Positions 1 to 64,000 of a stretch of DNA of 64,000 nucleotides are shown here, piece by piece. Numbering within the stretch: position 1 is the stretch's first letter; each line of letters opens with the position of its first letter. Below the pieces are notes generated by a model. It did not search any database. It saw only the letters and a program-made list of their open reading frames with translations, and was not told the DNA's origin. Source of the DNA: Flavobacteriia bacterium. GTDB taxonomy: Bacteria; Bacteroidota; Bacteroidia; Flavobacteriales_D; Crocinitomicaceae. Both the position numbers and the translations under genes were made by a program. The stretch is taken from the NCBI GenBank assembly GCA_016183815.1, contig JACPDW010000010.1, positions 124,001-188,000 of the forward strand, given 5' to 3'.

Positions 1-203
1 AGTAATAAAATTGAAAATGCTGCATTTGATTTAAAAGCATTCCAATATTTCTTTTTATCCCATTCTAAAAGGGTGATTAAAGACAAGTAAATTGTAGATA
101 AAGAGAGAATTATTTTGCTAAAGGACAATCCGAATGCAAAAAAACATAAACCAATAAGCAATAATACTTGAACTTTTTCTACACTCCAATATTTGCTTAT
201 CAT
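1..203 (-). CDS. N-terminus of a membrane protein, probably O-antigen ligase family (partial)
   Basis: Only the first 67 codons are inside the window. The reading frame begins at an ATG at 203 and stays open to the left edge. The peptide starts MISKYWSVEKVQ and continues with a hydrophobic segment (about residues 13-45) containing LLIGLCFFAFGL and ILSLSTIYLSL, followed by a basic EWDKKKYW stretch. This is how O-antigen ligase/polymerase (Wzy/WaaL-like) proteins of Bacteroidota commonly begin, with a first transmembrane helix pair and a short cytoplasmic turn. The family call rests on that N-terminal pattern alone; any polytopic membrane protein remains possible. It lies 33 bp downstream of the S41 peptidase gene in the same direction, so it may be the last visible gene of that transcript. 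Confidence 0.55.
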   Translation of the reverse strand, partial: MISKYWSVEKVQVLLLIGLCFFAFGLSFSKIILSLSTIYLSLITLLEWDKKKYWNAFKSNAAFSILL

Positions 204-236
204 TGATTTAAAAATCGGTTAACTAATAAACGTACT

Positions 237-1895
237 TTATTTCAAAATAGTATGATAAGCATTTAAATCTTTGAATAAATCCTTGCTTTTAATAATGTAT
301 TCATCGTGTTTAAAAGAGGCCAAAGCTCTTCCTTTTTGAAAATAATATCTAGAAACAATTTCATTTTCAAGCATTTCGATAATTTCAGGTTTAAATTTCT
401 CTAAATCTCGTTCTTTTGAAGGTGTTACTTTTTTAAGGATAGATTCGTATTCTGTTTTAATGTCATTGTAATATTCTTCTTCTTCTACCACCTCTTTCAT
501 TTTTTGTAACATTTCCTCGGAGGCAGTAGTATAATTAAAAGTATCTTTAACTACAATTTTTTTAAACTCATTATAATCGTTTTCAGAAAGTGAAAAAGTT
601 TCAGCTGAGGCAATCGAAGGGTGTTTAAAATAATATTGGGTTGCAAAATCAAACATTAAATTATTACCTACTAACATAGCTGTAAATCTGTTAAAATTTC
701 TTTCATCTATTACAACATCAGGTTCTATTCCTCTTCCATCAATCACTTTTCTTCCGTTTTGTGTTTTAAAAATTTTAATGAGTGAATCGGGAATTTCTTT
801 TGGACGGTCGTTTACTGCTTTTTCATAATATTCTAACTTTTGCACACATCGTCCTGACGGAGTATAATATTTGGCAATGGTCATTTTTACTTTAGAACCA
901 TATTTCAAATCGTAAGTTCGTTGAACTAATCCTTTGCCAAAGGAAGTTGTTCCAACTATTACCGCTCTATCTAAATCTTGCAAACTTCCAGCTACAATTT
1001 CACTAGCAGAAGCAGAATTTTCATCAATTAAAACAATTAAAGGAATATTTAAATCCAAAGGTTCGTCAGTGGTTTTATATACTCTATTCTCTTCAGGAAT
1101 TCGACCTTTTGTACTGACAACCAATTGACCCTTTTTTACAAAGAAATTCACAATTTTTACTGCTTCAATCAGCAATCCACCACCATTTCCTCTTAAATCA
1201 AGAATAAGTTGCTGTACGTTTTTTTGTTTTAAATCCTGATAAGATTTTTTAACCTCTGCTGATGCAGTTTGAGTAAAACTATTAAGTTTTATATATCCAA
1301 TTTTGTCGTCTAACATACCAGAAAAAGGTACATCAGGAATTTTTATCTCATCTCTTGTGATTGGAATGGTTAATTCATCTTTTTCGTTTCTTAAAAGTTT
1401 AACTTCAATACTTGACCCTTTTGGTCCTTTTAAAGCAGAGGAAACTTCATCGCTTGGTTTGTCAAACATATTTTTACCATCAATAAACAAAATTTTATCA
1501 CCCGCTAAAAGACCAGATTTTTGAGCTGGATTACCTTCGTACGGTTCAGCAATATAGGTATATTTATCTATTTTTCTTATTAAAGCACCAATTCCACCAT
1601 ACTGTCCAGTTGTCATTAATCGATAATCTTCCAGGTCTGATTCGTGAATATAAACTGTATAGGGGTCTAGTCCTTTTAACATTGCATCAATTGCATCTTT
1701 TGACATTTTACCCGGCTTGATGTCATCAACAAAATACATTTCCAAGTGTTGATAAATCATGTCCATCAACTCCATTCCTTTGATGTATTCAAATCCAGTA
1801 GATTGACTTCTTACAAAAGAAATAGGAAGGAAGGTTAAACTAAAAATAAGAGCTAATATCTTAATTTTGATTAGATTCATGAACTGTATTTTCAT
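237..1895 (-). CDS. S41 family C-terminal processing peptidase (CtpA/Prc-like)
   Basis: This is a secreted serine protease of 552 residues that cleaves at C-terminal or unstructured tails in the periplasm. A signal peptide (about residues 6-30, ending FVRSQ) is followed by an N-terminal helical part, a PDZ domain (about 90-175, with YGGIGALI and AGDKILFIDG) and the S41 core. The catalytic dyad is visible: Ser296 in ENSASASEI and Lys321 in FGKGLVQ, 25 residues apart as in E. coli Prc, with Gln325 after it. A C-terminal extension of about 170 residues follows the protease core. The start overlaps the end of rnpA by 35 bp; an internal ATG at 1880 (MNLIKIK) would also give a good signal peptide and shortens the overlap to 20 bp. 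The overlap indicates translational coupling to rnpA. Confidence 0.93.
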   Translation of the reverse strand: MKIQFMNLIKIKILALIFSLTFLPISFVRSQSTGFEYIKGMELMDMIYQHLEMYFVDDIKPGKMSKDAIDAMLKGLDPYTVYIHESDLEDYRLMTTGQYGGIGALIRKIDKYTYIAEPYEGNPAQKSGLLAGDKILFIDGKNMFDKPSDEVSSALKGPKGSSIEVKLLRNEKDELTIPITRDEIKIPDVPFSGMLDDKIGYIKLNSFTQTASAEVKKSYQDLKQKNVQQLILDLRGNGGGLLIEAVKIVNFFVKKGQLVVSTKGRIPEENRVYKTTDEPLDLNIPLIVLIDENSASASEIVAGSLQDLDRAVIVGTTSFGKGLVQRTYDLKYGSKVKMTIAKYYTPSGRCVQKLEYYEKAVNDRPKEIPDSLIKIFKTQNGRKVIDGRGIEPDVVIDERNFNRFTAMLVGNNLMFDFATQYYFKHPSIASAETFSLSENDYNEFKKIVVKDTFNYTTASEEMLQKMKEVVEEEEYYNDIKTEYESILKKVTPSKERDLEKFKPEIIEMLENEIVSRYYFQKGRALASFKHDEYIIKSKDLFKDLNAYHTILK

Positions 1896-2274
1896 TAATT
1901 ATAAGTGTAAAAAGACTTTTTATTTTATCGTTTAAAATTACATATTTTAATTCTTCTCTTGCTGTATAGATTAAAAAAAGTACTAATTTTTTTTCACTTT
2001 TCAACAATTCACTTTCTAAGATTCCTTTGTTTTTTCTAATTACTTCTCTTAAAACTCTTTTAATTCTGTTTCTATCATGGGCTTTTTTATGTATTTTTTT
2101 TGGTACACTAAGAACAATCTGAAATGGAGCTTTGAAGGAAAAATCATCTTTTAAATGATAAACAATAAAAGGAAATGCTTTTATGTGTTGTTTTTTCTCA
2201 AAAAGAAGATTTATAAGTTTTTTACTACAACATTTGTATTTTTTACCAAAACTTTCCTCATTTTTGTTTACCAT
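1861..2274 (-). CDS. rnpA: Ribonuclease P protein component
   Basis: This is the protein subunit of RNase P, which with the catalytic RNA removes 5' leaders from pre-tRNAs. The 137-residue product is basic and carries the family signature around residues 69-85: KKAHDRNRIKRVLREVIRK, with the RNR core that contacts RNA. Near the N-terminus FGKKYKCCSKKLINLLFE matches the usual K-RL-K start of the fold. Length is normal for Bacteroidota. The usual neighbour rpmH (ribosomal protein L34) is not upstream; instead an alcohol dehydrogenase ends 8 bp before the start. Downstream the gene overlaps the S41 protease. The rnpA-S41 pairing is, to my knowledge, common in this phylum. Confidence 0.92.
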   Translation of the reverse strand: MVNKNEESFGKKYKCCSKKLINLLFEKKQHIKAFPFIVYHLKDDFSFKAPFQIVLSVPKKIHKKAHDRNRIKRVLREVIRKNKGILESELLKSEKKLVLFLIYTAREELKYVILNDKIKSLFTLIINENTVHESNQN

Positions 2275-2282
2275 TACACTTT

Positions 2283-3452
2283 TTAAAATATTGATTTTTG
2301 TACAATTAACTCCACTTCTTCAGGGTTTAAATCTTGTCTTTCTCCAAGTTTCGTCCAAGCTCTATCTTCAAATCTTTTTCGAATAACAGCAGGTGCAAAA
2401 GCAACATCCTCTGAGTAATCATTTAAATTTGTAGAAATCCCCAATGAATTAAAAAATGCTTCTGTTTTAATTATGGCTTTTTTAGCTATTTCTTCGTTTT
2501 CTCCTGATAATTGAAAAATTCTTTTTCCATATTGTTCTAATTTTTCTTTCTTATTCTCAAATTTTATTTCATAAAGTCGTGGAGCTATAATTGCAAGTGA
2601 ACGTGCGTGATCTATCCCAAAAAGGGCTGTCAACTCATGTCCAATTGCATGTGTACTCCAATCTGTTATAACACCACAACGCAAATTGCCGTCTAAAGCA
2701 TGGTTTGCACAATACATTAAGTTGGAAGCCAATCTATAATCACTCGGATTTTCAATTATTCCCTGTGCAATTTCAATTAAAGTAAGTAAAATACCTTCCG
2801 CTTCCCTTTCTTGCAACAAATTATCGCTAGGAAAAGTCAAATACTGTTCTAATGTATGCATATAGGCATCTACAATCCCATTAACTATTTGTCTTTTTGG
2901 CAAAGTTGACACAACAGTAGGATCTAATATTGAAAATTTTGGGAAAAACAATGCTGAACCAAAAGCCAATTTTTCTTTGATTTCAGAGCGACTGATTACT
3001 GCACCACTATTTGCTTCAGAACCTGTAGCTGGCAAGGTTAAAATAGTACCAAATGGTAAAGCTTTTTCAAATATTTTATTTGTTGTTCTTTGTAAAACTT
3101 CCCATGGATCACCGTTAAAATAAGACGCTCCAGAAATAAATTTCACACCATCTATCACCGAACCACCTCCTACTGCCAAAATGAAATCAATTTGTTTTTC
3201 TCTAACTACTTCAACGGCTTTCATTAATGTTCTATATTCAGGATTTGCCTCAACTCCTTTAAAAAGATGTATTTCAAAAAGTGATAATTGAGTGATAATT
3301 TGATTTAATAAACCTGTTTTTTCAATGCTTCCACCTCCGTAAACCAATAAAATTTTTTTAGCTTGAAATTCATTGATTAACTGTGGTAATTTTGACAATT
3401 GATTTTTACCAAATATAATTTTTGTTGGATTGTAGTATTCAAAAGAATTCAT
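2283..3452 (-). CDS. Iron-containing alcohol dehydrogenase (butanol dehydrogenase-like)
   Basis: This is an NAD(P)H-dependent, group III metal alcohol dehydrogenase of 389 residues, expected to interconvert aldehydes and alcohols in the cytosol. The start at 3452 (MNSFEYYNPTKIIFG) matches the family N-terminus; the frame is open 38 codons further upstream, but that part runs into a repeat element and does not look like protein. Motifs: the nucleotide-binding AVGGGSVIDGVKF; LPATGSEANSGAVIS; and the metal-binding region with DAYMHTLEQY and two later histidine clusters (THAIGHELTA and FGIDHARSLA), so the Asp and three His ligands are present. The real substrate cannot be told from sequence. A 241-bp leader region separates it from the ketosynthase operon, so it probably has its own promoter. 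Confidence 0.9.
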   Translation of the reverse strand: MNSFEYYNPTKIIFGKNQLSKLPQLINEFQAKKILLVYGGGSIEKTGLLNQIITQLSLFEIHLFKGVEANPEYRTLMKAVEVVREKQIDFILAVGGGSVIDGVKFISGASYFNGDPWEVLQRTTNKIFEKALPFGTILTLPATGSEANSGAVISRSEIKEKLAFGSALFFPKFSILDPTVVSTLPKRQIVNGIVDAYMHTLEQYLTFPSDNLLQEREAEGILLTLIEIAQGIIENPSDYRLASNLMYCANHALDGNLRCGVITDWSTHAIGHELTALFGIDHARSLAIIAPRLYEIKFENKKEKLEQYGKRIFQLSGENEEIAKKAIIKTEAFFNSLGISTNLNDYSEDVAFAPAVIRKRFEDRAWTKLGERQDLNPEEVELIVQKSIF

Positions 3453-3512
3453 GTTGTTTTGTTTGAAATTATACAAAAAAATACATTTATAAATATGCTT
3501 AAAATAATATGT

Positions 3513-3533
3513 ATCCCCGAAATAAATCGGGAT
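3513..3533 (-). terminator. Hairpin between the ketosynthase operon and the alcohol dehydrogenase gene
   Basis: On the + strand the arms are ATCCCCGA and TCGGGAT around a 6-nt AATAAA loop, with one bulged C. It lies downstream of the leftward ketosynthase operon and 61 bp upstream of the dehydrogenase start. No long T run follows on the minus strand, so termination may be weak; it may instead belong to the adjoining repeat element or the leader RNA. Confidence 0.4.
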
Positions 3534-3540
3534 TGAAAAA

Positions 3541-3606
3541 TGCCGATACAATATGAAAATAGACAAATTTTAATTGGTCTATCTTGAATATGTAATCGGT
3601 ATTATT
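3541..3606 (-). repeat. Dispersed intergenic element, copy 1
   Basis: Read on the minus strand, the first 41 nt match the element at 55823-55911 at 38 of 41 positions: AATAATACCGATTACA, one mismatch, ATTCAAGATAG, two mismatches, then CAATTAAAATT. A second shared block is TTTCATATTGTATCGGCA, against TTTCATGTCGTATCGGCG in copy 2. Copy 2 carries about 23 extra bases between the blocks. The ends hold an imperfect inverted pair (ACCGATTAC and GTATCGG). The element ends 89 bp upstream of the alcohol dehydrogenase ATG in the same orientation. Confidence 0.75.
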
Positions 3607-3693
3607 TCTTCTGCAAAGATAAGTAGTCTTTTAAGATAATTCAAACTACTTTGCTTTTATTGTATTTAACCAACAAATTACTTTGATGAAGTC

Positions 3694-4866
3694 CTAAACC
3701 TCTGAAAATATTAATGTGGAATTATTGCCTCCAAACCCAAAGGCATTTGTGAGTACGTGTTTTACCTCTTTGAACTCTATTTCTTTTTGTGGAGTGAGTT
3801 TACTTTCTTCAATTGATTCTGAAAAATTTAAATTGGGAAACAATACCTTGTTTTGAATTGCAAGAATTGAATATACCGATTCAATCCCAGCGGAAGCTGC
3901 TAGAGTGTGACCAGTATAGGATTTTGTTGAACTAAATGGTGGCACTTTATCACCAAATACATTTTTCATCGCAATAGATTCTGATAAGTCGTTGTTTTCT
4001 GTTCCTGTTCCATGTGCATTGATATAATCAATATCACTTGACTGTAATTTTGCATTTTCTATACTTTTTTTCATAGAAAGTGTGGAACCAAAACCATCGG
4101 GAGAAGAGGCCGTTTGGTGATAAGCGTCAGAAGCGTTGTACCAACCACTTAATTTTGCATAAATTGTTGAGTTAGTCTTTTGAAGACTTTTTTTATTTTC
4201 TAAAACAATATACCCTGCTCCTTCACCTAAATTTAAACCCTTTCTGTTCATATCAAAAGGTTTACACCATTCTTTATTGTAAATCATTAACGAATTAAAC
4301 CCTTGAATAGTAAAAATCGACAAACTATCAGTTCCTCCTACAAGCACTCTGTCTAATAAATTATTTTCCAACATTCTTGCCCCCATCATAATTGCATTTG
4401 CCGCAGAAGAACAAGCTGTTGAAATAGTATTTACAAAATCATTTATATTTAAAAATCGTGCGATATGTTCAGTGCTTAACCCACTGTCGTGTTGAGAAAA
4501 GGCATTTTTATCCCAATTTTTATTATCTAAATAGTTAAAGTATTCGTTTTCAGTGAAATCTATACCACCAACACTTGTTCCTGAAATAATTCCAGTTCTA
4601 ATTTCTTTATCTATCAAATGATTTTGAAAGGCCTCTTGAGCCGCTAACATTCCAAGTAAAGCTGTACGAGAAATATTTTTTGAAAACCTTAATTTCTCTT
4701 TTATTTCTTGATTGTTTAAAGAAACTTCTCCTACTAAATAGTCTTTTAAAGCTCTGATTTGATGAGGTTTAATTCCAGACTTCATCTTCATTAATGAATC
4801 AAGATTTTCTCTTACATCTAATCCAATACAAGAAACGCAACCTAATCCAGTAACAAAAATGTCCAT
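3694..4866 (-). CDS. Beta-ketoacyl-ACP synthase (FabF/KAS II-like), last gene of the operon
   Basis: This 390-residue condensing enzyme joins an acyl starter to malonyl-ACP. The Cys-His-His triad is intact: Cys152 in ISTACSSAANA, His285 in INAHGTGTEND-type sequence (AHGTGTENND) and His320 in KSYTGHTLAAS. LGEGAGYIVLE is also typical. At 390 residues it is slightly shorter than E. coli FabF (413). The gene starts 1 bp after the ACP gene ends and closes a six-gene overlapping operon, so it very likely acts on that dedicated ACP rather than in general fatty acid synthesis. Similar ketosynthases occur in aryl polyene and flexirubin clusters of Bacteroidota; whether this one makes such a chain is inference, because other parts of those clusters are absent here. 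Confidence 0.92.
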   Translation of the reverse strand: MDIFVTGLGCVSCIGLDVRENLDSLMKMKSGIKPHQIRALKDYLVGEVSLNNQEIKEKLRFSKNISRTALLGMLAAQEAFQNHLIDKEIRTGIISGTSVGGIDFTENEYFNYLDNKNWDKNAFSQHDSGLSTEHIARFLNINDFVNTISTACSSAANAIMMGARMLENNLLDRVLVGGTDSLSIFTIQGFNSLMIYNKEWCKPFDMNRKGLNLGEGAGYIVLENKKSLQKTNSTIYAKLSGWYNASDAYHQTASSPDGFGSTLSMKKSIENAKLQSSDIDYINAHGTGTENNDLSESIAMKNVFGDKVPPFSSTKSYTGHTLAASAGIESVYSILAIQNKVLFPNLNFSESIEESKLTPQKEIEFKEVKHVLTNAFGFGGNNSTLIFSEV

Positions 4867-4867
4867 A

Positions 4868-5122
4868 TTATTTTTGATTGGCTTCTATGAATGCAGCTAA
4901 TGAATTTATAGAATTAAAAATCTCTTTTCCTTTTGCGGGGTCATCAATTTTTAAACCATATTTGGAATCAAGTAATACAATAAATTCAAGGGCATCGATG
5001 GAATCCAATCCTAATTCAGAACCGAAAAGTGGTTGATTGTCTTGAATATCAGAAGGTTTTACTTCTACTAAATTTAATTGTTCAATTATTTGTTCTTTTA
5101 ATTTTTGTTTTAATTCACTCAT
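4868..5122 (-). CDS. Acyl carrier protein
   Basis: This 84-residue acidic protein has the 4'-phosphopantetheine attachment motif LGLDSIDALEF, with Ser41 as the expected modification site, and the usual helix II sequence after it (IVLLDSKYGLKI). It carries the growing acyl chain as a thioester. It is encoded between a full ketosynthase (1 bp gap) and the short ketosynthase-like gene (4-bp ATGA overlap), so it is a cluster-specific carrier rather than the housekeeping AcpP, which normally sits beside fabF/fabD. No phosphopantetheinyl transferase is encoded nearby, so it must rely on one elsewhere. Confidence 0.92.
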   Translation of the reverse strand: MSELKQKLKEQIIEQLNLVEVKPSDIQDNQPLFGSELGLDSIDALEFIVLLDSKYGLKIDDPAKGKEIFNSINSLAAFIEANQK

Positions 5123-5715
5123 TGTGTCGCTAATTTATATTGTAAATTTAGAAAATCTTTATAATTTTCAATATTTTTTCCTTTATCTAAATAAAACATA
5201 AAACAATCAACTTGATTATTTTTGAATTCAATCCAAGCACAAAGACAATGTTTTGCTCCTTTTTCAAATTGAATTTTTGCTTGTTCCAATAAAAAAGAGA
5301 AATCAATTTTAGGTCGGATAAAAAAAGTATTTTCTCCATACCATTTGTTTTTTATACATAGTTCACCCATCATAATATTTGGCAAAGTATATACAAATAA
5401 AGAAGGACTAGGAGATTTTAAAGTAGAATAAGAATACATAAATTTTTCATCACTGTCAAAACTAGATGAACGGTTACTAAAAATCAATGAAAGAGAATCG
5501 TCTTCAATCCCATCAAATGGATTATGGTCTTTAACCATTGCTTCTTGAGCCAAAATTCCTAGTTTAGCCAAGGGATCCATTTTGTAAAATTTAGGATAAT
5601 TGATTTCTAACATTAAATAATAATCATTTAAAAATTGCTCAGATTGACTAGGAAAAAACTTAATTTTACCATCAACAAAAATTCCCTTTTTTTGTATAGC
5701 TACCGTTCTTATCAT
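5119..5715 (-). CDS. Short ketosynthase-like protein without catalytic cysteine
   Basis: The product is 198 residues, about half a ketosynthase. The middle resembles the N-terminal ketosynthase half: SLSLIFSNRSSSFDSD resembles the segment before the active-site loop, and PSPSLFVYTLPNIMMGELCIKN lies where the nucleophile elbow would be. No Cys occupies a canonical S-A-C-S context and neither catalytic His motif is present, so it should not condense on its own. Proteins of this size, often annotated 3-oxoacyl-ACP synthase, occur in aryl polyene-type clusters of Bacteroidota; I recall the family but not a proven function. A chain-length or partner-subunit role is inference. Four-base overlaps with genes on both sides argue that its product is needed in fixed ratio with its neighbours. 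Confidence 0.7.
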   Translation of the reverse strand: MIRTVAIQKKGIFVDGKIKFFPSQSEQFLNDYYLMLEINYPKFYKMDPLAKLGILAQEAMVKDHNPFDGIEDDSLSLIFSNRSSSFDSDEKFMYSYSTLKSPSPSLFVYTLPNIMMGELCIKNKWYGENTFFIRPKIDFSFLLEQAKIQFEKGAKHCLCAWIEFKNNQVDCFMFYLDKGKNIENYKDFLNLQYKLATQ

Positions 5716-6803
5716 ACTTTTGATTTTTTTAATAAAAGAGTAGCATTACCCCCACCAAAACCAGAAGAAGTTTTTAAAACTACATTAACTTCACTTTGTT
5801 TATGCTCTGAAATTACGTTTATAGAATGTGTACACCCTAATTTTTCAAAACCCAAAGAACGGTAGAGAATATTTTTTTCCATGGATAATAAGCATATACC
5901 CGTTTCCAAAACACCCGCTGCTCCGAAAGTATGACCAAAATATGCTTTTAAACTATTTAATGGAACATTCTGAAGTTCTGCTCTATTGAAAGCAATAGAT
6001 TCCATCTCATCATTAAAAATTGTTGCCGTTCCATGAGCTGAAATAAATTGTACTTCTTGAGCCGAAATAGTCGTTTTTTCGATGGTTTTTTTAATACTTC
6101 TATATAATCCTTCTCCAGTTCTTGATGGACCAGAAATATGATTGGCATCATTACTACAAGAACCAGATAGATATTGACCATAAAATGAGTTAAAAATGTT
6201 AAAATCATTTGACAAAACGATACATGCACCAGCTTCACCTATTGAAATACCATTTCTTTTTTCATCAAACGGTTTACAAATATCACTGCTCACTGCAAAT
6301 AGAGATTGAAATCCATAGTTAATAAAATCCCAAAGTAAATCAATTCCAATTACTACACAGTGTTCACATAAACCGAATTGTATATAATCAGCAGCTGTGT
6401 TAATTGCTAAAACTCCAGAAATACAAGCGTTTGACAACACATAAACTCTATTTTGAGCATCGTACCTTTTTTCAACACATTGAATTAATCCATCAAAAGT
6501 ATCATTTGGAAAATTTGACATTTCTGCTTTAGTAGTACTTATTATAAAACGAGTGTGGTTTTTTCTAAGAATTGATTTTTCAATATAAGAGTCCAGATCG
6601 TTTAGAATCAAATTTAAAAGTGAAATTGCTCTATTTTGATTCAAGTTTTCAATCCAACCCATAGATAAATTTTCACCTTGAAAACCCTTTCCTTCGTGGA
6701 TTTTTATACCACTGTGATTAGATAAAATTTGTTGATGATGTTCTTCCTTATTTTTTCCTAAAGAACTGATTAATGAGACAGTAGATAAATAAATGCTTTT
6801 CAT
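5712..6803 (-). CDS. Second beta-ketoacyl synthase of the operon
   Basis: This 363-residue ketosynthase diverges strongly from the other one in the operon but keeps the triad: Cys127 in LSNACISGVLA, His257 in ISAHGTATIFND and His291 in YFGHTFGAAG. The ATG at 6803 overlaps the stop of the thioesterase gene by one base (TAATG), which is why it is chosen over an ATG four codons upstream. With an intact Cys it is not a classical chain-length factor, so the operon has two active condensing enzymes plus the short homologue, perhaps for different chain stages. Two ketosynthases of this kind are a feature of aryl polyene and flexirubin clusters, but assignment to either is inference. Confidence 0.87.
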   Translation of the reverse strand: MKSIYLSTVSLISSLGKNKEEHHQQILSNHSGIKIHEGKGFQGENLSMGWIENLNQNRAISLLNLILNDLDSYIEKSILRKNHTRFIISTTKAEMSNFPNDTFDGLIQCVEKRYDAQNRVYVLSNACISGVLAINTAADYIQFGLCEHCVVIGIDLLWDFINYGFQSLFAVSSDICKPFDEKRNGISIGEAGACIVLSNDFNIFNSFYGQYLSGSCSNDANHISGPSRTGEGLYRSIKKTIEKTTISAQEVQFISAHGTATIFNDEMESIAFNRAELQNVPLNSLKAYFGHTFGAAGVLETGICLLSMEKNILYRSLGFEKLGCTHSINVISEHKQSEVNVVLKTSSGFGGGNATLLLKKSKV

Positions 6804-7252
6804 TAAACTCTCCAACTTTGTTTATTTTCCCATTCCATAAAAAAAGAAGGTTTGATTAATTCTAATGTTCTATTTTCTTTTTCTAAAAAAACTTGAACTG
6901 TTTTACCCTCTGCTGCCAATTGACCAGTTGTTGCATTAAACACTTCGTAAGTAAATATTAATTTTGCAGCGTTATTAAAATGAAATTTAATAATGATTTT
7001 TACTTTTTCTCCATAATGTATCGGAGCTTTGTGTTCTATTTCAGAACGAACAATTGGAGTAAAATAACCATTTCTATAAAAATCTAAATATTCTAATTGA
7101 TAAACAGTTCCAAAAAACTCTCTCGCATCTTCAAAAAATTTTAAATAATTTCCGTGCCACACCACGCCCATTGCATCCGTTTCACTAAAGCGAACAGCCA
7201 TTGTCATTTCTGCAGTGATGTATTTTATGTGAGTACTATTTTCAATTGACAT
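6803..7252 (-). CDS. Hotdog-fold acyl thioesterase (4-hydroxybenzoyl-CoA thioesterase/YbgC-like)
   Basis: This 149-residue single hotdog domain carries the 4HBT active-site region VRFSETDAMGVVWHGNYLKF with the catalytic Asp (ETDAMG) and the H-G-N-Y-L-F-E pattern. It is expected to hydrolyse an acyl-CoA or acyl-ACP thioester, releasing or proofreading the product of the operon's ketosynthases. The first ATG gives a 28-bp overlap with the preceding dehydratase-like gene. ATGs 15 and 17 codons in (MTMAVRFSE) sit closer to the usual family start, so the true N-terminus may be shorter. It is co-transcribed with the ketosynthase genes. Confidence 0.85.
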   Translation of the reverse strand: MSIENSTHIKYITAEMTMAVRFSETDAMGVVWHGNYLKFFEDAREFFGTVYQLEYLDFYRNGYFTPIVRSEIEHKAPIHYGEKVKIIIKFHFNNAAKLIFTYEVFNATTGQLAAEGKTVQVFLEKENRTLELIKPSFFMEWENKQSWRV

Positions 7253-7647
7253 TCTAAAATCATTTTATTATTATAAAAAACCTGTCCTTCAACCAATTGT
7301 ATATTTTCAAATTGAGTTAAAACTGAAATTTTACATTCAGTTGTTGACAATATAGGAGGTAATTCGCTAAGTTCCCATTTTGAAATAGCACCAATAAAAC
7401 CAATTTTCGCTTCACCACCTTCTGATAGACTTTGTTGATATCCAAAACCTGCAGCACACGATTGAGCAATAAATTCGGTTAAACCGCTTTCTGAAATAAA
7501 TCCTTCTCTATTAAATAAATTACTTTCTTCCCAAAGTTTTTCTGTATGAAATTCATTGTTTTTTACTTCAAGTATTGAATCAATCATAACAAATGGTTCT
7601 CTTTGTGGAATATATTTTAAAATGTTTTCTTTGCTAATTAATACCAT
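7225..7647 (-). CDS. Hotdog dehydratase-like protein (FabZ/ApeI-type), first gene of the operon
   Basis: This 140-residue hotdog protein begins like FabZ: IPQREPFVMIDSILEV corresponds to LPHRFPFLLVDRVLD. In FabZ the catalytic His sits in GHFPG and the Glu in ILEAMAQ. Here the aligned stretch is NREGFISESGLTEFIAQSCAA, so the Glu and the following helix are kept but the GHFPG His is gone. Bacteroidota homologues in pigment clusters often look like this, in my recollection, so it may still work on the ACP-bound 3-hydroxyacyl chain or serve as a non-catalytic partner. A TACTTTTG promoter box lies 41 bp upstream, making this the leading gene of the six-gene unit. Confidence 0.75.
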   Translation of the reverse strand: MVLISKENILKYIPQREPFVMIDSILEVKNNEFHTEKLWEESNLFNREGFISESGLTEFIAQSCAAGFGYQQSLSEGGEAKIGFIGAISKWELSELPPILSTTECKISVLTQFENIQLVEGQVFYNNKMILECQLKIVLT

Positions 7648-7687
7648 TGTATTATAAAATTAAATTTCCTGTCGATTGTTTCAACAA

Positions 7688-7695
7688 CAAAAGTA
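7688..7695 (-). promoter_or_regulatory. Candidate promoter -7 box of the ketosynthase operon
   Basis: On the minus strand TACTTTTG fits the Bacteroidota -7 consensus TAnnTTTG, about 40 bp before the ATG at 7647. No clear TTTG appears at the expected -33 distance, so support is partial. It lies in the only gap (98 bp) before the operon. Confidence 0.4.
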
Positions 7696-7745
7696 AAAAA
7701 AATGTTTAATGTTTGCTCTAAAAATATAACAGATACTATTTTAGA

Positions 7746-8441
7746 TTAATTTGGTGTAAACTTATATCCTACTCCTCTAATGCTATGAAAATATTTTGGT
7801 TCTTTCGGGTTTTTTTCCATCCATTTCCTGAAATTTAAAATGTAATTGTCAATGGTTCTTGAATTTGGTATTGATTCTTCGTCCCACAAAGTATCTAAAA
7901 TTTCATCTCTTGAAATAACTTTACCAATATTATTGATGAAAAGCTTAAGTAAAGCACATTCTCTTTTGTTTAAATCTATTTTTTGGTTATTTGATTTATT
8001 TATTAACAAAAACTGTTTAAAATCAATCAAAAAATTGGAAAATTCAAATAATTCATTTTCAAATTTATCTTCCTCACTCTCAACTCCTTGAATTAAAATT
8101 TGTACTTTTAATAAAAACTCCTCTAAATCAAATGGTTTTGGTAAATAATCATTGGCTCCTAATTTTAATCCATAAATCCTGTCCTGTGTGTTTCCTTTGG
8201 CAGAAATAAAAAGTATGGGTATTTTACTGACTTTTCTAATTTCTTTACATAAAGTATAGCCACTAACTTCTGGAAGCATAACATCTAAGATAAGTAAGGA
8301 ATATTGATCGATTTCTTCAATATGATTGAGCATTTCTTTTCCATTATTAAAGGTAATGACATTGAAACCTTCTAACTCAAGATTTAATTTTATTGATTCA
8401 GATAAATTAATTTCATCTTCAACCAAGCATACTTTCTTCAT
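7746..8441 (-). CDS. OmpR/PhoB-family response regulator (orphan)
   Basis: This 231-residue two-domain regulator has a receiver domain (1 to about 115) with the acidic pocket VEDE, phospho-acceptor Asp53 in ILDVMLPEVSGY, the switch Ser in FISAKG and Lys in LPKPFD. It is followed by a winged-helix DNA-binding domain (about 130-229) with LNKRECALLKLF and the recognition helix region RTIDNYILNFRKW, ending in HSIRGVGYKF. No histidine kinase is encoded beside it, so the partner is elsewhere. It sits between a terminator-bounded T9SS gene and the ketosynthase operon, reading towards the operon; control of that operon is possible but unproven. Confidence 0.92.
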   Translation of the reverse strand: MKKVCLVEDEINLSESIKLNLELEGFNVITFNNGKEMLNHIEEIDQYSLLILDVMLPEVSGYTLCKEIRKVSKIPILFISAKGNTQDRIYGLKLGANDYLPKPFDLEEFLLKVQILIQGVESEEDKFENELFEFSNFLIDFKQFLLINKSNNQKIDLNKRECALLKLFINNIGKVISRDEILDTLWDEESIPNSRTIDNYILNFRKWMEKNPKEPKYFHSIRGVGYKFTPN

Positions 8442-8451
8442 ATCTACTAAA

Positions 8452-8481
8452 CAAAAAAAGGCAGTCGAAACTGCCTTTTTA
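8452..8481 (-). terminator. Rho-independent terminator of the large T9SS protein gene
   Basis: The stem AAAGGCAGT / ACTGCCTTT closes on a CGAA tetraloop, and the minus-strand 3' side runs into a T tract. It lies 15-45 bp after the stop of the 1748-residue protein gene and just before the response regulator start, separating the two transcription units. Confidence 0.85.
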
Positions 8482-8496
8482 CTTTTATTAATAAAT

Positions 8497-11400
8497 TTAC
8501 TTTTTATCTCTAACTAAATGAATGTTGTCATGTCCTTTCACAACATCACCATTTTTACCTACTACTTCATAAGTATAAAAATATACTCCTTCTGAAACTG
8601 GTTTTCCGTCTTTTGTACCATCCCAGTATGTATCTGGTTTAGTTGGGTCAAAGGTTCCACCAAAAGAATGTATTTGATTACCCCAACGATTGTAAACCAC
8701 TACATCAAGTTTTTCAATTATTCCACCACAAATATTCACAAAGAAGTAATCATTGTCACCGTCTTCATTTGGAGTAAAGATGTTTGGCGTACACACAATT
8801 GCACCATCAAACGGAACTACGGTTATAATAATAGTAGTATCATCTGTACATCCCGTATTACTATTAAAGGCATTTAAATGAACATAATATTGTCCTTCAT
8901 TTAAATATTCAGCAAATTGATTCCCTTTAGAATCTGTATTTACTTCAGCAGAACCATTTCCAAAATTCCATATATAGTTGGTAGCATTAGATGAATTATT
9001 TACAAAATCAACTGTTAATCCAGGATAACCTTGTAAACTATCTGGTGTAAAGCTTGCCGTAACATTATTTGGAACTACAACAACTAACCCAGTACTTGCA
9101 GTAGCAGTACAACCATTTGCATCAGTAGCCACAACAGTATAAGTTGTACTTGAAACTGGATTATCTGTAAAAGATTGATTTGTTCCTGTTGGAGACCAAC
9201 TATATTGTGCAAATCCAGCCGTTGCACTGATAATTACCTCATTGCCATTACAAATTTCGTAATCATTTGCTTGTGCAATTACTTGAGGATTAGGGTTTAC
9301 AGTAATACTTACTACCGCTGTATCCATACAACCATTTGCATCAATTCCAGTAACTACATAATTATTAGATACCTCTGAAACATTAAATGGATCTCCATCA
9401 ACAACGCCGTTACTCCAAATATAGGTTCCATTGGCAATACCTCCTCCACTTAAGGTAATCACATCACCTTCACAAGGTGTTAAATCAGAAGACGATCCTG
9501 TAACCGTTGGATTTGGATTAACACCAACCGTTACTTGATCTGACCCTTGACATCCATTAATGTCTGTTCCAGTAGCTGTATAAGTTTGTGTAGCTGTTGC
9601 TATAAATGCCTCTCCATTTCCAGCTCCATCAGGTAAAGCAGGTGCCCAAGTAATACTGTTTGTTCCAGAAGCGAATAAAGTTACTTCAGCACCTTCACAT
9701 ACTACTGTATTACTTCCTGCATCAATAACAGGTAAAGGATTTACAGTTACTGGTAAGGTATAAGAATTAATACAGTTATTATCATCTGTACCTACAATCA
9801 AAATATTTTGAACAATTGGAGTAGCACCACCATTTGATGTGTTTACAGTTGTACTTGAACCAGCAATATTAGTACCATCTACTACATAAGAAGTTGCACC
9901 AAAAATATTCACTGTTGTAGGAACACCAGAACACATTACATTTGGATCAGCTGTTGCAGTAATAATTGGTAAAGGATTTACAACAAGAGTCATCACATCT
10001 GAGAATGTACAACCATTAACGTCAGTACCTGTTATTGTATAAGTAGTTGTATTTGTAGCAGATGAATTGACACATTGTGTTGTAGTATTATCCAAACCAA
10101 AAGCTGGTGACCAAGTATAATCTAATGCTCCAGATGCACATAAAGACGCTGTTGAACCAATACAAATTGCCTGATCAACTCCTGCATCTATCATTGGTTG
10201 GTTAACATTTACAGTAACTTGAGCCATATTTTGACATGTAGTTATATTATTAAATGCTGTTACAGTATAAGTTGTTGTTGAAGCTGGGCAAACATTTTTC
10301 AAACTTCCAGAGCCCAATCCATTATCCCATGCAAAAGAAATCAAGTTTCCATTTGGATTAAATGGAGTTGAAACCTGAATATCTGTACATTCTCCAAAAC
10401 AAATTGATGGGTTTGTCATTGGGTCAATAACTGGCAATGGATTAACAATTACCGAAACTATTGCTGTGTTAAAACATTGTGTTGTACCATCTGTACCCGT
10501 AACAGTATAAGTCATTGAGGAAGTAGGATTAAATATAATATTATCAGTTCGATCATTATCCCAAGTATAGCTCATTACACCAATATTTCCAGTTGCAGAA
10601 CCATTTAATCTAGTAGTATCTCCTACACAAAAATCATTATTACTTGCTGAACCGCTTACAGTAGGTTTGTTGTAAATATTAATGGTTTCTGTATGCTCTA
10701 CCAATGGGCAAACACCTGCTGCTGGAATAGTATTTTTGATAGTATATGTACCCGCTTGAGAAGAAGTAAGGTCAATACATCCAGTTGATGGAGCAAAAAC
10801 AATACCTGTTTGAGAAGAAGGATCTAAACTAAAGATACCTGCTGTTCCAGTTAAAATTGGACAAGCTGTTGTTCCTGGCACACAAATGATACCATAAGTA
10901 AAGTCTGCATTTGGTGAATTGGTAACTTCAATAGTTGCTGTATTATTGATATTACATTGATACACTCCATCTGAAAAAGTAATTACATAAGTACCTGGTG
11001 TAGCCAATTGAGTAGCATCTAATAAACCAGTTCCCGCATCAATACCAGTTGGATTTGAAGTAAAGAAATAACCAGCAAAATCAGTGTAAGTTGGAGTAGG
11101 TGATGGAGAATTCACACAAACTGTACCTTGAGAATAAGCTAAATTGATATCACGAATTGGATTCACCAATACATTAATTGAATCTGTTGTAACACACCCA
11201 TTTATATCGGTTGCAACCACTCTATATTCAGTATTGATAATAGGATCTACAACAATACTTGAACCGAACATTGAATTAGACCATGTAAAATTAGATGTAG
11301 CAATATCGATTCCTCCAGCTGTCAATGTTGTTGAATCACCTTGACATATAGATACATCAGGACCTAAATTTACACTTGGATAAAATTGTAAAGTAACTGT

Positions 11401-13743
11401 AGCAACAGAATCACAAGAAGTTTGACCAGTATCAAATTGTTGAGTATAAACTCCCTCTGCAGTTTGTTCTATTCCATGAATTATAGCAGATGCTCCTTTA
11501 CAAATTGTTATTGTTGTATTAGATGTAGCTTGAGCTAAGGTTGTTACTGTTACTGGTGAAGAAGTAGCTTGACATGAATTTGTATCAGTTACGGTTACAG
11601 TAATTGGATTCATTGCATCGATAGCGAACAAAGTATCGTTTGTACTTCCATTAGACCATAAATAAGACTCATAAGGGGCATCTCCTAGAGTAGGAGCAAT
11701 TGTCAACGTATCTGTAGCACAATACGTTCCAGCACCTAAAATGTTAGGCATTGGATTTGGATAAATAATAATAGTATCTGTAAAAGTATGAATATCAACA
11801 CAACCCGTTAAAGGTGTGATAACTTCATTTTGAATGGTATAAATACCTGGAGTACTTCCTGCAATGGTTATCACCCCACTAGAACTTATGTTTAATCCAG
11901 CTGGATTAGATGTCCATGTTCCAGATTCCCCCATAATATTCATAAATCCTGGTAAAAATACTGGAGAAATGGTTGCTGGATCGTTTTCACAAAATTCAAA
12001 AGGTCCAGGGTAGGTGAAATCTGCTTGTTTTCTTTCTAGAACTATAAACTCAACTATGGTATCGTAAGTACAACCAAAATCATCAACTACTTCAAATTTA
12101 TATCTATACGTTCCTATTTCAGTTGGGAATAAACCTAAGGTGTCACCTTTTGCAAGTGGAGTAAAATGAATGTTTGTTGCTGGATTACCAACTTCTTCAA
12201 CCCAATTAGAATCTAAATAAACATTATAGAAAGTTGAATCTGATATCTCATTAACTGTTGTTCCAAAAGTTAATAACCAATTACCTGCATTTCCATTGTC
12301 GTTAATTTTTGTATCTTTAATAGACAAAGTCCAAGTACCATTTATAGGACAACCAATAAAATTAGCAAATGATTCCTCTGGTAAGTATGAACCTTCAGGG
12401 ATAAAATAGGTACTATTACAACCTAAACCACTTATATCACCAGCTTGTTGAAGAGTTTGTAAAGAACTCATATTAAATGTATAGGTTTCAACGACTCCAG
12501 AAGGAGGAGAATTATCGGATCCTAGGTTTGCGAAGCAAGTACTTGGCGAATTAATTACAACTGTATTTCCTGAAGGACAACTCAATATTATTTCCAAATC
12601 TCCTAAAGCAGAATGTTCGATATCAAAAGCAAACGATTCAATGTCTGTAATTTCATCAATCATTTCTTTGCCATAACATTTAAAGTCCCCACTAATTTCA
12701 ACTGTTCTAAGACCATCTTCTTCTTGACCATCGGGGATTTTTTTAATCTCACTTGTGATTGGAGTACATGAATCTATATGAAAAACAGTGTCCACAATTC
12801 CAATTAAATAGTTGGTATCCCCTAAACAAATAATAGGGAAAATAGGGCGAGTGGTATCGTTTAACACAGGATTTACATTAGTAAAAACTGGAGGACCTGA
12901 AACATAAACAATATTATGGATGTAATTTCTGTTGATACATTCAAATTCTGTTAAAGTATCCTTAATTTCAAGGCGAATATGATAAATACCAGAGTCTGCA
13001 AATGTGTGTGAACCTTCACTAAATCCAGTTAATGGATTGTAAGTACCTGTTTCAGTTACTTCATTAGAGGAGCCCGCAGGTCCAGAGATATACCAAGTAA
13101 AGGAAGATAACTGATTATTTTGAGTATATAACTCTTGAGGTGTTCCCATATCAGGATAAACCCCAAAAGCAGATAAATCTACTACTCCGTTTCTACACAA
13201 TTTAATGATGTTTTCTTCTGGTGCTAAACCGTCAAAAGTTCCAGAAGCAATAATATCCTGACACGGTACAAAACAAGAAACCTTAAAATTCCAACCTGCA
13301 TTTACTTTTCCATCTGTGTCTGAAATAAAAACAAAAGTTAAACATCCAGAATTGTTGAAACTTGATGCTTGCAAAACATCTCCAGGATTCAATTGCATTG
13401 TATTATCTCCATTTTGAGTATAACAACCAATTAAATTAGAATTTGTGGCTTCACAACCATCATAGACACATAATACATCTCCTATTTCAAGTCTAAATTG
13501 TTCTACTGTAAATCGTATTTTTTTTCCAGTATAATCTGGAACAAAGGTAATGGTATCATTAACTCCTTCAGCATACCAAAAAATTGTACTATCAGGATGT
13601 CCTAATCCTCCATCATCTATAAACAAAGAGTCACAAGTTACAACAGTTTGTTTTCCTGGAAGGTTATCTAATAAAGTTATCAACTGAGATTTTCCGTAAA
13701 ATACGGTAAAAATAAAAGCGAAAAGGAATAGTATTTTTCTCAT
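8497..13743 (-). CDS. Very large secreted multidomain protein with T9SS type B (gliding-motility) C-terminal domain
   Basis: The product is 1748 residues. A signal peptide (1-19, ending YGKSQ) is followed by a CUB-like domain (about 36-157, with paired cysteines and FVFISDTDGKVNAGWNF), a P-domain-like segment as in proprotein convertases (about 370-493, with LGDLEIILSCPSGN and NGTWTLSIKD), then roughly ten to twelve degenerate Ig-like repeats recognisable by TYTVTGTD and ITVNPNP-type strand ends (about 580-1560). A PKD-like domain (about 1563-1650) precedes the C-terminal sorting domain (from about 1655: CTPNIFTPNEDGDND, YNRWGNQ, WDGTKDGKPVSEGVYFY). The type B C-terminal domain directs export through the T9SS. 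No protease or glycosidase catalytic domain is evident, so an adhesin or surface-matrix role is the best inference. It is transcribed alone, with a clear terminator behind it. Confidence 0.93.
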   Translation of the reverse strand: MRKILFLFAFIFTVFYGKSQLITLLDNLPGKQTVVTCDSLFIDDGGLGHPDSTIFWYAEGVNDTITFVPDYTGKKIRFTVEQFRLEIGDVLCVYDGCEATNSNLIGCYTQNGDNTMQLNPGDVLQASSFNNSGCLTFVFISDTDGKVNAGWNFKVSCFVPCQDIIASGTFDGLAPEENIIKLCRNGVVDLSAFGVYPDMGTPQELYTQNNQLSSFTWYISGPAGSSNEVTETGTYNPLTGFSEGSHTFADSGIYHIRLEIKDTLTEFECINRNYIHNIVYVSGPPVFTNVNPVLNDTTRPIFPIICLGDTNYLIGIVDTVFHIDSCTPITSEIKKIPDGQEEDGLRTVEISGDFKCYGKEMIDEITDIESFAFDIEHSALGDLEIILSCPSGNTVVINSPSTCFANLGSDNSPPSGVVETYTFNMSSLQTLQQAGDISGLGCNSTYFIPEGSYLPEESFANFIGCPINGTWTLSIKDTKINDNGNAGNWLLTFGTTVNEISDSTFYNVYLDSNWVEEVGNPATNIHFTPLAKGDTLGLFPTEIGTYRYKFEVVDDFGCTYDTIVEFIVLERKQADFTYPGPFEFCENDPATISPVFLPGFMNIMGESGTWTSNPAGLNISSSGVITIAGSTPGIYTIQNEVITPLTGCVDIHTFTDTIIIYPNPMPNILGAGTYCATDTLTIAPTLGDAPYESYLWSNGSTNDTLFAIDAMNPITVTVTDTNSCQATSSPVTVTTLAQATSNTTITICKGASAIIHGIEQTAEGVYTQQFDTGQTSCDSVATVTLQFYPSVNLGPDVSICQGDSTTLTAGGIDIATSNFTWSNSMFGSSIVVDPIINTEYRVVATDINGCVTTDSINVLVNPIRDINLAYSQGTVCVNSPSPTPTYTDFAGYFFTSNPTGIDAGTGLLDATQLATPGTYVITFSDGVYQCNINNTATIEVTNSPNADFTYGIICVPGTTACPILTGTAGIFSLDPSSQTGIVFAPSTGCIDLTSSQAGTYTIKNTIPAAGVCPLVEHTETINIYNKPTVSGSASNNDFCVGDTTRLNGSATGNIGVMSYTWDNDRTDNIIFNPTSSMTYTVTGTDGTTQCFNTAIVSVIVNPLPVIDPMTNPSICFGECTDIQVSTPFNPNGNLISFAWDNGLGSGSLKNVCPASTTTYTVTAFNNITTCQNMAQVTVNVNQPMIDAGVDQAICIGSTASLCASGALDYTWSPAFGLDNTTTQCVNSSATNTTTYTITGTDVNGCTFSDVMTLVVNPLPIITATADPNVMCSGVPTTVNIFGATSYVVDGTNIAGSSTTVNTSNGGATPIVQNILIVGTDDNNCINSYTLPVTVNPLPVIDAGSNTVVCEGAEVTLFASGTNSITWAPALPDGAGNGEAFIATATQTYTATGTDINGCQGSDQVTVGVNPNPTVTGSSSDLTPCEGDVITLSGGGIANGTYIWSNGVVDGDPFNVSEVSNNYVVTGIDANGCMDTAVVSITVNPNPQVIAQANDYEICNGNEVIISATAGFAQYSWSPTGTNQSFTDNPVSSTTYTVVATDANGCTATASTGLVVVVPNNVTASFTPDSLQGYPGLTVDFVNNSSNATNYIWNFGNGSAEVNTDSKGNQFAEYLNEGQYYVHLNAFNSNTGCTDDTTIIITVVPFDGAIVCTPNIFTPNEDGDNDYFFVNICGGIIEKLDVVVYNRWGNQIHSFGGTFDPTKPDTYWDGTKDGKPVSEGVYFYTYEVVGKNGDVVKGHDNIHLVRDKK

Positions 13744-13841
13744 TTTATTGTCTTTTTAAACGCGTAAAAATAATCATTTTTGTCATTAGACGATACTTTT
13801 AACAAAAAAGTTGCATTTTTAAACTAAATTTTTTTTATAAA

Positions 13842-14243
13842 CTAATTTTGAAATTTTTTTAGCCATTCAATACCTTCCTCAAATTTTGTAAAAAAATTAT
13901 AAGGTTTGATGGGTTTTTTGATATAATAAAAAAATTCAGCTAGAAGTTTGTAAAATTTATTTTGAGCAATGACACAAGTGGCTTTAAAGGGAGTTAAAAT
14001 TTCTAACTCAAAGGTATAATTTCTAGCTTCATTATTCATTTTTACATTTTTTCCTGCTTCAAATATAAAACAGTGTTCTAAACCATTACAAATTTCATTA
14101 AAAGCAAAAACCAACTCTTTTAAAGTAGGTTTATCAATATTTAAATTGTCTTTATAGAAGACATGAACAATATTGTCTGTTCTCATTGCAACGATAAATT
14201 TATCGGTTTCGATTTTATTAGCTATGTACTCTTCCTGAGTCAT
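13842..14243 (-). CDS. Conserved hypothetical protein coupled to mgtE
   Basis: This 133-residue soluble protein has no signal peptide or membrane helix. The alternating pattern (DNIVHVFYKDN, LEHCFIFEAGK, KATCVIAQNKFYKLL, ending EGIEWLKKFQN) resembles small alpha/beta STAS/SEC14-like domain proteins found in Bacteroidota, whose ligand is unknown to me. I would not assign a function. The gene begins 2 bp after the stop of mgtE, so the two are almost certainly co-transcribed and perhaps translationally coupled, suggesting a link to Mg2+ transport or simply shared expression. Confidence 0.75.
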   Translation of the reverse strand: MTQEEYIANKIETDKFIVAMRTDNIVHVFYKDNLNIDKPTLKELVFAFNEICNGLEHCFIFEAGKNVKMNNEARNYTFELEILTPFKATCVIAQNKFYKLLAEFFYYIKKPIKPYNFFTKFEEGIEWLKKFQN

Positions 14244-14245
14244 AT

Positions 14246-15595
14246 TTACATTTGATAAAGAATCATTCCTACCGTAAAATAGATAAACAATCCTAATACA
14301 TCATTTAAAGTAGTGATAAATGGACCAGTTGCTAAAGCGGGATCTATTTTATATTTGTTTAATACAAAAGGAATAATTGTCCCAATCATTCCAGCGAAAA
14401 CAATTACTACAAATAAAGAGGTACTCACTACGATAGCAAGTGTAATATTTTTAAATAATACAGCGATACCTAAAATGATGCTTGAGCAAATGACACCGTT
14501 AAATAAAGAAAGTAAAAATTCTTTTATCAATCTGTTTTTAAGATTGTTAATAGCATTGCCTCGAGCTAAAAATTGAACAACAATGGAAGAGGATTGTACT
14601 CCTACATTTCCACCCGTAGCTGTTATTAATGGGATAAAAAAAGCCAAAGCGGGGATTTTACTGATGTTATCTTCAAATCCAGAGATGACTTGAGCTCCTA
14701 AAATTCCACCCAACATTCCAATAAGAATCCAAGGTAAACGAGCACGAGAGATTTTCCACACACTGGAATTTGACTCTACTTTTTCAGAAATACCCGTTGC
14801 CATTTGGAAATCTTTGTCTGCTTCTTCTTTAATGATGTCCATGACATCGTCAAAGGTAATTCGACCGACCAATTTATTTTGAAAATCAACAACAGGCACA
14901 GAATCCAAATCATATTTTTCCATCACTCTTGCCACTTCGTCAAAAGAATCACCAGTTTTAACAGATATGATGTTTTTATGTTGATATAAATCGACGATTT
15001 TCGTTTTCGGCTTAGCAAAAAGCAATGATTTTAGTGACAACAAACCTACCAAACGATTGTTTTCATCAACAACATAAATGGTATAAACTTTTTCTACATC
15101 TTCTGCTTGACGGCGTAATTCTACTAAACAACGATCAACAGGCCAGTCAATTCTGGCTTTGATGAGTTCTTTTTGCATTAAACCACCTGCAGTATCTTCA
15201 TCGTAATTAAGTAAATCAACAATGTCGTCAGCAGCTTCATCATCTTCCATATGCGAGATGACTTCTTGGATTTCATTTTCACTAAGTTCACCTAAGATAT
15301 CAGCGGCATCATCGGAATCTAAATTTTCAAGTTGTTCAGCAAACTCTTTTGAAGACAGAGATTTTAGAAATCGATCTCTCACTTCCTCTTCTAATTCCAT
15401 CAAGACATCTGCTTGAAGACCCTCATTCATTAGATAATAAATGAATTTGGACTCTGTATTATTTAGTTCACCTAAAATTTCAGCAATATCGGCAAAATGT
15501 AAATCCAAAATATGCGTTTCAATCCATTCCTTATTTTCAATATGAATGGCATCACGAATCTCTTCTAAAAATTCTTTGTTTAACTCAAAACGCAT
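14246..15595 (-). CDS. mgtE: Magnesium transporter MgtE
   Basis: This is a Mg2+ channel of 449 residues. The N-terminal helical domain (about 1-130) contains repeated acidic DDAADILGEL and DDEAADDIVDLL segments typical of the Mg2+-sensing superhelix. Two CBS domains follow (about 135-255: YTIYVVDENNRLVGLLSL and VPVVDFQNKLVGRITFDD), then five hydrophobic helices (about 280-449) with the family signature TATGGNVGVQSSSIVV and the end GPFITTLNDVLGLFIYF. The ATG at 15595 is chosen; the frame continues two codons upstream only to a TTG. It is the first gene of a two-gene unit and divergent from lysS. Confidence 0.95.
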   Translation of the reverse strand: MRFELNKEFLEEIRDAIHIENKEWIETHILDLHFADIAEILGELNNTESKFIYYLMNEGLQADVLMELEEEVRDRFLKSLSSKEFAEQLENLDSDDAADILGELSENEIQEVISHMEDDEAADDIVDLLNYDEDTAGGLMQKELIKARIDWPVDRCLVELRRQAEDVEKVYTIYVVDENNRLVGLLSLKSLLFAKPKTKIVDLYQHKNIISVKTGDSFDEVARVMEKYDLDSVPVVDFQNKLVGRITFDDVMDIIKEEADKDFQMATGISEKVESNSSVWKISRARLPWILIGMLGGILGAQVISGFEDNISKIPALAFFIPLITATGGNVGVQSSSIVVQFLARGNAINNLKNRLIKEFLLSLFNGVICSSIILGIAVLFKNITLAIVVSTSLFVVIVFAGMIGTIIPFVLNKYKIDPALATGPFITTLNDVLGLFIYFTVGMILYQM

Positions 15596-15737
15596 GAGCA
15601 AATTTACACAGATTAATTAAAGGAGGGGTCTAAAAAATCGAATAATCAAAAAATTCACTAAAAATTTAATTTGATTTATGTACTCCAATTGCTTAATTTG
15701 AGTTTATATTTGGTTAACTAAATTCAGAACATTTCTC

Positions 15738-15745
15738 TATCTTTG
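15738..15745 (+). promoter_or_regulatory. Promoter -7 box for lysS
   Basis: TATCTTTG is a perfect match to TAnnTTTG and lies 16 bp before the lysS ATG, implying a leader of about 10 nt. A TTTG lies at 15709-15712, but the 25-nt spacing is longer than the usual 19-21. Confidence 0.55.
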
Positions 15746-15761
15746 CATTTTAAACATAAAA

Positions 15762-17462
15762 ATGAGTTTAGATTTAAGTGAACAAGAAATACAACGTAGA
15801 GAAAATCTACAAAAATTAACTGAATTAGGAATTCAATGTTTTCCAGCTGAGGAATTTAATATAAACTCAACAGCATTAGAGATAAAATCCGATTTTCAAG
15901 AAGGAAAACAAGTCGTTTTAGCTGGTCGAATGATGAGCCAAAGAATTATGGGTAAAGCTAGTTTTATGGAGTTACAAGATTCGAGTGGTAGAATTCAGTG
16001 TTATGTGAATAGAGATGAACTTTGTCCAAGTGAAGACAAAACATGGTACAACGATGTTTTTAAAAAACACCTTGATTTAGGAGATTTTATTGGAGTTTAT
16101 GGATATGTTTTTAAAACTCAAGTAGGCGAAATTTCAATTCACGTACAAAAAATAGAATTGTTAGCGAAAAGCTTACGCCCCTTACCTTTTCCTAAAACAG
16201 ACTCTGAAGGAAAAACATTTGACGCATTCACCGATCCTGAATTGAGGTATCGTCAACGGTATGTTGATTTAATTGTCAATCCCCAAGTTAAAGATACTTT
16301 TATAAAAAGATCTAAAACCATACAGTCGATGCGTGCGTTTTTTAATCAGTACAATTATCTTGAAGTAGAAACGCCAATTTTACAACCTATTCCTGGTGGA
16401 GCAGCTGCAAGACCTTTTGTAACTCATCACAACGCACTGGACATCCCATTATATTTAAGGATTGCTAATGAATTGTATTTAAAACGATTAATTGTGGGAG
16501 GTTTTGACGGTGTTTATGAGTTCGCTAAAGATTTCAGAAACGAAGGAATGGACAGAACTCATAATCCTGAGTTTACAGTTTTAGAAATTTATGTAGCGTA
16601 CAAAGATTACAATTGGATGATGGATTTTACTGAAAAAATGTTGCGAAATGTCGTGCAAAATGTCTGTAATTCCTTAGAACTTCCTGTTGGGAATAGTACA
16701 TTGTATTTCAATAAACCATTTGAAAAAATCACTATGCGTGCAGCTATATTAAAATATACTGGTTTTGACATTGAAGACAAAAAAGAAGAAGAAATTAGAG
16801 CATTTTGCCAATCATTAGGATTAGATCCCAAACCAGAGATGGGGAAGGGGAAATTAATTGATGAATTGTTTGGTGAAAAATGCGAAGGTCATTTTATTCA
16901 ACCTACTTTTATTATTGATTATCCTATTGAAATGTCTCCACTTTGTAAAAGACATAGAAATAATCCTCAATATACTGAAAGATTTGAATTGATGGTAAAT
17001 GGAAAAGAAATAGCCAATGCTTATTCCGAATTAAACGATCCAATTGATCAAAGAGAGCGTTTTGAAGAACAGTTACAACTATCTGAAAAAGGGGACGATG
17101 AAGCCATGTTTATCGATCAAGATTTTTTACGTTCGCTTGAATTTGGAATGCCTCCAACATCAGGCATGGGAATTGGAATCGATCGCTTGGTGATGCTTTT
17201 AACAAACCAATCATCTATTCAAGAGGTGCTGTTTTTTCCTCAAATGAGACCAGAAAAAATAAATAAAATTCAATTAAACGAAAACGAAAAACATATCTTA
17301 TCTTTTCTTAATAAAGAAAAAAGCATGGATTTGCCTCTTCTAAAAGAAAAATCAGGATTAAGTGGAAAACAATGGGATCTTTCGATGAAAAATTTAAGTA
17401 AAAATGGTTATATTAAAGTAAATAAAATAGAAAATGAATTAACTGTGGAGTTATTATCATAG
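15762..17462 (+). CDS. lysS: Lysyl-tRNA synthetase (class II) with C-terminal extension
   Basis: This 566-residue enzyme charges tRNA-Lys. An N-terminal OB-fold anticodon-binding domain (about 50-150, with VVLAGRMMSQRIMGKASF) precedes the class II catalytic core: motif 1 near YLEVETPILQPIPGGAAA, motif 2 FRNEGMDRTHNPEFT and motif 3 GMGIGIDRLVMLLT. It is about 60 residues longer than E. coli LysS. The extra C-terminus (about 505-566) reads like a small winged-helix domain (LPLLKEKSGLSGKQWDLSMK, NGYIKVNK). Bacteroidota LysS proteins often carry such an extension, in my recollection. The gene opens a rightward run into ftsX, DUF3098 and uppP, with a gap of only 31 bp before ftsX. Confidence 0.96.
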   Translation: MSLDLSEQEIQRRENLQKLTELGIQCFPAEEFNINSTALEIKSDFQEGKQVVLAGRMMSQRIMGKASFMELQDSSGRIQCYVNRDELCPSEDKTWYNDVFKKHLDLGDFIGVYGYVFKTQVGEISIHVQKIELLAKSLRPLPFPKTDSEGKTFDAFTDPELRYRQRYVDLIVNPQVKDTFIKRSKTIQSMRAFFNQYNYLEVETPILQPIPGGAAARPFVTHHNALDIPLYLRIANELYLKRLIVGGFDGVYEFAKDFRNEGMDRTHNPEFTVLEIYVAYKDYNWMMDFTEKMLRNVVQNVCNSLELPVGNSTLYFNKPFEKITMRAAILKYTGFDIEDKKEEEIRAFCQSLGLDPKPEMGKGKLIDELFGEKCEGHFIQPTFIIDYPIEMSPLCKRHRNNPQYTERFELMVNGKEIANAYSELNDPIDQRERFEEQLQLSEKGDDEAMFIDQDFLRSLEFGMPPTSGMGIGIDRLVMLLTNQSSIQEVLFFPQMRPEKINKIQLNENEKHILSFLNKEKSMDLPLLKEKSGLSGKQWDLSMKNLSKNGYIKVNKIENELTVELLS

Positions 17463-17493
17463 ATAATCATTATTTTCGCCCTGAGATATTAAG

Positions 17494-18372
17494 ATGAGTA
17501 ACAAACAAAATAAAGGAATACAAACTGGATATGTTTCAACTGTGATTGGGATTTCATTAATATTGTTTATGATTGGAATTGTACTTTCAGGTTATTTTGC
17601 ATTAACTACCATTCAAAAACAAGCAAAAGAAAGTTTACAAGGAGACGTTTTTTTTAAAATTGACGTTACAGAGCCAGACATGAAGCAAATTGCCGTTCAA
17701 ATGAGTTCATGGAATGAATTTAAAGAAGTGTTTTTTGTGTCATCTGAACGTGCTATGGATGATTTTTCCGATAATACAAATCAAAAGGAAGAAATCAGAG
17801 ATATTTTTGAAGGAACTATGCCTTTACCACCTAGTTTGCGTTTTCAACCAAAAGAAAAGTTTGCAAACAAAAAAGGAATGAAGAGGATTAAAGAAAAATT
17901 AATGAACTCCTTTTTGGAAGAAATTGATGAAGTTCATTATGATGAATCGTCTGTTGAAAAAGTTAATTTGGGTTTTAAACAATTTGTATTTTTGTTTTTA
18001 GTAATAGCATTTTTTCTCTTAATAGTTGCTGTAGCGATGATTAATAACACTATTCGTTTGGCATTATTTTCAAAAAGATTTACCATTAAAACCATGCAAT
18101 TAGTAGGTGCCAATGCTTCATTTATAAGAAAACCATTTTTATTTCAATCTTTAATTCAAGGATTTATGTCATCTATTATAGGTTTTTCTCTTCTTTGTTT
18201 ATTGTTTTATGCTTTGAATAGTATGCTCAAAACGATTGAAATCCCTTTATCACTTCAAGATTTTTTATTTCTTTTTGCTATTTTATTACTTTTAGGACTT
18301 ATTATTGCATTTTTATCTACTTATTTCTCTTTAAATCGTTATTTAAGAAAAAAATTAGATCAATTATATTAA
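17494..18372 (+). CDS. ftsX: Cell division protein FtsX (permease-like)
   Basis: This 292-residue integral membrane protein, with the ATPase FtsE, couples septal ring assembly to peptidoglycan hydrolase activation. There is one N-terminal membrane segment (about 14-40), an extracytoplasmic domain (about 45-160) and three further helices (about 165-285), with the FtsX signature near KRFTIKTMQLVGANASFIRKPF. The N-terminal basic GIQTGYVSTVIGISLILFM is typical of Bacteroidota FtsX. FtsE is not encoded here. It is followed at 17 bp by DUF3098 and then uppP, a gene order commonly seen in this phylum. Confidence 0.92.
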   Translation: MSNKQNKGIQTGYVSTVIGISLILFMIGIVLSGYFALTTIQKQAKESLQGDVFFKIDVTEPDMKQIAVQMSSWNEFKEVFFVSSERAMDDFSDNTNQKEEIRDIFEGTMPLPPSLRFQPKEKFANKKGMKRIKEKLMNSFLEEIDEVHYDESSVEKVNLGFKQFVFLFLVIAFFLLIVAVAMINNTIRLALFSKRFTIKTMQLVGANASFIRKPFLFQSLIQGFMSSIIGFSLLCLLFYALNSMLKTIEIPLSLQDFLFLFAILLLLGLIIAFLSTYFSLNRYLRKKLDQLY

Positions 18373-18389
18373 CTTAATATTTATAAATT

Positions 18390-18620
18390 ATGTTTGCATT
18401 TCAAAAAGATAATTACAAATGGCTCTTTATTGGTTTAGCTATCAACATCTTAGGGTTTATACTGATGATTGGTGGAGGAACAGATGATCCAAAACAGTTT
18501 AATGCTTCTGAACTATTTAGTCCTGTTCGTTTAACAGTTGCACCATTTTTAATCGTAGCGGGCTACGTTGTGATAATATATGCCATCATGAAAAAACCAA
18601 AAAAAAACATTAATAAATAA
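18390..18620 (+). CDS. DUF3098 family small membrane protein
   Basis: This 76-residue protein has two predicted transmembrane helices (about 10-28 and 50-69). The N-terminal FQKDNYKWLFIGLAINILGF and GGGTDDPKQFN with SPVRLTVAPFLIVAGYVV are the signature of DUF3098, a Bacteroidota family usually found between ftsX and uppP. Function is unknown; its constant neighbourhood suggests a role in division or envelope lipid cycling. It starts 17 bp after ftsX and ends 6 bp before uppP, so it belongs to the same operon. Confidence 0.88.
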   Translation: MFAFQKDNYKWLFIGLAINILGFILMIGGGTDDPKQFNASELFSPVRLTVAPFLIVAGYVVIIYAIMKKPKKNINK

Positions 18621-18626
18621 ACTTAG

Positions 18627-19436
18627 GTGGATATAATACAAGCTATAGTTATTGCTATCGTTGAGGGATTAACTGAATATTTACCTATTTCATCAACGGC
18701 CCACATGATTTTTACTTCTACTTTTTTTGGTATTGAAGGTGATGATTTTGTGAAAATGTTTCAAGTTTCAATCCAATTTGGTGCAATTTTAGCAGTTGTT
18801 GCTTTGTATTGGAAAAAGTTTTTTAATTTTTCACGGCTTAATTTTTATTTAAAATTAATCGTTGCTGTAATTCCTGCTTTAATTTTAGGAAAATTATTTG
18901 ACGACAAAATTGAAGCTGTTTTAGAAAAGCCCATTCCAATTGCACTTGTTTTAATTGTCGGTGGATTTGTATTACTTTTTATAGATCGTTTTTTCACAAA
19001 AAATCAACTTGAAGAAGAAGAACAGATTTCCTACAAAAAAGGATTTATTATTGGATTATGGCAGTGTATTGCCATGATGCCTGGTGTTTCTAGAGCTGCT
19101 GCTTCTATTATTGGTGGGATGCAACAAGGTTTAAGCAGAAAATTAGCGGCAGAATTTAGTTTCTTCTTAGCCGTTCCTACTATGTTAGCGGTTACCGTAT
19201 ATTCTGTTTTTCTTAAAGATTGGTCTTTTCAATCAAAAGAAGTGAAAGGTTATGAGATGATTTTTTCCGATAATACACATTTAACTTTTTTTATTTTAGG
19301 TAATATTATAGCTTTTGTTGTTGCAATGTTTGCTATTAAATTTTTTATCGGTTTGATTCAAAAATACGGTTTTGCTCTTTGGGGTTGGTATCGTATAATA
19401 GTAGGAATTTTTTTATTGGTTTATTTTCTATTGTAA
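18627..19436 (+). CDS. uppP: Undecaprenyl-diphosphate phosphatase
   Basis: This 269-residue polytopic membrane enzyme (BacA family) dephosphorylates undecaprenyl diphosphate so the carrier can be reused in wall and polysaccharide synthesis. Both family motifs are present: VEGLTEYLPISSTAHM near the N-terminus, with the catalytic Glu/Ser residues, and MPGVSRAAASIIGGM (about 150-165) with the catalytic Arg. About seven hydrophobic helices cover the rest. The start is GTG at 18627, six bases after the DUF3098 stop; no in-frame ATG would keep the first motif. In many Bacteroidota truB follows uppP; here a convergent acyl-CoA dehydrogenase follows instead after 154 bp. Confidence 0.94.
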   Translation: MDIIQAIVIAIVEGLTEYLPISSTAHMIFTSTFFGIEGDDFVKMFQVSIQFGAILAVVALYWKKFFNFSRLNFYLKLIVAVIPALILGKLFDDKIEAVLEKPIPIALVLIVGGFVLLFIDRFFTKNQLEEEEQISYKKGFIIGLWQCIAMMPGVSRAAASIIGGMQQGLSRKLAAEFSFFLAVPTMLAVTVYSVFLKDWSFQSKEVKGYEMIFSDNTHLTFFILGNIIAFVVAMFAIKFFIGLIQKYGFALWGWYRIIVGIFLLVYFLL

Positions 19437-19590
19437 TTCAATTTCATCAAAAAAAGCATTTTAATTGATTCTATTTTAAAAAAAATAAATGAAAATTCAA
19501 ACAAAAATTGAAAACTCTTTTTGTATTATCTCCCATTTGTCAGAATGATTGTTCTCGAATGACGTGGAAAAAAACAAAAAGAAATTAATA

Positions 19591-20796
19591 CTACATTTTC
19601 GACAAATCAGGCATTTCTCTTGAAAAAGCTGGTATTCCAGTAACATCCATTCCCGTAATGAGCAAATGAATATCGTGAGTACCCTCATAAGTTACAACAG
19701 ATTCTAAATTAGCCATGTGACGCATGATTGAATATTCACTTGTAATTCCCATTCCTCCGTGAATTTGACGAGCTTCTCTAGCTATATTTAATGCAATTTC
19801 TACATTATTTCTTTTAGCCATTGATATTTGTGAGGTTGTTGCTTTTCCTTCGTTTCTTAACTGACCTAAACGAAAAGTCAACAATTGAGCTTTAGTAATT
19901 TCAGTAATCATTTCGGCCAATTTTTTTTGAATTAACTGAAAAGCACCTATTGGTACACCAAATTGAGTTCGTTCTTTAGAATATCTAAGTGCTTGATCGT
20001 AACAGTCCATTGCAGCACCAATCGCACCCCAAGCGATACCATATCTAGCTGAATCTAAACAGCTTAAAGGAGCGCCTAATCCAGTTCTTCCAGGTAAAAT
20101 ATTTGCTTTAGGAACTTTTACGTCAACGAAAATCAACTCACCAGTTGAAGAAGCTCTAAGTGAAAGTTTGCCATGCATTTCTGGAGTAGAAAATCCTTCC
20201 ATTCCTCTTTCTACAACCAATCCGTGAATTCTTCCTTTTTCATCTTTAGCCCAAACTACAGCAATATCTGCAAAAGGAGCATTAGAAATCCACATTTTAG
20301 CACCATTTAAAATAACGTGATCTCCAGCATCTTTAAAATTACTTACCATTCCTCCTGGATTGGATCCGTAATCTGGTTCTGTTAAACCAAAACAGCCCAT
20401 CATTTCACCTGTTGCTAATTTGGGAAGGTATTTCCTTTTTTGTTCTTCACTTCCATATTTCCAAATAGGATACATTACCAATGAACTCTGTACTGAAGCC
20501 GTTGAACGCAAACCAGAATCGCATCTTTCTAATTCTTGCATTATCAAACCATAAGAGATTTGATCTAAACCTGGGCCGCCGTATTCTTCAGGGATATATG
20601 GTCCAAAAGCACCAATTTCACCAAGACCACTCAACAAATGAGAAGGAAATTCAGATTTTTCATAATACTCATCAATAATTGGAGAGACTTCTTTTTTTAC
20701 CCAAGCTCGGGCTGCATCTCTTACTAATTTATGTTCTTCTGAATACAATTCGTCTAATTGATAATAATCAGGATGGGTATATAAATCTGTTCTCAT
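19591..20796 (-). CDS. gcdH: Glutaryl-CoA dehydrogenase-like acyl-CoA dehydrogenase
   Basis: This 401-residue FAD enzyme is expected to convert glutaryl-CoA to crotonyl-CoA and CO2 in lysine and tryptophan breakdown. It follows the glutaryl-CoA dehydrogenase pattern closely: SGLRSTASVQSSLVMYPI holds the substrate Arg, CFGLTEPDYGSNPG and KMWISNAPFAD the FAD region, and VVTYEGTHDIHLLITG the catalytic Glu. SARYGIAWGAIGA and ERTQFGVPIGAFQLIQKKL are also characteristic. Length fits the family. It stands alone, convergent with uppP, with its own promoter at 20820-20853. No glutaryl-CoA-forming genes are adjacent, so the subfamily call rests on sequence only. Confidence 0.9.
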   Translation of the reverse strand: MRTDLYTHPDYYQLDELYSEEHKLVRDAARAWVKKEVSPIIDEYYEKSEFPSHLLSGLGEIGAFGPYIPEEYGGPGLDQISYGLIMQELERCDSGLRSTASVQSSLVMYPIWKYGSEEQKRKYLPKLATGEMMGCFGLTEPDYGSNPGGMVSNFKDAGDHVILNGAKMWISNAPFADIAVVWAKDEKGRIHGLVVERGMEGFSTPEMHGKLSLRASSTGELIFVDVKVPKANILPGRTGLGAPLSCLDSARYGIAWGAIGAAMDCYDQALRYSKERTQFGVPIGAFQLIQKKLAEMITEITKAQLLTFRLGQLRNEGKATTSQISMAKRNNVEIALNIAREARQIHGGMGITSEYSIMRHMANLESVVTYEGTHDIHLLITGMDVTGIPAFSREMPDLSKM

Positions 20797-20819
20797 TTGA
20801 TTTTAAAAAAAAATTTTCA

Positions 20820-20853
20820 CAAAATTAATGATATTTTTTAAATAGTTAACAAA
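20820..20853 (-). promoter_or_regulatory. Promoter of the acyl-CoA dehydrogenase gene
   Basis: On the minus strand TTTG (20850-20853) is followed 22 nt later by TAATTTTG (20820-20827). This fits the Bacteroidota -33/-7 pattern apart from spacing one base above the usual range. The leader to the ATG at 20796 would be about 17 nt. Confidence 0.5.
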
Positions 20854-20858
20854 GTATC

Positions 20859-21830
20859 TTAGTGTTTTCTATCTAAAATTAAAGAAACTAGTTGGTTTAA
20901 ATTATCTTTTGAATGAAGAGTTTTAATTTGATTTAAGGTTTTAAAAATACTTTTATTATAGTTTTCTTGAAGGTTTTCAATTTCTTTTTTTACACCAATT
21001 TTATCAAAAAAAGTTAAATAACTTAGTATTTTCTCTTCTTCATTCAGTTTATTAATTCTTTCTTGAAATGAAAGATACTCTTTTTCACCAATCAATTCCA
21101 CAGCTTTAATTGACAATATGGTTTTTTTATTTTGAAGTAAATCTCCACCTCTTTTTTTACCGAAAAGTGGGTCGTTGTTGTATAAATCTAAATAATCGTC
21201 ATGTATTTGAAACGACAAACCGACTTCAATACCTAGTTGATAAAGTTTATGTTGATTTTCTAAGTCCGCTCCAGCTATAATTGCTCCCATTTGTAAGGCA
21301 CAAGCCAATAATACAGAGGTTTTCAATTTAATCATTTGAATATATTCCTCTGCATTTACAAAAGTTCTTCTTTCAAAATCCATATCCATTTGTTGTCCTT
21401 CGCAGACCTCAATAGCCGTTTGATTAAACAATTTTAAACAATCAAGTTGACAATTTGTTGGAAGAAATGAAAGTTGTCGATATGCATGAACTAATAATAC
21501 ATCACCTGATAAAATAGCAATGGGAGTATTCCATTTTTTATGTACCGTTTCTTCTCCTCTTCTCAAAATGGCTTCATCCATAATGTCGTCATGAATAAGA
21601 GAAAAATTATGAAAATACTCAATGGCCGTTGCAGCTGGAAAGGATTTTGAATATTCTTTCTCAAAAAGTTGGTGGGATACTAAAACCAATATTGGGCGAA
21701 TTCTTTTTCCACCAAGAGATAAAAAATAATGTAAAGGGTCGTATAAATTTTCAGGTGATTTTGAGAAAGAATTAGAATGAAGATGATTTTCAAAATCTTC
21801 AGTTATCTGGTTTATCGGTATCAAATTCAT
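20859..21830 (-). CDS. Polyprenyl diphosphate synthase (farnesyl/geranylgeranyl type)
   Basis: This 323-residue trans-prenyltransferase elongates allylic diphosphates with isopentenyl diphosphate. Both aspartate-rich motifs are present: LIHDDIMDEAILRRG (DDxxD) and FQIHDDYLDLY (second DDxxD). GGKRIRPILV and GQQMDMDFE are further family marks. Product chain length cannot be fixed by eye; the order and length fit farnesyl or geranylgeranyl diphosphate synthases. The ATG at 21830 is chosen over a TTG four codons upstream. It overlaps the end of the RND/MMPL transporter gene by 32 bp, so translation of the two is linked, suggesting that the prenyl product and the exporter share a lipid or terpenoid pathway. 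Confidence 0.9.
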   Translation of the reverse strand: MNLIPINQITEDFENHLHSNSFSKSPENLYDPLHYFLSLGGKRIRPILVLVSHQLFEKEYSKSFPAATAIEYFHNFSLIHDDIMDEAILRRGEETVHKKWNTPIAILSGDVLLVHAYRQLSFLPTNCQLDCLKLFNQTAIEVCEGQQMDMDFERRTFVNAEEYIQMIKLKTSVLLACALQMGAIIAGADLENQHKLYQLGIEVGLSFQIHDDYLDLYNNDPLFGKKRGGDLLQNKKTILSIKAVELIGEKEYLSFQERINKLNEEEKILSYLTFFDKIGVKKEIENLQENYNKSIFKTLNQIKTLHSKDNLNQLVSLILDRKH

Positions 21831-24459
21831 TATTACTATCAAGTTGTTTCACTTCTAAATCATCCCAATTGATATCAGAGTCTTCATCGTAAACCTCAAA
21901 ATAGGGTTCTTCAAATGATTTTGTTGTAATTAATCTATCTAAAGAAAGTAAGATACTGGGAAGTACAATTAAATTGGTTAACATGGCAATTAGTAATGTT
22001 ATTGAGATTAACATTCCAAGTGCTTTTGTTCCCCCAAATTGTGAAAAACTTAAAACGGAAAAGCCAAAAAACAAAATAATTGAGGTATAAAACATTCCAA
22101 TACCAGACTCTTTTATAGAGATTAAAATACATTCTTTCAAATTCCATTTTTTTGTTTTTAACTCTAATCTGTATTTAGAAAGAAAATGAATGGTGTCGTC
22201 AACAGAAATACCCAAAGCAATACTAAAGATCAACAAGGTTGAAGGTTTTAATGGTATTTGAAACCAACCCATTATTCCCGCAGTCATCACTAATGGAATT
22301 AAATTTGGAATCATTGACACAAGAACCATTCTAAAAGACCGAAATAAAAGTGCCATTAATATGGAGATTGAGATTATTGCAAATAAAATACTAGTGAATA
22401 AATTTTTAACTAAATACATTGTGCCTTCAGATACAACCACAGATGTGCCGGTTAAAGTTATTTCAAAAAACTCATCATTTACCGCTTGTTTTATATAATG
22501 TTTAAAATTTTTATCTTTATAATATGTTTTGATTTTTTCTGGATTACTGTCAAATTCATATTGTAATGCGGTGTTTTTACTGCTTAAAATTTCAGTAACA
22601 TTATTATATACAGAAGGGAAATACTCAAACAAACTGTCAATGTATTTTTGCTTGTTTTTTTCAATTTGTTTTAGATAATAATTCATTTTGGATTTATCAG
22701 GATTCAAAATTTGATCAAATTTAAGTTTAAGTAATTGTACATAATCGTTCACTTGATAAGAACCTAAATCTTTCATTTGAGTTCGTACCCTTAATGTTGT
22801 ATTTGTGGTATCAATTAATTCTTTTATGGACATATTACTCGCTGAAGAATTGTTCCAATCAAAATTATCGATGTATTTTTTCAAACGTTTTTTATCTCTA
22901 TTAGAAAGTAAACGATATTTGGTAGAATCATTGCCGTAGTAAGCCATGTTGATTACTTTAACAAAGTCCACATATGATAGTGATTTAGAAAAAAGTGTGT
23001 CTTTTGAGACAAGATCTTGAATCTTTTCAATTTTCTCTAACGTTTCATTTTTAAATAAGCGACCAGGTTTTTTATAATTTATTAATATTTCAAATGGGAT
23101 GGCTCCACCAAAATTCTTTTCAATAAAATGTACATCTTTTAATATCGGATCTCCAGGGGGTAAGTCACCAGTAACGTTTCCCGTTGCCTTCATTTTAAAT
23201 ATTCCAACAACACTGATTGCTACTAAGACCAAACATGTAATATAAATCCATTTTCTTTTAAATTGAATTAGATAAACCAATTTATCTAAAAATGATTGAG
23301 CAATTTTTCTGTCTAAGTGTTTTAAATGTCTGGTTTTAGGAGACTTTGAAAAAGTAGTAATGATCGGGATAATTGTAATTGAAATGAAAAAAACCAACAA
23401 GATATTTATTGAAGCTATAACTCCAAATTCAATTAATCTTTGAGAATTGGTAAAGATAAATGTCGAAAAGCCCATAGCTGTAGTGAAGTTGGTTAAAAAG
23501 GTGGCTAGACCAATTTTTGATATTACTACGGCAAGAGCTTTGATTTTATTCCCGTGCTTTTTAACTTCCTGATGGTATTTAGTCATTAAAAACACACAAT
23601 TAGGAATGCTAATCACAATCATTAACGGAGGTATTAATGCCATTAGTATTGAGATGTGATAACCAAACAAACCAATGGTTCCCATTGACCAAATTACAGA
23701 AACAAAAACAACTGAATTACAAATGAAAACGACACGAAACGATTTAAAAAATAAATAGAGAATAATTGAAGTAACAAGAATAGATAAACCAATAAAAAAA
23801 TACATTTCATTCAGAATTCTTTTTCCAACAACAATTCTGATATGTGGTAAACCTGCAAAATGCATTTTACCAAATTCTTTTTCATAATTGAGGGCAATAT
23901 TTTCAACAGTAAGAACAACTTTAGATGTTTTTTGATTGGATAAAAATTTTTCATCCATCTTAACCATCATTAAAGAAACACCGGTAGCAGGATTATACAA
24001 TATGTTTTTGTAAATAGGGTTATTTTTGATTTCGTTTTTTATAGAATCAATTGATTTTTCTTTATAACTGACATCAGAAAACACTCTTTTTGCATCAAAA
24101 CGTTCTTGAGTTTTATTATTTACTAAAGTAAACAATGTTGCCTCAGAAATCACTCCTAAAACCCCATCTATTTGTAAAATACTATCACCAATTTCTTTCC
24201 AAGTCCTAAATTTTTCCTCAGTATAAAAGTCTTTATCTTGAATAGCAATTACAAGGGTAGAACCGTCTTCACCAAATCGTGTTTTAAAGTCTAAGTAATT
24301 TTTTTGTGCTTCTGAGTTTTTTGGAAGAGTATTGCCGTATTTATTATCAATTTTTAACCCTGTAAAGGCAAAATAGCCAAGAAAAACAGTTATTATTAGC
24401 AAAATAGCTAAAATAAATAATCGATTTCTTAAAATAATATTAGCAATTTTTTGCCACAT
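21799..24459 (-). CDS. RND/MMPL family exporter
   Basis: This 886-residue inner-membrane transporter has two repeats, each with one membrane helix, a large periplasmic loop and a five-helix bundle: helices near 12-33, 205-370, 405-425 and 690-850. Typical segments are LIPPLMIVISIPNCVFLMTKY in the first half and IALGISVDDTIHFLSKYRLE in the second; the latter carries the Asp pair of MMPL/HpnN-like proteins. The C-terminus is acidic and ends in the region overlapping the prenyl synthase gene. Such transporters move lipids or hydrophobic molecules towards the outer membrane. No membrane-fusion protein or TolC partner is encoded nearby, as expected for the HpnN/MMPL class. The cargo is unknown. 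Confidence 0.9.
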   Translation of the reverse strand: MWQKIANIILRNRLFILAILLIITVFLGYFAFTGLKIDNKYGNTLPKNSEAQKNYLDFKTRFGEDGSTLVIAIQDKDFYTEEKFRTWKEIGDSILQIDGVLGVISEATLFTLVNNKTQERFDAKRVFSDVSYKEKSIDSIKNEIKNNPIYKNILYNPATGVSLMMVKMDEKFLSNQKTSKVVLTVENIALNYEKEFGKMHFAGLPHIRIVVGKRILNEMYFFIGLSILVTSIILYLFFKSFRVVFICNSVVFVSVIWSMGTIGLFGYHISILMALIPPLMIVISIPNCVFLMTKYHQEVKKHGNKIKALAVVISKIGLATFLTNFTTAMGFSTFIFTNSQRLIEFGVIASINILLVFFISITIIPIITTFSKSPKTRHLKHLDRKIAQSFLDKLVYLIQFKRKWIYITCLVLVAISVVGIFKMKATGNVTGDLPPGDPILKDVHFIEKNFGGAIPFEILINYKKPGRLFKNETLEKIEKIQDLVSKDTLFSKSLSYVDFVKVINMAYYGNDSTKYRLLSNRDKKRLKKYIDNFDWNNSSASNMSIKELIDTTNTTLRVRTQMKDLGSYQVNDYVQLLKLKFDQILNPDKSKMNYYLKQIEKNKQKYIDSLFEYFPSVYNNVTEILSSKNTALQYEFDSNPEKIKTYYKDKNFKHYIKQAVNDEFFEITLTGTSVVVSEGTMYLVKNLFTSILFAIISISILMALLFRSFRMVLVSMIPNLIPLVMTAGIMGWFQIPLKPSTLLIFSIALGISVDDTIHFLSKYRLELKTKKWNLKECILISIKESGIGMFYTSIILFFGFSVLSFSQFGGTKALGMLISITLLIAMLTNLIVLPSILLSLDRLITTKSFEEPYFEVYDEDSDINWDDLEVKQLDSNNEFDTDKPDN

Positions 24460-24501
24460 AAAGCAATTCTATAAATTTTAACTCTTTTAATAAAAAGAGA
24501 A

Positions 24502-24509
24502 CAAAAGTA
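24502..24509 (-). promoter_or_regulatory. Candidate -7 box for the RND exporter-prenyl synthase operon
   Basis: TACTTTTG on the minus strand fits TAnnTTTG and lies 43 bp before the ATG at 24459. No TTTG is seen at the correct -33 distance. Confidence 0.4.
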
Positions 24510-24542
24510 TAAAAATAAAGAAGAAATTAGGTATAAAACAGT

Positions 24543-26576
24543 TTATTTTTTCAAATCGGTATCTAACCATTCAATAAATTCTCGATACCATAAAACACTA
24601 TTTTGAGGTTTCATTATCCAGTGACCTTCCTCCGGAAAGTATAAAAATTTTGATCGTAATCCCTTAACTTGTAATGCTTGATATGCTTGCATACCTTCTG
24701 TTTCAGGAACTCTAAAATCTTTTCCACCATGTATTACCAACATAGGAGTGTCCCAATTATTTAACATATTATGAGGACTATGTTTTAGATAATACTCTTT
24801 GTTTTCAGCCATCCAGTAAGGCCCTTTATTGTCCCAATTTGCGAAAAATAATTCATCTGTTGTTCCATACCAACTTTCTAAGTTAAATAATCCACAATGT
24901 GAAATAAAAGTTTTAAAACGTTTGTTGTGCATCCCTGCTAGATAATATACTGAATATCCTCCATAAGAAGCACCAACTGCACCGATTCTATTGACATCTA
25001 TAAACGGTTCGTTACTAATCACATCAATAGTGCTAATATAGTCTTTAATTGCTTGACCACCCCAATCTTTTGAAATAGCATCGTTCCATTCTTGACCAAA
25101 ACCAGGAAGACCACGTCGGTTTGGTGCGATAACAATATAACCTTGTGAAGCAAAATAGGCTAAATTCCAACGATAAGAAAAAAACTGACTCACCATGCTT
25201 TGTGGGCCCCCATTACAAAACAATATAGAAGGATATTTTTTGTTTTGATTAAAATTGGGAGGGAAAATCATCCAAACATGCATTTTTTTTCCATCACTTG
25301 TTTCTACCCAACGTTCTTGAAATGAAGGTAGTTCAATATTGTCTAAAAGATCTCTATTTATTGAGCTTAGATTCCTTTCTCTTAAACTTTTTAGGGAAAT
25401 ATCGACAATATCAGTAGGTTGTATAAAGGATTGTCTTAAGGTAAGTAATTTGTCTTCATAAACAGAAATGCTCAAAAAATCTTGTTCGTATTTACTGATC
25501 TGTTTCCATTCTTTTGTTGCTATATTTAATTCAAAAATCTGTTTGCAACCTTTGAATGGAGCAATAAAATAAATCTTTTTTTCGTCTTCACTGTAACAGT
25601 ACTCATCGATAGTTAAATCAATATTTTGTGTGAGATTGTTTTTTTGATTGGTTTTTAAATCGTAAAGAATGATGTCGTTTTTATCTGCTTCAAAACCATC
25701 TGATTTCATGCTTAACCACGATAAAAAAGTTCCTTTTGGAGAGATTTTTGGATGTAAATCATACCCTTTATTGTCTGAGCTTAAATTACTTGTTTTTAAG
25801 GTTTTTATATCGTAACTATAAACGTCTGAGTTGGTACTTAAAGCAAAATCTTTACCTTTTTTCTTTTTACAAGAATAAAATATTTTGCTGTCATCAGAAC
25901 TAAAACAAGCATCTTCAATACCTCCAAATGGCGGTAAAATACCATCTAAAAATTGATTTTCGAGTAAATCAGTATATGTTGAAGACAGTTTGTTTTCTTT
26001 TAATTCAAAAAGTAAAAGATGTCTTTTGTTTTGATCCTGCCACGAATTCCAATGGCGATACATTAAATCATCTTCTAATCTCGCATTAGTTAAGGGCAAA
26101 TCAGGGTGTTTATCGTGTAAAGATTGCTTCATTTTCAAAGCACCTAAAAGAAGTATTTGATTGTTTTGTTTGGACAATGTAAACCCTTCAACTTCAAACT
26201 CTTGAACATTACTAATTTGAATTTTATTTTTTCCTAATAAATCAGTTTTCCAAATTTGAGTGTTTCCGCTTTCTGAAGAAAGGTAATAGATTTCGTTGTT
26301 TTTTCCCCATTGACCAGCGTATTCTGAAAAATTAGAAGAACTGATTTTTTGACTATTTAAAGTGCTTATATCGAGCACAAAAAGTCCTGTTTTGCCCGAA
26401 TTTTTTTCAAGGGAATATTCAGATACTTCGTACAAAACAAATTTTTTATCTGGGGAAAGTGAAAAGGAATTGATTCTTTTCATTTTCCATAACAATTCGG
26501 GTGTTAATAATGATTGTGCGTCAGTGAATGAAACTATACAATTTATAAACAGTATGATCAAAACTAATTTTTTCAT
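24543..26576 (-). CDS. S9 family (prolyl oligopeptidase/acylaminoacyl peptidase-like) secreted peptidase
   Basis: This 677-residue serine peptidase has an N-terminal beta-propeller (about 25-400) and a C-terminal alpha/beta-hydrolase (about 420-675). The nucleophile elbow is GAVGASYGGYSVYYLAG (GxSxGG). The Asp follows in VIHGGKDFRVPETEG and the His in FPEEGHWIMKPQN, so the triad is complete. A signal peptide (MKKLVLIILFINCIVSFTDAQ) places it in the periplasm or outside. ATG 26576 is preferred over an ATG at 26600 because it gives a clean signal peptide and because a TACCTTTG box at 26598-26605 would place transcription start at about 26591. It is transcribed alone. It probably trims peptides imported as nutrients. 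Confidence 0.93.
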   Translation of the reverse strand: MKKLVLIILFINCIVSFTDAQSLLTPELLWKMKRINSFSLSPDKKFVLYEVSEYSLEKNSGKTGLFVLDISTLNSQKISSSNFSEYAGQWGKNNEIYYLSSESGNTQIWKTDLLGKNKIQISNVQEFEVEGFTLSKQNNQILLLGALKMKQSLHDKHPDLPLTNARLEDDLMYRHWNSWQDQNKRHLLLFELKENKLSSTYTDLLENQFLDGILPPFGGIEDACFSSDDSKIFYSCKKKKGKDFALSTNSDVYSYDIKTLKTSNLSSDNKGYDLHPKISPKGTFLSWLSMKSDGFEADKNDIILYDLKTNQKNNLTQNIDLTIDEYCYSEDEKKIYFIAPFKGCKQIFELNIATKEWKQISKYEQDFLSISVYEDKLLTLRQSFIQPTDIVDISLKSLRERNLSSINRDLLDNIELPSFQERWVETSDGKKMHVWMIFPPNFNQNKKYPSILFCNGGPQSMVSQFFSYRWNLAYFASQGYIVIAPNRRGLPGFGQEWNDAISKDWGGQAIKDYISTIDVISNEPFIDVNRIGAVGASYGGYSVYYLAGMHNKRFKTFISHCGLFNLESWYGTTDELFFANWDNKGPYWMAENKEYYLKHSPHNMLNNWDTPMLVIHGGKDFRVPETEGMQAYQALQVKGLRSKFLYFPEEGHWIMKPQNSVLWYREFIEWLDTDLKK

Positions 26577-26597
26577 CAAAAAAAAGAAATAATTAAA

Positions 26598-26605
26598 CAA
26601 AGGTA
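26598..26605 (-). promoter_or_regulatory. Promoter -7 box of the S9 peptidase gene
   Basis: TACCTTTG on the minus strand fits TAnnTTTG, with a predicted transcription start about 15 nt before ATG 26576. It decides between the two possible start codons. No clear -33 element is seen. Confidence 0.5.
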
Positions 26606-26735
26606 AGGAAAATTTGATTTTAAAAATGGTCTTTTATATTTTTTTATAGGGTAATCAACATTAATCGCAATCCTCTGATTAAATACTAACAATTAGGTGC
26701 CGTGATTTTCGTTCAATTTTTGGATAAATGAGTTT

Positions 26736-27959
26736 TTATGACTTATGTAGCTGAATTAGTGTAATTTCTGGTTTGATTCCAATTCGACCCATATAACCTA
26801 AACAACCCAATCCTCGGTTTACATATAAATTTTGATGTTTTCGTCTATACATTCCTGCCCAATGAGGATAAATATATTTTGAAGGACTCCATTTAATAAA
26901 TCCTGGGATTTCTATTCCAAACTGAAAACCATGAGTGTGTCCTGATAAAGTTAAATCTATTGAAGGATATTTAGTTAAAACTTCTTTATTCCAATGACTT
27001 GGGTCGTGTGATAATAAAATTTGAAAAGACTCTTTATCAATTCCTTCAAGAGCTTTGGACAAATCCCCATACTTTTTAAAATGCAAATTTGCACCCCAAT
27101 TTTCTACTCCAATTAAAGTAAATTGTTCATTGTCTTTTTTTATTATCACGGATTCATTTCTTAATAAATTCCAATCTAATGATTTATGAATTTGAATCAT
27201 TTGTTCAAAATCTTTTCTTTTTTCCTCTTCGTTTGGCCAGTTGTAATAATCTCCATAATCGTGATTGCCCAATATACTAAACACTCCATAAGGAGCTTTA
27301 ATTGATTTTAAAATATCAATAAAATAAATAGCTTCGTCTGAAGTATTGTTAACTAAATCTCCAGTAAAAACTATTAAATCTGCTTTTTGTTTCAAAATGA
27401 CTTCAATGGCTTTTTCTAATTGATGGGAATTGTGCAAGCTACCGGTGTGAATATCAGAAATTTGAACAATTTTAAATCCATCAAAAGATTTTGGAATTTT
27501 TGAATTTGAGTAATGAATGGTATGTAATTTAAAATCAAAAGCAGTTTTTACCATTCCATAAATTAATGAAGAAAATGGAATTGCAGTCAATCCCAAAGAA
27601 ATCTTAGTCAAAAAGTCCCTTCTTCCTTTAATTTCCTCTTTTGGAAGATTAACCCATTTTTCTTGGATAAAGGAAGTAAGAAATAAAATGAGGTAAAAAA
27701 ATGCAAAAAATAGTTTGCACAATAAAATAAACATAAAAAAATTCAAATAGTAGTTTTTAAAGCTATTTGAAAGGTTTGCGTTCCGACCGAAAAAAAGAAA
27801 CAAGTACAAAAAAAGTGTAAATCCCCACCAAATAATTATAAATCGAAAAGAAAGACTTTTTTTGTTGAAAAAACTTGTCTTTAAAACAATAAAAGTCATC
27901 GTTTCAGCAAAAACTAACAAAAATAAAATTATTAGAAAAAAAATTACTCTGCCATTCAT
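26736..27959 (-). CDS. Membrane-anchored metallophosphoesterase (YaeI-like)
   Basis: The 407-residue protein starts with four hydrophobic helices (about 5-25, 40-57, 70-95 and 125-145) followed by a calcineurin-type phosphoesterase domain. The five metal-binding blocks are complete: ISDIHTGS, FTGDLVNN, LGNHDYGDY, LLSHDPSHW and SGHTHGFQFG. Related E. coli YaeI and Bacillus YkuE act on lipid or wall substrates at the membrane; the actual substrate here is unknown. It overlaps the start of pyrF by a single base (TAATG), so the two genes are translationally coupled. The rest of the leftward group is pyrF and a SixA-like phosphatase. Confidence 0.92.
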   Translation of the reverse strand: MNGRVIFFLIILFLLVFAETMTFIVLKTSFFNKKSLSFRFIIIWWGFTLFLYLFLFFGRNANLSNSFKNYYLNFFMFILLCKLFFAFFYLILFLTSFIQEKWVNLPKEEIKGRRDFLTKISLGLTAIPFSSLIYGMVKTAFDFKLHTIHYSNSKIPKSFDGFKIVQISDIHTGSLHNSHQLEKAIEVILKQKADLIVFTGDLVNNTSDEAIYFIDILKSIKAPYGVFSILGNHDYGDYYNWPNEEEKRKDFEQMIQIHKSLDWNLLRNESVIIKKDNEQFTLIGVENWGANLHFKKYGDLSKALEGIDKESFQILLSHDPSHWNKEVLTKYPSIDLTLSGHTHGFQFGIEIPGFIKWSPSKYIYPHWAGMYRRKHQNLYVNRGLGCLGYMGRIGIKPEITLIQLHKS

Positions 27960-28792
27960 TAAAATAAATGATTAACAAACCCTTTATCGAATAATATTTG
28001 TTCCATTTCTTTTTGAATTTTTTGGGCTTCTTCACCTGCCCTCAATGCAAAATCTTTTTGAGAGGACGCATAAATAATCCCTCTTGATGAGTTGACTAAA
28101 ATTCCCACCTCCTCGTTTAAGGCATAAGAACATACATCTTGCAAACTACCACCTTGGGCTCCATAACCTGGAATTAAAAAAAAATGATTTTTTGCTCGTT
28201 TTCTTGCTTCAGCAATTTCTTCTGAACGAGTTGCTCCAATCACAAACATGAGATTTTCTTCCGTCCCCCATTGTTGTGTTTTTTCAATTACTCGTTGATA
28301 AAGTGGTTTTTGATTTTCGTCCATAATAAATTGGAAATCCATTGCTCCAGCGTTGGAGGTTAAAGCCAAAACTATAGACCATTTCCCTTTCCAATTCAAG
28401 TAAGGAGAAATGCTGTCTTCGCCCATATAAGGAGACAAAGTTATTGCATCAAAAGACAGCCATTCAAAAAACGTTTTGGCGTAATACTTTGAAGTATTTC
28501 CAATATCACCTCTTTTTGCATCAGCGATAGTAAAACAATTTTTTGGTATATATTCAATGGTTTTTTTTAAAGACATCCATCCTTGAATTCCTAATGATTC
28601 GTAAAAAGCAATATTTGGTTTATAGGCGATACAAAAAGGAGAAGTGGCATCAATAATCTGTTTATTAAACTCAAAAATCGGATCTTCATAAGTCAATAAA
28701 TGAGAGGGAATTTTTTCTATATCTGTATCTAACCCGACACATAAAAAAGATTTTTTTTTAATTATTTGTTCAACAAGCTGTTTTTTATTCAT
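27959..28792 (-). CDS. pyrF: Orotidine 5'-phosphate decarboxylase (type 2)
   Basis: This 277-residue enzyme carries out the last step of UMP synthesis, decarboxylating OMP. Motifs of the longer PyrF subfamily are clear: LCVGLDTD at the N-terminus, IAYKPNIAFYESLG and the catalytic ADAKRGDIGNTSKYYA with the Lys-Asp charge network. IPGYGAQGG and VNSSRGIIYA bind the phosphate. Length matches subfamily 2 proteins found in Bacteroidota and actinobacteria. It sits between the SixA-like gene (7-bp gap) and the metallophosphoesterase (1-bp overlap), and is apparently the only pyrimidine gene in the window. Confidence 0.95.
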   Translation of the reverse strand: MNKKQLVEQIIKKKSFLCVGLDTDIEKIPSHLLTYEDPIFEFNKQIIDATSPFCIAYKPNIAFYESLGIQGWMSLKKTIEYIPKNCFTIADAKRGDIGNTSKYYAKTFFEWLSFDAITLSPYMGEDSISPYLNWKGKWSIVLALTSNAGAMDFQFIMDENQKPLYQRVIEKTQQWGTEENLMFVIGATRSEEIAEARKRAKNHFFLIPGYGAQGGSLQDVCSYALNEEVGILVNSSRGIIYASSQKDFALRAGEEAQKIQKEMEQILFDKGFVNHLF

Positions 28793-28799
28793 TTTAAAT

Positions 28800-29273
28800 T
28801 TATTGTACTACATGAGGATGATAAGATTGTATTTGAATGGCTTTAGCTGAAAGAATATCTTTCCATTTAGAAATTGGAATATCTAACTCAATGTATTCGC
28901 AGGTTTTCATATCTATTTCAGAATCACAGAGAAAGTTTACTAAATCGCTTAAACCATTGTTGTGTGCAAGGAGTAAAATATCGTTTTGTGTTTCCAATTT
29001 AGAGAGATAATCTAACAAACTGTTTAAGTCGGCTAAATATAATTCTTCAGAAAAGTGGATAGATGTATAATTTCCACTAGAAAAGACTAAATCAAAGGTG
29101 CGTCGAGTTCTTTTACTACTTGAACAATGGATTTCTACAGGGTTAATTTGAGCTAAAAAGTCAGCCATTAACTTTGATTGTTGAATTCCTTTAGGAAGTA
29201 AGTCTCTATCAATGTCCAAATCGGAATCACTGTAAGGTTCAGTTTTAGCGTGTCGTAGTATATGTAATTTCAT
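28800..29273 (-). CDS. SixA-like phosphohistidine phosphatase
   Basis: This 157-residue histidine phosphatase superfamily protein has the N-terminal RHG-type motif MKLHILRHAKTEP (catalytic His in RHA), the second Arg region SKRTRRTFDLV and the second His in LLLAHNNGLSDLV. E. coli SixA dephosphorylates phosphohistidine in the ArcB and PTS pathways; the small single-domain build here matches SixA rather than phosphoglycerate mutase. The substrate in this organism is unknown. It is the first gene of a leftward trio with pyrF and the metallophosphoesterase, divergent from the VWA protein gene. Confidence 0.9.
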   Translation of the reverse strand: MKLHILRHAKTEPYSDSDLDIDRDLLPKGIQQSKLMADFLAQINPVEIHCSSSKRTRRTFDLVFSSGNYTSIHFSEELYLADLNSLLDYLSKLETQNDILLLAHNNGLSDLVNFLCDSEIDMKTCEYIELDIPISKWKDILSAKAIQIQSYHPHVVQ

Positions 29274-29381
29274 TTATTATTAGTTCTGATTTGCCACGAA
29301 ATTATAAATTATTTTATTTCAGTATAAAATTACTTGAAGATAAAATGAACGAAAAAAACACATAATTGTACTGCTAATAAA

Positions 29382-30530
29382 ATGGAAATCATGAAAAAAA
29401 TAATTTTAACTGTATTTATTTTATTATTTATAAAAGGAAATACACAGGATGTTTTGGAAAGAACAACATTTCCTCAAAACAAAACTAAAGTGCAAATTGC
29501 AATTTTATTTGACACTTCAAACAGTATGGACGGTTTAATTGATCAAGCCAAATCAAGAATATGGCAGATTGTTAATGCGGCAAATTCTTTGAGTTATCAA
29601 GGAGTAAAACCTGAGATAGAACTCGCTTTGTTTGAGTACGGAAATGATTTTTTAGCTAAGGAATTAAATTATTTAAGAAAAATAGTTCCTTTAACCAATG
29701 ATATTGATGCTGTCTCAAAAGAATTGTTCGCTTTAAAAACCCATGGTGGACAAGAATATTGTGGTGCTGTGATTTCACAAGCAATCTATCAACTAAACTG
29801 GTCTTTAAATCCGAACGATCTTAAAATGATTTATATAGCAGGAAATGAGCCGTTTAATCAGGGCCCTATTTTCTATAAAGACATCTGTTCACAATCTTCT
29901 AACAGAGGAATTACAGTAAACACAATTTATTGTGGCGAATACCAACAGGGTATTAAAGAGTTTTGGTATGATGGTGCTCAGCTTGGTGGAGGAGAATATT
30001 CCAATATTAATTCAAACAAAGAAATTGTTCATATTTCAACTCCTTATGATCAAAAAATTAATGAGTTGAACGATAAATTAAACAATACATACATCTATTA
30101 TGGCAATACAGGGAAAGCTAAAAAAGACAATTTATTGGAACAAGATAAAAACGCCCTTAAACAAGCAACAGAATCTAAAACAGAAAGAGCACTTTATAAA
30201 TCTCAAAGTATTGGTCAAAATGTTTCTTGGGATTTAGTTGATGCCATTACAGTGAATCCTAGTATTGTGGAAGAAATTAAAGACGAAGAATTACCGCAAG
30301 AATTGCTTGGAAAAACGAAAGAAGAGAAGGAAGAATACATAAAACAAAAACAAGATGAAAGAAAAAAACTTTCAAAAGAAATTAATGATCTTTCCTCAAA
30401 AAGAAATAAACATATTCAAGAACAAACAAAATTAAATGCTGAATCTGGAGAAAAGGATTTTGGCGAAGAAGTTAAAAAAGGAATTTACAAAAAAGCTGCT
30501 GAAAAAGGTTATGAACAAAAGGAATTGTAA
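29382..30530 (+). CDS. Secreted von Willebrand factor A domain protein
   Basis: This 382-residue protein has an N-terminal signal peptide (MKKIILTVFILLFIKGNTQ; an ATG at 29391 fits slightly better than 29382). The VWA domain (about 38-230) has the MIDAS motif DTSNSM, a later Thr/Gly cluster (THGGQEY) and the region MIYIAGNEPFNQGP. The C-terminal third is a charged, probably coiled-coil segment rich in Lys and Glu (KTKEEKEEYIKQKQDERKK). The family, a VWA domain followed by this tail, is shared by several environmental bacterial phyla in my recollection and has no known function. It stands alone, divergent from the SixA gene and convergent with a second VWA protein. Confidence 0.85.
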   Translation: MEIMKKIILTVFILLFIKGNTQDVLERTTFPQNKTKVQIAILFDTSNSMDGLIDQAKSRIWQIVNAANSLSYQGVKPEIELALFEYGNDFLAKELNYLRKIVPLTNDIDAVSKELFALKTHGGQEYCGAVISQAIYQLNWSLNPNDLKMIYIAGNEPFNQGPIFYKDICSQSSNRGITVNTIYCGEYQQGIKEFWYDGAQLGGGEYSNINSNKEIVHISTPYDQKINELNDKLNNTYIYYGNTGKAKKDNLLEQDKNALKQATESKTERALYKSQSIGQNVSWDLVDAITVNPSIVEEIKDEELPQELLGKTKEEKEEYIKQKQDERKKLSKEINDLSSKRNKHIQEQTKLNAESGEKDFGEEVKKGIYKKAAEKGYEQKEL

Positions 30531-30552
30531 ACTTTACTTACTACTACTACTT

Positions 30553-32631
30553 TTAATAAAGTCCATAATACCTTCTTAAAAACCATTCGCTGGACAATAA
30601 CAAAAGTAATAAAAGTAAAATCCACATAAACTCGAGCATTAAATCAACTTCAGAAATTGGATAAAGTAACGGTTTAATGTCTCTTCTTTGATTGAAATCG
30701 GTAAATAATGCTTGTCTATTTTTAAAAGCATAAAACTTTCCTTTACTTTTTTCTGAAACATCTCTTAAAACACTGTGATTTGATTTATTTTCTCTTTTTT
30801 CAAGAAGAAGGTCTTCAATTACAAAACTACCATTTTTACTGTGTTTTTTTCCATTGTATTCTGTAAAAGCTTTCCATGTATAAATTCCGGGTGTCAGTCT
30901 GTTCAATTGTAATTGATATTGATTTTCATTGTTTCCAAATTCTAATTCTGCTTTTTTCCCTTTACTGTCTGTAAGATGAAATAATATGTTGACTTTGTTG
31001 ATTCTTTCTAATGCTTCATTGTAAAATTCAGCTGTAATAAACATTTTTTCAGAACTCAATACTCTTTTAGGCATTTGAACTCTAAGTTGTGAACTATTGC
31101 TTTTACGTACTAAATATTGATTGATGGATGAAAATAATTCATTAAAGTGGGTCGTGTTTTTTTTGTTTGCAAATTCACTCATTTTCCACTTCCATATTCC
31201 TTCTCCTAAAAAAACACCATATTTCTCAAATTCATTTTCACCAAAAAAGCACAAAGCATCGTTTTTTGATATATTGGCTACTTTTTGATTAAATAAAACA
31301 ATGTTTTGTTTGGAAATACTTGATTTTCCATATTTTCCAATCAACGGTGGGTACTTTTCTATATTTTTTATACTTTCCTCACTCAACTCAAACAATTGAA
31401 AACTATTGTCATAAACTGCTTGATATTCATCACTTTGATTTTGATTGCCTTGCTCTAAACCAACTTTCAATTTCTTAATTATCGATTGTGGTGTATTAGT
31501 ACTAATAAAATATAGAATGGGAATTTTACTTTGTTGAATTATTTGACATGCTTGTTCAGAAAACCCAATTCCTGGCTCATGCCATACAATAAGGTCAGTT
31601 TTATTTAAATTTTTATCCCATTGATCTATGGTTTTATACTCCACAAAACTATTTTCATTTTGGCTCAAAACACCCTTAAGAGCAGTAATGTCGGGGTGTG
31701 GTGCTCCTGAAAGTAATAGAATTTTATTTCTAGATTCCAATACTTCAATATAAAAAGTGGAACGGTTGTTTTTTAATGTATATTCTTTTTCTAATGCTTC
31801 TAACTCTACTTCATAACGTTGAAAACCAATTTGGTTGGCTTCTAATTCAAAATTCTCTTGTAAAAATACGGATTTTTCCTTAGGAAAATTTACTTCTTTT
31901 TCTGCTAAAATTTTTCCGTTTTTAAGTATTTTTAACTTACTTTTTTTTCCTGGATATTGAAAAGCTTCTACATTTACTTGGACATTAAATTTGTTTTTAT
32001 AAAATGCTATTTCATTGTGATTCACCTCTTTCAAAATTTGGTCTTTCTTATCTAATTCTGATCCAACGCCCACTGTGTATATAGGAACAAAAGGAAGTTT
32101 TGAAGAAGAATAAACTGGATGCATTCCCACATTGTAGTTTCCGTCTGAGATTAAAACAACAGCTGCAATATTTTTGCGGTAAAATTGTTGATGTATCTGT
32201 TCAAAGCCCTCTGCTAAATTGGTGCTTTGTTCTTCAAATTGAAATTCTTTTTGTTTTTTTATTTTTTCACCTATTGTATAATATTTTTTATCCATTTCTG
32301 GATAACTATTATCGATTTTTGAGAGATATTCTTTCACTTCTTTAGAAAAAGTTCTAGGATTCTCATCGTTTAACATCGATAAGGAATTGTCAACCAATGT
32401 GATGATTACGGGTTTTTCTTCTTTATATTCTTTATGATCGACAAAAAGTCCCATCAACAAAATCAACAATAAAAAAAAGGAAAAAAATCTTAAGCCAAAT
32501 AAGAGATATTTAATTGGTTTTGGAAGAGAAGAAAAATTATTTTTGTACCATAAAAAGTACCATGTTAACCCAAATGACAGGATAAGAAACAATAAGACAA
32601 ACCACCAAGACCATTCAGATATTATATTCAT
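30553..32631 (-). CDS. Membrane VWA-domain protein (BatA-like architecture)
   Basis: The 692-residue protein has two N-terminal membrane helices (about 8-28 and 42-64), a VWA-type domain with a MIDAS-like LVDNSLSM and VLISDGNYN, a long beta-rich region, and a final membrane segment (about 665-682: MLEFMWILLLLLLLLSSEWFL). In part of the middle (about 300-400: LLLSGAPHPDITALK) it resembles glutamine-amidotransferase-like folds seen in Bacteroidota membrane VWA proteins. Proteins of this shape occur with aerotolerance (Bat) or MoxR systems, but no MoxR ATPase or bat genes are adjacent. The function is unknown. The stop lies 22 bp from the stop of the other VWA gene. Confidence 0.82.
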   Translation of the reverse strand: MNIISEWSWWFVLLFLILSFGLTWYFLWYKNNFSSLPKPIKYLLFGLRFFSFFLLLILLMGLFVDHKEYKEEKPVIITLVDNSLSMLNDENPRTFSKEVKEYLSKIDNSYPEMDKKYYTIGEKIKKQKEFQFEEQSTNLAEGFEQIHQQFYRKNIAAVVLISDGNYNVGMHPVYSSSKLPFVPIYTVGVGSELDKKDQILKEVNHNEIAFYKNKFNVQVNVEAFQYPGKKSKLKILKNGKILAEKEVNFPKEKSVFLQENFELEANQIGFQRYEVELEALEKEYTLKNNRSTFYIEVLESRNKILLLSGAPHPDITALKGVLSQNENSFVEYKTIDQWDKNLNKTDLIVWHEPGIGFSEQACQIIQQSKIPILYFISTNTPQSIIKKLKVGLEQGNQNQSDEYQAVYDNSFQLFELSEESIKNIEKYPPLIGKYGKSSISKQNIVLFNQKVANISKNDALCFFGENEFEKYGVFLGEGIWKWKMSEFANKKNTTHFNELFSSINQYLVRKSNSSQLRVQMPKRVLSSEKMFITAEFYNEALERINKVNILFHLTDSKGKKAELEFGNNENQYQLQLNRLTPGIYTWKAFTEYNGKKHSKNGSFVIEDLLLEKRENKSNHSVLRDVSEKSKGKFYAFKNRQALFTDFNQRRDIKPLLYPISEVDLMLEFMWILLLLLLLLSSEWFLRRYYGLY

Positions 32632-32685
32632 GTGCGAAAATTAAAGATTATTTTACAAATAAGAGGTAATACGAAATTTTTGTTT

Positions 32686-34401
32686 TTAATCTAATTTTTT
32701 AAGTTCCTTCCACAAAAATTGACTTAACTCTTTGACATAATTTTCTGAAAAATCGAAAAATACACCCGCTATTTGGTACAATTCAGGCAACGATTTTGTA
32801 TAACCCAAACTCAAACAATCCTTATATTGTTGTAGTGTTTTTTCTTTGTTTTCTTTAAAATTTTTCCAAATAGAGAGAGCAGCCAATTGAGCAAAACCAT
32901 ATTCTATATAATAAAAAGGTACTTCAAAAATATGTAATTGTTTTTGCCAAGCAAAGGACTTAATGTCCTCATATTCTGTCCAGTCCACAGATCCAGTACT
33001 GAATTTAAGCTGAATTTCTGTCCATGCATTTTTACGATCTTCATTTGTTTGTTTAGGATGTAAATAAATCCAATGTTGAAATTCATCGACACATGCAATC
33101 CAAGGTAAAACACTAATTATGGACTCCAATTGTTCCTTTTTCGCTCTGTTTAAATCTTTTTCATTTGTGTAAAAAACATGCCAATAATCCATACTCATAA
33201 GTTCCATTGACATAGAAGCTACCTCAGCGATTTCTGAAGGCAAATTTTTAAACCCAGTTAGATGTAATGAATGGGATAAAATAGAGTGTATGGCATGACC
33301 ACTCTCGTGAACCATCGTAGTTAAATCTCTTTGTGAACCAACGGCATTCATGAAAATAAAAGGAACTCCACTTTCATATAAAGGATAATTGTAACCTCCA
33401 GGAGCTTTGCCTTTTTTTGATTCCAAATCGATGTGATTTAGATCCCCTAAAAGAGCGACACATTCTTCAAAAAATGTATCCATCTCTCCAAATAATAGTT
33501 TTGTTTTCTCAAACAATTCTTTTCCGTCTGTAAAAGGTTTTAAAGGATGTTCATTTATAGGATCGACTTCTGTGTCCCAGGGTTTTAATAACTTTTTCCC
33601 TAATTTGTTTGCTTGTTTTTGTTGAATTTCTCTTGAAAGTGGAACAATATGTTTTTGAATTGAGAGGTGAAAATCCAAACAATCTTTTACTGAATAATCA
33701 AAACGACCCATTGCGACAAACTTATATTCTCTAAAGTTTTCAAATCCAGCGTTTAAAGCTAGAACATGTCTTTTTTCAATAAGCTGATTCATTAAATCAT
33801 CTAAAGCCACTCTGTCTTTTTTTCTTCTTTCGCTGATTAGTTCAAAAACTTCTTTTCTAAGTTCTTCTTTTTTATCTTTGAGAAAAAGTGAGGCCTGTTG
33901 CAATGTCCAGTCTTTTCCTTGATAATGAATGGATTGTGCACCATTTATAGCTCCGTATTGTTGAGTTAATTGATTGATTTCCGCTTCTATAGGGATGTTT
34001 TCCTCTCTAAACAAATCTACTGCAATTTTACACAAACGAAAGTAGATTGAATACCCTTTATCATTTGATAATTCTTCAATAAATGATTGGAAAGTCAATA
34101 ATTTTTTGTTTAATAAATCCTCAAAAGGAGAAAGTTTTGGTTGAATTTCTGTGATAAAAAAAGTATATGCATCTGAGAACTCTTTGTTTTGTGTATCAAT
34201 TGTCATTTTGATGTACCTCCAAGCTGCATTTTCTTCAATAAAAGCATCCAACTCACTTTTATACAGTAAAAAAGTCTTAAAATCATCAAGTGTTTGAATA
34301 GAAAGATCAAGAAGTTTTTGATAGATCACTTCTAATTCATTCCAAGAGGTAAAGTTAAATTCTTTTGGTAAAAATTTTCTTTGTTTTTTTTCGATTAACA
34401 T
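32686..34401 (-). CDS. M3 family oligoendopeptidase F-like peptidase
   Basis: This cytosolic zinc peptidase of 571 residues has the thimet-oligopeptidase motif MVHESGHAIHSIL (HExxH) and the downstream Glu in PSEIAEVASMSMELMS. It cleaves short oligopeptides; oligoendopeptidase F is the closest architecture. There is no signal peptide. Three in-frame ATGs exist (34431, 34410 and 34401). The one at 34401 (MLIEKKQRKFLPKEF) matches the usual family start, and a TAATTTTG box at 34420-34427 would place transcription start inside the longer versions. It is transcribed alone, between the VWA gene and glmS. Confidence 0.92.
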   Translation of the reverse strand: MLIEKKQRKFLPKEFNFTSWNELEVIYQKLLDLSIQTLDDFKTFLLYKSELDAFIEENAAWRYIKMTIDTQNKEFSDAYTFFITEIQPKLSPFEDLLNKKLLTFQSFIEELSNDKGYSIYFRLCKIAVDLFREENIPIEAEINQLTQQYGAINGAQSIHYQGKDWTLQQASLFLKDKKEELRKEVFELISERRKKDRVALDDLMNQLIEKRHVLALNAGFENFREYKFVAMGRFDYSVKDCLDFHLSIQKHIVPLSREIQQKQANKLGKKLLKPWDTEVDPINEHPLKPFTDGKELFEKTKLLFGEMDTFFEECVALLGDLNHIDLESKKGKAPGGYNYPLYESGVPFIFMNAVGSQRDLTTMVHESGHAIHSILSHSLHLTGFKNLPSEIAEVASMSMELMSMDYWHVFYTNEKDLNRAKKEQLESIISVLPWIACVDEFQHWIYLHPKQTNEDRKNAWTEIQLKFSTGSVDWTEYEDIKSFAWQKQLHIFEVPFYYIEYGFAQLAALSIWKNFKENKEKTLQQYKDCLSLGYTKSLPELYQIAGVFFDFSENYVKELSQFLWKELKKLD

Positions 34402-34419
34402 AAAATTCATATTGTATGA

Positions 34420-34427
34420 CAAAATTA
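34420..34427 (-). promoter_or_regulatory. Candidate -7 box of the M3 peptidase gene
   Basis: TAATTTTG on the minus strand fits TAnnTTTG, about 19 bp before ATG 34401. It overlaps the 5' part of the longest possible reading frame and so favours the shorter start. No -33 TTTG is visible. Confidence 0.4.
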
Positions 34428-34576
34428 ACATGATATACTGTTAATTCACTTTTTTTATAAATTTTTAAAAAACAAATTTCGATAATAAGTAGGGTATGAT
34501 TGTTTTTTAACAAAGAAACATTTCCTTTATCTGATAAGATTTTATTTCAAACAATAAATTAGTAACCTGAGTTCGA

Positions 34577-36421
34577 TTATTCAACGGTAACAGATTTAGC
34601 TAAATTTCTTGGTTGATCTACATTACAACCTCTCATCACTGAAATGTGATAAGACAATAATTGAAAAGGAATTGTAGCTAAAAGAGGAACGAGATGTTCA
34701 TTAGTATCTGGAATTTCAATAATGTGATCCGCCATTGATTTTACTTGTTCATCACCTTCAGTAACGATGGCTATAATTTTCCCTTTTCTGGCCTTAACTT
34801 CTTGAATATTTGAAACCACTTTTTCATATGAGGTACCTTTTGTTGCTATAACAAATACGGGCATTTCTTCATCAATTAAAGCAATTGGACCGTGTTTCAT
34901 TTCAGCTGCAGGGTAACCTTCTGCGTGTATATAAGAAATTTCTTTCAATTTTAAAGCTCCTTCTAAAGCCACAGGAAATGAGCTTCCTCTACCTAAGTAT
35001 AATGCGTTTTTAGCATCTTTATATTGAGTAGCAATTTCCTTTATCAAATTATTTTTATCCAGAATTTCTTTTACTTTTTTTGGAATATTTTCTAATTCAG
35101 AAATAATTTCATGGAATTTTGCTGCACTTACTGTTCCTTTTTTGTTCGCTAGTAACAACGCTAAAAGAGTGAGGATTGTTACTTGAGCAGTAAACGCTTT
35201 AGTGGATGCCACACCAATTTCTGGACCAGCATGAGTATAAGATCCCGCATCAGTAATTCTTGAAATAGAGGAACCAACAACATTACAAATTCCAATAATT
35301 GTCGCACCTTTTGACTTAGCCAATTCTAGGGCGGCTAGTGTATCTGCTGTTTCACCTGATTGTGAAATCGCAATAACCACGTCTTGTTCATTGATTATTG
35401 GATTTCTATATCTAAACTCACTAGCGTATTCAACTTCAACATTAATTCTTGCTAATTCTTCAATAAGGTATTCGCCAACTTGAGCAGCATGCCAAGAAGT
35501 ACCACAAGCCACAAAGATTAATCGATTTGCATTTAATAATTTTTGATGGTAATCTTTTAATCCACCTAAATTTACCCAACCTTGTTCTGTGTTTAATCTA
35601 CCCCTGAAACAATCGTGTATGGTTTTTGGTTGTTCAAAAATTTCTTTTAACATGAAATGTTCAAAACCGCCTTTTTCTAATGCTTCTAAATGTAACTCTA
35701 ATTCTTGTATATAAGGGGTCTTTTCTTCTTTAGAAAGATGTACAATTTTTAATCCACTGTTTCTATCTAAAATAGCAATTTCTTCATCGTTTAGATAAAC
35801 TACTTGTTTAGTGTATTCAACAATAGGAGTTGCATCTGATGCCAAATAAAACTCATTTTCTTTTCCAATTCCTACAACTAAAGGACTACTTTTTCTCGCT
35901 GCAATTAAGGTATCAGGATGCTTATTTGAAATCACAACAAGAGCATAAGCTCCAGTTACACTTAATAAAGCGTGTCTAACCGCTTCGACTAAATCCACTT
36001 TTTCAGTTTTCATGATGTCGTCAATTAGATGGACGATTACTTCTGTATCTGTCTCGCTTCTAAATTGATAACCTCTGGAAATTAATTCTTCTTTTAGAGT
36101 ACTATAATTTTCAATAATACCATTATGAATTATGGCAATGTCTTTATTAGTGGTAAAATGAGGATGAGAATTAACATCGTTTGGCAAACCATGAGTAGCC
36201 CATCGAGTGTGTCCAATGCCAATGTTTCCTTTAAGATTTTTGTTTATTGTAAATGCTTCTAATTCTGATACTTTACCTTGTTTTTTATAGATGTTAAGTT
36301 CTTTGTCGTTTAACAAAGCGATTCCAGCACTATCATAACCTCTGTATTCAAGTCGCTTTAACCCTCTTATAAGGATTGGATAAGCTTCTTTATTACCAAC
36401 ATATGCTACTATTCCACACAT
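34577..36421 (-). CDS. glmS: Glutamine--fructose-6-phosphate aminotransferase (isomerizing)
   Basis: This 614-residue enzyme makes glucosamine-6-phosphate, the entry point to peptidoglycan and LPS amino sugars. After the initiator Met the nucleophile Cys2 begins the class II amidotransferase domain (MCGIVAYVG; GHTRWATHG; ETDTEVIVHL). Two SIS sugar-isomerase domains follow (about 285-430 with CGTSWHAAQVGEY and ISQSGETADTLAAL; about 460-600 with GRGSSFPVALEGALKLKE), and it ends with DQPRNLAKSVTVE as usual. Length is normal. It begins 6 bp after the DUF4270 gene and belongs to the leftward glycogen synthase-like/DUF4270/glmS unit. No glmS ribozyme is seen; there is no leader of its own to hold one. 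Confidence 0.97.
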   Translation of the reverse strand: MCGIVAYVGNKEAYPILIRGLKRLEYRGYDSAGIALLNDKELNIYKKQGKVSELEAFTINKNLKGNIGIGHTRWATHGLPNDVNSHPHFTTNKDIAIIHNGIIENYSTLKEELISRGYQFRSETDTEVIVHLIDDIMKTEKVDLVEAVRHALLSVTGAYALVVISNKHPDTLIAARKSSPLVVGIGKENEFYLASDATPIVEYTKQVVYLNDEEIAILDRNSGLKIVHLSKEEKTPYIQELELHLEALEKGGFEHFMLKEIFEQPKTIHDCFRGRLNTEQGWVNLGGLKDYHQKLLNANRLIFVACGTSWHAAQVGEYLIEELARINVEVEYASEFRYRNPIINEQDVVIAISQSGETADTLAALELAKSKGATIIGICNVVGSSISRITDAGSYTHAGPEIGVASTKAFTAQVTILTLLALLLANKKGTVSAAKFHEIISELENIPKKVKEILDKNNLIKEIATQYKDAKNALYLGRGSSFPVALEGALKLKEISYIHAEGYPAAEMKHGPIALIDEEMPVFVIATKGTSYEKVVSNIQEVKARKGKIIAIVTEGDEQVKSMADHIIEIPDTNEHLVPLLATIPFQLLSYHISVMRGCNVDQPRNLAKSVTVE

Positions 36422-36427
36422 AAATAA

Positions 36428-37708
36428 CTAAAACATTGTATATTTGATGTACAATTTTGGTTTCTTCTTATAGATTGTATTTGGTCCATTAAACACAATT
36501 CTATCCATAGAACTAACCATTTTGTAAGGTGCGAAGTAAATTGGATTATTAGAGATAACTCCTGAATGAATTTTTTGAATATAATCTCTTAAATCAATAA
36601 TATAGGATTTAGTATAATCAGAATATTCCCCACTTGCATTAATAGAATACAAGCGAGCATCTCCATCTACAACTCTTGCACCTGCCGAAATGCTTCCGCT
36701 TGGAAAATAGGGATCTAAACTATAAAAATTAACAGGAAGTTCCAATTTTGCATATTGAATGACTGCATTTTTAGGAATGTTTTTCAAAAAAGGAATTTCA
36801 ACAACTGCTCTGCAATTATGGGCTTGGGCGTAATATTCTTCTTGACCTAAAATTTTGTTTTGAAGAATCATCCCGGGTTTATACGTTTCATTGTCAAACT
36901 CTACATGATTAAAATCAGCACAATCGGCATTAATTAAAAAATTATATTCTTTTTTATGGGTTATATCAGTAGAATAATGATAATAAATAGTCATTTTAGT
37001 GTTTGTTGATGACATATTGAAATATAAAACAGCTCCTTCATTGACTACAGCAGGATTGTTGACTTTTATTTTTAATCCTTTAAAATATTTTAAAAAAGAC
37101 TCATTATCAACAAAATCAGAAGGAGTTTCCTCACTGTGTTTAATAATATTTCTTGCTATTGCTGTATCTAAATGTATTCTTAATTGTGGACTTAATAAAT
37201 TTTCTCCTACTTTGACTTGAGTACTTGGGGCTGGAGTTTGAGTTTGAGAAAAAGGCATTACCCAATTCAACGTAAATGTTTCTTTAGAATCCTTTGTATA
37301 ATAGGTACTGCTTAAACTCAAGTCCTCTTTTAGTTCATAAACTTCAAAAGTTTGAGGAGTTAAATTTCCATAGTGACCATTATATTCTAGGGCTAAAACA
37401 AAAGAATCAATAATGATATAATCAATAGAATCAAAAGTAGTGTTTGAGGAAATTCGTATTTGAGTATATAAATCAGCTTTAACGTTTCCAAAAACAGGAT
37501 CCAAATAAGATCCCAACATTGCTGAGGAGTTATTAGACGAAACTAAAGAATCATCAGCTTCTGTATAGGTGATTAGTTGGAAAGTATCGACAGCTCCTGA
37601 AATCAATAAATCGTTATCGGAAACAAAACTTTTCCCTAAATTATTTTCTTCCTTTTTACAAGAAAAGAATATAAAAAAGAGTATAATTGTTAGTAAGGTG
37701 TTTTTCAA
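36428..37708 (-). CDS. DUF4270 family lipoprotein
   Basis: This 426-residue exported lipoprotein has a short signal peptide KNTLLTIILFFIFFSCKKEE with a lipobox Cys at residue 17. It is followed by a beta-rich chain that matches DUF4270 of Bacteroidota by start (LGKSFVSDNDLLISGAVDTF) and by the repeated pattern of strands ending with KKPKLYIKY. The function is unknown. The start is a TTG at 37708; no ATG in frame would keep the signal peptide. It lies between the half-length glycogen synthase-like gene (10-bp gap) and glmS (6-bp gap), an order I recall from many Flavobacteriales. Confidence 0.87.
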   Translation of the reverse strand: MKNTLLTIILFFIFFSCKKEENNLGKSFVSDNDLLISGAVDTFQLITYTEADDSLVSSNNSSAMLGSYLDPVFGNVKADLYTQIRISSNTTFDSIDYIIIDSFVLALEYNGHYGNLTPQTFEVYELKEDLSLSSTYYTKDSKETFTLNWVMPFSQTQTPAPSTQVKVGENLLSPQLRIHLDTAIARNIIKHSEETPSDFVDNESFLKYFKGLKIKVNNPAVVNEGAVLYFNMSSTNTKMTIYYHYSTDITHKKEYNFLINADCADFNHVEFDNETYKPGMILQNKILGQEEYYAQAHNCRAVVEIPFLKNIPKNAVIQYAKLELPVNFYSLDPYFPSGSISAGARVVDGDARLYSINASGEYSDYTKSYIIDLRDYIQKIHSGVISNNPIYFAPYKMVSSMDRIVFNGPNTIYKKKPKLYIKYTMF

Positions 37709-37718
37709 TGGATATAAT

Positions 37719-38540
37719 TTAAGCCAATACTTTATCTTCGATTACTTTATCAAAAAATTCTGACAGTGTCTTGCTTTGATTTTCTTCTAAAATAAATTCT
37801 TGTTTCATACAAGGAGCATCTTGAATTAAATTTAAAGTCTCCTCAGACAGAGAGGGATCTCCTATAATTAAACCATCACTTAATTTAAAAATGTTTTTCA
37901 TAATGTTATTATAGGATATGTCTTGGTATTCTTGTAAAAATTTCTTATCAAATCCTTCAAACTTCAATTTTTCAGTTAGTCTATTATCCCAAATTGGTTT
38001 ATTTTCATCATTATAAAGAGTTAAAACCACTTTAGAATCATTAAAATGAGGGTCTTTATGAAAGATTTTTTTAATATACAAAGGCATAAAATAAGTCATT
38101 TCACCATGACAGAAAATCACGTCGGGTTTCCACCCTAATTTTTTTACGGTTTCAAGCACGCCTCGACAAAAAAACATAGCTCTTTCGTCATTGTCTTTAA
38201 ATAATTCATCGTTATCGTCTTTCAACAAGGATTTTCTTTCAAAAAACTCTTCATTATCAATAAAATAAACTTGTAAACGAACTGTTGGAATAGAAGCTAC
38301 TTTTATCAATAAAGGATGGTCTTTGTCGTCGATGATAATGTTCATTCCTGAAAGTCGAATTACTTCGTGTAATTGATGTCTTCTTTCATTTATACAACCA
38401 AATTTAGGAGTAAATACTCGAATATCTTTTCCAGCATCTTGAATGCTTTGAGGGATTCTTTTGGTAAATGTTGCTATGTCGGATTTAGGGACAAAAGGAC
38501 TTAATTCTTGAGAAACAAAGAGTATTTTTTTCTTTTCCAT
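37719..38540 (-). CDS. Glycogen/starch synthase-like protein, N-terminal half only
   Basis: This 273-residue protein resembles the N-terminal Rossmann domain of GT5 glycogen synthases: ILFVSQELSPFVPKSD, RVFTPKFGCINERRHQ, VQVYFIDNEEFFERK-type sequence (LQVYFIDNEEF) and PDVIFCHGEMTYFMPLYIK. The usual ADP-glucose motif KTGGLADV is replaced by PKSDIATF, and the entire C-terminal nucleotide-sugar domain is missing, so canonical synthase activity is unlikely. Short GT5-like proteins next to panC and DUF4270 are, in my recollection, conserved in Flavobacteriales, so this is not a fresh truncation. It leads the operon with DUF4270 and glmS and has a strong promoter at 38566-38597. Confidence 0.82.
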   Translation of the reverse strand: MEKKKILFVSQELSPFVPKSDIATFTKRIPQSIQDAGKDIRVFTPKFGCINERRHQLHEVIRLSGMNIIIDDKDHPLLIKVASIPTVRLQVYFIDNEEFFERKSLLKDDNDELFKDNDERAMFFCRGVLETVKKLGWKPDVIFCHGEMTYFMPLYIKKIFHKDPHFNDSKVVLTLYNDENKPIWDNRLTEKLKFEGFDKKFLQEYQDISYNNIMKNIFKLSDGLIIGDPSLSEETLNLIQDAPCMKQEFILEENQSKTLSEFFDKVIEDKVLA

Positions 38541-38565
38541 GTAAAAATGAAATGATTTTAAGTTG

Positions 38566-38597
38566 CAAAATTAAAAAAAAATTTCAAAAAATCCAAA
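38566..38597 (-). promoter_or_regulatory. Promoter of the glycogen synthase-like/DUF4270/glmS operon
   Basis: On the minus strand TTTG (38594-38597) is followed by a 20-nt spacer and TAATTTTG (38566-38573), matching the Bacteroidota -33/-7 consensus and spacing. The leader to ATG 38540 would be about 20 nt. It interleaves with the divergent panC promoter. Confidence 0.65.
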
Positions 38598-38612
38598 AAA
38601 ACAATAGCTTTG
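38582..38612 (+). promoter_or_regulatory. Promoter of panC
   Basis: TAGCTTTG (38605-38612) fits TAnnTTTG, with TTTC (38582-38585, three of four matching TTTG) 19 nt upstream. The predicted transcription start near 38619 lies downstream of the first ATG of the open frame (38552) and 17 nt before the TTG at 38636. The promoter therefore supports the TTG start. Confidence 0.55.
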
Positions 38613-38635
38613 CCGTTAATTTTTTAAAATTCAAG

Positions 38636-39496
38636 TTGAAAATTATTCGAACTAAGAAGTCAATCAATCATTTTTTAGACAAAAAAAGATCTAAAAATCT
38701 TTGCATTGGATTTGTTCCAACGATGGGAGCATTACATTCTGGACACTCTTCATTAATAGAAAAAGCAAAAAATGAGTGTGATTTGGTAATCGTCAGTATT
38801 TTTGTTAATCCAAAACAATTTAATAATTCAAACGACTTTAAGCATTACCCTATTAAGACTAATGAAGACATAAATTTACTAAACTCTTTAGCTGTTGATG
38901 TCTTATTTTTACCAAAAGTCGAAGAGGTATATTCTCAAGAATTTGTAATGCCTAATTATACAATAGGTGCTTTGGATAGTATAATGGAAGGGAAGTTTAG
39001 ACCCGGTCATTTTAATGGAGTTGTGGAAGTTGTTTATCGTTTGTTTTCGATTATAAGACCACAAAAGGCCTATTTTGGATTAAAAGATTTTCAACAACTG
39101 GCAATTATCAAAAAGATGTCAGAAGAAATGCATCTTCATGTGGAGATAATTCCCTGTGATACGTTAAGAGAAAAAGATGGTTTAGCATTAAGCAGTAGAA
39201 ATTTAAGACTAAATGAAGAGGAGAGGAAAAATGCATTGTTTATTTATCAAACGCTCAAAGAAATACAAAAAATCTATATGAAATTTAAACCAATAGAGCT
39301 TAAGAAAAAAATGACTGAACTTTTTAAAAACTCTCCCTTAAAATTAGAATACATTGAATTTATCGACTCTAGTTCTTTTGAAGTTTTGGAAGAAAATTGG
39401 ACAGATTTCTCTATCGCGTGTATTGCTGCATACGCAGGTGAGGTTCGTTTAATCGACAATATGTCTGTTAATAAAAGAACACTACTTGACAAATGA
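38636..39496 (+). CDS. panC: Pantothenate synthetase
   Basis: This 286-residue enzyme condenses pantoate and beta-alanine in coenzyme A synthesis. The adenylate-forming motifs are present: GFVPTMGALHSGHSSLI (HxGH), IFVNPKQFNNSNDF, the central FGLKDFQQLAIIKKM, and LREKDGLALSSRN near the KMSKS position. The open frame reaches an ATG at 38552, but those 28 extra codons (KKKFQKIQKNNSFAVNF) are unlike any PanC and contain the promoter; the TTG at 38636 gives the usual KIIRTKK beginning and normal length. It is divergent from the glycogen synthase-like operon. No panD follows. Confidence 0.93.
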   Translation: MKIIRTKKSINHFLDKKRSKNLCIGFVPTMGALHSGHSSLIEKAKNECDLVIVSIFVNPKQFNNSNDFKHYPIKTNEDINLLNSLAVDVLFLPKVEEVYSQEFVMPNYTIGALDSIMEGKFRPGHFNGVVEVVYRLFSIIRPQKAYFGLKDFQQLAIIKKMSEEMHLHVEIIPCDTLREKDGLALSSRNLRLNEEERKNALFIYQTLKEIQKIYMKFKPIELKKKMTELFKNSPLKLEYIEFIDSSSFEVLEENWTDFSIACIAAYAGEVRLIDNMSVNKRTLLDK

Positions 39497-39530
39497 TTAA
39501 TTTGGTGTTATTTTTGTAAAATAAAAAATT

Positions 39531-40004
39531 ATGAAGTATTTAAAAAGTTTGTTTTTGCTAGCTTTTATTATTCAGATAAGTAGTATTTTGCTTTATTCTC
39601 AAGAAGAAAAATTTTATTTAACCATTCAAAATGAAGAAAAAGCAAGTTTAGAAGCAGGTTTAAAGGAAATAAATCTATATAAAAAAAACGCAAATATTCA
39701 AATTTATATTGGTGCAATTGAAGCGAAATTAGCTCAATTTGAAAAAAATCCACAACAAAAAATCTCTAGTTTTAAAAAAGGAATAGAACAAATTGAATCT
39801 GCCATAAAAAAAGAACCAAACAATGTTGAATTTAGATTTATACGATTTATGATTCAAGAAAAAGCACCTAAAATATTGCGTTATCAATCCAATTTAGAAG
39901 AAGACAAAAAAATGATTGAAAAAAACTATACCTCATGCAGTCAGATTGTGAAAAAAAATATTACAAAGTACACTTCAGAAAATAAAAGTTTACAACTGCG
40001 ATAG
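39531..40004 (+). CDS. Secreted helical hypothetical protein downstream of panC
   Basis: This 157-residue protein begins with a signal peptide (MKYLKSLFLLAFIIQISSILLYSQEE). The mature part is strongly helical, Lys and Glu rich, with a TPR-like stretch (ASLEAGLKEINLYKKNANIQIYIGAI; FKKGIEQIESAIKKEPNNVEFRFIR). I recognise no catalytic motif. It lies 34 bp after panC in the same direction and could be co-transcribed. Small periplasmic proteins of this type recur in Flavobacteriales but I cannot name a family. The gene is convergent with the sigma-54 response regulator (16 bp between stops). Confidence 0.7.
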   Translation: MKYLKSLFLLAFIIQISSILLYSQEEKFYLTIQNEEKASLEAGLKEINLYKKNANIQIYIGAIEAKLAQFEKNPQQKISSFKKGIEQIESAIKKEPNNVEFRFIRFMIQEKAPKILRYQSNLEEDKKMIEKNYTSCSQIVKKNITKYTSENKSLQLR

Positions 40005-40020
40005 TAAAATCTAAGGATTA

Positions 40021-41184
40021 TTATTTGTTGCCATAAATTTCAACGTCTTTCTCGTTTATTATAGAATCGCATAATATAACTAGACGCTCAATCATGTTTC
40101 TTAATTCTCTAATATTTCCCGTCCAATGGTATTCTTGTAATTCTTTCATTGCTTTTTCCTCGATTATTTTTTGAGCAAGTCCTTGTTCGTTACAAATAAT
40201 TCCAAGGAAATAATTAGATAAAAGTGGAATATCCTCTGCCCTTTCGTTTAGCGAAGGTACTTGAATTGGAACAACGGCTAAACGATGAAACAAATCTTCT
40301 CGAAATTTTCCTTCTTTAATTTCTTGTCTTAAATTTTTATTAGTTGCAGCAATAATCCTACAATCAACTTTTATGTCTTTTTCTCCACCTACTCTTTGAA
40401 TCACATTTTCTTGAAGAGCTCTTAAAACTTTTGCTTGTGCAGAGAGACTCATATCTCCTATTTCATCTAAAAACAATGTACCTCCACTTGCCAATTCAAA
40501 TTTACCTTTTTTATCTTTTATGGCAGAAGTAAAAGCACCTTTTTCATGACCAAACAATTCGCTTTCAATTAGTTCAGAAGGTATGGCTGCACAATTCACT
40601 TCAATAAAGGGCATTTTACTTCTTTTAGAAAGTTCGTGAATACTTTGAGCAACTAATTCTTTTCCTGTTCCATTTTCTCCTGTAATCATCACCCTTGCCT
40701 CTGTTGGAGCCACTTTTTCTATTAATTGTTTAATTTGTTGAATAGCAGTACTCTTGCCAATCATTTTGTCGCCTTTTATTTTTTTAACGATGGCTTTTAA
40801 CTCTTTTTTCTCTTCGATAAGATGTTCTTTTTCAAAGGCATTACGAACAGAAACCAAAATTCTATTTAAGTCTAATGGTTTTTCTATAAAGTCATACGCT
40901 CCTTTTTTTAGGGCTTCAACGGCGGTTTCTATGTTGGCATGGCCGCTAATCATTATGAACGGTGTATGAATTTCTGATTTATATGCTTTTTCCAACACTT
41001 CTATGCCGTCCATTTCTGGCATTTTAATATCACAAAAGATTAAATCAAAACTTTTTTTATTTAAAAATTCAAGGGCTTCCTTACCATTTTCAGCTTCATG
41101 AACCTCATAATTTTCAAATTCTAATATTTCTCTTAATGCCCTGCGAATACCTTTTTCGTCGTCAATGATTAAAATTTTTTTCAT
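40021..41184 (-). CDS. Sigma-54-interacting response regulator lacking a DNA-binding domain
   Basis: This 387-residue NtrC-type protein has a receiver domain (1 to about 118, phospho-acceptor Asp52 in IFCDIKMPEMDG, Lys in IEKPLD) and an AAA+ domain with Walker A GENGTGKE (169-176), the sigma-54 contact loop as GAFTSA (216-221; the canonical form is GAFTGA), Walker B TLFLDEIGD and the sensor ERAEDIPLL. It ends just after the AAA+ lid (NIRELRNMIERLV, DVEIYGNK), so the Fis-type helix-turn-helix is absent. Such proteins could activate sigma-54 RNA polymerase from solution. No histidine kinase is adjacent, and no sigma-54 promoter was recognised in the window. It is divergent from the MlaE-like gene across a 400-bp gap. 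Confidence 0.92.
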   Translation of the reverse strand: MKKILIIDDEKGIRRALREILEFENYEVHEAENGKEALEFLNKKSFDLIFCDIKMPEMDGIEVLEKAYKSEIHTPFIMISGHANIETAVEALKKGAYDFIEKPLDLNRILVSVRNAFEKEHLIEEKKELKAIVKKIKGDKMIGKSTAIQQIKQLIEKVAPTEARVMITGENGTGKELVAQSIHELSKRSKMPFIEVNCAAIPSELIESELFGHEKGAFTSAIKDKKGKFELASGGTLFLDEIGDMSLSAQAKVLRALQENVIQRVGGEKDIKVDCRIIAATNKNLRQEIKEGKFREDLFHRLAVVPIQVPSLNERAEDIPLLSNYFLGIICNEQGLAQKIIEEKAMKELQEYHWTGNIRELRNMIERLVILCDSIINEKDVEIYGNK

Positions 41185-41584
41185 TTTTTTGATTTTCGGA
41201 CTTACCCATTGTAAAATTAAAAATATCTTTGGTTTATTTTAAAATTACAAATGGTATTATTTGAACTTTGCTTCATTTTTTTGTAAAATTACTATAAAGC
41301 GTTTACTTTTATTAAAATTTGACAACTTGAAAATTCGGGGAAATCATTTCTGGTTTTAAAATTTTTACTTTTAATTAAAAAGAGCTTAAAGCAATTGTCT
41401 TCCTTATAAAAATCATTAAAAATATTGATAATAAGTTGTGATCTTTAAAAATTTTGATGTCGCTTTTTTTGACTATTTTATGTGGTTTCTGATTCTATAT
41501 TAATTATCATTTTATAATAAAATCAATCTTTTTGTATTAGGAATATTTCAATATTCAATTAAAAAAATTAATTTAGCACAGCCA
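41185..41584. other. 400-bp AT-rich intergenic region between two divergent genes
   Basis: No plausible gene or RNA structure is seen. On the + strand there is an isolated TATCTTTG (41224-41231) that fits a -7 box, but it is 354 bp from the MlaE-like ATG. No -24/-12 (GG...GC) sigma-54 promoter was recognised despite the neighbouring activator. The length suggests long leaders or unseen regulatory sites. Confidence 0.5.
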
Positions 41585-42328
41585 ATGAAAATAATATCAA
41601 ACATAGGTAAATATTTTATGATGTTGTGGATAGTCTTTTCTAAACCAGAAAAACTCTCTGTTTTTTTGAAAAGAACCATCGATGAAATTCAAATGATTGG
41701 TATCAATTCACTGCCAATTGTTGCATTAATGTCAACTTTTATGGGAGCTGTAATCTCTTTACAAACGGCTTCCAATATGGATTCTCCATGGCTACCAGAG
41801 TACACCATCGGTTATATCACAAGGTCGAGTACTATTTTAGAATTTTCACCCACAATAATTTCATTAATTTTAGCAGGTAAAGTTGGCTCAAACGTCTCCT
41901 CTGAAATAGGAATGATGCGTGTAACAGAACAAATTGATGCCCTTGAAATCATGGGAATCAACTCCTTAACGCACTTAGTATTACCCAAAATAGTGGCAGC
42001 GATAACTTTTTTTCCAGTGTTAGTTATTTTTTCTATGATATTAAGTTTGATGGGTGGCTGGTTAGTTTTGGTTTTAACAGAATTGTCCTCAACCGACACG
42101 TATATATTTGGATTACGTTCTTTTTTTAAAGTTAGTGACATCACTTATGCCTTATCCAAAACGGTTGTTTTTGGATTTTTAATTGTTTCTATCTCCTCGT
42201 TTTATGGGTATTACACAAAAGGTGGGGCTTTAGATGTCGGTCGGTCATCTACACAATCGGTTGTGATGAGTTCAATAGCAATTCTAATCGCTAATTTAGT
42301 GATGACTCAAATGATTTTGATGAAATGA
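41585..42328 (+). CDS. MlaE-family ABC transporter permease
   Basis: This 247-residue permease of the MlaE/YrbE family moves phospholipids between membranes with a partner ATPase. Five or so hydrophobic helices are visible. The family signature lies in SLILAGKVGSNVSSEIGMMRVTEQIDALEIMG, with the EQIDALE coupling segment that contacts the ATPase. The gene overlaps the downstream ATPase by 4 bp (ATGA). In most organisms an MCE-domain protein (MlaD) follows; it is absent here and must be elsewhere, or the pair works alone. Confidence 0.92.
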   Translation: MKIISNIGKYFMMLWIVFSKPEKLSVFLKRTIDEIQMIGINSLPIVALMSTFMGAVISLQTASNMDSPWLPEYTIGYITRSSTILEFSPTIISLILAGKVGSNVSSEIGMMRVTEQIDALEIMGINSLTHLVLPKIVAAITFFPVLVIFSMILSLMGGWLVLVLTELSSTDTYIFGLRSFFKVSDITYALSKTVVFGFLIVSISSFYGYYTKGGALDVGRSSTQSVVMSSIAILIANLVMTQMILMK

Positions 42329-43083
42329 TAGAGGTAAATAATGTCAATAAATATTTTGGGTCTCATCATGTATTACAAGACGTTAAAGCCACTTTTTATA
42401 AAGGAAAAGTTAATTTAATTATCGGTGCTTCTGGCTCTGGAAAGTCTGTTTTAGCAAAATCAATTGTTGGTTTACATGAAGCAGATACTGGAGAAATATT
42501 TTATGATGGCCGAGATTTTACAAAATTAAACCCTTATCAACGACGAGACATTAGAAAAGAGATAGGCATGCTGTTCCAAGGGTCTGCTTTATTTGATTCT
42601 ATGACAGTTGAAGAGAATGTGATGTTTCCTCTTGTAATGTTTTCAAAAAAAACAAAAAAAGAAATGCAGGAAAGAGTTGATTTTTGTCTGGATAGAGTTA
42701 ATTTGCCAGGTAAAAACAAACTTTATCCAGCAGAATGTAGTGGTGGTATGCAAAAAAGAATTGGGATTGCTCGTGCCATTTCAATGAACCCAAAGTATTT
42801 GTTTTGTGATGAACCAAATTCTGGCCTAGACCCACAAACGTCTATAATCATTGACAACTTAATTCGTGAGATCACTTATGAATTTAATACAACGACGATT
42901 GTGATTACCCACGACATGAATTCTGTTATTGAAGTTGGAGACACCATTAATTTTATTTATAAAGGTAAAAACTGGTGGCAAGGAGATTCTAAGACCATTT
43001 TAAAAACAGATAACAAAGAAGTCATCGATTTTGTTTTTGCATCTGAATTTATGAAAGAAATAAAGGATAAATTAAAGAGATAG
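42325..43083 (+). CDS. MlaF-family ABC transporter ATP-binding protein
   Basis: This 252-residue ATPase energises the MlaE-like permease. Walker A is GASGSGKSVLAKS, the Q-loop LFQGSALFDSMTVEENV, the signature ECSGGMQKRIGIARAI, Walker B YLFCDEPNSGLDPQ and the H-loop IVITHDMNSVIEVGD. NSGLDP and the YLDQ-free end with HVF-like VFASEFM are as in MlaF. It is translated with the permease (4-bp overlap) and convergent with murF/alr, with only 26 bp between stops. Confidence 0.92.
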   Translation: MIEVNNVNKYFGSHHVLQDVKATFYKGKVNLIIGASGSGKSVLAKSIVGLHEADTGEIFYDGRDFTKLNPYQRRDIRKEIGMLFQGSALFDSMTVEENVMFPLVMFSKKTKKEMQERVDFCLDRVNLPGKNKLYPAECSGGMQKRIGIARAISMNPKYLFCDEPNSGLDPQTSIIIDNLIREITYEFNTTTIVITHDMNSVIEVGDTINFIYKGKNWWQGDSKTILKTDNKEVIDFVFASEFMKEIKDKLKR

Positions 43084-43109
43084 GATTTATAATAAAAATT
43101 CTTATTCAA

Positions 43110-45419
43110 TCAATCTTCAATATATATTCGATTAAGTCTTGAGGATAAAGTGCTTAATGTTTCATAAGGAATGGTATCCATTTTTTTTGATAACTCATTT
43201 AAACTTTGATTTTTTCCAATGATTTCAACTTCCTCATTTTCTGTGCAATTAATAGCACTGACATCAACCATTATCATATCCATACAAACTTTACCAAGTA
43301 CAGCACAATATTGGTTTTGGATAAATACCCCACCTCTCCCATTACTTAATGACCTTCTAAATCCATCTGCATAACCCACTGGAATAATGGCAATGCTTAT
43401 ATCTGTTTTGGCTATAAAACTTCTTCCATAGCCAATACTTTCGCCTTTTTTTATTTTTTTTATTTGAGAAACACTAGATTTCCATGAAAGCACTTCTTTA
43501 ATTGAAGAAGAAAGTTTTTTGTTTTGCGTCATGCCATACAACCCAATCCCAAGTCTAACCATGTTTGTATTGAGTTCTTCACTTTTATATATGGCTTCTG
43601 AGTTGGCTATGTGATTGAAAAATGGGTAAGGTATTTTGCTTTCAAATTCTTTAACAATCTTGTTAAACAAAATAATTTGATGTTTTGTGAAATCGTCGTT
43701 TTCAAAATTATCAGAATCAGCAAGATGAGAATAAATACTCCTAATTTTTACCTCAGGTTGAGATAAAACACTATCTAAAACTTCATTCATTTCACTGATT
43801 TCAAAGCCCAAACGTTTCATTCCAGTATCAAATTTGAGGTGAATGGGATAATTTTCAACCTGTTGTTGTATTAAAAAATGAATGAATTTTTCTAAAAAAG
43901 TTTGGCTAAAAACACTTGGTTCCAATTGATATTCAATTAAATGATGAAAATCATTCTCGTCAGCATTCATCACTAATATTGGTAGATGAATGTCGTTTTT
44001 TCTTAACTCTATTCCTTCTTGAGCATAAGCAACACCTAAATAATTTACTCCATTATTTTGCAAAAATTGAGCTGTTTTTACTGCTCCAGTTCCGTAAGCA
44101 GACGCTTTAACCATGACAAGTAAAAGATCATCTTTTTTGATTAAACTTTTCCAAAATAAGAGATTGTTTTTAAGTATTCTTAAATCAATTTCAATATATG
44201 TTTGATGTTTTTTCTCTTGCATTAAAGAAATCCATTTTTCCACATGAGATTTTCTAGACCCTTTAGCTAAAATAACTTCATTTTTAAAAAGTTGTGTTGA
44301 TGGAAATTCTTCATTTTGAACAAAAAACAATTGTTTAAATTCGTATTTTCCAATAGATTTTTTAATTTCTTTTAACACATTTTCTTTAATGTTATCTATA
44401 CCAAGTACAAGCGATTTGTCTTTAAAATTTTTAAAGCTATGTAAATATTCCAGTGAGCTATTTAATGCATCTAAATCAGCATTATAAGTGTCGTTTATCA
44501 ACAATGTATTGTTTTTCCCTTCGATGAGTTCCATTCGTAAAGCCAAACGAGGTAAGTGAGCAATATTTTCTTTTATTTTATATTCTGATATTTTTAAATA
44601 TTGAGCCAACGCAATACAAATACTCGCATTTTCTTTTTGATGTGAACTAAAACTTTCAATACCATTAAAAAAAGAGCTGTACTTTTTTATCTCCACAGGG
44701 ATAAATTTTGAATCTTTTTTTGGTAGTTTTATTTTAGTATTAAAAAACACAGTCGAACAGTTTGTAAATAAATTTAATTTTTCATTTAAATGTTCTGTTT
44801 TGTCTTTAAAGTTTTTTTCATGAGCACTTCCAAAAGAGGTAAAAACTCCAATTGTTGGTTTTACCATTTCAGCTAAAATTTTCATTTCACCAGGTTTTGA
44901 AATTCCACATTCAATAATGGCAATTTGATGATGTGCCTGAATTTCAAGTAAAGACAATGCAACTCCCAGCTGAGAATTGTAACTTTTTGGACTCTTTACT
45001 ACTTGTAAATCACAATGTATTAAGGTGTACAACCATTCTTTAACACTTGTTTTTCCAACACTTCCAGTAACCGCTATAACAGGAATTTGAAATTTTAATC
45101 GATGAAACGAGGCCAATTCTTGTAAACTTTCTAAAGTGTTTTTTACAATAATAAAACAAGCATCCGGAAAATGTGCTGAAACTGGTTTTTTTGAAACACA
45201 AAAATACTTTACTCCTTTTTGATAAGCTTCTTCAATAAATTGATGACCATCTCTAAAATCTCCAATTAAAGCAAAAAATAGGGTATTTGATGGGTATATT
45301 ATTTTTCTACTATCGTAAGAAACTGTTTCTATAGGCGACGAAATTACACAACTTTTGTTAGAGATAATCTCACCTTGAACTATTTGTGCAATATCATTTA
45401 TAGAATAATTTAACTTCAC
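43110..45419 (-). CDS. murF/alr: Bifunctional UDP-MurNAc-tripeptide D-Ala-D-Ala ligase / alanine racemase fusion
   Basis: This 769-residue fusion links two steps of peptidoglycan precursor synthesis, a known trait of Bacteroidota. The MurF half (1 to about 400) has the P-loop VTGSVGKTSVKEW (118-130), the Mur-type LLINDTYNADLDALNSSLEYL and a C-terminal KGSRKSHVEKW. The Alr half (about 405-769) has the PLP Lys438 in MVKASAYGTG, LKFDTGMKRLGF, VRLGIGLYG, the catalytic Tyr in SIGYGRSF and VCMDMIMVDVS. The MurF part is short, and the canonical DMLELG-like loop reads LGIDNIKENV, so the ligase half looks diverged. The start is GTG at 45419; no ATG lies in frame before the upstream hairpin. Confidence 0.94.
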   Translation of the reverse strand: MKLNYSINDIAQIVQGEIISNKSCVISSPIETVSYDSRKIIYPSNTLFFALIGDFRDGHQFIEEAYQKGVKYFCVSKKPVSAHFPDACFIIVKNTLESLQELASFHRLKFQIPVIAVTGSVGKTSVKEWLYTLIHCDLQVVKSPKSYNSQLGVALSLLEIQAHHQIAIIECGISKPGEMKILAEMVKPTIGVFTSFGSAHEKNFKDKTEHLNEKLNLFTNCSTVFFNTKIKLPKKDSKFIPVEIKKYSSFFNGIESFSSHQKENASICIALAQYLKISEYKIKENIAHLPRLALRMELIEGKNNTLLINDTYNADLDALNSSLEYLHSFKNFKDKSLVLGIDNIKENVLKEIKKSIGKYEFKQLFFVQNEEFPSTQLFKNEVILAKGSRKSHVEKWISLMQEKKHQTYIEIDLRILKNNLLFWKSLIKKDDLLLVMVKASAYGTGAVKTAQFLQNNGVNYLGVAYAQEGIELRKNDIHLPILVMNADENDFHHLIEYQLEPSVFSQTFLEKFIHFLIQQQVENYPIHLKFDTGMKRLGFEISEMNEVLDSVLSQPEVKIRSIYSHLADSDNFENDDFTKHQIILFNKIVKEFESKIPYPFFNHIANSEAIYKSEELNTNMVRLGIGLYGMTQNKKLSSSIKEVLSWKSSVSQIKKIKKGESIGYGRSFIAKTDISIAIIPVGYADGFRRSLSNGRGGVFIQNQYCAVLGKVCMDMIMVDVSAINCTENEEVEIIGKNQSLNELSKKMDTIPYETLSTLSSRLNRIYIED

Positions 45420-45427
45420 TGATTTCC

Positions 45428-45454
45428 AAAAAAAAAGACCGCATAACGGTCTTT
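45428..45454 (-). terminator. Rho-independent terminator of the small T9SS cargo gene, 15 nt before murF/alr
   Basis: The stem AAAGACCG / CGGTCTTT has a 5-nt loop and is followed on the minus strand by nine T residues. It ends the leftward T9SS gene. Because the GTG start of murF/alr follows within 15 bp, any readthrough transcript has this hairpin in its leader. Confidence 0.85.
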
Positions 45455-45474
45455 AAATATAGTTTAAATATTAA

Positions 45475-46248
45475 TTAGTGTTTAACAACAAAACGTTTTG
45501 TGAAAAGAGAACCCTTTTGTTGAATCGTAGCTAAATAAACACCATTTTTGAAAGAATTTACTTCTATTTTTTCACTAGTATTCATATTACCTTCATAAAC
45601 TACTTTTCCAAGAACATCAGTAATTTTTAAGTCAGCTTCACCACCTTGACCTAATGTTAAATGAATGAAATTGTCTGAAGGATTAGGTAATATGTTAATA
45701 CCTTTATTAACTGCTTTAATTTCCTTCACACCAGAAAGGTTAGTTGAAACCATAATATCTACTGAATCTACACGATCGTTGTTAGTTGCATCAACTATAT
45801 AATAACGGTATTTTGTTGTAGCATGATTTACATCATGAGGGTTAATATGAACAGCCAATGCTGCAGCCTCACCATTTTCAACTAATACATTTGTTGTTGA
45901 AGGAGAAGTCCAAGGATTACTATTCATTTGTGATGCTCCAAAACATGTACCTCCTGTCGCGTCTGTTTCATGACCCCAACACAAATAGTCAGACCATTCC
46001 GTAGCGACGTTTGGACTAGTTGATTCGTATTGCCATCTTGTAACTTTCCAAGTGTGTTGATTGCCGGTGTTGTTGTGTATAACCAAATCAATAATCTCAT
46101 CTAAACCTGAAGCATTGGTAATTGAATGTGTAAGTCCAGAAATATCACTAGTTTGATTTTTTATGTTGATAGTTATTTGTGCATTTAAGCTATTATATCC
46201 AAATAAAGTGAAACTAAATGCTAATGTTGTAAGTATAATTTTTTTCAT
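45475..46248 (-). CDS. Small secreted protein with T9SS type A sorting domain
   Basis: This 257-residue cargo protein has a signal peptide (MKKIILTTLAFSFTLFGYNSLNAQ), an extracellular region of about 150 residues with no recognised catalytic motif (it has isolated Cys and NTGNQHTWKVTRWQ), and a type A C-terminal sorting domain (NILPNPSDNFIHL; LKITDVLGKVVYE; FKNGVYLATI; KRFVVKH). T9SS exports it and removes the domain at the surface. ATG 46248 is used; an upstream ATG at 46299 would put 17 non-signal residues in front and lies upstream of the predicted transcription start. A well-formed promoter and terminator make it a single-gene unit. Confidence 0.9.
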   Translation of the reverse strand: MKKIILTTLAFSFTLFGYNSLNAQITINIKNQTSDISGLTHSITNASGLDEIIDLVIHNNTGNQHTWKVTRWQYESTSPNVATEWSDYLCWGHETDATGGTCFGASQMNSNPWTSPSTTNVLVENGEAAALAVHINPHDVNHATTKYRYYIVDATNNDRVDSVDIMVSTNLSGVKEIKAVNKGINILPNPSDNFIHLTLGQGGEADLKITDVLGKVVYEGNMNTSEKIEVNSFKNGVYLATIQQKGSLFTKRFVVKH

Positions 46249-46268
46249 AATCGAATAAATTGTAGATA

Positions 46269-46300
46269 CAAATATATTTAATTTTTTATAAATATCCAAA
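46269..46300 (-). promoter_or_regulatory. Consensus Bacteroidota promoter of the small T9SS cargo gene
   Basis: On the minus strand TTTG (46297-46300), a 20-nt spacer and TATATTTG (46269-46276) match both elements and the spacing of the Bacteroidota consensus. Transcription would start about 14 nt before ATG 46248, which decides the start codon. Confidence 0.75.
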
Positions 46301-46504
46301 TTTTTTTACACTCTTATTTTTAAAGAGTTCAATCATTATTTTAAGTTTTGTTTAGCATAGTTAATAAACAAAAACGTAAAACACTGTATATTAGTAGTAT
46401 AATTATAGAAGAATCGCGTTTTAGACAAAATAAAATAAACATAAAAAATTTAGGATTACAACAATGCTAGTGAATTAAATCAGACTTCATCTTTAATAAT
46501 GGTA

Positions 46505-46512
46505 TAATTTTG
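46505..46512 (+). promoter_or_regulatory. -7 box of the TlpA-DUF6029-Omp28 operon
   Basis: TAATTTTG fits TAnnTTTG and lies 36 bp before the ATG at 46548. No TTTG at 19-21 nt upstream was found, so the promoter is only half supported. The rest of the gap from 46301 shows no other feature. Confidence 0.45.
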
Positions 46513-46547
46513 GCTTGAATTAAGCATAATCTTTAAATAAATTAAAC

Positions 46548-47054
46548 ATGAAAAAAATCATTTTTATTTGCACTTTAATTCTTGGTTTAACACAAAACAT
46601 AACTATTTCTCAAGAAGAAAGTGGAAAAAAACTCCCTGAAGTTAAATTAAACGACATGAATGGAAAAGCGTACAATACATTATCTTTAGGTTTTAAAGGT
46701 CCTGTAGTAATAAGTTTTTGGGCAACATGGTGTTCTCCTTGTAAAAAAGAGCTTAATACAATACACGATTTATATACAGATTGGCAAGCAGAAACTGGAG
46801 TTAATTTAGTTGCTGTATCCATTGATGATGAAAAGACAAAAAATCAAGTTCCAATTTATGTTAACGGAAGAGGTTGGGAATATTTAGTTTTAATGGATCC
46901 AAATGGTGATTTTAAAAGGGCTATGGGTGTGAACAATGTGCCTCATACATTTTTAATAGATACCGAAGGAAATATCGTTTATTCTCATAATAATTACGCA
47001 CCTGGTGATGAGGAAAAATTATATCAAAAAATTAAAGAAATAACTAAAAAATAA
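46548..47054 (+). CDS. TlpA-family periplasmic thioredoxin
   Basis: This 168-residue exported thioredoxin-fold protein has a signal peptide (MKKIIFICTLILGLTQNITIS), the active site SFWATWCSPCKKELN with a CxxC pair, and the cis-Pro loop NNVPHTFLIDTEGNI. It should reduce or exchange disulphides of secreted proteins. It starts a rightward operon with DUF6029 and Omp28 genes (16 and 9 bp gaps). Omp28 itself carries a CxxC motif and a thioredoxin-like region, so a functional redox link between the two is plausible. Confidence 0.92.
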   Translation: MKKIIFICTLILGLTQNITISQEESGKKLPEVKLNDMNGKAYNTLSLGFKGPVVISFWATWCSPCKKELNTIHDLYTDWQAETGVNLVAVSIDDEKTKNQVPIYVNGRGWEYLVLMDPNGDFKRAMGVNNVPHTFLIDTEGNIVYSHNNYAPGDEEKLYQKIKEITKK

Positions 47055-47070
47055 ATCATTTTTCGCAATT

Positions 47071-48720
47071 ATGAAAAAAACAAAAGCTCTAATACTCCTC
47101 TTTTTACATCTACCAATATTCTATTTTGCTCAATTTAATCAAGGAAATTTTACTGGAAATGTTGAAACAATTTTTCAATATTTAAATAAAGATACAGTCA
47201 TTGGTGCAACTCAACCTCCTGAAAAAAGTTTAATCAATACCTATATGAATGTGTTTTATACACACAAAAATTTTAAAGCAGGACTTAGAGTAGAATCGTA
47301 TTTACCTAGAATACAAGGGTATCCTGATCGTTTCCAAGGTACGGGTTTGGGAATGAGATACGTCGGTTATGCAAACGATTTTTTAGACCTTACCTTAGGG
47401 AATTTTTATGAGCAATTTGGTTCAGGAATGGTATTTAGAGCTTATGAAGATCGAGCTTTAGGATATGACAATGTGATGGATGGGTTTAGAATTATTTTAA
47501 GACCTTCAAAAGCTTTGACTTTAAAAGCCGTTTATGGAAATCAACGTTTATCTTTTACTGGAGGTCAAGTGATTAAAGCTGAAGGAATAGTAAGAGGATT
47601 AGACGGAGAGTTGAATATAAATCAGCTTTTTCCAAAATTCAACGAGTCTGCTTTTCAATTTAAAATCGGGACATCTTTTGTCAGCAAATTTCAAAAAGAT
47701 AACGATCCAAATCTAATTTTACCTCAAAATGTAGCATCGTATGGTGGTCGTTTTTCTATGCGTTATAAAAATTTCTTACTTGATGGCGAATACATTCAAA
47801 AAGAAAACGATCCTTCTAACGACAATGGTTACATTTATAATAAAGGTCATGCCGCATTATTTAATTTGAGTTATACGAAAAAAGGTTTGGGAATTATTTT
47901 ATCGGCTAAATCAGTGGATAATATGAGTTTTCGTTCTGATAGATCCAAAGACCTTCAAGATGTATTTATCAATTTTTTGCCTGCAATGAACAAAACACAT
48001 ACTTATAATTTAGTTGCCACTTTATACCCTTATACTACTCAACCTTTAGGTGAGGTTTCATTTCAAGCCGAAGCACTTTATACAATAAAAAAAGGAACAT
48101 TATTAGGTGGTAAATATGGAGTGCCGATAAATGTCAATTTTTCTACTGCCTATAAACCGATGCAACACACTTTGCCTTTTGATTCTAGTTTAGTTACTTA
48201 TAAAGGTCGTGTTTTTGATTTGAGTGATAGTTTGTTATGGCAGGATTTTAATATCAACATTACAAAAAAATTCAATAAAAAGTGGACAATAATTGCCTCT
48301 TATTTTGCTATCCGTTTAAATAATGATGTAACCAAAGTAACGAATTTTGCAAAAGGAATTATCAATGCAAATATTAGTGTGTTAGAATTAAATTATCGTT
48401 TTAATTCTGTTCATTCGGTACGTGCTGAATTACAATCTTTGTTGACTAAAAAAGACAATGGAGATTGGTTTACAGCAGTTTTGGAATACAATGTTTCTCC
48501 TCATTGGTTTGTAAGTGTAATGGATCAGTATAATTACGGCAATCCAGTTTCATCAAAACAATTACATTATATTGTTGGTACTTTTGGATACATCAGAGAC
48601 GCTTCTCGAATAATGTTTTCTTATGGAAGACAAAGAGCAGGACTTTTTTGTGTTGGCGGAATTTGTCGGTTTGTGCCCGCTTCCAATGGTTTAACGGTTT
48701 CTTTTACTCATAGTTTTTAA
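47071..48720 (+). CDS. DUF6029 family outer-membrane protein
   Basis: This 549-residue exported protein (signal peptide ending IFYFAQFNQ) is made of alternating amphipathic strands and ends with an aromatic residue (SNGLTVSFTHSF), as expected for an outer-membrane barrel. GNFYEQFGSGMVFRAYEDRALGYDN-type sequence (FYEQFGSGMVFRAYEDRALG) and DGFRIILRPSKALTLKAVYG match my recollection of DUF6029. Its function is unknown. The tight TlpA-DUF6029-Omp28 arrangement recurs in Bacteroidota, implying that the three work on the same envelope process. Confidence 0.85.
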   Translation: MKKTKALILLFLHLPIFYFAQFNQGNFTGNVETIFQYLNKDTVIGATQPPEKSLINTYMNVFYTHKNFKAGLRVESYLPRIQGYPDRFQGTGLGMRYVGYANDFLDLTLGNFYEQFGSGMVFRAYEDRALGYDNVMDGFRIILRPSKALTLKAVYGNQRLSFTGGQVIKAEGIVRGLDGELNINQLFPKFNESAFQFKIGTSFVSKFQKDNDPNLILPQNVASYGGRFSMRYKNFLLDGEYIQKENDPSNDNGYIYNKGHAALFNLSYTKKGLGIILSAKSVDNMSFRSDRSKDLQDVFINFLPAMNKTHTYNLVATLYPYTTQPLGEVSFQAEALYTIKKGTLLGGKYGVPINVNFSTAYKPMQHTLPFDSSLVTYKGRVFDLSDSLLWQDFNINITKKFNKKWTIIASYFAIRLNNDVTKVTNFAKGIINANISVLELNYRFNSVHSVRAELQSLLTKKDNGDWFTAVLEYNVSPHWFVSVMDQYNYGNPVSSKQLHYIVGTFGYIRDASRIMFSYGRQRAGLFCVGGICRFVPASNGLTVSFTHSF

Positions 48721-48729
48721 TTAATTAAA

Positions 48730-49632
48730 ATGAAAAAAATAGTTATTCTTCCATTAATACTGTTGATATTTTCTTGTGACAAAGTAGATAGACCAATTGA
48801 AAACAAAGGGTCAACGGTTCTTGATGAAACTTTATATCCAGGAAGTTGGTCTGATTATCCATGGCCGACATTTGAGCAAAACACCAACACCAATCGAAAC
48901 ATACTTTTGGAAGATTATACTGGTCACACTTGTGTATATTGTCCAGCAGCTGCAGATGTAGCACATCAATTGGAAGAAGAGAACGCAAGTCGATTGTTTG
49001 TTGCTTCAATTCATGCTTCTCCGGGAGGAATTGGAGATTTTCAAAAATTAGAACCACCAACTTTTGTTCATGATTTTACTACTCCTGAAGGAATTCAATA
49101 CGGAGTTACTTTTGAAGATGGTTACGGATTTGTTGGAAATCCTAGAGGTACAATTAATAGAATGATTTTTAGCGATTATATGTTTCAACCTGCCTCAAAT
49201 TGGGCAAATATTATTTCTACAGTTTTGACTGAAAACCAACTCAAAGTAAATCTCCAATCAAAAATTAATTTTTTTGAAACTACTCGTGGCTTGTTTTTAC
49301 ATACCGAAATTGATCCAAAAGAAACTCCCCCAGACAGTATTCAGTTGGTTACTTATTTTATTGAAAATGATTTTGTTGCCCCACAGAAGAAAAACGGTGA
49401 AGGTACAATTATGGATTATCACCACCATAATGTGCATAGAGGTAATCTTGATGGATTAGCTTTTGGAAGAAAACTTGACGAGACATACAAAAGGGAAGAT
49501 GGTTTGTATCAAATAGACATCAGTTACAAAATTCCAGAAGCTTACACGGCTGCAAATTGTCATGTGCTTGTTTATGCAATGAATCCAAAAACTTACGAAA
49601 TTTATCAAGTGATTAAAGTGCTCATTGAATGA
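48730..49632 (+). CDS. Omp28-related outer membrane lipoprotein
   Basis: This 300-residue lipoprotein has a signal peptide with a lipobox Cys (LILLIFSCDKV, Cys16) and a thioredoxin-like N-terminal region with LLEDYTGHTCVYCPAAADVA, the CxxC-type pair (C-V-Y-C) that defines Omp28-related proteins. The C-terminal part is beta-rich. Omp28 of Porphyromonas is a surface protein; the role here is unknown. It overlaps the next gene by 4 bp (ATGA), so the CPBP protease is translated with it. Confidence 0.87.
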   Translation: MKKIVILPLILLIFSCDKVDRPIENKGSTVLDETLYPGSWSDYPWPTFEQNTNTNRNILLEDYTGHTCVYCPAAADVAHQLEEENASRLFVASIHASPGGIGDFQKLEPPTFVHDFTTPEGIQYGVTFEDGYGFVGNPRGTINRMIFSDYMFQPASNWANIISTVLTENQLKVNLQSKINFFETTRGLFLHTEIDPKETPPDSIQLVTYFIENDFVAPQKKNGEGTIMDYHHHNVHRGNLDGLAFGRKLDETYKREDGLYQIDISYKIPEAYTAANCHVLVYAMNPKTYEIYQVIKVLIE

Positions 49633-50216
49633 TTAACAAAAGAAAAATGTATGGAATTGCTTGGCTTACATTACTTGCATTTCCAATTTTAGCTATTGTC
49701 ATACATTTTTTAATTTTTGGTCACATTGATTTTATTAAAGGAATCATTTTTTGGGAAATTGACCTCAGTAGGTTTGTTTTAGGCAGTTTTGTTGGTGTTC
49801 TTTTTGGTTTGTTGATTCAAAAAGTTATTGATAAATCTCAAATAGAAATAAATGATTTTGAACAACTCAAAAAACAACTTTCTAGTTTAAATTTAAGTAT
49901 AAAAGATAAATTGTTTGTCTCCTTTTGTGCTGGTTTTGGTGAAGAATTTTTTTTTCGATTGTTTCTTCAAAAATATTGGGGTGTATGGATTACCGCTATA
50001 ATTTTTGTTGCAATTCACGGCTATTTTCACCCTACAAAATGGGAGAGAAATAAAATTGGATTTACCATTTTACCCTTTATATTAGTTTTAAGTTTTGGTT
50101 ACGAATATCTAGGTTTTTGGTTTGCCGTTGCAACCCACATGTTTTATGATTTTGTAATTTTTATTAACGTCAAAAACAAAGAAGACGAAACACCTTTTTT
50201 TCAAATTAGAGAATAA
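49629..50216 (+). CDS. CPBP family intramembrane metalloprotease
   Basis: This 195-residue polytopic membrane protein has the three CPBP (Rce1-like) motifs: GEEFFFRLFLQK (EExxxR), FVAIHGYFH (FxxxH-like) and FWFAVATHMFYDF with the final His and Asp. About five helices are present. These proteases process membrane proteins or act in bacteriocin self-immunity; no bacteriocin gene is adjacent. Coupling to Omp28 by a 4-bp overlap suggests a role in envelope maturation. It ends 7 bp from the convergent tdk stop. Confidence 0.87.
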   Translation: MINKRKMYGIAWLTLLAFPILAIVIHFLIFGHIDFIKGIIFWEIDLSRFVLGSFVGVLFGLLIQKVIDKSQIEINDFEQLKKQLSSLNLSIKDKLFVSFCAGFGEEFFFRLFLQKYWGVWITAIIFVAIHGYFHPTKWERNKIGFTILPFILVLSFGYEYLGFWFAVATHMFYDFVIFINVKNKEDETPFFQIRE

Positions 50217-50223
50217 AATACAA

Positions 50224-50799
50224 TTACTTCGCAACTTTATTGTAACATGTTCTGCAAAGTGGTTGGTATTTTTCAACTGCACCAACTAAAACTTGTTCTT
50301 TATTTTCAACTAGACGATTGGATACATAAGCTAAATTACCGCAAGACAAACAAATGGCGTGCACTTTTGTAACATATTCAGCAATACACATCAATTCAGG
50401 CATCGGACCAAAAGGTGTACCTAAATAGTCCATGTCTAATCCCGCCAAAATTACTCTAATTCCTCTGTTTGCTAAATCATTACAAACCTTGATTAGACTG
50501 TTGTCAAAAAACTGAGCTTCATCAAAGGCAACTATCCTTTCTCCTTTTATTCTTTGAAAAACATCTTCAGGTTTTTGAAGCACTATTGCTTCTAAAGCCG
50601 TACCTTTGTGACTTACAACAGCTGATTCTGCATAACGATTGTCGATAGTTGGTTTGAATAAAATTATTTTTTGATTGGCAAATTCAGCTCTTTTTAAACG
50701 ACGAATCAATTCTTCTGTCTTTCCAGAAAACATTGACCCACAAATTACCTCTATCCATCCGTGTTGTCTAACTTCAGTAGGGAAATATTCTAAATACAT
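50224..50799 (-). CDS. tdk: Thymidine kinase (type II)
   Basis: This 191-residue enzyme phosphorylates thymidine in nucleotide salvage. The P-loop is GSMFSGKTEELIRR, the Walker B/catalytic segment VAFDEAQFFD, and a zinc ribbon uses CLSCG and CRTCY cysteine pairs. The end YQPLCRTCYNKV is characteristic. Length and motifs match bacterial Tdk. It is monocistronic, convergent with the CPBP gene and divergent from the acidic hypothetical gene. The 160-bp upstream gap holds a 16-bp palindrome. Confidence 0.96.
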   Translation of the reverse strand: MYLEYFPTEVRQHGWIEVICGSMFSGKTEELIRRLKRAEFANQKIILFKPTIDNRYAESAVVSHKGTALEAIVLQKPEDVFQRIKGERIVAFDEAQFFDNSLIKVCNDLANRGIRVILAGLDMDYLGTPFGPMPELMCIAEYVTKVHAICLSCGNLAYVSNRLVENKEQVLVGAVEKYQPLCRTCYNKVAK

Positions 50800-50876
50800 A
50801 CATTATTTTTTAGTTTTCAACACAATATAGAGAATAACTATTTCAACCCATTGTGATATAAAATTGGTCTATTTGT

Positions 50877-50892
50877 AATTTTACGTAAAATT
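50877..50892. promoter_or_regulatory. Perfect 16-bp palindrome in the tdk upstream region
   Basis: AATTTTACGTAAAATT is its own reverse complement. It lies 78 bp upstream of the tdk ATG and 68 bp upstream of the 50960 gene, so it could be an operator for either. A hairpin is less likely because there would be no loop. Confidence 0.4.
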
Positions 50893-50959
50893 GACATGAA
50901 AGAGTTGATTTGAAAACCTTTCGTTAAGAACTTTATTAAAATGTTGAAAAAAAAATAAA

Positions 50960-51784
50960 ATGTTAGAAGATAAAATTGCTCAATTAGAACTTATCAAAGA
51001 AAAAATTACATCTTTAGAAAAGGATTCTTTTAATTTTGATTCAGCAAATGAATTGGAAAACTTATGCAAAAATCTTTATGATTGGACTATCATTTTGAAA
51101 TATAAATTATGTGAACAAAAAGTTTTTAAAAATGAAACATTTGAACTTCCAGATGTCAACATACTCGATAACAATAAATTAAGTGTAAGTGAAACAGTTG
51201 TTAACCCAATTGAGGAAAATAATATAGATTTGTTTGAACAAGAAAAAGAAAATGTACTTTCTGTTGAAATGGAAGAAAAAGAAACCATATATGACATGGA
51301 TATCTTTAGTACAAATGAATATCAAAACGTTAATTTTGAAGAAAAAGTTGTTTCAAGTGCAAAAAGCTTCGTTGAGGAGCAAAGCACAATTTTTGCTTTA
51401 GAAATTGATGAAGAAGAAGTTGAACCGATCATTGAAACAGAAAACTTAACATCAAATCAAGAAAATGAAAAGGATTTTATCGATGAATTAATTTCCGAAA
51501 AAATTGAAAATAATGATGACAGCTTAGTAGGACATTTTTTGCAGTCAAAAATTGAACTTTTAGAAGGTGCATTTAGTTTTAATGAACGATTTCAATATGT
51601 TCAAGAACTTTTTTCTGGTTCAAATGAAGAATTTAACAAAGCAATAAAACTTTTTGACGATTTATATTCATTTTCAGAAGCCAAAGAAGTTTTATTAGAT
51701 TATATCAATTTATATGAATGGGATACGGATTCAGAATTGGTTAAAGATTTTATAATCAAATTGTATCGAAGATTTTTGAAATGA
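50960..51784 (+). CDS. Conserved acidic hypothetical protein coupled to the M28 peptidase
   Basis: This 274-residue protein has no signal or membrane segment. The N-terminal 55 residues are a likely coiled coil (EDKIAQLELIKEKITSLEKD). Residues 60-180 are a very acidic low-complexity linker. The last 90 residues form a conserved helical block with LEGAFSFNERFQYVQELFSG, FNKAIKLFDDLYSF and EWDTDSELVKDFIIKLYRR. I recall this C-terminal pattern in many Bacteroidota hypothetical proteins near peptidase genes, without a known role. The ATGA overlap with the M28 peptidase shows translational coupling. Confidence 0.78.
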   Translation: MLEDKIAQLELIKEKITSLEKDSFNFDSANELENLCKNLYDWTIILKYKLCEQKVFKNETFELPDVNILDNNKLSVSETVVNPIEENNIDLFEQEKENVLSVEMEEKETIYDMDIFSTNEYQNVNFEEKVVSSAKSFVEEQSTIFALEIDEEEVEPIIETENLTSNQENEKDFIDELISEKIENNDDSLVGHFLQSKIELLEGAFSFNERFQYVQELFSGSNEEFNKAIKLFDDLYSFSEAKEVLLDYINLYEWDTDSELVKDFIIKLYRRFLK

Positions 51785-53061
51785 TTGTTTTTAATTTAAA
51801 ACAGTATTTACAACTTCTTCTTTTTACCTGTTTTTTTACTTTTAATCTATATTCTCAAAATGAAGAGATTAAATCGCTCTGTAAAAACTTATGTTCTGAA
51901 AAATATTTTGGTAGAGGGTATGTTAAAGGTGGCGATTCTCTAAGTGCTTTCTATATAGCAGATGAATTTAAGAAAAGAGGTTTACAGAGCATCAACGGTA
52001 CATTTTTCCAAGAATTTTATTTTGATGTCAACACTTTTCCATCACATATGGAGTTAAAAATTGACGATAAACTATTAAAACCTGGAATTGATTTTTTAGT
52101 TGACCCCTCTTCTGGAAGTTCAAAAAAGAAATGGAATTTTCAACTCCTAAAACCAAATGATCTTTTGGAAAACTCTTCTTTTTCTGTTTTATTAGATAAA
52201 ATTTCAAACAATAATTCCATCAACAGTATTGTAATTCAAGCGAAAGATTTGAAAGGTGATTCTTTAAAACAAATTAAAAGTGTTGCAAAAAAATTAAGTG
52301 ATTATTATGATGTGATTTTAATTTTATCTGAAAAACTAACTTTTTCTGTTTCAAATGTTCAAATGAAGCACACCCTGATTTATTTAAAAGATTTAGAGGT
52401 ACAAAAAAATAGTTTAGTCGAATCGAATATTATCTCTCAATTAAAATCAAATCATAAAGCCAGAAATGTGTTGGCCGTTTTACCAGCAAAAAAACCTACA
52501 AACCATTACCTATTTATCACTGCCCATTATGACCATTTGGGAGGAATGGGAGATAAAGTTTTTTTTCCAGGAGCAAATGACAATGCAAGTGGAACAAGTA
52601 TGCTTTTTGCATTAACTGATTTACTTTCCACTCAAAAAAGAAAAAAAAATATTGTTTTTATTGCTTTTGCCGGAGAAGAAGCTGGCTTGATTGGTTCAAA
52701 ATATTATGTTGACCATCCACTTATACCCCTAACAAATATTGATTTCGTACTCAATTTAGATATTATGGGAAGCGGAGAAGAGGGAATAACTGTTGTTAAC
52801 GCAACTGAATACCCCAAAATATTTGATAAATTAGTGAATACAAATAAAAACAATAAATATTTGTCAAATATTAAAAAAAGAGGAAAAGCCGCCAATTCAG
52901 ACCACTATTGGTTCAGTGAAAACGGAGTGCCTGCCTTTTTTATCTATACAATGGGGCCAAACAAAAACTATCACGATGTATTGGATACTTATGAAAATTT
53001 ATCTTTTAATGAGTACAATGACTTGATAGAATTTCTATCCAATTTTATCAAAAAAATTTGA
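51781..53061 (+). CDS. M28 family zinc aminopeptidase, secreted
   Basis: This 426-residue exported peptidase starts with a signal peptide (LQLLLFTCFFTFNLYSQNE). The M28 zinc-binding residues occur in order: His and Asp in ITAHYDHLGG and GANDNASGTS, the catalytic Glu pair in FAGEEAGLIGSKYY, Asp in LNLDIMGSG and a final His in NKNYHDVLDTYE. A protease-associated-like insert lies between about 80 and 210. It should trim amino acids from peptides in the periplasm. Its gene begins inside the stop codon of the acidic hypothetical gene. Confidence 0.92.
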   Translation: MIVFNLKQYLQLLLFTCFFTFNLYSQNEEIKSLCKNLCSEKYFGRGYVKGGDSLSAFYIADEFKKRGLQSINGTFFQEFYFDVNTFPSHMELKIDDKLLKPGIDFLVDPSSGSSKKKWNFQLLKPNDLLENSSFSVLLDKISNNNSINSIVIQAKDLKGDSLKQIKSVAKKLSDYYDVILILSEKLTFSVSNVQMKHTLIYLKDLEVQKNSLVESNIISQLKSNHKARNVLAVLPAKKPTNHYLFITAHYDHLGGMGDKVFFPGANDNASGTSMLFALTDLLSTQKRKKNIVFIAFAGEEAGLIGSKYYVDHPLIPLTNIDFVLNLDIMGSGEEGITVVNATEYPKIFDKLVNTNKNNKYLSNIKKRGKAANSDHYWFSENGVPAFFIYTMGPNKNYHDVLDTYENLSFNEYNDLIEFLSNFIKKI

Positions 53062-53067
53062 TTTAGA

Positions 53068-53424
53068 CTACAATCGACCTAAAATTCTTTTGGATTCTAT
53101 AACAGCATCGCGATTTGTTCCCAATGAAATTCTGTCATTGTAAATAACAAAAGGTCGTTTTAAAAAGGTATAATTTGAGAGCATGTACATTTTATAATCT
53201 TCATCTTTTAATTCAATATGATGAAGTTTTAACTTTCTATACATCATTGCTTTTCTAGAAAAAAGAGCTTCGTAACTTCCCAATTTCTCTTTTAACCAGT
53301 CTAATATTTCTTCTTCAATAGGATTTTCTTTGATATCGATTAACTCAATATCGTGACCTGGTTTTAATTCATGCAAAATTCTTTGACAAGTTTTACATGT
53401 TTTAAGGTGATAAATCCTTTTCAT
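53068..53424 (-). CDS. ArsC/Spx-family reductase-like protein
   Basis: This 118-residue thioredoxin-fold protein of the ArsC/Spx/YffB family has LKTCKTCQRILHEL near the N-terminus with the Cys pair, and the family end-block FLKRPFVIYNDRISLGTNRD (substrate region of ArsC-like proteins). True arsenate reductases have a C-x5-R anion loop; here the CxxC arrangement is closer to Spx or uncharacterised relatives, so arsenate reduction is not implied. It is monocistronic and convergent with the M28 peptidase (6 bp between stops). Confidence 0.85.
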   Translation of the reverse strand: MKRIYHLKTCKTCQRILHELKPGHDIELIDIKENPIEEEILDWLKEKLGSYEALFSRKAMMYRKLKLHHIELKDEDYKMYMLSNYTFLKRPFVIYNDRISLGTNRDAVIESKRILGRL

Positions 53425-53526
53425 TTTAAAAAAATAGAAATATTTAATTTTTCACAAAGATAAATATTATTTATAACAAATCTAAATAAAATAAATTTTA
53501 CTTTAAAATTTTAACATTTCAACTAC

Positions 53527-55650
53527 TTATACGATTTCCATAGATATTTGTCTTTTTCTCATATCAACTGCGGTAACAAGGACATCAACAGTATCACCAA
53601 AATGATATTCCTTTTTGAAACGAGATCCTACAATCATGTATTTACTTTGGTCGAAATAGTATCTATCGTCATTCATTTCCTGAAAAGCAACTAATCCTTC
53701 GCAAGCATTTTCATTGATTTTAACAAAAATTCCAAAATCACTTAAGCCAGAAATTGTTCCTGAAAAAACAATTCCTAGTTTGTCCTTCATGAATAAAGCT
53801 TGAAAATATTTTGAAGAATCTCTTTCTGCCTCATTTGCTTTTCTTTCTGTTTTTGAGATGTGTTTGCATTTTTCTTTCAATTCTTGCCCATAATTCACTT
53901 TTGTATGGGTGATTTCTTCCCACAAAATTCTATGAACTAACAAATCTGCATAACGTCTAATCGGTGATGTAAAATGAGTGTAATCATGAAAAGATAGTCC
54001 ATAATGTCCTATATTATCTGAATCATAATAAGCTTTTGCCATTGAACGAATCGCCATGTTTTGTATGATGGAATATTCGTTTTTCTCTTTAATATCATTT
54101 AACAAACGATTAATAGATTGAGCAATTTGTTTTGGATGAGAAAAATCTAATTTATAATTAAACTTATCAATAAAAATTTTAAACACTTCCATTTTAGCTA
54201 AATCAGGAGTATCGTGACAACGATAAACAAAAGGTATTGGTGTTTTTTTCTTTGCAATGTGCTCAGCGACAGAACGATTTGCAAGCAACATAAATTCTTC
54301 AATTAATTTGTGGGCTTCTTTAGATTTTTTAACGATTACTCCGTTAGGATTTCCTTTTTTATCTAATGTAAATCTTAGCTCTTCCGATTCTATTTCTAAA
54401 GCACCATTTTTAATTCGCTCTTTTCTTAATTTTTGTGCAATAGAATTAAGCATTAACAATTCTTCTTTATAATCACCCTCTTTTCCTTCAATTATTTCTT
54501 GTGCTTCTTCGTAGGTAAATCGTCGATCAGAATATATTACTGTTTTACCAAACCATTTTTCATAAACTTTCCCATTTTCATCAATTTCAAAAACTGCAGA
54601 AAAAGTCAACTTTTCTTCATGAGGTCTCAAAGAACAAACAATATTTGACAACTGTTCTGGCAACATAGGAATCACTCTATCAACTAAATAAACAGAATTA
54701 CCTCTTTTCATGGCTTCTTTGTCCATTGCTGAATTTAATAAAACATAATGACTTACATCAGCGATATGAACGCCAATCTCGAGATGTCCATTCTCCAATT
54801 TTTCAAAAGAAATGGCGTCATCAAAATCTTTTGCATCAACAGGGTCAATAGTAAAAGTGATTTTTTTTCTGAAATCTTTTCTATAAGAAATATTTTCTTC
54901 TGAAATAGTATCAGACACATTCTCTGCTTCTTTGATAACTTCGTTGGGAAACTCAAAAGGAATTCCTTGAGCACAAAGAATACTAAGCATTTCATTGTCA
55001 TTTGCATTTTTAGAAGTTAGGACTTCAACGACCTCACCATAAGGATTTTTTGATGATTTAGGCCAAACATTAATTTTAGCTAAAACCCTGTCTTTGTCGT
55101 TTGCTCCTTTTAATTTTTCTAGTGGAATATAAATATCCACACCTGATTTTTGGTTGTCAGGTATAAAAAATGCAAATTTTGAATGTTTTTCAATAAATCC
55201 AACGAAAAACGATCTGCCTCTTTCAACAATTTCTATTACTTTTCCTTCAGTTCTTTCTTTGCCTTTTTTAGTAATCAACACTTTAACAGTATCGCCGTTC
55301 ATGGCTTGAAAAGTATTTTTGGATGATATGTAGATGTCTTTTCCTTCTTCAATCAATAAAAATCCAGCTTTGTTTGCTGTAATCTGTATCTCCCCAACTA
55401 CACTTTCAACGTGTTGATTGAGTTGATATTTTCCAAATGGTAACTCTAATAAATAACCCTCTAATGAAAGTTCTTTTAATACCTCAAAACATTGTGTTCT
55501 AAGTTCATTATCTTTAATGGCTAATTGCGAACAAACTTCTTTAAATGAGATGGCTTTTTCTGGGTTTTTCTCAAATAATCGTTGAGATAAATGTAAAATA
55601 CTTCCTTTAAATTGGGTTAATTTTTTTTTCTTTTTTTCTTTTTTTGACAT
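53527..55650 (-). CDS. rnr: Ribonuclease R
   Basis: This 707-residue 3'-5' exoribonuclease degrades structured RNA. Cold-shock domains occupy about 20-220, the RNB catalytic domain about 240-590 with the acidic cluster TIDPVDAKDFDDAISF and RGNSVYLVDRVIPMLPE, and an S1 domain ends the protein (about 625-705: FSGTISGLSDFGIFVKI). The N-terminus is basic (SKKEKKKKKLTQ) and starts with a winged-helix-like region. Length is typical. It is monocistronic, with 336 bp between its start and the divergent yicC gene, where a repeat copy lies. Confidence 0.96.
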   Translation of the reverse strand: MSKKEKKKKKLTQFKGSILHLSQRLFEKNPEKAISFKEVCSQLAIKDNELRTQCFEVLKELSLEGYLLELPFGKYQLNQHVESVVGEIQITANKAGFLLIEEGKDIYISSKNTFQAMNGDTVKVLITKKGKERTEGKVIEIVERGRSFFVGFIEKHSKFAFFIPDNQKSGVDIYIPLEKLKGANDKDRVLAKINVWPKSSKNPYGEVVEVLTSKNANDNEMLSILCAQGIPFEFPNEVIKEAENVSDTISEENISYRKDFRKKITFTIDPVDAKDFDDAISFEKLENGHLEIGVHIADVSHYVLLNSAMDKEAMKRGNSVYLVDRVIPMLPEQLSNIVCSLRPHEEKLTFSAVFEIDENGKVYEKWFGKTVIYSDRRFTYEEAQEIIEGKEGDYKEELLMLNSIAQKLRKERIKNGALEIESEELRFTLDKKGNPNGVIVKKSKEAHKLIEEFMLLANRSVAEHIAKKKTPIPFVYRCHDTPDLAKMEVFKIFIDKFNYKLDFSHPKQIAQSINRLLNDIKEKNEYSIIQNMAIRSMAKAYYDSDNIGHYGLSFHDYTHFTSPIRRYADLLVHRILWEEITHTKVNYGQELKEKCKHISKTERKANEAERDSSKYFQALFMKDKLGIVFSGTISGLSDFGIFVKINENACEGLVAFQEMNDDRYYFDQSKYMIVGSRFKKEYHFGDTVDVLVTAVDMRKRQISMEIV

Positions 55651-55822
55651 GTATTAAATCTTAAATGTATATGATTTTATTAAAATAGAATCATTGAATA
55701 TTTATCAAAGGTATTGAAAAAACAAGGAAAACCATCAAAAATAATGATTTATTATTGTTTTGTTAATGTCCTATTGCAGAAAAATGAAGAGAATAAAATA
55801 AATAAAATAATCTACAATTAGG

Positions 55823-55911
55823 AATAATACCGATTACAAATTCAAGATAGGTCAATTAAAATTATCTTCATTTCTGCCTTAGGCGGTGTCAATTTTCATG
55901 TCGTATCGGCG
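55823..55911 (+). repeat. Dispersed intergenic element, copy 2
   Basis: The first 41 nt match 3541-3606 (minus strand) at 38 of 41 positions, and the last block TTTCATGTCGTATCGGCG matches at 15 of 18. Between them copy 2 has an extra stretch with a small GCCT/AGGC hairpin. It ends 75 bp upstream of yicC in the same orientation, as copy 1 does for the alcohol dehydrogenase. The rest of 55651-55986 holds only the yicC promoter. Confidence 0.75.
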
Positions 55912-55942
55912 TGTTACCTATTATTTTTAGATGAATAAATAA

Positions 55943-55972
55943 TTGTATTTGGCATAAAATATATTAATTTTG
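55943..55972 (+). promoter_or_regulatory. Promoter of the yicC-gmk-nadD operon
   Basis: TTG (55943-55945), a 19-nt spacer and TAATTTTG (55965-55972) match the Bacteroidota -33/-7 consensus and spacing. The leader to ATG 55987 would be short, about 8 nt. It lies 31 bp downstream of repeat copy 2. Confidence 0.6.
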
Positions 55973-55986
55973 TAAAAAACAAAGGT

Positions 55987-56856
55987 ATGCTTCAATCAAT
56001 GACCGGATACGGAAAAGTAAACGGTAGTTTTAATGGAAAAAAAATTCAAATAGAAATAAAAGCTTTAAACGGGAAAAATTTAGATGTATATCTCAAACTT
56101 CCAAGTGCATACAGAGAATTTGAACTACTTTTTCGACAAAAAATCGCCCAATATCTAGAAAGAGGCAAAATAGAAATTTTTGTAACTATTGATAACGAAA
56201 CGAAAAAGTCAAATAATATAATTAACAATACAATTTTTCAGTCCTATTTTGAAGAAATTAAGCAATTGAATACTACCATTCAACAAAAAGAAATTGACTA
56301 TTTTTCTACCATTTTGAAACTTCCAGATGTACTGTTATCTAATGAAGAAGATATTAATGAAGAGGAAAAATTATTCATTGAAGAGAAAATAGTTGAATGT
56401 TGTGGTTTTGTAAGCAAATATCGATTAAGAGAAGGTGAAGAACTCAAAAAAGAGTTTGTCTCTATCATTCAAAGAATACAAGAGTTGTTGACACAAATTG
56501 AACCTTTTGAAAAAAAAAGGATAGAATTTTTAAAGCAAAAATTTAGAAAAAGTGTGGAAGAATGGTCTAAAAACATACAACTAGACGAAAATCGCTTTGA
56601 ACAAGAATTACTTTATTATATCGAAAAATTCGACATAAACGAAGAAAAAATGCGACTTTCACATCATTTGAATTATTTTTTAGAAAGCATAGATATTCCT
56701 TCTTCAGGAAAAAAATTAGGATTTATTACTCAAGAAATTGGAAGGGAAATTAATACTTTAGGTAGTAAAAGTTATCAGTCGGATATGCAAAAAATTGTCG
56801 TTGAAATGAAAGACGATTTAGAAAAAATGAAAGAACAAATATTAAATACCTTATAA
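55987..56856 (+). CDS. YicC family endoribonuclease
   Basis: This 289-residue conserved bacterial protein is recognised by its invariant start LQSMTGYGKV, by EIKALNGKNLDVYLKLP, and by the C-terminal block GKKLGFITQEIGREINTLGSK with VVEMKDDLEKMKEQI. YicC of E. coli is reported to act as an endoribonuclease on small RNAs. Length is normal. It is the first gene of an operon with gmk (4-bp gap) and nadD (4-bp overlap), a frequent arrangement in Bacteroidota. Confidence 0.94.
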   Translation: MLQSMTGYGKVNGSFNGKKIQIEIKALNGKNLDVYLKLPSAYREFELLFRQKIAQYLERGKIEIFVTIDNETKKSNNIINNTIFQSYFEEIKQLNTTIQQKEIDYFSTILKLPDVLLSNEEDINEEEKLFIEEKIVECCGFVSKYRLREGEELKKEFVSIIQRIQELLTQIEPFEKKRIEFLKQKFRKSVEEWSKNIQLDENRFEQELLYYIEKFDINEEKMRLSHHLNYFLESIDIPSSGKKLGFITQEIGREINTLGSKSYQSDMQKIVVEMKDDLEKMKEQILNTL

Positions 56857-56860
56857 TTAA

Positions 56861-57436
56861 TTGGATACTTCAAAAGGCAAATGTATAGTAATTTCTGCTC
56901 CATCAGGGGCTGGTAAAACTAGTATTGTTCATTATCTTTTGCAACAGGACTTAGGTTTGTCCTTTTCAGTCTCTGCTTGTAGTAGAAACCCAAGAAAAAA
57001 CGAACAAAATGGCGTTGATTATTATTTTTTATCTGTAAATGAGTTCAAAAGCAAAATAAAAAACAACGAATTTGTTGAATGGGAAGAGGTTTATCCCAAC
57101 AACTTTTACGGCACTTTAAAAAGTGAAATTATAAAAATTTGGAATCAGGGAAAAACTGTCATCTTTGATGTTGATGTTTTTGGTGGAATGAATTTAAAAG
57201 AACAATTTCATGAAAACGCTTTATCTATATTTATTTGTCCACCTTCTTTACAGATTTTAGAAGAAAGATTAAGGTCAAGATCTACTGAAAGTGAAGAGAA
57301 AATTCAAACGAGAATGCATAAAGCAAAGGAAGAAATGAAAATGGCAAATCGTTTTGATAATATTTTAGAAAATAACGATTTAGAGAATACTTGTATGCAA
57401 GCAAAAGAATTGGTTGAAAGCTTTCTCAAACAATGA
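56861..57436 (+). CDS. gmk: Guanylate kinase
   Basis: This 191-residue enzyme phosphorylates GMP to GDP. The P-loop is SAPSGAGKTSIVHYL, the GMP-binding segment SACSRNPRKNEQNGVDYYFLS, and VFDVDVFGG and FICPPSLQILEERLRSRSTES (lid) follow. The start is a TTG at 56861, 4 bp after the yicC stop; no ATG precedes the P-loop in frame. It sits between yicC and nadD with a 4-bp overlap to the latter. Confidence 0.95.
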   Translation: MDTSKGKCIVISAPSGAGKTSIVHYLLQQDLGLSFSVSACSRNPRKNEQNGVDYYFLSVNEFKSKIKNNEFVEWEEVYPNNFYGTLKSEIIKIWNQGKTVIFDVDVFGGMNLKEQFHENALSIFICPPSLQILEERLRSRSTESEEKIQTRMHKAKEEMKMANRFDNILENNDLENTCMQAKELVESFLKQ

Positions 57437-58035
57437 AAATCGCCCTTTTTTTTGGCACTTTTAACCCGATTCATGTCGGTCATTTAATCATAGCACAGCA
57501 CATAATTAATGAAAATTTAGCTCAACAAACATGGCTGGTTTTAAGTCCACACAACCCATTAAAAGATAAAAAAAGTTTATTGCCCGACCTTCAACGATTG
57601 TACATGACTCGATTAGCCGTTGAAGATAATGATAGGATAAAAGTTAGTGATATAGAATTTTCTATGGCTCAACCGAATTACACTATTCATACTTTAATTG
57701 CACTAACAGAAAAATATCCTCAACATAGTTTTTCTTTAGTGATTGGTGAAGATAATTTAAGGAATTTTAGTAAATGGTATAATTATGAAAAAATCATTGA
57801 AAATTATTCAATAATTGTTTTCCCCCGAAATCTTCAATCAAGCGAAACAAATATTGAAAACAAAATTTCACAAAATCATCCCAACTCTTCATCAATTCGA
57901 TTTGTAAAAGAGTTTCCTTTATTGGATATTTCTTCAAGCTTCATCAGAAATCAAATTAAAAACAAGAAAGATGTTCGTTATCTTTTAAGTGAAAAAGTAC
58001 TAAAATTTGTAAGTGAAATGAATTTTTATAAATAG
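57433..58035 (+). CDS. nadD: Nicotinate-nucleotide adenylyltransferase
   Basis: This 200-residue enzyme makes deamido-NAD from nicotinate mononucleotide and ATP. The nucleotidyltransferase motif FFGTFNPIHVGHLIIAQ (HxGH) and the late ISSSFIRNQI (ISxSxxR) are both present, as is LVIGEDNLRNFSKW. The gene overlaps gmk by 4 bp. It is convergent with nadE, the enzyme for the next step, with 30 bp between stops, so both last steps of NAD synthesis sit together but on opposite strands. Confidence 0.95.
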   Translation: MKIALFFGTFNPIHVGHLIIAQHIINENLAQQTWLVLSPHNPLKDKKSLLPDLQRLYMTRLAVEDNDRIKVSDIEFSMAQPNYTIHTLIALTEKYPQHSFSLVIGEDNLRNFSKWYNYEKIIENYSIIVFPRNLQSSETNIENKISQNHPNSSSIRFVKEFPLLDISSSFIRNQIKNKKDVRYLLSEKVLKFVSEMNFYK

Positions 58036-58065
58036 GGTCTGCTGAATAGTAGATTTTATTTGAAC

Positions 58066-58848
58066 TCAATCCGTTTTTAAAAATGAACTTGGTATTTTAC
58101 AGATTGGTATCGGCATCATTTTATGTTGATTAATTCGATTTAATTTTTTATAAATGGCTAATACTTCTTTTTGACGAGAATTCAATTTCGAATCATCACC
58201 TTTATGATTCATAGCCCATTCTAATTCGGGATAACTTGCACCAATTTGATCTTCATCACTTCTTCCGTCTGCAAAAAGACCATCTGTTGGTTTAGCTTTT
58301 AAAATTGATGTTACAACGCCAATGTGTTGAGCCAATTCAAAAACTTGAGTTTTATTTAAATCAGCAATTGGACTTAAATCTACTCCACCATCACCAAATT
58401 TGGTAAAAAAACCAATACCAAAGTCTTCCACTTTATTTCCAGTTCCAGCTACCAAAAGTTGATGTGTTTGGCCAATAGCATATAAAGTTGTCATACGCAA
58501 TCTAGCTCTAGTGTTTGCCATTGCCAGAGCATGTTGTGTCGTTTCTATTGGATAAGTTTTTTCTATACTTTCAAAAATCGATGTTAAATTAATTTCTAAA
58601 GAAGAAACATTTTGGAATTTAATTTCTAAGTCTTGTATATGTTCCTGAGCTCGAGAATATTCTTCTGCTGTTTGTCGAATGGGCATATTAAGTAGTAATG
58701 TTTTTTTACCCGACAAAGCACAAAGGGTTGAGGTAAGTGCTGAATCTACACCACCAGAGATGCCTATTACAAAACCAAAAAGCCCAGCTTGATCACAATA
58801 AGTTTTCAGCCAGGCCTTTATATGTTGAATTATTTTTTCTTTATCCAA
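58066..58848 (-). CDS. nadE: NH3-dependent NAD+ synthetase
   Basis: This 260-residue enzyme amidates deamido-NAD to NAD. The N-type ATP pyrophosphatase P-loop is GFVIGISGGVDSALTST; ANTRARLRMTTLYA and GTGNKVEDFGIGFFTKFGDGGVD line the active site, and LKAKPTDGLFADGRSDEDQ is the adjacent loop. There is no glutaminase domain, so ammonia must be supplied. The start is a TTG at 58848, 4 bp after the stop of the barrel gene; this gives the usual start (DKEKIIQHIKAWLK). It is co-transcribed with the barrel gene and divergent as a pair from gldB. Confidence 0.95.
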   Translation of the reverse strand: MDKEKIIQHIKAWLKTYCDQAGLFGFVIGISGGVDSALTSTLCALSGKKTLLLNMPIRQTAEEYSRAQEHIQDLEIKFQNVSSLEINLTSIFESIEKTYPIETTQHALAMANTRARLRMTTLYAIGQTHQLLVAGTGNKVEDFGIGFFTKFGDGGVDLSPIADLNKTQVFELAQHIGVVTSILKAKPTDGLFADGRSDEDQIGASYPELEWAMNHKGDDSKLNSRQKEVLAIYKKLNRINQHKMMPIPICKIPSSFLKTD

Positions 58849-58852
58849 AAAA

Positions 58853-59770
58853 TTAGAAAAGGATTCCTACTTTAAACAATAATTGAGTTTGACCCGATTT
58901 AGCAGCGAAATATTCATTGGTTTCGTATGTGCTATTTTTGTTCAAGTCTCTGTTAACATAAAGATGATTATTCTCAGGTTCCTCTGGTTTAAGGGTTACG
59001 TGTAAAGGAGTAAATCCATAATAAAAACCTGCCTCAAACAATAAAGAGGTACTACCAGAAAACTTCCATTCAGCACCAGCTGCAATACCTATTGCAGATT
59101 TAACAAAAAACACTTCATTTTTGGCTTTCATATTTGTATTTTCCTCGCTTTTTTCTCTCCAAACACCTGAAGCGTCTTCAGACAAAGTGCTTCCTGAATC
59201 GTCAATTTTACTTGAAATAGTAAACCCTGTTCTTAAGCCAAATTTACCAAAATATCTTAAGTTTCCATAGTAATCTGTTCTAAAAGTAAACATTAAAGGA
59301 ATTGTAGCATAAATTACTTTATGTTTTCTATCTTTTAATTTATAAATTGATTCGGTTGTGTCAATCGGAACAGGCGAATTAAATAAAGAAGCCTCATAAG
59401 AATTTGCGGCAACAACATCATCTTCATTAGTATTATAAAAAACTGCATTATTTGACTCACTATACTGAATTATTTTGGTATCGTCGTAACGATAATAGGT
59501 ATCATTTGTAGTATTATATTTCCAACGACTAAAATCAAATTCCAAACCAGTACATAAAGCAATATTGTCAGCCAAACGAATGTTTGCATTGGCACCAATA
59601 GTAAAGTTCCCACCCATACCGGCAGATTCAAGATATTTAGTTCCTAATTTTTGAAAATTCATTCCAGCACCAAGTACTATTCCTGCTTGAGCTTTTTTTT
59701 CAGGTACATCTTGAGCGTTAGCTGATAAAATAACACTAAAGCTAAATAAAGAGAGAATAATTTTTTTCAT
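58853..59770 (-). CDS. PorT-family outer-membrane beta-barrel protein
   Basis: This 305-residue exported protein has a signal peptide (MKKIILSLFSFSVILSANAQ) and then strands of the small outer-membrane barrel (OmpW/PorT-like) type: AGIVLGAGMNFQKLGTKYL, NIALCTGLEFDFSRWKY, IPLMFTFRTDYYGN, GRTGFTISSKI-like RTGFTISSKI, and a final QTQLLFKVGILF ending in Phe. This is the structural class of T9SS PorT, but it is also used by many other proteins; a PorT function is not shown. ATG 59770 is chosen over an upstream ATG because the first fits a signal peptide and follows the predicted transcription start. Confidence 0.82.
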   Translation of the reverse strand: MKKIILSLFSFSVILSANAQDVPEKKAQAGIVLGAGMNFQKLGTKYLESAGMGGNFTIGANANIRLADNIALCTGLEFDFSRWKYNTTNDTYYRYDDTKIIQYSESNNAVFYNTNEDDVVAANSYEASLFNSPVPIDTTESIYKLKDRKHKVIYATIPLMFTFRTDYYGNLRYFGKFGLRTGFTISSKIDDSGSTLSEDASGVWREKSEENTNMKAKNEVFFVKSAIGIAAGAEWKFSGSTSLLFEAGFYYGFTPLHVTLKPEEPENNHLYVNRDLNKNSTYETNEYFAAKSGQTQLLFKVGILF

Positions 59771-59809
59771 TTTTTTAGAGTTTAAAGAATGTTTAAGTAA
59801 TAATTGTTC

Positions 59810-59817
59810 CAAAGTTA
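59810..59817 (-). promoter_or_regulatory. -7 box for the barrel-nadE operon
   Basis: TAACTTTG on the minus strand fits TAnnTTTG, about 40 bp before ATG 59770. A TTTTTG element lies 16 nt upstream, a little close for the -33 position. It faces the divergent gldB promoter. Confidence 0.45.
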
Positions 59818-59821
59818 TAAT

Positions 59822-59829
59822 TAATTTTG
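59822..59829 (+). promoter_or_regulatory. -7 box for gldB
   Basis: TAATTTTG fits TAnnTTTG and lies 21 bp before the gldB ATG at 59851. The two divergent boxes are only 4 bp apart, so the promoters overlap and cannot both be occupied at once. Confidence 0.45.
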
Positions 59830-59850
59830 ACTACAAAAATATAAAAAATT

Positions 59851-60855
59851 ATGAAATGGATAAATATTTTTTTAATTTCGTTGAGTATCATTGTAAATTC
59901 ATGTACAAAGAATCCTTTAGATGTAGTGCCACAAAATAAAAAACTACCCATTTCTTTTATTCGTTTAGATTCTATTATTAGAAATTCAAATAAAGAAGAG
60001 ATTAAAAAATTTCTTTTTAAAATCCAAATTAAACACCAAGAAATAATTCAATACCAATTACAATATTGTTTAGGTATAGGTAGTATTATTGATTCATCAA
60101 CTTTAAATGGAATTGAACTTTTTAAAAAAGACCCCTATATTTCACGTTTAGAAAATGTAATTCAAAAAAACTTCTCTTCACTTAATGAGATCCAAAAAAA
60201 AGTAAAAAATGGCTTTTTATACTTAAACTACCATTTTCCTGAATCTTCATTGCCTCAAAGCATTTTTTTTATCAATTCGTTTTTTTCAAGTAATGTGTAT
60301 GTAGGTGAAAAGGATATTGCCATTGGCTTAGAGAGATATTTAGGGCCAAATGAGCAAGTAATTAAAGAATTACCATCAAAAGAGTTCCATTCTTGGATAA
60401 AAAATAGAATGTTAAGAATTTATTTAGAAAGGGATGTTTTATCTGCTTGGATTTTGACACATCTTGTAAAAGAAGATAATGAGCATTTTGCATCACAAAT
60501 GATACGTTGGGGTAAAATTCATTATTTTACAGAAGCATCCTTTCCGGCAATGGAAAAAGAATTAATTTTAAGATATACCAAAGAGCAATTTGTGTGGTGT
60601 GAAAAAAATGAAAAGGAGATTTGGAAACATTTGGTAAAATATAATCTTTTATTTAGTAAAAATGTAAGAGATATATCAAATTTTATGAATGACGCTCCTT
60701 TTACTTCAGGACTTGACAAAAACAGTCCAGATAGAGTTGGACAATATTTGGGGTGGAAAATAATACATTCATTTATGAAACAACATCCTAAAACCCCACT
60801 AAAAAAGTTATTAAAATTGCCATTTAATGAGATTATGAAAAATTATGAGCAATAA
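59851..60855 (+). CDS. gldB: Gliding motility lipoprotein GldB
   Basis: This 334-residue lipoprotein is needed for gliding in Flavobacterium. The signal peptide ends with a lipobox (SLSIIVNSCTKNP, Cys18). The mature part matches GldB order: LPISFIRLDSI, YLNYHFPESSLP, GLERYLGPNEQVIKELP, and the zinc-dependent-hydrolase-like EMxRWGKIHYFTEASFP (here MIRWGKIHYFTEASFP), plus NSPDRVGQYLGWKIIHSFMKQHP near the end. Length is typical. In F. johnsoniae gldC follows directly, and nadE is commonly nearby, as here. Here gldC is not next; a 322-bp non-coding stretch and proC follow. Confidence 0.93.
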   Translation: MKWINIFLISLSIIVNSCTKNPLDVVPQNKKLPISFIRLDSIIRNSNKEEIKKFLFKIQIKHQEIIQYQLQYCLGIGSIIDSSTLNGIELFKKDPYISRLENVIQKNFSSLNEIQKKVKNGFLYLNYHFPESSLPQSIFFINSFFSSNVYVGEKDIAIGLERYLGPNEQVIKELPSKEFHSWIKNRMLRIYLERDVLSAWILTHLVKEDNEHFASQMIRWGKIHYFTEASFPAMEKELILRYTKEQFVWCEKNEKEIWKHLVKYNLLFSKNVRDISNFMNDAPFTSGLDKNSPDRVGQYLGWKIIHSFMKQHPKTPLKKLLKLPFNEIMKNYEQ

Positions 60856-61177
60856 AAAACCCATGCAGTCGGATTACTGAAGCCTCAGTAACACGTTTAG
60901 GGTATTGTTAACACTTTGTAATCCACCGATTTGAGGTTATCTCCTTTCGATTGCTCGAATTGTGGCCCGCCATTGTTGTTAACTCTTTCCCCTGAATGTT
61001 TAAAATTGTTAAGCTTCAAAATGCACCGCACGGGTTTTAGTATATTAAATTATTGCGCTTCGTTTAGCTATTTTACTTCTGCTAAAGTAGAACTATTTTA
61101 TTTAAAAACAAAACAAATTTGGAGAAAAAGTTTTCAACAGATATTATATCAATTATAAACAATTAAATTTGCAAAAG
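60856..61177. other. 322-bp non-coding patch with inverted repeats after gldB
   Basis: This gap has patches of clearly higher GC than its surroundings (for example around 60960-60975 and 61022-61035). GGATTAC (60871-60877) pairs with GTAATCC (60918-60924), and TTACTG (60874-60879) with CAGTAA (60886-60891), giving alternative hairpins after the gldB stop. A further stretch (about 61022-61090) has no clear structure. No credible gene is present. A -7 box for proC, TAAATTTG (61164-61171), ends the patch. It may be a mobile-element remnant, an unrecognised RNA or the scar of a lost gene. Confidence 0.55.
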
Positions 61178-61963
61178 ATGAAACATTCTATAGGAATTAT
61201 TGGAATTGGTAATATTGGAAGTTCAATATTAAATGGTTTATTAAATAGTGATAATATTCACCCTTCTCAACTGCATATTCACACAAGAAATATTTCAAAT
61301 CTTTCGTGTTGGGAAACTTATTCTGTAAACATAATCAGCGACAAAAAATTACTTTTTGAAAAATGTTCTATAATCATTATTGCTGTAAAACCTTACCAAC
61401 TGAAAGATTTATTAAAGGAAATAAATAATTATATAAATATTGACAAACATATTATTATTTCCGCAGTTAGTGGGATAAATATTGAAGATTATTTTCTATA
61501 TATTAATAATAAAACTCCATTATTCCGAATAATGCCAAATACTGCTGCTGATGTTGGCTCATCAGTTACCTGTCTTTCCTACAACAAAAACAAAAAAGTC
61601 AATGAAGTGAAAGATTTACTTTTAAATTTGGGTGAAATAATTGAAATAGAAGAATCTTTAATGAATGCTGCTACTGTTTTGGGGGCTTGTGGTATCGCTT
61701 TTGTTTTTCGTTTTATCAGAGCAATGGTTCAGGGTGGTATTCAAATTGGATTTGATAGTAAAACTGCAGAAAAAGTAGTTCAACAAGTATTAATTGGTGC
61801 TGTAAATTTATTACGTGAAAACGCATCGCATCCTGAACAAGAAATTGATAAAGTTACCACCCCAAAAGGATGTACAATTGTCGGTTTAAACGAGATGGAA
61901 CATCAAGGTTTTAGTTCTTCCCTTATAAAAGGAATAGAAATGTCATACAAAAGTCTTTCTTAA
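61178..61963 (+). CDS. proC: Pyrroline-5-carboxylate reductase
   Basis: This 261-residue enzyme reduces pyrroline-5-carboxylate to proline with NAD(P)H. The Rossmann motif IGIIGIGNIGSSILNGL opens the protein. LFRIMPNTAADVGSSVTC and the C-terminal block HPEQEIDKVTTPKGCTIVGLNEMEHQGF are diagnostic; the latter carries the helical substrate site. ATG 61178 is chosen over a TTG three codons upstream. A TAAATTTG box ends 7 bp before it, so the transcript could be almost leaderless. The gene stands alone. Confidence 0.93.
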   Translation: MKHSIGIIGIGNIGSSILNGLLNSDNIHPSQLHIHTRNISNLSCWETYSVNIISDKKLLFEKCSIIIIAVKPYQLKDLLKEINNYINIDKHIIISAVSGINIEDYFLYINNKTPLFRIMPNTAADVGSSVTCLSYNKNKKVNEVKDLLLNLGEIIEIEESLMNAATVLGACGIAFVFRFIRAMVQGGIQIGFDSKTAEKVVQQVLIGAVNLLRENASHPEQEIDKVTTPKGCTIVGLNEMEHQGFSSSLIKGIEMSYKSLS

Positions 61964-61999
61964 TATTGTCGAAGAAAATACTCTTGTAAATTAGTCTTT

Positions 62000-62353
62000 T
62001 CATGGTGAAAATGCGTCTTCAATATGTTCCCATCGCATAAAATGATCATTTTTAATAATGGAAAAGACATCAAATCTTGTATTAAATTGCAAGTCTTTTT
62101 CTAATATATAGGCGTTGGCTACTTTATAAATTTGTTTTTGTTTTTTTTTAGTAACCGATTGCCACGGCTCTCCAAATTCATCTGTAAATCTTGTTTTCAC
62201 TTCCACTATCACTAAAACGTCTTCTTTCATTGAAATAATATCCAACTCCCATTTGTGGAAATAATAATTTTTTCCTAAGATTTTATATCCTTTTTCTTGA
62301 AGAATTTTCATTGCAAAATCTTCACCCCATTTTCCCAATTCTATATGATTCAT
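62000..62353 (-). CDS. YraN/UPF0102 family nuclease-like protein
   Basis: This 117-residue protein of the restriction-endonuclease-like fold has the UPF0102 blocks LGKWGEDFAMKILQEKGYKIL, NYYFHKWELDIISMK and VLVIVEVKTRFTDEFGEPW, with the conserved E...D...ExK cluster. Members are thought to be nucleases, but their role is unsettled. ATG 62353 is preferred; the frame continues only to a TTG seven codons upstream. It is convergent with proC (36 bp between stops) and divergent from the histidine kinase at the right edge. Confidence 0.9.
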   Translation of the reverse strand: MNHIELGKWGEDFAMKILQEKGYKILGKNYYFHKWELDIISMKEDVLVIVEVKTRFTDEFGEPWQSVTKKKQKQIYKVANAYILEKDLQFNTRFDVFSIIKNDHFMRWEHIEDAFSP

Positions 62354-62516
62354 CTTTCTAAAATTTTGTTCCAAAGTCTTTTTAAGAAAACCATAAAACT
62401 GTAAGTGTTTTTATATAGACACAACATAAATTTAATAAAAAATTTATACTTGAACAACATTATTAAGTTAAAAATGTAATTTTTTGTTCAATATCAAAGG
62501 AATAGCATATTTTTTT

Positions 62517-62524
62517 TAATTTTG
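62517..62524 (+). promoter_or_regulatory. -7 box of the terminal histidine kinase gene
   Basis: TAATTTTG fits TAnnTTTG and lies 21 bp before the TTG start at 62538. Its first three bases are also an in-frame TAA stop, so the gene cannot start further upstream. Confidence 0.5.
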
Positions 62525-62537
62525 CTCAAACTTTATC

Positions 62538-64000
62538 TTGAAAAAATTTTCCATATACATATTATTTCTTTTCGCTATTTTGTTTGCTTTTATACTTCTC
62601 ATCAAATTAGATGGGAAGAGAAAACAAAGTGAGTTAGATTCTTTTAATCTAAACTTAGAGCATGAACACAAAGATATTTTAAGTGTATTACAATCAAACA
62701 TTAAAATCTATACTGGTTTTGTAGCAGCTTTACGTTCTTTTACTATCAACAATAGTGCTTTTCCAAACGAAAATGAAATGAAAAATTTTTTGTTGGAAAT
62801 TGTGAATGAATTGCCTTTTAAAGACAGTTTAATCGTTTCATTTATAGACACTTCACAGGTGTTTAAATATAGTGTAACTCCCTATAAAATAGACCCTTCA
62901 AATTTAAAAGGCAAAAATGTTAAAAATATTCGAAGTACAAAAGAAATTGCAAAATTAAAAACATTAATTGAAAAAGGAAAACACATCACATTGTTTAAAC
63001 CAATCAATTTAATAGAAGGATATCCAGCTTTTCCATTTAATTTCCCTGCAATAGATAAAAATGGTAAAAGATTGGGTTACATAGCTCCTTTAATCAGACT
63101 CCACTATTTTTTAAGTGCTATTTTAGACAAAAAATCCGAATTCTATCATCGATTTTCCATTGATGGAATTGTTTTTACTCGCTTTGCCGTTTATGACAAA
63201 AGTAAAATTTATCATTCAAAAAAAGACACAGATTTTGTAAATAATTTTGATGAAAAAGAGTATAAAATAAAAACTAGTATTCTTCCTTTTCATGGTCTTC
63301 CATTAAAAGTTGAAACAAGATATAAATCTAAACCAGTAGAAAGTACTTCTTTAAACTATTTGATTTATGCTTGGTGTATTTTGTTCCTAGTTTTTGTGAT
63401 TATAAGTTTTTTACAAGCAAAACACAATCAAAAAATTGTTGAGAAATTAGCTTTTGCACATAGAGAATTAAGAAATATTAATAGGCAACAAGAAAAAAAT
63501 CTTAACAAAATTAAAAATCTAATTCGTGAAATACACCATAGAGTAAAAAACAATTTACAGATAATTTCTAGTTTACTTAACCTTCAAAGTCAAGAAGAAA
63601 TTAGTATTGAAGTAAAAAACGCATTGTTGTCCACTAAATCTAGAGTTCAATCTATGGCCTTGGTGCACAATAAATTATATGGAAATGAAAATTTTGACGC
63701 CATTAATGCTAATGAATATATTACCTCATTGTGTGAAAACATTTCTCAAATGTATGAAAGTAAAAAAGATGCTGTAAAAACAGAAATTCTTATAGATAAA
63801 ACATTAACACTTTCTATAGATACAGTAATTCCACTAGGTTTAATGTTGAATGAATTATTAACAAATACTTTTAAATACGCTTTTGGTGAACAAAAAAAGG
63901 GTCAAATAGGTATTCAACTCACCAAAAATGAAGATGATTATTATGCTTTGATATATAAAGACAGTGGACTTGGTTTTGATTTTGAACAAAAGAGTAAAAA
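62538..64000 (+). CDS. Sensor histidine kinase, HisKA_2 type (3' end outside window)
   Basis: The frame is open for 487 codons to the right edge. A TTG at 62538 is the only sensible start: TAA lies in frame at 62517 and the next ATG is about 80 codons in, after the first membrane helix. Layout: helix (about 4-22), an extracytoplasmic sensor region (about 25-268) with no cofactor motif I recognise, a second helix (about 272-292), a coiled coil, then the HisKA_2 dimerisation block with IREIHHRVKNNLQIISSLLN (phospho-His333 in HHRVKNN) and the N-box LGLMLNELLTNTFKYAF of the ATPase domain. Such kinases usually signal to stand-alone response regulators; the partner is not visible. Confidence 0.9.
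   Translation, partial: MKKFSIYILFLFAILFAFILLIKLDGKRKQSELDSFNLNLEHEHKDILSVLQSNIKIYTGFVAALRSFTINNSAFPNENEMKNFLLEIVNELPFKDSLIVSFIDTSQVFKYSVTPYKIDPSNLKGKNVKNIRSTKEIAKLKTLIEKGKHITLFKPINLIEGYPAFPFNFPAIDKNGKRLGYIAPLIRLHYFLSAILDKKSEFYHRFSIDGIVFTRFAVYDKSKIYHSKKDTDFVNNFDEKEYKIKTSILPFHGLPLKVETRYKSKPVESTSLNYLIYAWCILFLVFVIISFLQAKHNQKIVEKLAFAHRELRNINRQQEKNLNKIKNLIREIHHRVKNNLQIISSLLNLQSQEEISIEVKNALLSTKSRVQSMALVHNKLYGNENFDAINANEYITSLCENISQMYESKKDAVKTEILIDKTLTLSIDTVIPLGLMLNELLTNTFKYAFGEQKKGQIGIQLTKNEDDYYALIYKDSGLGFDFEQKSK

What the first reader, a model, noticed from the sequence alone, without database searches (positions are those of the whole stretch)
3541..3606. Two-copy dispersed intergenic element placed the same way upstream of unrelated genes
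Minus-strand 3541-3606 and plus-strand 55823-55911 share a 41-nt block at 38 of 41 positions and an 18-nt block at 15 of 18. Copy 2 has about 23 nt inserted between them. Both end 75-90 bp before a start codon and point in the gene's direction. This could be a small non-autonomous mobile element, a shared regulatory leader or a small RNA family. A weaker third candidate near 50861-50880 shares ATAGACCAATT.
Basis: seen in the sequence. Interest (0 to 1): 0.6.

Follow-up and report, generated by a model that had tools for sequence, protein, structure and literature searches.

The report
Miniature mobile DNA element, Flavobacteriaceae
The two repeats are copies of a roughly 110-160-letter piece of DNA without genes that has spread to dozens of places in this flavobacterial genome and in relatives from five genera; such miniature transposons are a known kind of thing, but this family appears undescribed, its helper enzyme was not found, and it carries an unusually well-kept DNA hairpin.

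Summary
The repeat is real, but it is neither two-copy nor a gene leader. The host genome holds 32 distinct places at E<1e-3; 14 of 240 genomes of the family, in 5 genera, hold full copies. The element has terminal inverted repeats (TNA|TACC-N16-TAGTYCAAT; decayed at this genome's own 3' ends) and makes 3-bp TNA target duplications: left and right 3-mers agree in 39 of 61 copies against 21.7 expected. Four of four tested insertions in relative G018 are empty in sister species, one base-exact: TTA against TTA[element]TTA. It has no Rfam match and no transposase gene. This is a MITE family that has moved since related species split. In the host the downstream neighbour is on the opposite strand in 22 of 30 copies, so 'placed the same way upstream of genes' does not hold. 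Two features are not routine. The 5' end and an inner third repeat form an imperfect hairpin with fixed bulges, kept by compensatory changes between genera while the 3' repeat drifts. No autonomous partner was found; G018, where the element moved recently, has no PF01609 transposase above cut-off. The open-access library searched holds no description.

The parts
3469..3604 (-). Full element, copy 1, including both copies of the target duplication (TAA at 3602-3604 and TAA at 3469-3471)
   Evidence: alignment of all copies and right-end match TTGTA|TAA; hit at E=4.8e-13 with the covariance model
3538..3601 (-).
   Evidence: folding; compensatory changes across genera
3503..3536 (-). Copy 1: optional AATCCCGATTTATTTCGGGGAT hairpin segment between units 2 and 3 (approximate limits)
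   Evidence: present in some copies only
3472..3500 (-). Copy 1: unit 3, decayed 3' terminal inverted repeat
   Evidence: alignment to other copies
55825..55957 (+). Full element, copy 2, including target duplication TAA at 55825-55827 and 55955-55957
   Evidence: E=3.4e-13 with the covariance model
55828..55909 (+). Copy 2: units 1 and 2, hairpin with the long tip variant (about 23 extra nt, TCTTCATTTCTGCCTTAGGCGGTGTC region)
   Evidence: the same extended tip occurs in L011, L017/L212, L021, L022, L026, L028, L213
55926..55954 (+). Copy 2: unit 3, 3' terminal inverted repeat (rc TGCCAAATACAATTATT)

Best explanation
[quoted passage not shown] Anatomy: three related units of about 30 bp in the order forward, reverse, reverse. 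Unit 1 is the 5' end, unit 2 lies inside and forms a bulged hairpin with unit 1, unit 3 is the 3' end. Units 1 and 3 are the terminal inverted repeats; what they share is the extreme TACC and an inner TAGTYCAAT 16 bp further in. SHOWN: it inserts at TNA and duplicates those 3 bp, it has moved since sister species split, it is nearly always intergenic and holds no transposase gene, and it occurs in five genera. INFERRED: a transposase supplied in trans binds the inner boxes, cuts at TACC and leaves the 3-bp stagger, as DDE enzymes do; the unit 1-unit 2 hairpin is kept because a folded DNA form or paired site at the 5' end helps movement. Effects on neighbouring genes are incidental and differ from site to site.
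For: About 32 distinct host copies and full-length copies in 14/240 genomes of 5 genera, plus two Flavobacterium MAGs. Direct 3-bp duplications: 39/61 against 21.7 expected, none of 100,000 shuffles as high; pairs TTA/TTA, TAA/TAA, TGA/TGA. Orthologous empty sites at 4/4 tested G018 insertions, base-exact at the L190 site in two sister species. A paralogous empty site in the host, L009 flank against L070. Ends TACC-N16-TAGTYCAAT on both sides in other genera. Hairpin covariation 0.215 against 0.102 shuffled and 0.046 or less when slid.
Against: No autonomous relative with the same ends was found, and G018 has no PF01609 transposase above cut-off, so the trans-acting enzyme and its DDE class are inferred. 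Covariation could partly reflect relatedness of the sequences or gene conversion between the arms.
Confidence: 0.87

Rival explanations
1. A cis-regulatory RNA leader or small RNA family: the hairpins act in the transcript of the downstream gene.
For: Both window copies lie shortly before co-oriented start codons; the hairpin is conserved with compensatory changes. Copy 1 lies just after a promoter-like TTG-N20-TATCTTTG and may be transcribed as a leader.
Against: Downstream neighbour on the opposite strand in 22/30 host copies; no Rfam match; G-U pairs are not in excess on the element strand (23 against 48 A-C); target duplications and empty sites show insertion, not inherited leaders.
Confidence: 0.04
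2. A REP-type palindrome or an IS200/IS605-type element moved as single-stranded DNA by a tyrosine (Y1) transposase that reads the hairpin.
For: Conserved hairpin with fixed bulges near one end; compensatory changes not followed by unit 3.
Against: Those enzymes make no target duplication (established knowledge), whereas a 3-bp duplication is shown here at an orthologous empty site; both ends carry inverted repeats. Y1 transposases were not searched for.
Confidence: 0.05
3. A cellular structural or terminator-like palindrome kept for its use between convergent genes, spread by recombination rather than transposition.
For: Copies are nearly all intergenic and in the host 12 of 30 lie between convergent neighbours. 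Some orthologous copies persist in several species of a genus, e.g. L121/L131/L132 and L140/L141/L145.
Against: No terminator-like hit around copy 1. Sparse distribution (14/240 genomes) and uneven copy number; sister species lack the insertions; exact 3-bp duplications.
Confidence: 0.04

Closest known systems
Bacterial MITEs in general, e.g. RUP of Streptococcus pneumoniae and Correia elements of Neisseria (from my own knowledge)
   Same: About 100-150 bp, AT-rich, terminal inverted repeats, short target duplication, dozens of intergenic copies, potential for secondary structure, no transposase gene.
   Different: Those duplicate TA and have known or proposed IS partners; here the duplication is TNA (3 bp), no partner was found, and an inner third unit forms a hairpin with the 5' end that is kept by compensatory changes.
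BrickBuilt MITE of Porphyromonas gingivalis (PMC4596501) and MITECca01 of Cardinium (PMC9769881), both Bacteroidota
   Same: Non-autonomous intergenic repeats of Bacteroidota with terminal inverted repeats.
   Different: BrickBuilt ends (GAGACCTTTGCA) and its 23-nt tandem repeats are unrelated in sequence, and its duplications vary in length; MITECca01 is compared in that paper with the IS982-family ISCca4. Neither paper describes these ends.
PIF/Harbinger and IS5/IS1031-type transposons (from my own knowledge)
   Same: Target duplication of TWA/TNA type.
   Different: Ends differ (TACC here), the host IS5-type transposase has no such ends, and G018 lacks PF01609 matches above cut-off.
REP sequences (Flavobacterium counts listed in PMC12306157)
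   Same: Dispersed intergenic palindromes.
   Different: This element is longer, has terminal repeats on both sides and makes a target duplication.

Membership tests
MITE | Short, multi-copy, dispersed | tested here: met
   105-160 bp, 32 distinct host places at E<1e-3
MITE | Terminal inverted repeats | tested here: met
   TACC-N16-TAGTYCAAT at both ends in other genera; TACCRAATACA at both ends in the host
MITE | Target site duplication of constant length | tested here: met
   3-bp TNA, 39/61 against 21.7 expected; exact at the L190 empty site
MITE | No transposase gene inside | tested here: met
   at most about 170 bp; larger spans between end matches hold no transposase
MITE | Shares its ends with an autonomous element that moves it | tested here: inconclusive
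   none found in the host or 240 genomes with TIR patterns; draft assemblies may hide it
IS5/IS1031 or PIF/Harbinger derived element | TWA/TNA duplication | tested here: met
IS5/IS1031 or PIF/Harbinger derived element | Related transposase with the same ends | tested here: not met
   host IS5-type transposase lacks these ends; no PF01609 above cut-off in G018
REP or IS200/IS605-type element | Insertion without target duplication | tested here: not met
   duplication shown
REP or IS200/IS605-type element | Associated Y1 (RAYT/TnpA) transposase | not tested
Cis-regulatory RNA leader | Constant orientation and position relative to the regulated gene | tested here: not met
   downstream neighbour same strand 8, opposite 22 in the host
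Cis-regulatory RNA leader | Membership of a described RNA family | tested here: not met
   no Rfam match

The most novel reading that the evidence does not exclude
The element is moved by a not-yet-recognised transposase that reads a folded, bulged DNA hairpin at one end and a plain inverted repeat at the other, yet makes a 3-bp target duplication. That would mix hairpin recognition with double-strand integration, and would explain both the compensatory changes in the hairpin and the missing conventional partner.
Probability: 0.12. Interest if true: 0.65.

Novelty: new member of a known kind. Interest (0 to 1): 0.4.

Why it matters
It adds a MITE family spread over several genera of Flavobacteriaceae that has moved since related species split, with a diagnostic end sequence and TNA target rule, useful for annotation and for finding its unknown helper. 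The compensatory changes in the unit 1-unit 2 hairpin are a concrete, testable hint that DNA folding matters to a transposon that otherwise looks like a double-strand cut type. At single sites it may alter expression: copy 1 lies between a promoter-like match and an alcohol dehydrogenase gene, and copy 2 supplies the TTG of a promoter-like match before yicC.

Tried and rejected
Third candidate at 50861: shares only an 11-mer, not a copy. RNA family: no Rfam hit. Plasmids and phages: no relevant match (one weak 37-bp Parabacteroides plasmid hit); exact-pattern scans of IMG/VR empty. Autonomous partner: end-pattern scans in host and relatives, host PF01609 loci, the ISAzo13 element at C25 about 57 kb and PF01609 in G018 all negative. 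G018:C1:6583 and C1:15794 looked like two ends of one long element, but do not face each other and are truncated copies. A shared binding site as the sole reason for the unit 1-unit 2 match: disfavoured, because unit 3 does not follow the same changes. Literature searches found no description of this family.

Full report
CHECK OF THE OBSERVATION. The similarity is real. The 41-nt block matches at 38/41 and the second block at 16/18 in my framing. Copy 1 used as query finds copy 2 at E=4e-11 in the 3.24-Mb genome. The stretch quoted is only the 5' part. Aligning all copies shows that the element continues about 45-70 bp further and ends in an inverted repeat of its start. With target duplications, copy 1 is 3469-3604 (minus) and copy 2 is 55825-55957 (plus). 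The third candidate shares only an 11-mer.

HOW MANY AND WHERE. A BLAST search finds about 40 places in the host genome. A covariance model built from 15 copies finds 32 distinct places at E<1e-3. Among 240 genomes of the family, 14 in five genera carry copies matching model positions 1-110. An exact pattern scan of GTDB contigs names two further Flavobacterium MAGs. Host copies run from near-identical to fragmentary, and some are interrupted by other small repeats, which suggests that the family has been present for a long time.

ANATOMY. Three related units of about 30 bp lie forward, reverse, reverse. In other genera both ends read TNA|TACC-N16-TAGTYCAAT with constant spacing; in the host the inner box of the 3' end has decayed. 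Units 1 and 2 form a hairpin with one unpaired base on each arm at fixed places, and a tip that ranges from a few bases to an extra segment of about 25 nt. Some copies carry an AATCCCGATTTTTTTCGGGGAT hairpin between units 2 and 3.

MOBILITY. The 3-mers left and right of the core agree in 39/61 non-duplicate copies against 21.7 expected, and no shuffle of 100,000 reached that. Only 6 are inverted complements, so these are direct duplications rather than part of the inverted ends. Four G018 insertion sites were tested against sister species by joining the flanks. All four are empty in both G099 and G100. At the L190 site both sisters read TATATCT-TTA-GGTCAAC exactly where G018 has TTA[element]TTA; the other three sites are contiguous but less well conserved at base level. 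A paralogous empty site is also present in the host (L009 flank against L070: CCTGTAATTTTC against CCTGTAA[TACC..AGTA]TAATTTTC).

HAIRPIN CONSTRAINT. Over 98 distinct aligned rows the unit 1-unit 2 pairing is kept in 85.9% of cells. The covariation score is 0.215 against 0.102 in shuffles (0/500) and 0.013-0.046 when slid. The main exchanges are AT/GC at 12-97, TA/CG at 13-96, GC/AT at 14-93 and TA/AT at 16-91. In other genomes unit 3 agrees with unit 1 in only 0.14-0.49 of copies at columns 12-16, where units 1 and 2 agree in 0.88-1.00, so a shared protein-binding sequence alone does not explain the match. There is no G-U excess on the element strand (23 G-U against 48 A-C), which argues against an RNA of that strand. 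Caveats: the sequences are related; the alignment was fitted to a similar model; the 98 rows include about a dozen palindrome matches on the opposite strand, but the hand-filtered count (79 rows) shows the same exchanges. Gene conversion between the hairpin arms could also keep them matched without selection for folding.

GENE CONTEXT. By a simple open-reading-frame neighbour call, host copies have a downstream neighbour on the same strand in 8 cases and on the opposite strand in 22, and nearly all are intergenic. The two window copies are therefore not typical. Copy 1 lies between a beta-ketoacyl synthase gene and an iron-containing alcohol dehydrogenase gene; copy 2 lies between divergent ribonuclease R and yicC genes. 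A TTG-N19-TAATTTTG match straddles the 3' end of copy 2, and a TTG-N20-TATCTTTG match lies just before copy 1. Such matches are common by chance (27 in the window against about 20 expected), so local promoter effects are only a suggestion. The consensus is from my own knowledge of Bacteroidota promoters.

HELPER ENZYME. Not found. End patterns in the host, in eight carriers and in 240 genomes give only short copies. The host has IS5-, IS1634- and ISAzo13-type transposases and a broken IS4-type fragment; no matching ends were seen at the loci examined. G018 has no PF01609 match above cut-off. Draft assemblies collapse long repeats, so absence is not proven, and other transposase families were not searched.

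MECHANISM AND VERDICT. Most likely a MITE moved in trans by a DDE-type transposase. Insertion, target duplication and movement since speciation are shown; the enzyme class and the role of the hairpin are inferred. It is filed as a new member of the MITE kind, not of any named IS family. The open-access literature searched holds no description of it; most subscription papers were not searchable.

Noticed in passing
Host genome loci L021, L072, L075, L076, L083: A second small palindromic repeat family, CCTGAGTTCGATTATTAAAATTGGATTCAG, lies inside or beside several copies of the element.
   Followed up: no
Window 3503-3536; L011, L012, L013, L015, L065, L212: An optional AATCCCGATTTTTTTCGGGGAT hairpin sits at one place inside some copies; it may be a separate tiny repeat.
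   Followed up: no
Host loci L024, L028, L120: A third repeat (AATCGAGGCTTTTCAAAAATTTGAATCCG...CCCGATTGTTTGCTTCGGGATGAGG) truncates copies of the element and interrupts an IS4-type transposase remnant on C23.
   Followed up: partly
L073 (57 bp) and L070:1096-1165 (70 bp): Internally deleted forms keep only the two ends, without unit 2, and have TWA flanks (TAA/TTA and TAA/TAA); the hairpin may not be strictly needed, or was lost after insertion.
   Followed up: partly
Host genome C22:88247, C28:537, C29:206886, C31:73335, C16:385464: Further elements with the same end formula (ATACC-N16-TAGTCCAAT) but different interiors, pointing to more subfamilies than the covariance model detects.
   Followed up: partly
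G018 L194-L198 and G100 L205: A second long-tip variant in another genus: an ACCTGCGGTGCGACTACGTGGTC segment near the hairpin tip, also seen next to unrelated sequence in L191 and L204 flanks.
   Followed up: no
Window 55943-55972: A TTG-N19-TAATTTTG promoter-like match before yicC, whose TTG lies inside the element's 3' repeat.
   Followed up: partly

Follow-up and report, generated by a model that had tools for sequence, protein, structure and literature searches.

6S RNA regulates transcription globally, as a promoter mimic that restrains RNA polymerase. As set out in passages of PMC8414754, it competes with promoters for the housekeeping polymerase and serves as the template for short product RNAs, which rearrange it and thereby bring about its release; a conserved GG is reported there for the product RNAs of several phyla, at positions 4/5 or 5/6. 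Bacteroidales-1 (RF01693) and 6S-Flavo (RF01685) are among the motifs identified in PMC2864571, according to an excerpt of that paper. An excerpt of PMC7366714 presents a 6S RNA of B. thetaiotaomicron that dRNA-seq detected, with evidence for two classes of product RNA, and in Flavobacterium psychrophilum, according to part of PMC9723704, 6S RNA was detected along with three other known RNAs.

Rfam describes RF01693 as "6S-Bacteroidales RNA suggested". From this description and from general knowledge, we take the 6S RNA of B. thetaiotaomicron to be a member of RF01693. In the open-licence literature, outside of which lies a 2014 study by Wehner that is said to be a survey of Bacteroidetes 6S RNAs, we found no report of a 6S RNA in Crocinitomicaceae, and we claim no priority.

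Here we analysed a 64,000-nucleotide stretch of DNA (hereafter, the window) from a Flavobacteriia bacterium of the Crocinitomicaceae. A first-pass annotation had singled out a patch that follows gldB as a possible mobile-element footprint, unrecognised structured RNA or scar of a lost gldC. The second option was correct, and the RNA can be named, most probably as a minus-strand 6S RNA of the Bacteroidales-1 type. We estimate a probability of about 0.88 that the patch is the gene for a divergent 6S RNA, diverging from proC and converging on gldB. The RNA is a divergent addition to a known kind and a correction of the annotation, not a new system.

The patch between gldB and proC

The patch lies between two genes on the plus strand, the converging gldB (59851..60855; TIGR03514, 206.6 bits, over the cut-off; PF25594) and the diverging proC, for pyrroline-5-carboxylate reductase (61178..61963; TIGR00112, 220.9 bits, over the cut-off). 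The local rise in GC that had drawn attention to it was seen, with a G+C content of 0.40-0.44 across 60860-61019 (three 80-base windows) vs 0.18-0.34 in the other windows of 60500-61499. The patch also held no credible gene for a protein: two ORFs of at least 30 codons lie inside it, with 44 and 75 codons, and a protein-coding patch was rejected, since no Pfam family matched either of them at E<=0.001. The bounds originally given, 60856-61177, enclose a real patch and are somewhat wide, as the RNA body occupies 60853-61037 and the remainder is upstream spacer.

Raised G+C and inverted repeats might be left by a mobile element. Against this origin, the window's genome holds no second full copy of the patch, and its best other match there is 51 bases long (E=4.7e-4) and covers query positions 213-260, outside the RNA body. 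Furthermore, 72,556 plasmid records gave no match at E<=1e-5, and the RNA is present as a single copy in nearly all positive genomes of the family (see below). The footprint reading thus found no support and has a negligible probability.

The scar of a lost gldC presupposes that gldC belongs next to gldB. This expectation was sound: 8 gldC loci were fetched out of 20 hits, and 7 of them had gldB in their 1.5-kb flanks. The search for gldC elsewhere in the window's genome, as the first-pass annotation had proposed, located an intact gene (G000:C43:204679-204990) with 127.5 bits vs a cut-off of 102.15, and a Pfam GldC-like match confirmed it. The patch is therefore not a gldC scar, a reading that is refuted by the intact gene and whose probability is practically nil; in addition, the patch corresponds to a conserved RNA that is located away from gldB in other genomes. 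A gldC gene was present in all 20 genomes searched, over the cut-off in 18, and gldB gave one match in each of the five genomes of the window's genus. Here the two genes are simply apart, on different contigs of the window's genome; in another genome (G001) the distance between them is ~22 kb.

Match to Bacteroidales-1

At the curated cut-offs, no Rfam family matched anywhere in the window. A cmscan of 60700-61300 found RF01693 on the minus strand at 60853-61037 with 42.5 bits (E=1.1e-5), and the homology spans the whole model (1-179 of 179). The other three Rfam matches in this region had E-values of 4.2 or worse. Genome-wide, the window RNA is the top RF01693 match, with 23.5 bits for the next. 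Its score is 17.5 bits below the gathering cut-off of 60 bits, so that default annotation misses the RNA. In 59 genomes, including the window's own, RF01693 matched 34 at E<=1, with scores of up to 61.7 bits in relatives, and 1 passed the cut-off. Because nearly all copies fall below the Rfam cut-off (1/59 passes), 6S RNA is unannotated in this part of Bacteroidota.

A covariance model that includes the window (R1) scored the window RNA at 142.5 bits. A second model (R2), made from 19 relatives without the window and using the structure that RNAalifold itself proposed, gave 110.4 bits (E=2.5e-25) on the window.

Covariation and strand

A wide alignment (A1) comprised 27 of the 30 fetched loci, with three partial hits left out, and RNAalifold recovered only 14 apical pairs from it. 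A narrower alignment (A2) comprised 20 sequences of the window's family; two partial hits were extended by hand, and 10 loci of other families were left out. The pairs of the helices H1, H2 and H3 were proposed from the window sequence and then counted on the 19 A2 sequences without the window.

The covariation analysis suggested in the first-pass annotation yielded a rod composed of the closing stem H1, the helix H2 and an apical stem. On the 19 relatives, 87.8% of the cells were paired and 24 of the 33 pairs showed double changes, and 0 of 500 shuffles scored as high on any of five measures. The full A2 gave the same 24 of 33 pairs with double changes, 88.7% standard pairs and again 0/500 shuffles as high on the five measures. 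When the partners were slid by 1-3 columns on the 19 sequences, 30-48% were paired. Since the shuffles ignore the relatedness of the sequences, more weight attaches to the slides and to the counts made without the window. The individual helices also covary. On A2, H1 (12 pairs) had double changes in 7 pairs and 93.3% of its cells paired, and the two parts of the apical stem had double changes in all of their pairs (H4a, 4/4, 81.3% paired; H4b, 6/6, 73.3% paired). Taken by itself, H2 had double changes in 5 of its 7 pairs and 92.6% of its cells paired; it was equalled by 0/500 shuffles on four of the five measures and by 62/500 on pair types.

The sense of the RNA is that of the minus strand. 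We considered whether gldB or proC might have a cis-acting leader or terminator here, on the plus strand, since the closing stem could terminate transcription in both directions and the folding z-score is lower on the plus strand; the fold of 60853-61042 beats 200/200 shuffles on each strand, with z=-5.09 (plus) and -3.48 (minus). However, R2 scored the same place at 110.4 bits on the minus strand vs 16.9 bits on the plus strand. The 19 relatives had 77 G-U cells vs 20 A-C cells (80 vs 20 with the window), in a count of pairs that had been picked on the minus strand, and in the A2 relatives the closing stem is followed by a U-rich end. In addition, most of the other RNA loci have neither gldB nor proC within flanks of ~1.5 kb. 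An element serving these genes is highly improbable. A divergent proC is found beside the RNA in G014 and G083 as well, and ~760 bases off in G093 (genus g11); the loci in relatives with proC as a neighbour are L047, L123, L124 and L125.

Anatomy of the RNA and a proposed mechanism

The RNA body of 185 nt runs on the minus strand, as do all features below, from its 5' side at 61037 to a 3' end at 60853 that abuts the gldB stop codon. The arms of the closing stem H1 are at 61025..61036 (5') and 60858..60869 (3'), and a run of six Us after it (60854..60859) forms a terminator-like 3' end, the U-rich end being common to the A2 relatives. H2 pairs GAAGCUU (61011..61017), a presumed template for the product RNA, with AGGCUUC (60879..60885), and the latter arm overlaps the 3'-strand hairpin H3 (UUACUG..CAGUAA, 60874..60891). 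The A/U-rich stretch at 60994..61010 would be the 5' strand of a central bubble, by analogy with the 6S architecture described in passages of PMC8414754. The 3' strand of this putative bubble contains UAAACGUG (60892..60899), placed by its position and the A2 consensus.

In the apical stem, AGGG (60990..60993) pairs with CCCU at 60899-60902 in H4a, and GUUAAC (60978..60983) pairs with GUUAAC at 60907-60912 in H4b. Beyond it are two conserved cores, AAUGGCGGGCCAC (60962..60974), whose CCAC pairs with GUGG, and GUGGAUUACAAAG (60914..60926), both defined by the RF01693 match and the A2 alignment. The A2 alignment also delimits a variable apical loop region at 60927..60961. With its closing stem, apical stem and, if the A/U-rich stretch is open as we presume, central bubble, the RNA has the layout and the length (160-200 nt) of a 6S rod.

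The nested inverted repeats that had been pointed out are both present and fared differently. TTACTG/CAGTAA corresponds to H3 and can form in relatives. GGATTAC/GTAATCC (60871-60877 and 60918-60924) is not common to them: GTAATCC occurs within the last 60 bases in 1 of the 20 aligned sequences, the window's own, and the repeat was rejected as a functional element.

By analogy with 6S biology, the rod would imitate an open promoter and bind RNA polymerase with the housekeeping sigma factor, the A/U-rich 5' strand (60994-61010) acting as the bubble. The polymerase would then copy a short product RNA from the conserved GAAGCUUAAC in the 5' strand towards the closing stem. Pairing of this product with GAAGCUU would break H2, and the freed 3' strand could close into H3, with the release of the polymerase as the expected outcome. 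Binding, templating and release, and with them the 6S function of the window RNA, are thus modelled on known 6S RNAs, whereas the anatomy itself is established, apart from H3, which is plausible.

Comparison with described 6S families

The window RNA has much in common with Bacteroidales-1. The two are colinear over the whole model, have the cores AAUGGCGGGCC and GGAUUACAAAG in common, measure about 180 nt and carry a 3' U-run. They differ in that the Rfam structure annotates the apical part only, whereas in the window's clade the closing stem and H2 are supported by covariation.

The 6S RNAs of E. coli and B. subtilis (RF00013) share with the window RNA a rod with a closing stem and an apical stem and, if its putative bubble and H3 form as supposed, also the central bubble and a hairpin that faces its 5' strand, in the architecture described in passages of PMC8414754. 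In the predicted product of the window RNA, no conserved GG was seen at 4/5 or 5/6 when counted from a presumed product start. At E<=10, RF00013 had 0 matches in the window's genome. The same genome offered no convincing 6S-Flavo candidate: RF01685 did not match at the window RNA, and its matches elsewhere in the genome were weak (best E 0.24).

6S-Flavo did not match over its cut-off in the 59 genomes, nor in 199 genomes of the order. Its top two matches among the latter, both below the cut-off (G189, E=4.5e-6; G149, E=9.2e-5), are contained in same-strand R1 matches, and one locus of G012 (L074) had a 6S-Flavo score of 31.8 bits and an R1 E-value of 6.4e-15. Three loci were matched on the same strand by both 6S-Flavo and Bacteroidales-1, all below the cut-offs, with E-values for the weaker of the two matches of 0.034 (L131), 0.29 (L132) and 0.13 (L128). 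The RF01685 model differs in being only 108 positions long and representing the middle part of the molecule; the likeness is that, elsewhere in the order, it matches loci to which RF01693 or R1 also respond. Because the same loci match both, if weakly, 6S-Flavo and Bacteroidales-1 may describe one RNA and may constitute one family.

Promoter and 5' end

The -7 box of Bacteroidota is TAnnTTTG, as given in part of PMC9723704. In 10 of 20 upstream sequences (L037, L040, L041, L044 and others), an exact TAnnTTTG occurred 49-53 bases before the 5' end of the model; 500 composition shuffles averaged 0.63 such sequences and never exceeded 4. With one mismatch allowed, the box was present in 18/20, vs a shuffle mean of 8.0 and a maximum of 14. 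These counts refer to a search span of 40-75 bases that was picked after inspecting the sequences, to shuffles that keep base composition only, and to a set in which two of the 20 sequences (G016 and G035) are near-identical. In the relatives, transcription probably begins ~45 nt upstream of the Rfam boundary, and the leader would contain one or two 5' hairpins, which were read from single-sequence folds without shuffle comparison.

In the window, the region expected to hold the promoter (61038..61121, minus strand) contains several imperfect boxes, none of them decisive, such as TACTTTAG (61082-61089) and CAAATTTG (61114-61121). TAnnTTTG is found there at 5-of-6 matches only, and the leader is weakly folded. 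The box and the hairpin leader of the relatives lie beyond the Rfam model, and the window has them in degenerate form. Within the RNA body, UAAACGUG agrees with TAnnTTTG at 4 of 6 fixed positions, a weak indication that it mimics the -7 box.

We tentatively propose, at less than even odds, that the 6S RNA of this family has an extra 5' domain of ~45 nt, usually with one or two hairpins, that is absent from the matched Rfam 6S models, and that 6S-Flavo and Bacteroidales-1 belong together in a single 6S family that spans the Bacteroidota and has H2 in common.

Distribution in relatives

R1 was positive in 83 of 100 genomes of the window's family, with all 20 genomes that supplied sequences for the model among its positives; in the 80 genomes not used for building, 63 were positive. 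The RNA is therefore widely conserved in the family, and it is present as a single copy in 82 of the 83 positive genomes, the remaining one (G078) having a second, weak match. At the level of the order, 59 of 120 genomes were positive, 11 of them suppliers, which corresponds to 48 of the 109 not used. Two genomes of the window's genus (G003, G004) had no R1 match at E<=0.01, and in genus g22 of the same family 0 of the 12 listed near-complete genomes had one at this threshold; a lineage-specific loss of 6S or a strong divergence is possible in g22. R1 opens the way to a study of 6S distribution, of possible losses and of the release mechanism in a phylum with an unusual sigma-factor promoter.

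The 3'-strand hairpin H3

H3 uses bases of H2, so that the two are mutually exclusive. With H3 replacing H2, the structure had 87.7% pairing and double changes in 22 of 33 pairs, a total carried by the other helices. H3 alone was 87.5% paired on A2, with 4 to 63 of 500 shuffles as high. Without the window, H3 alone was 83.8% paired, 94 to 433 of 500 shuffles were as high and no covariation was seen, in an alignment with some misaligned rows. An H2/H3 switch kept by covariation was dropped, since H3 alone without the window did not rise above the shuffles. Most of the aligned relatives could form H3; its sequence is retained, and the hairpin is plausible.

This result bears on what the RNA does. 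A conserved structured RNA homologous to Bacteroidales-1 might work otherwise than as 6S, for example as a trans-acting regulator or a protein-binding RNA, given that the 6S reading is based on homology and shape and that the switch hairpin has no covariation of its own. Two points argue against it: weak 6S-Flavo matches coincide with the RNA in related loci, and product RNAs accompanied the 6S RNA detected in B. thetaiotaomicron (PMC7366714, in passages that do not name RF01693). We consider a non-6S role unlikely, and a 6S RNA is the reading that we prefer.

Folding of the 3' segment was evaluated in 25 of 30 sequences, one having been left out for want of the core and four having been missed by the search pattern. 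It beat 95% of the shuffles in 11 of the 25, namely in 4/16 within the family and 7/9 outside it, and the 3' segments from other families have H3-like stems with different sequences. At two loci (L047 in G014 and L050 in G033), an extra hairpin-like insertion with CCCGUC or CCGUC stems separates H3 from the closing stem's 3' arm.
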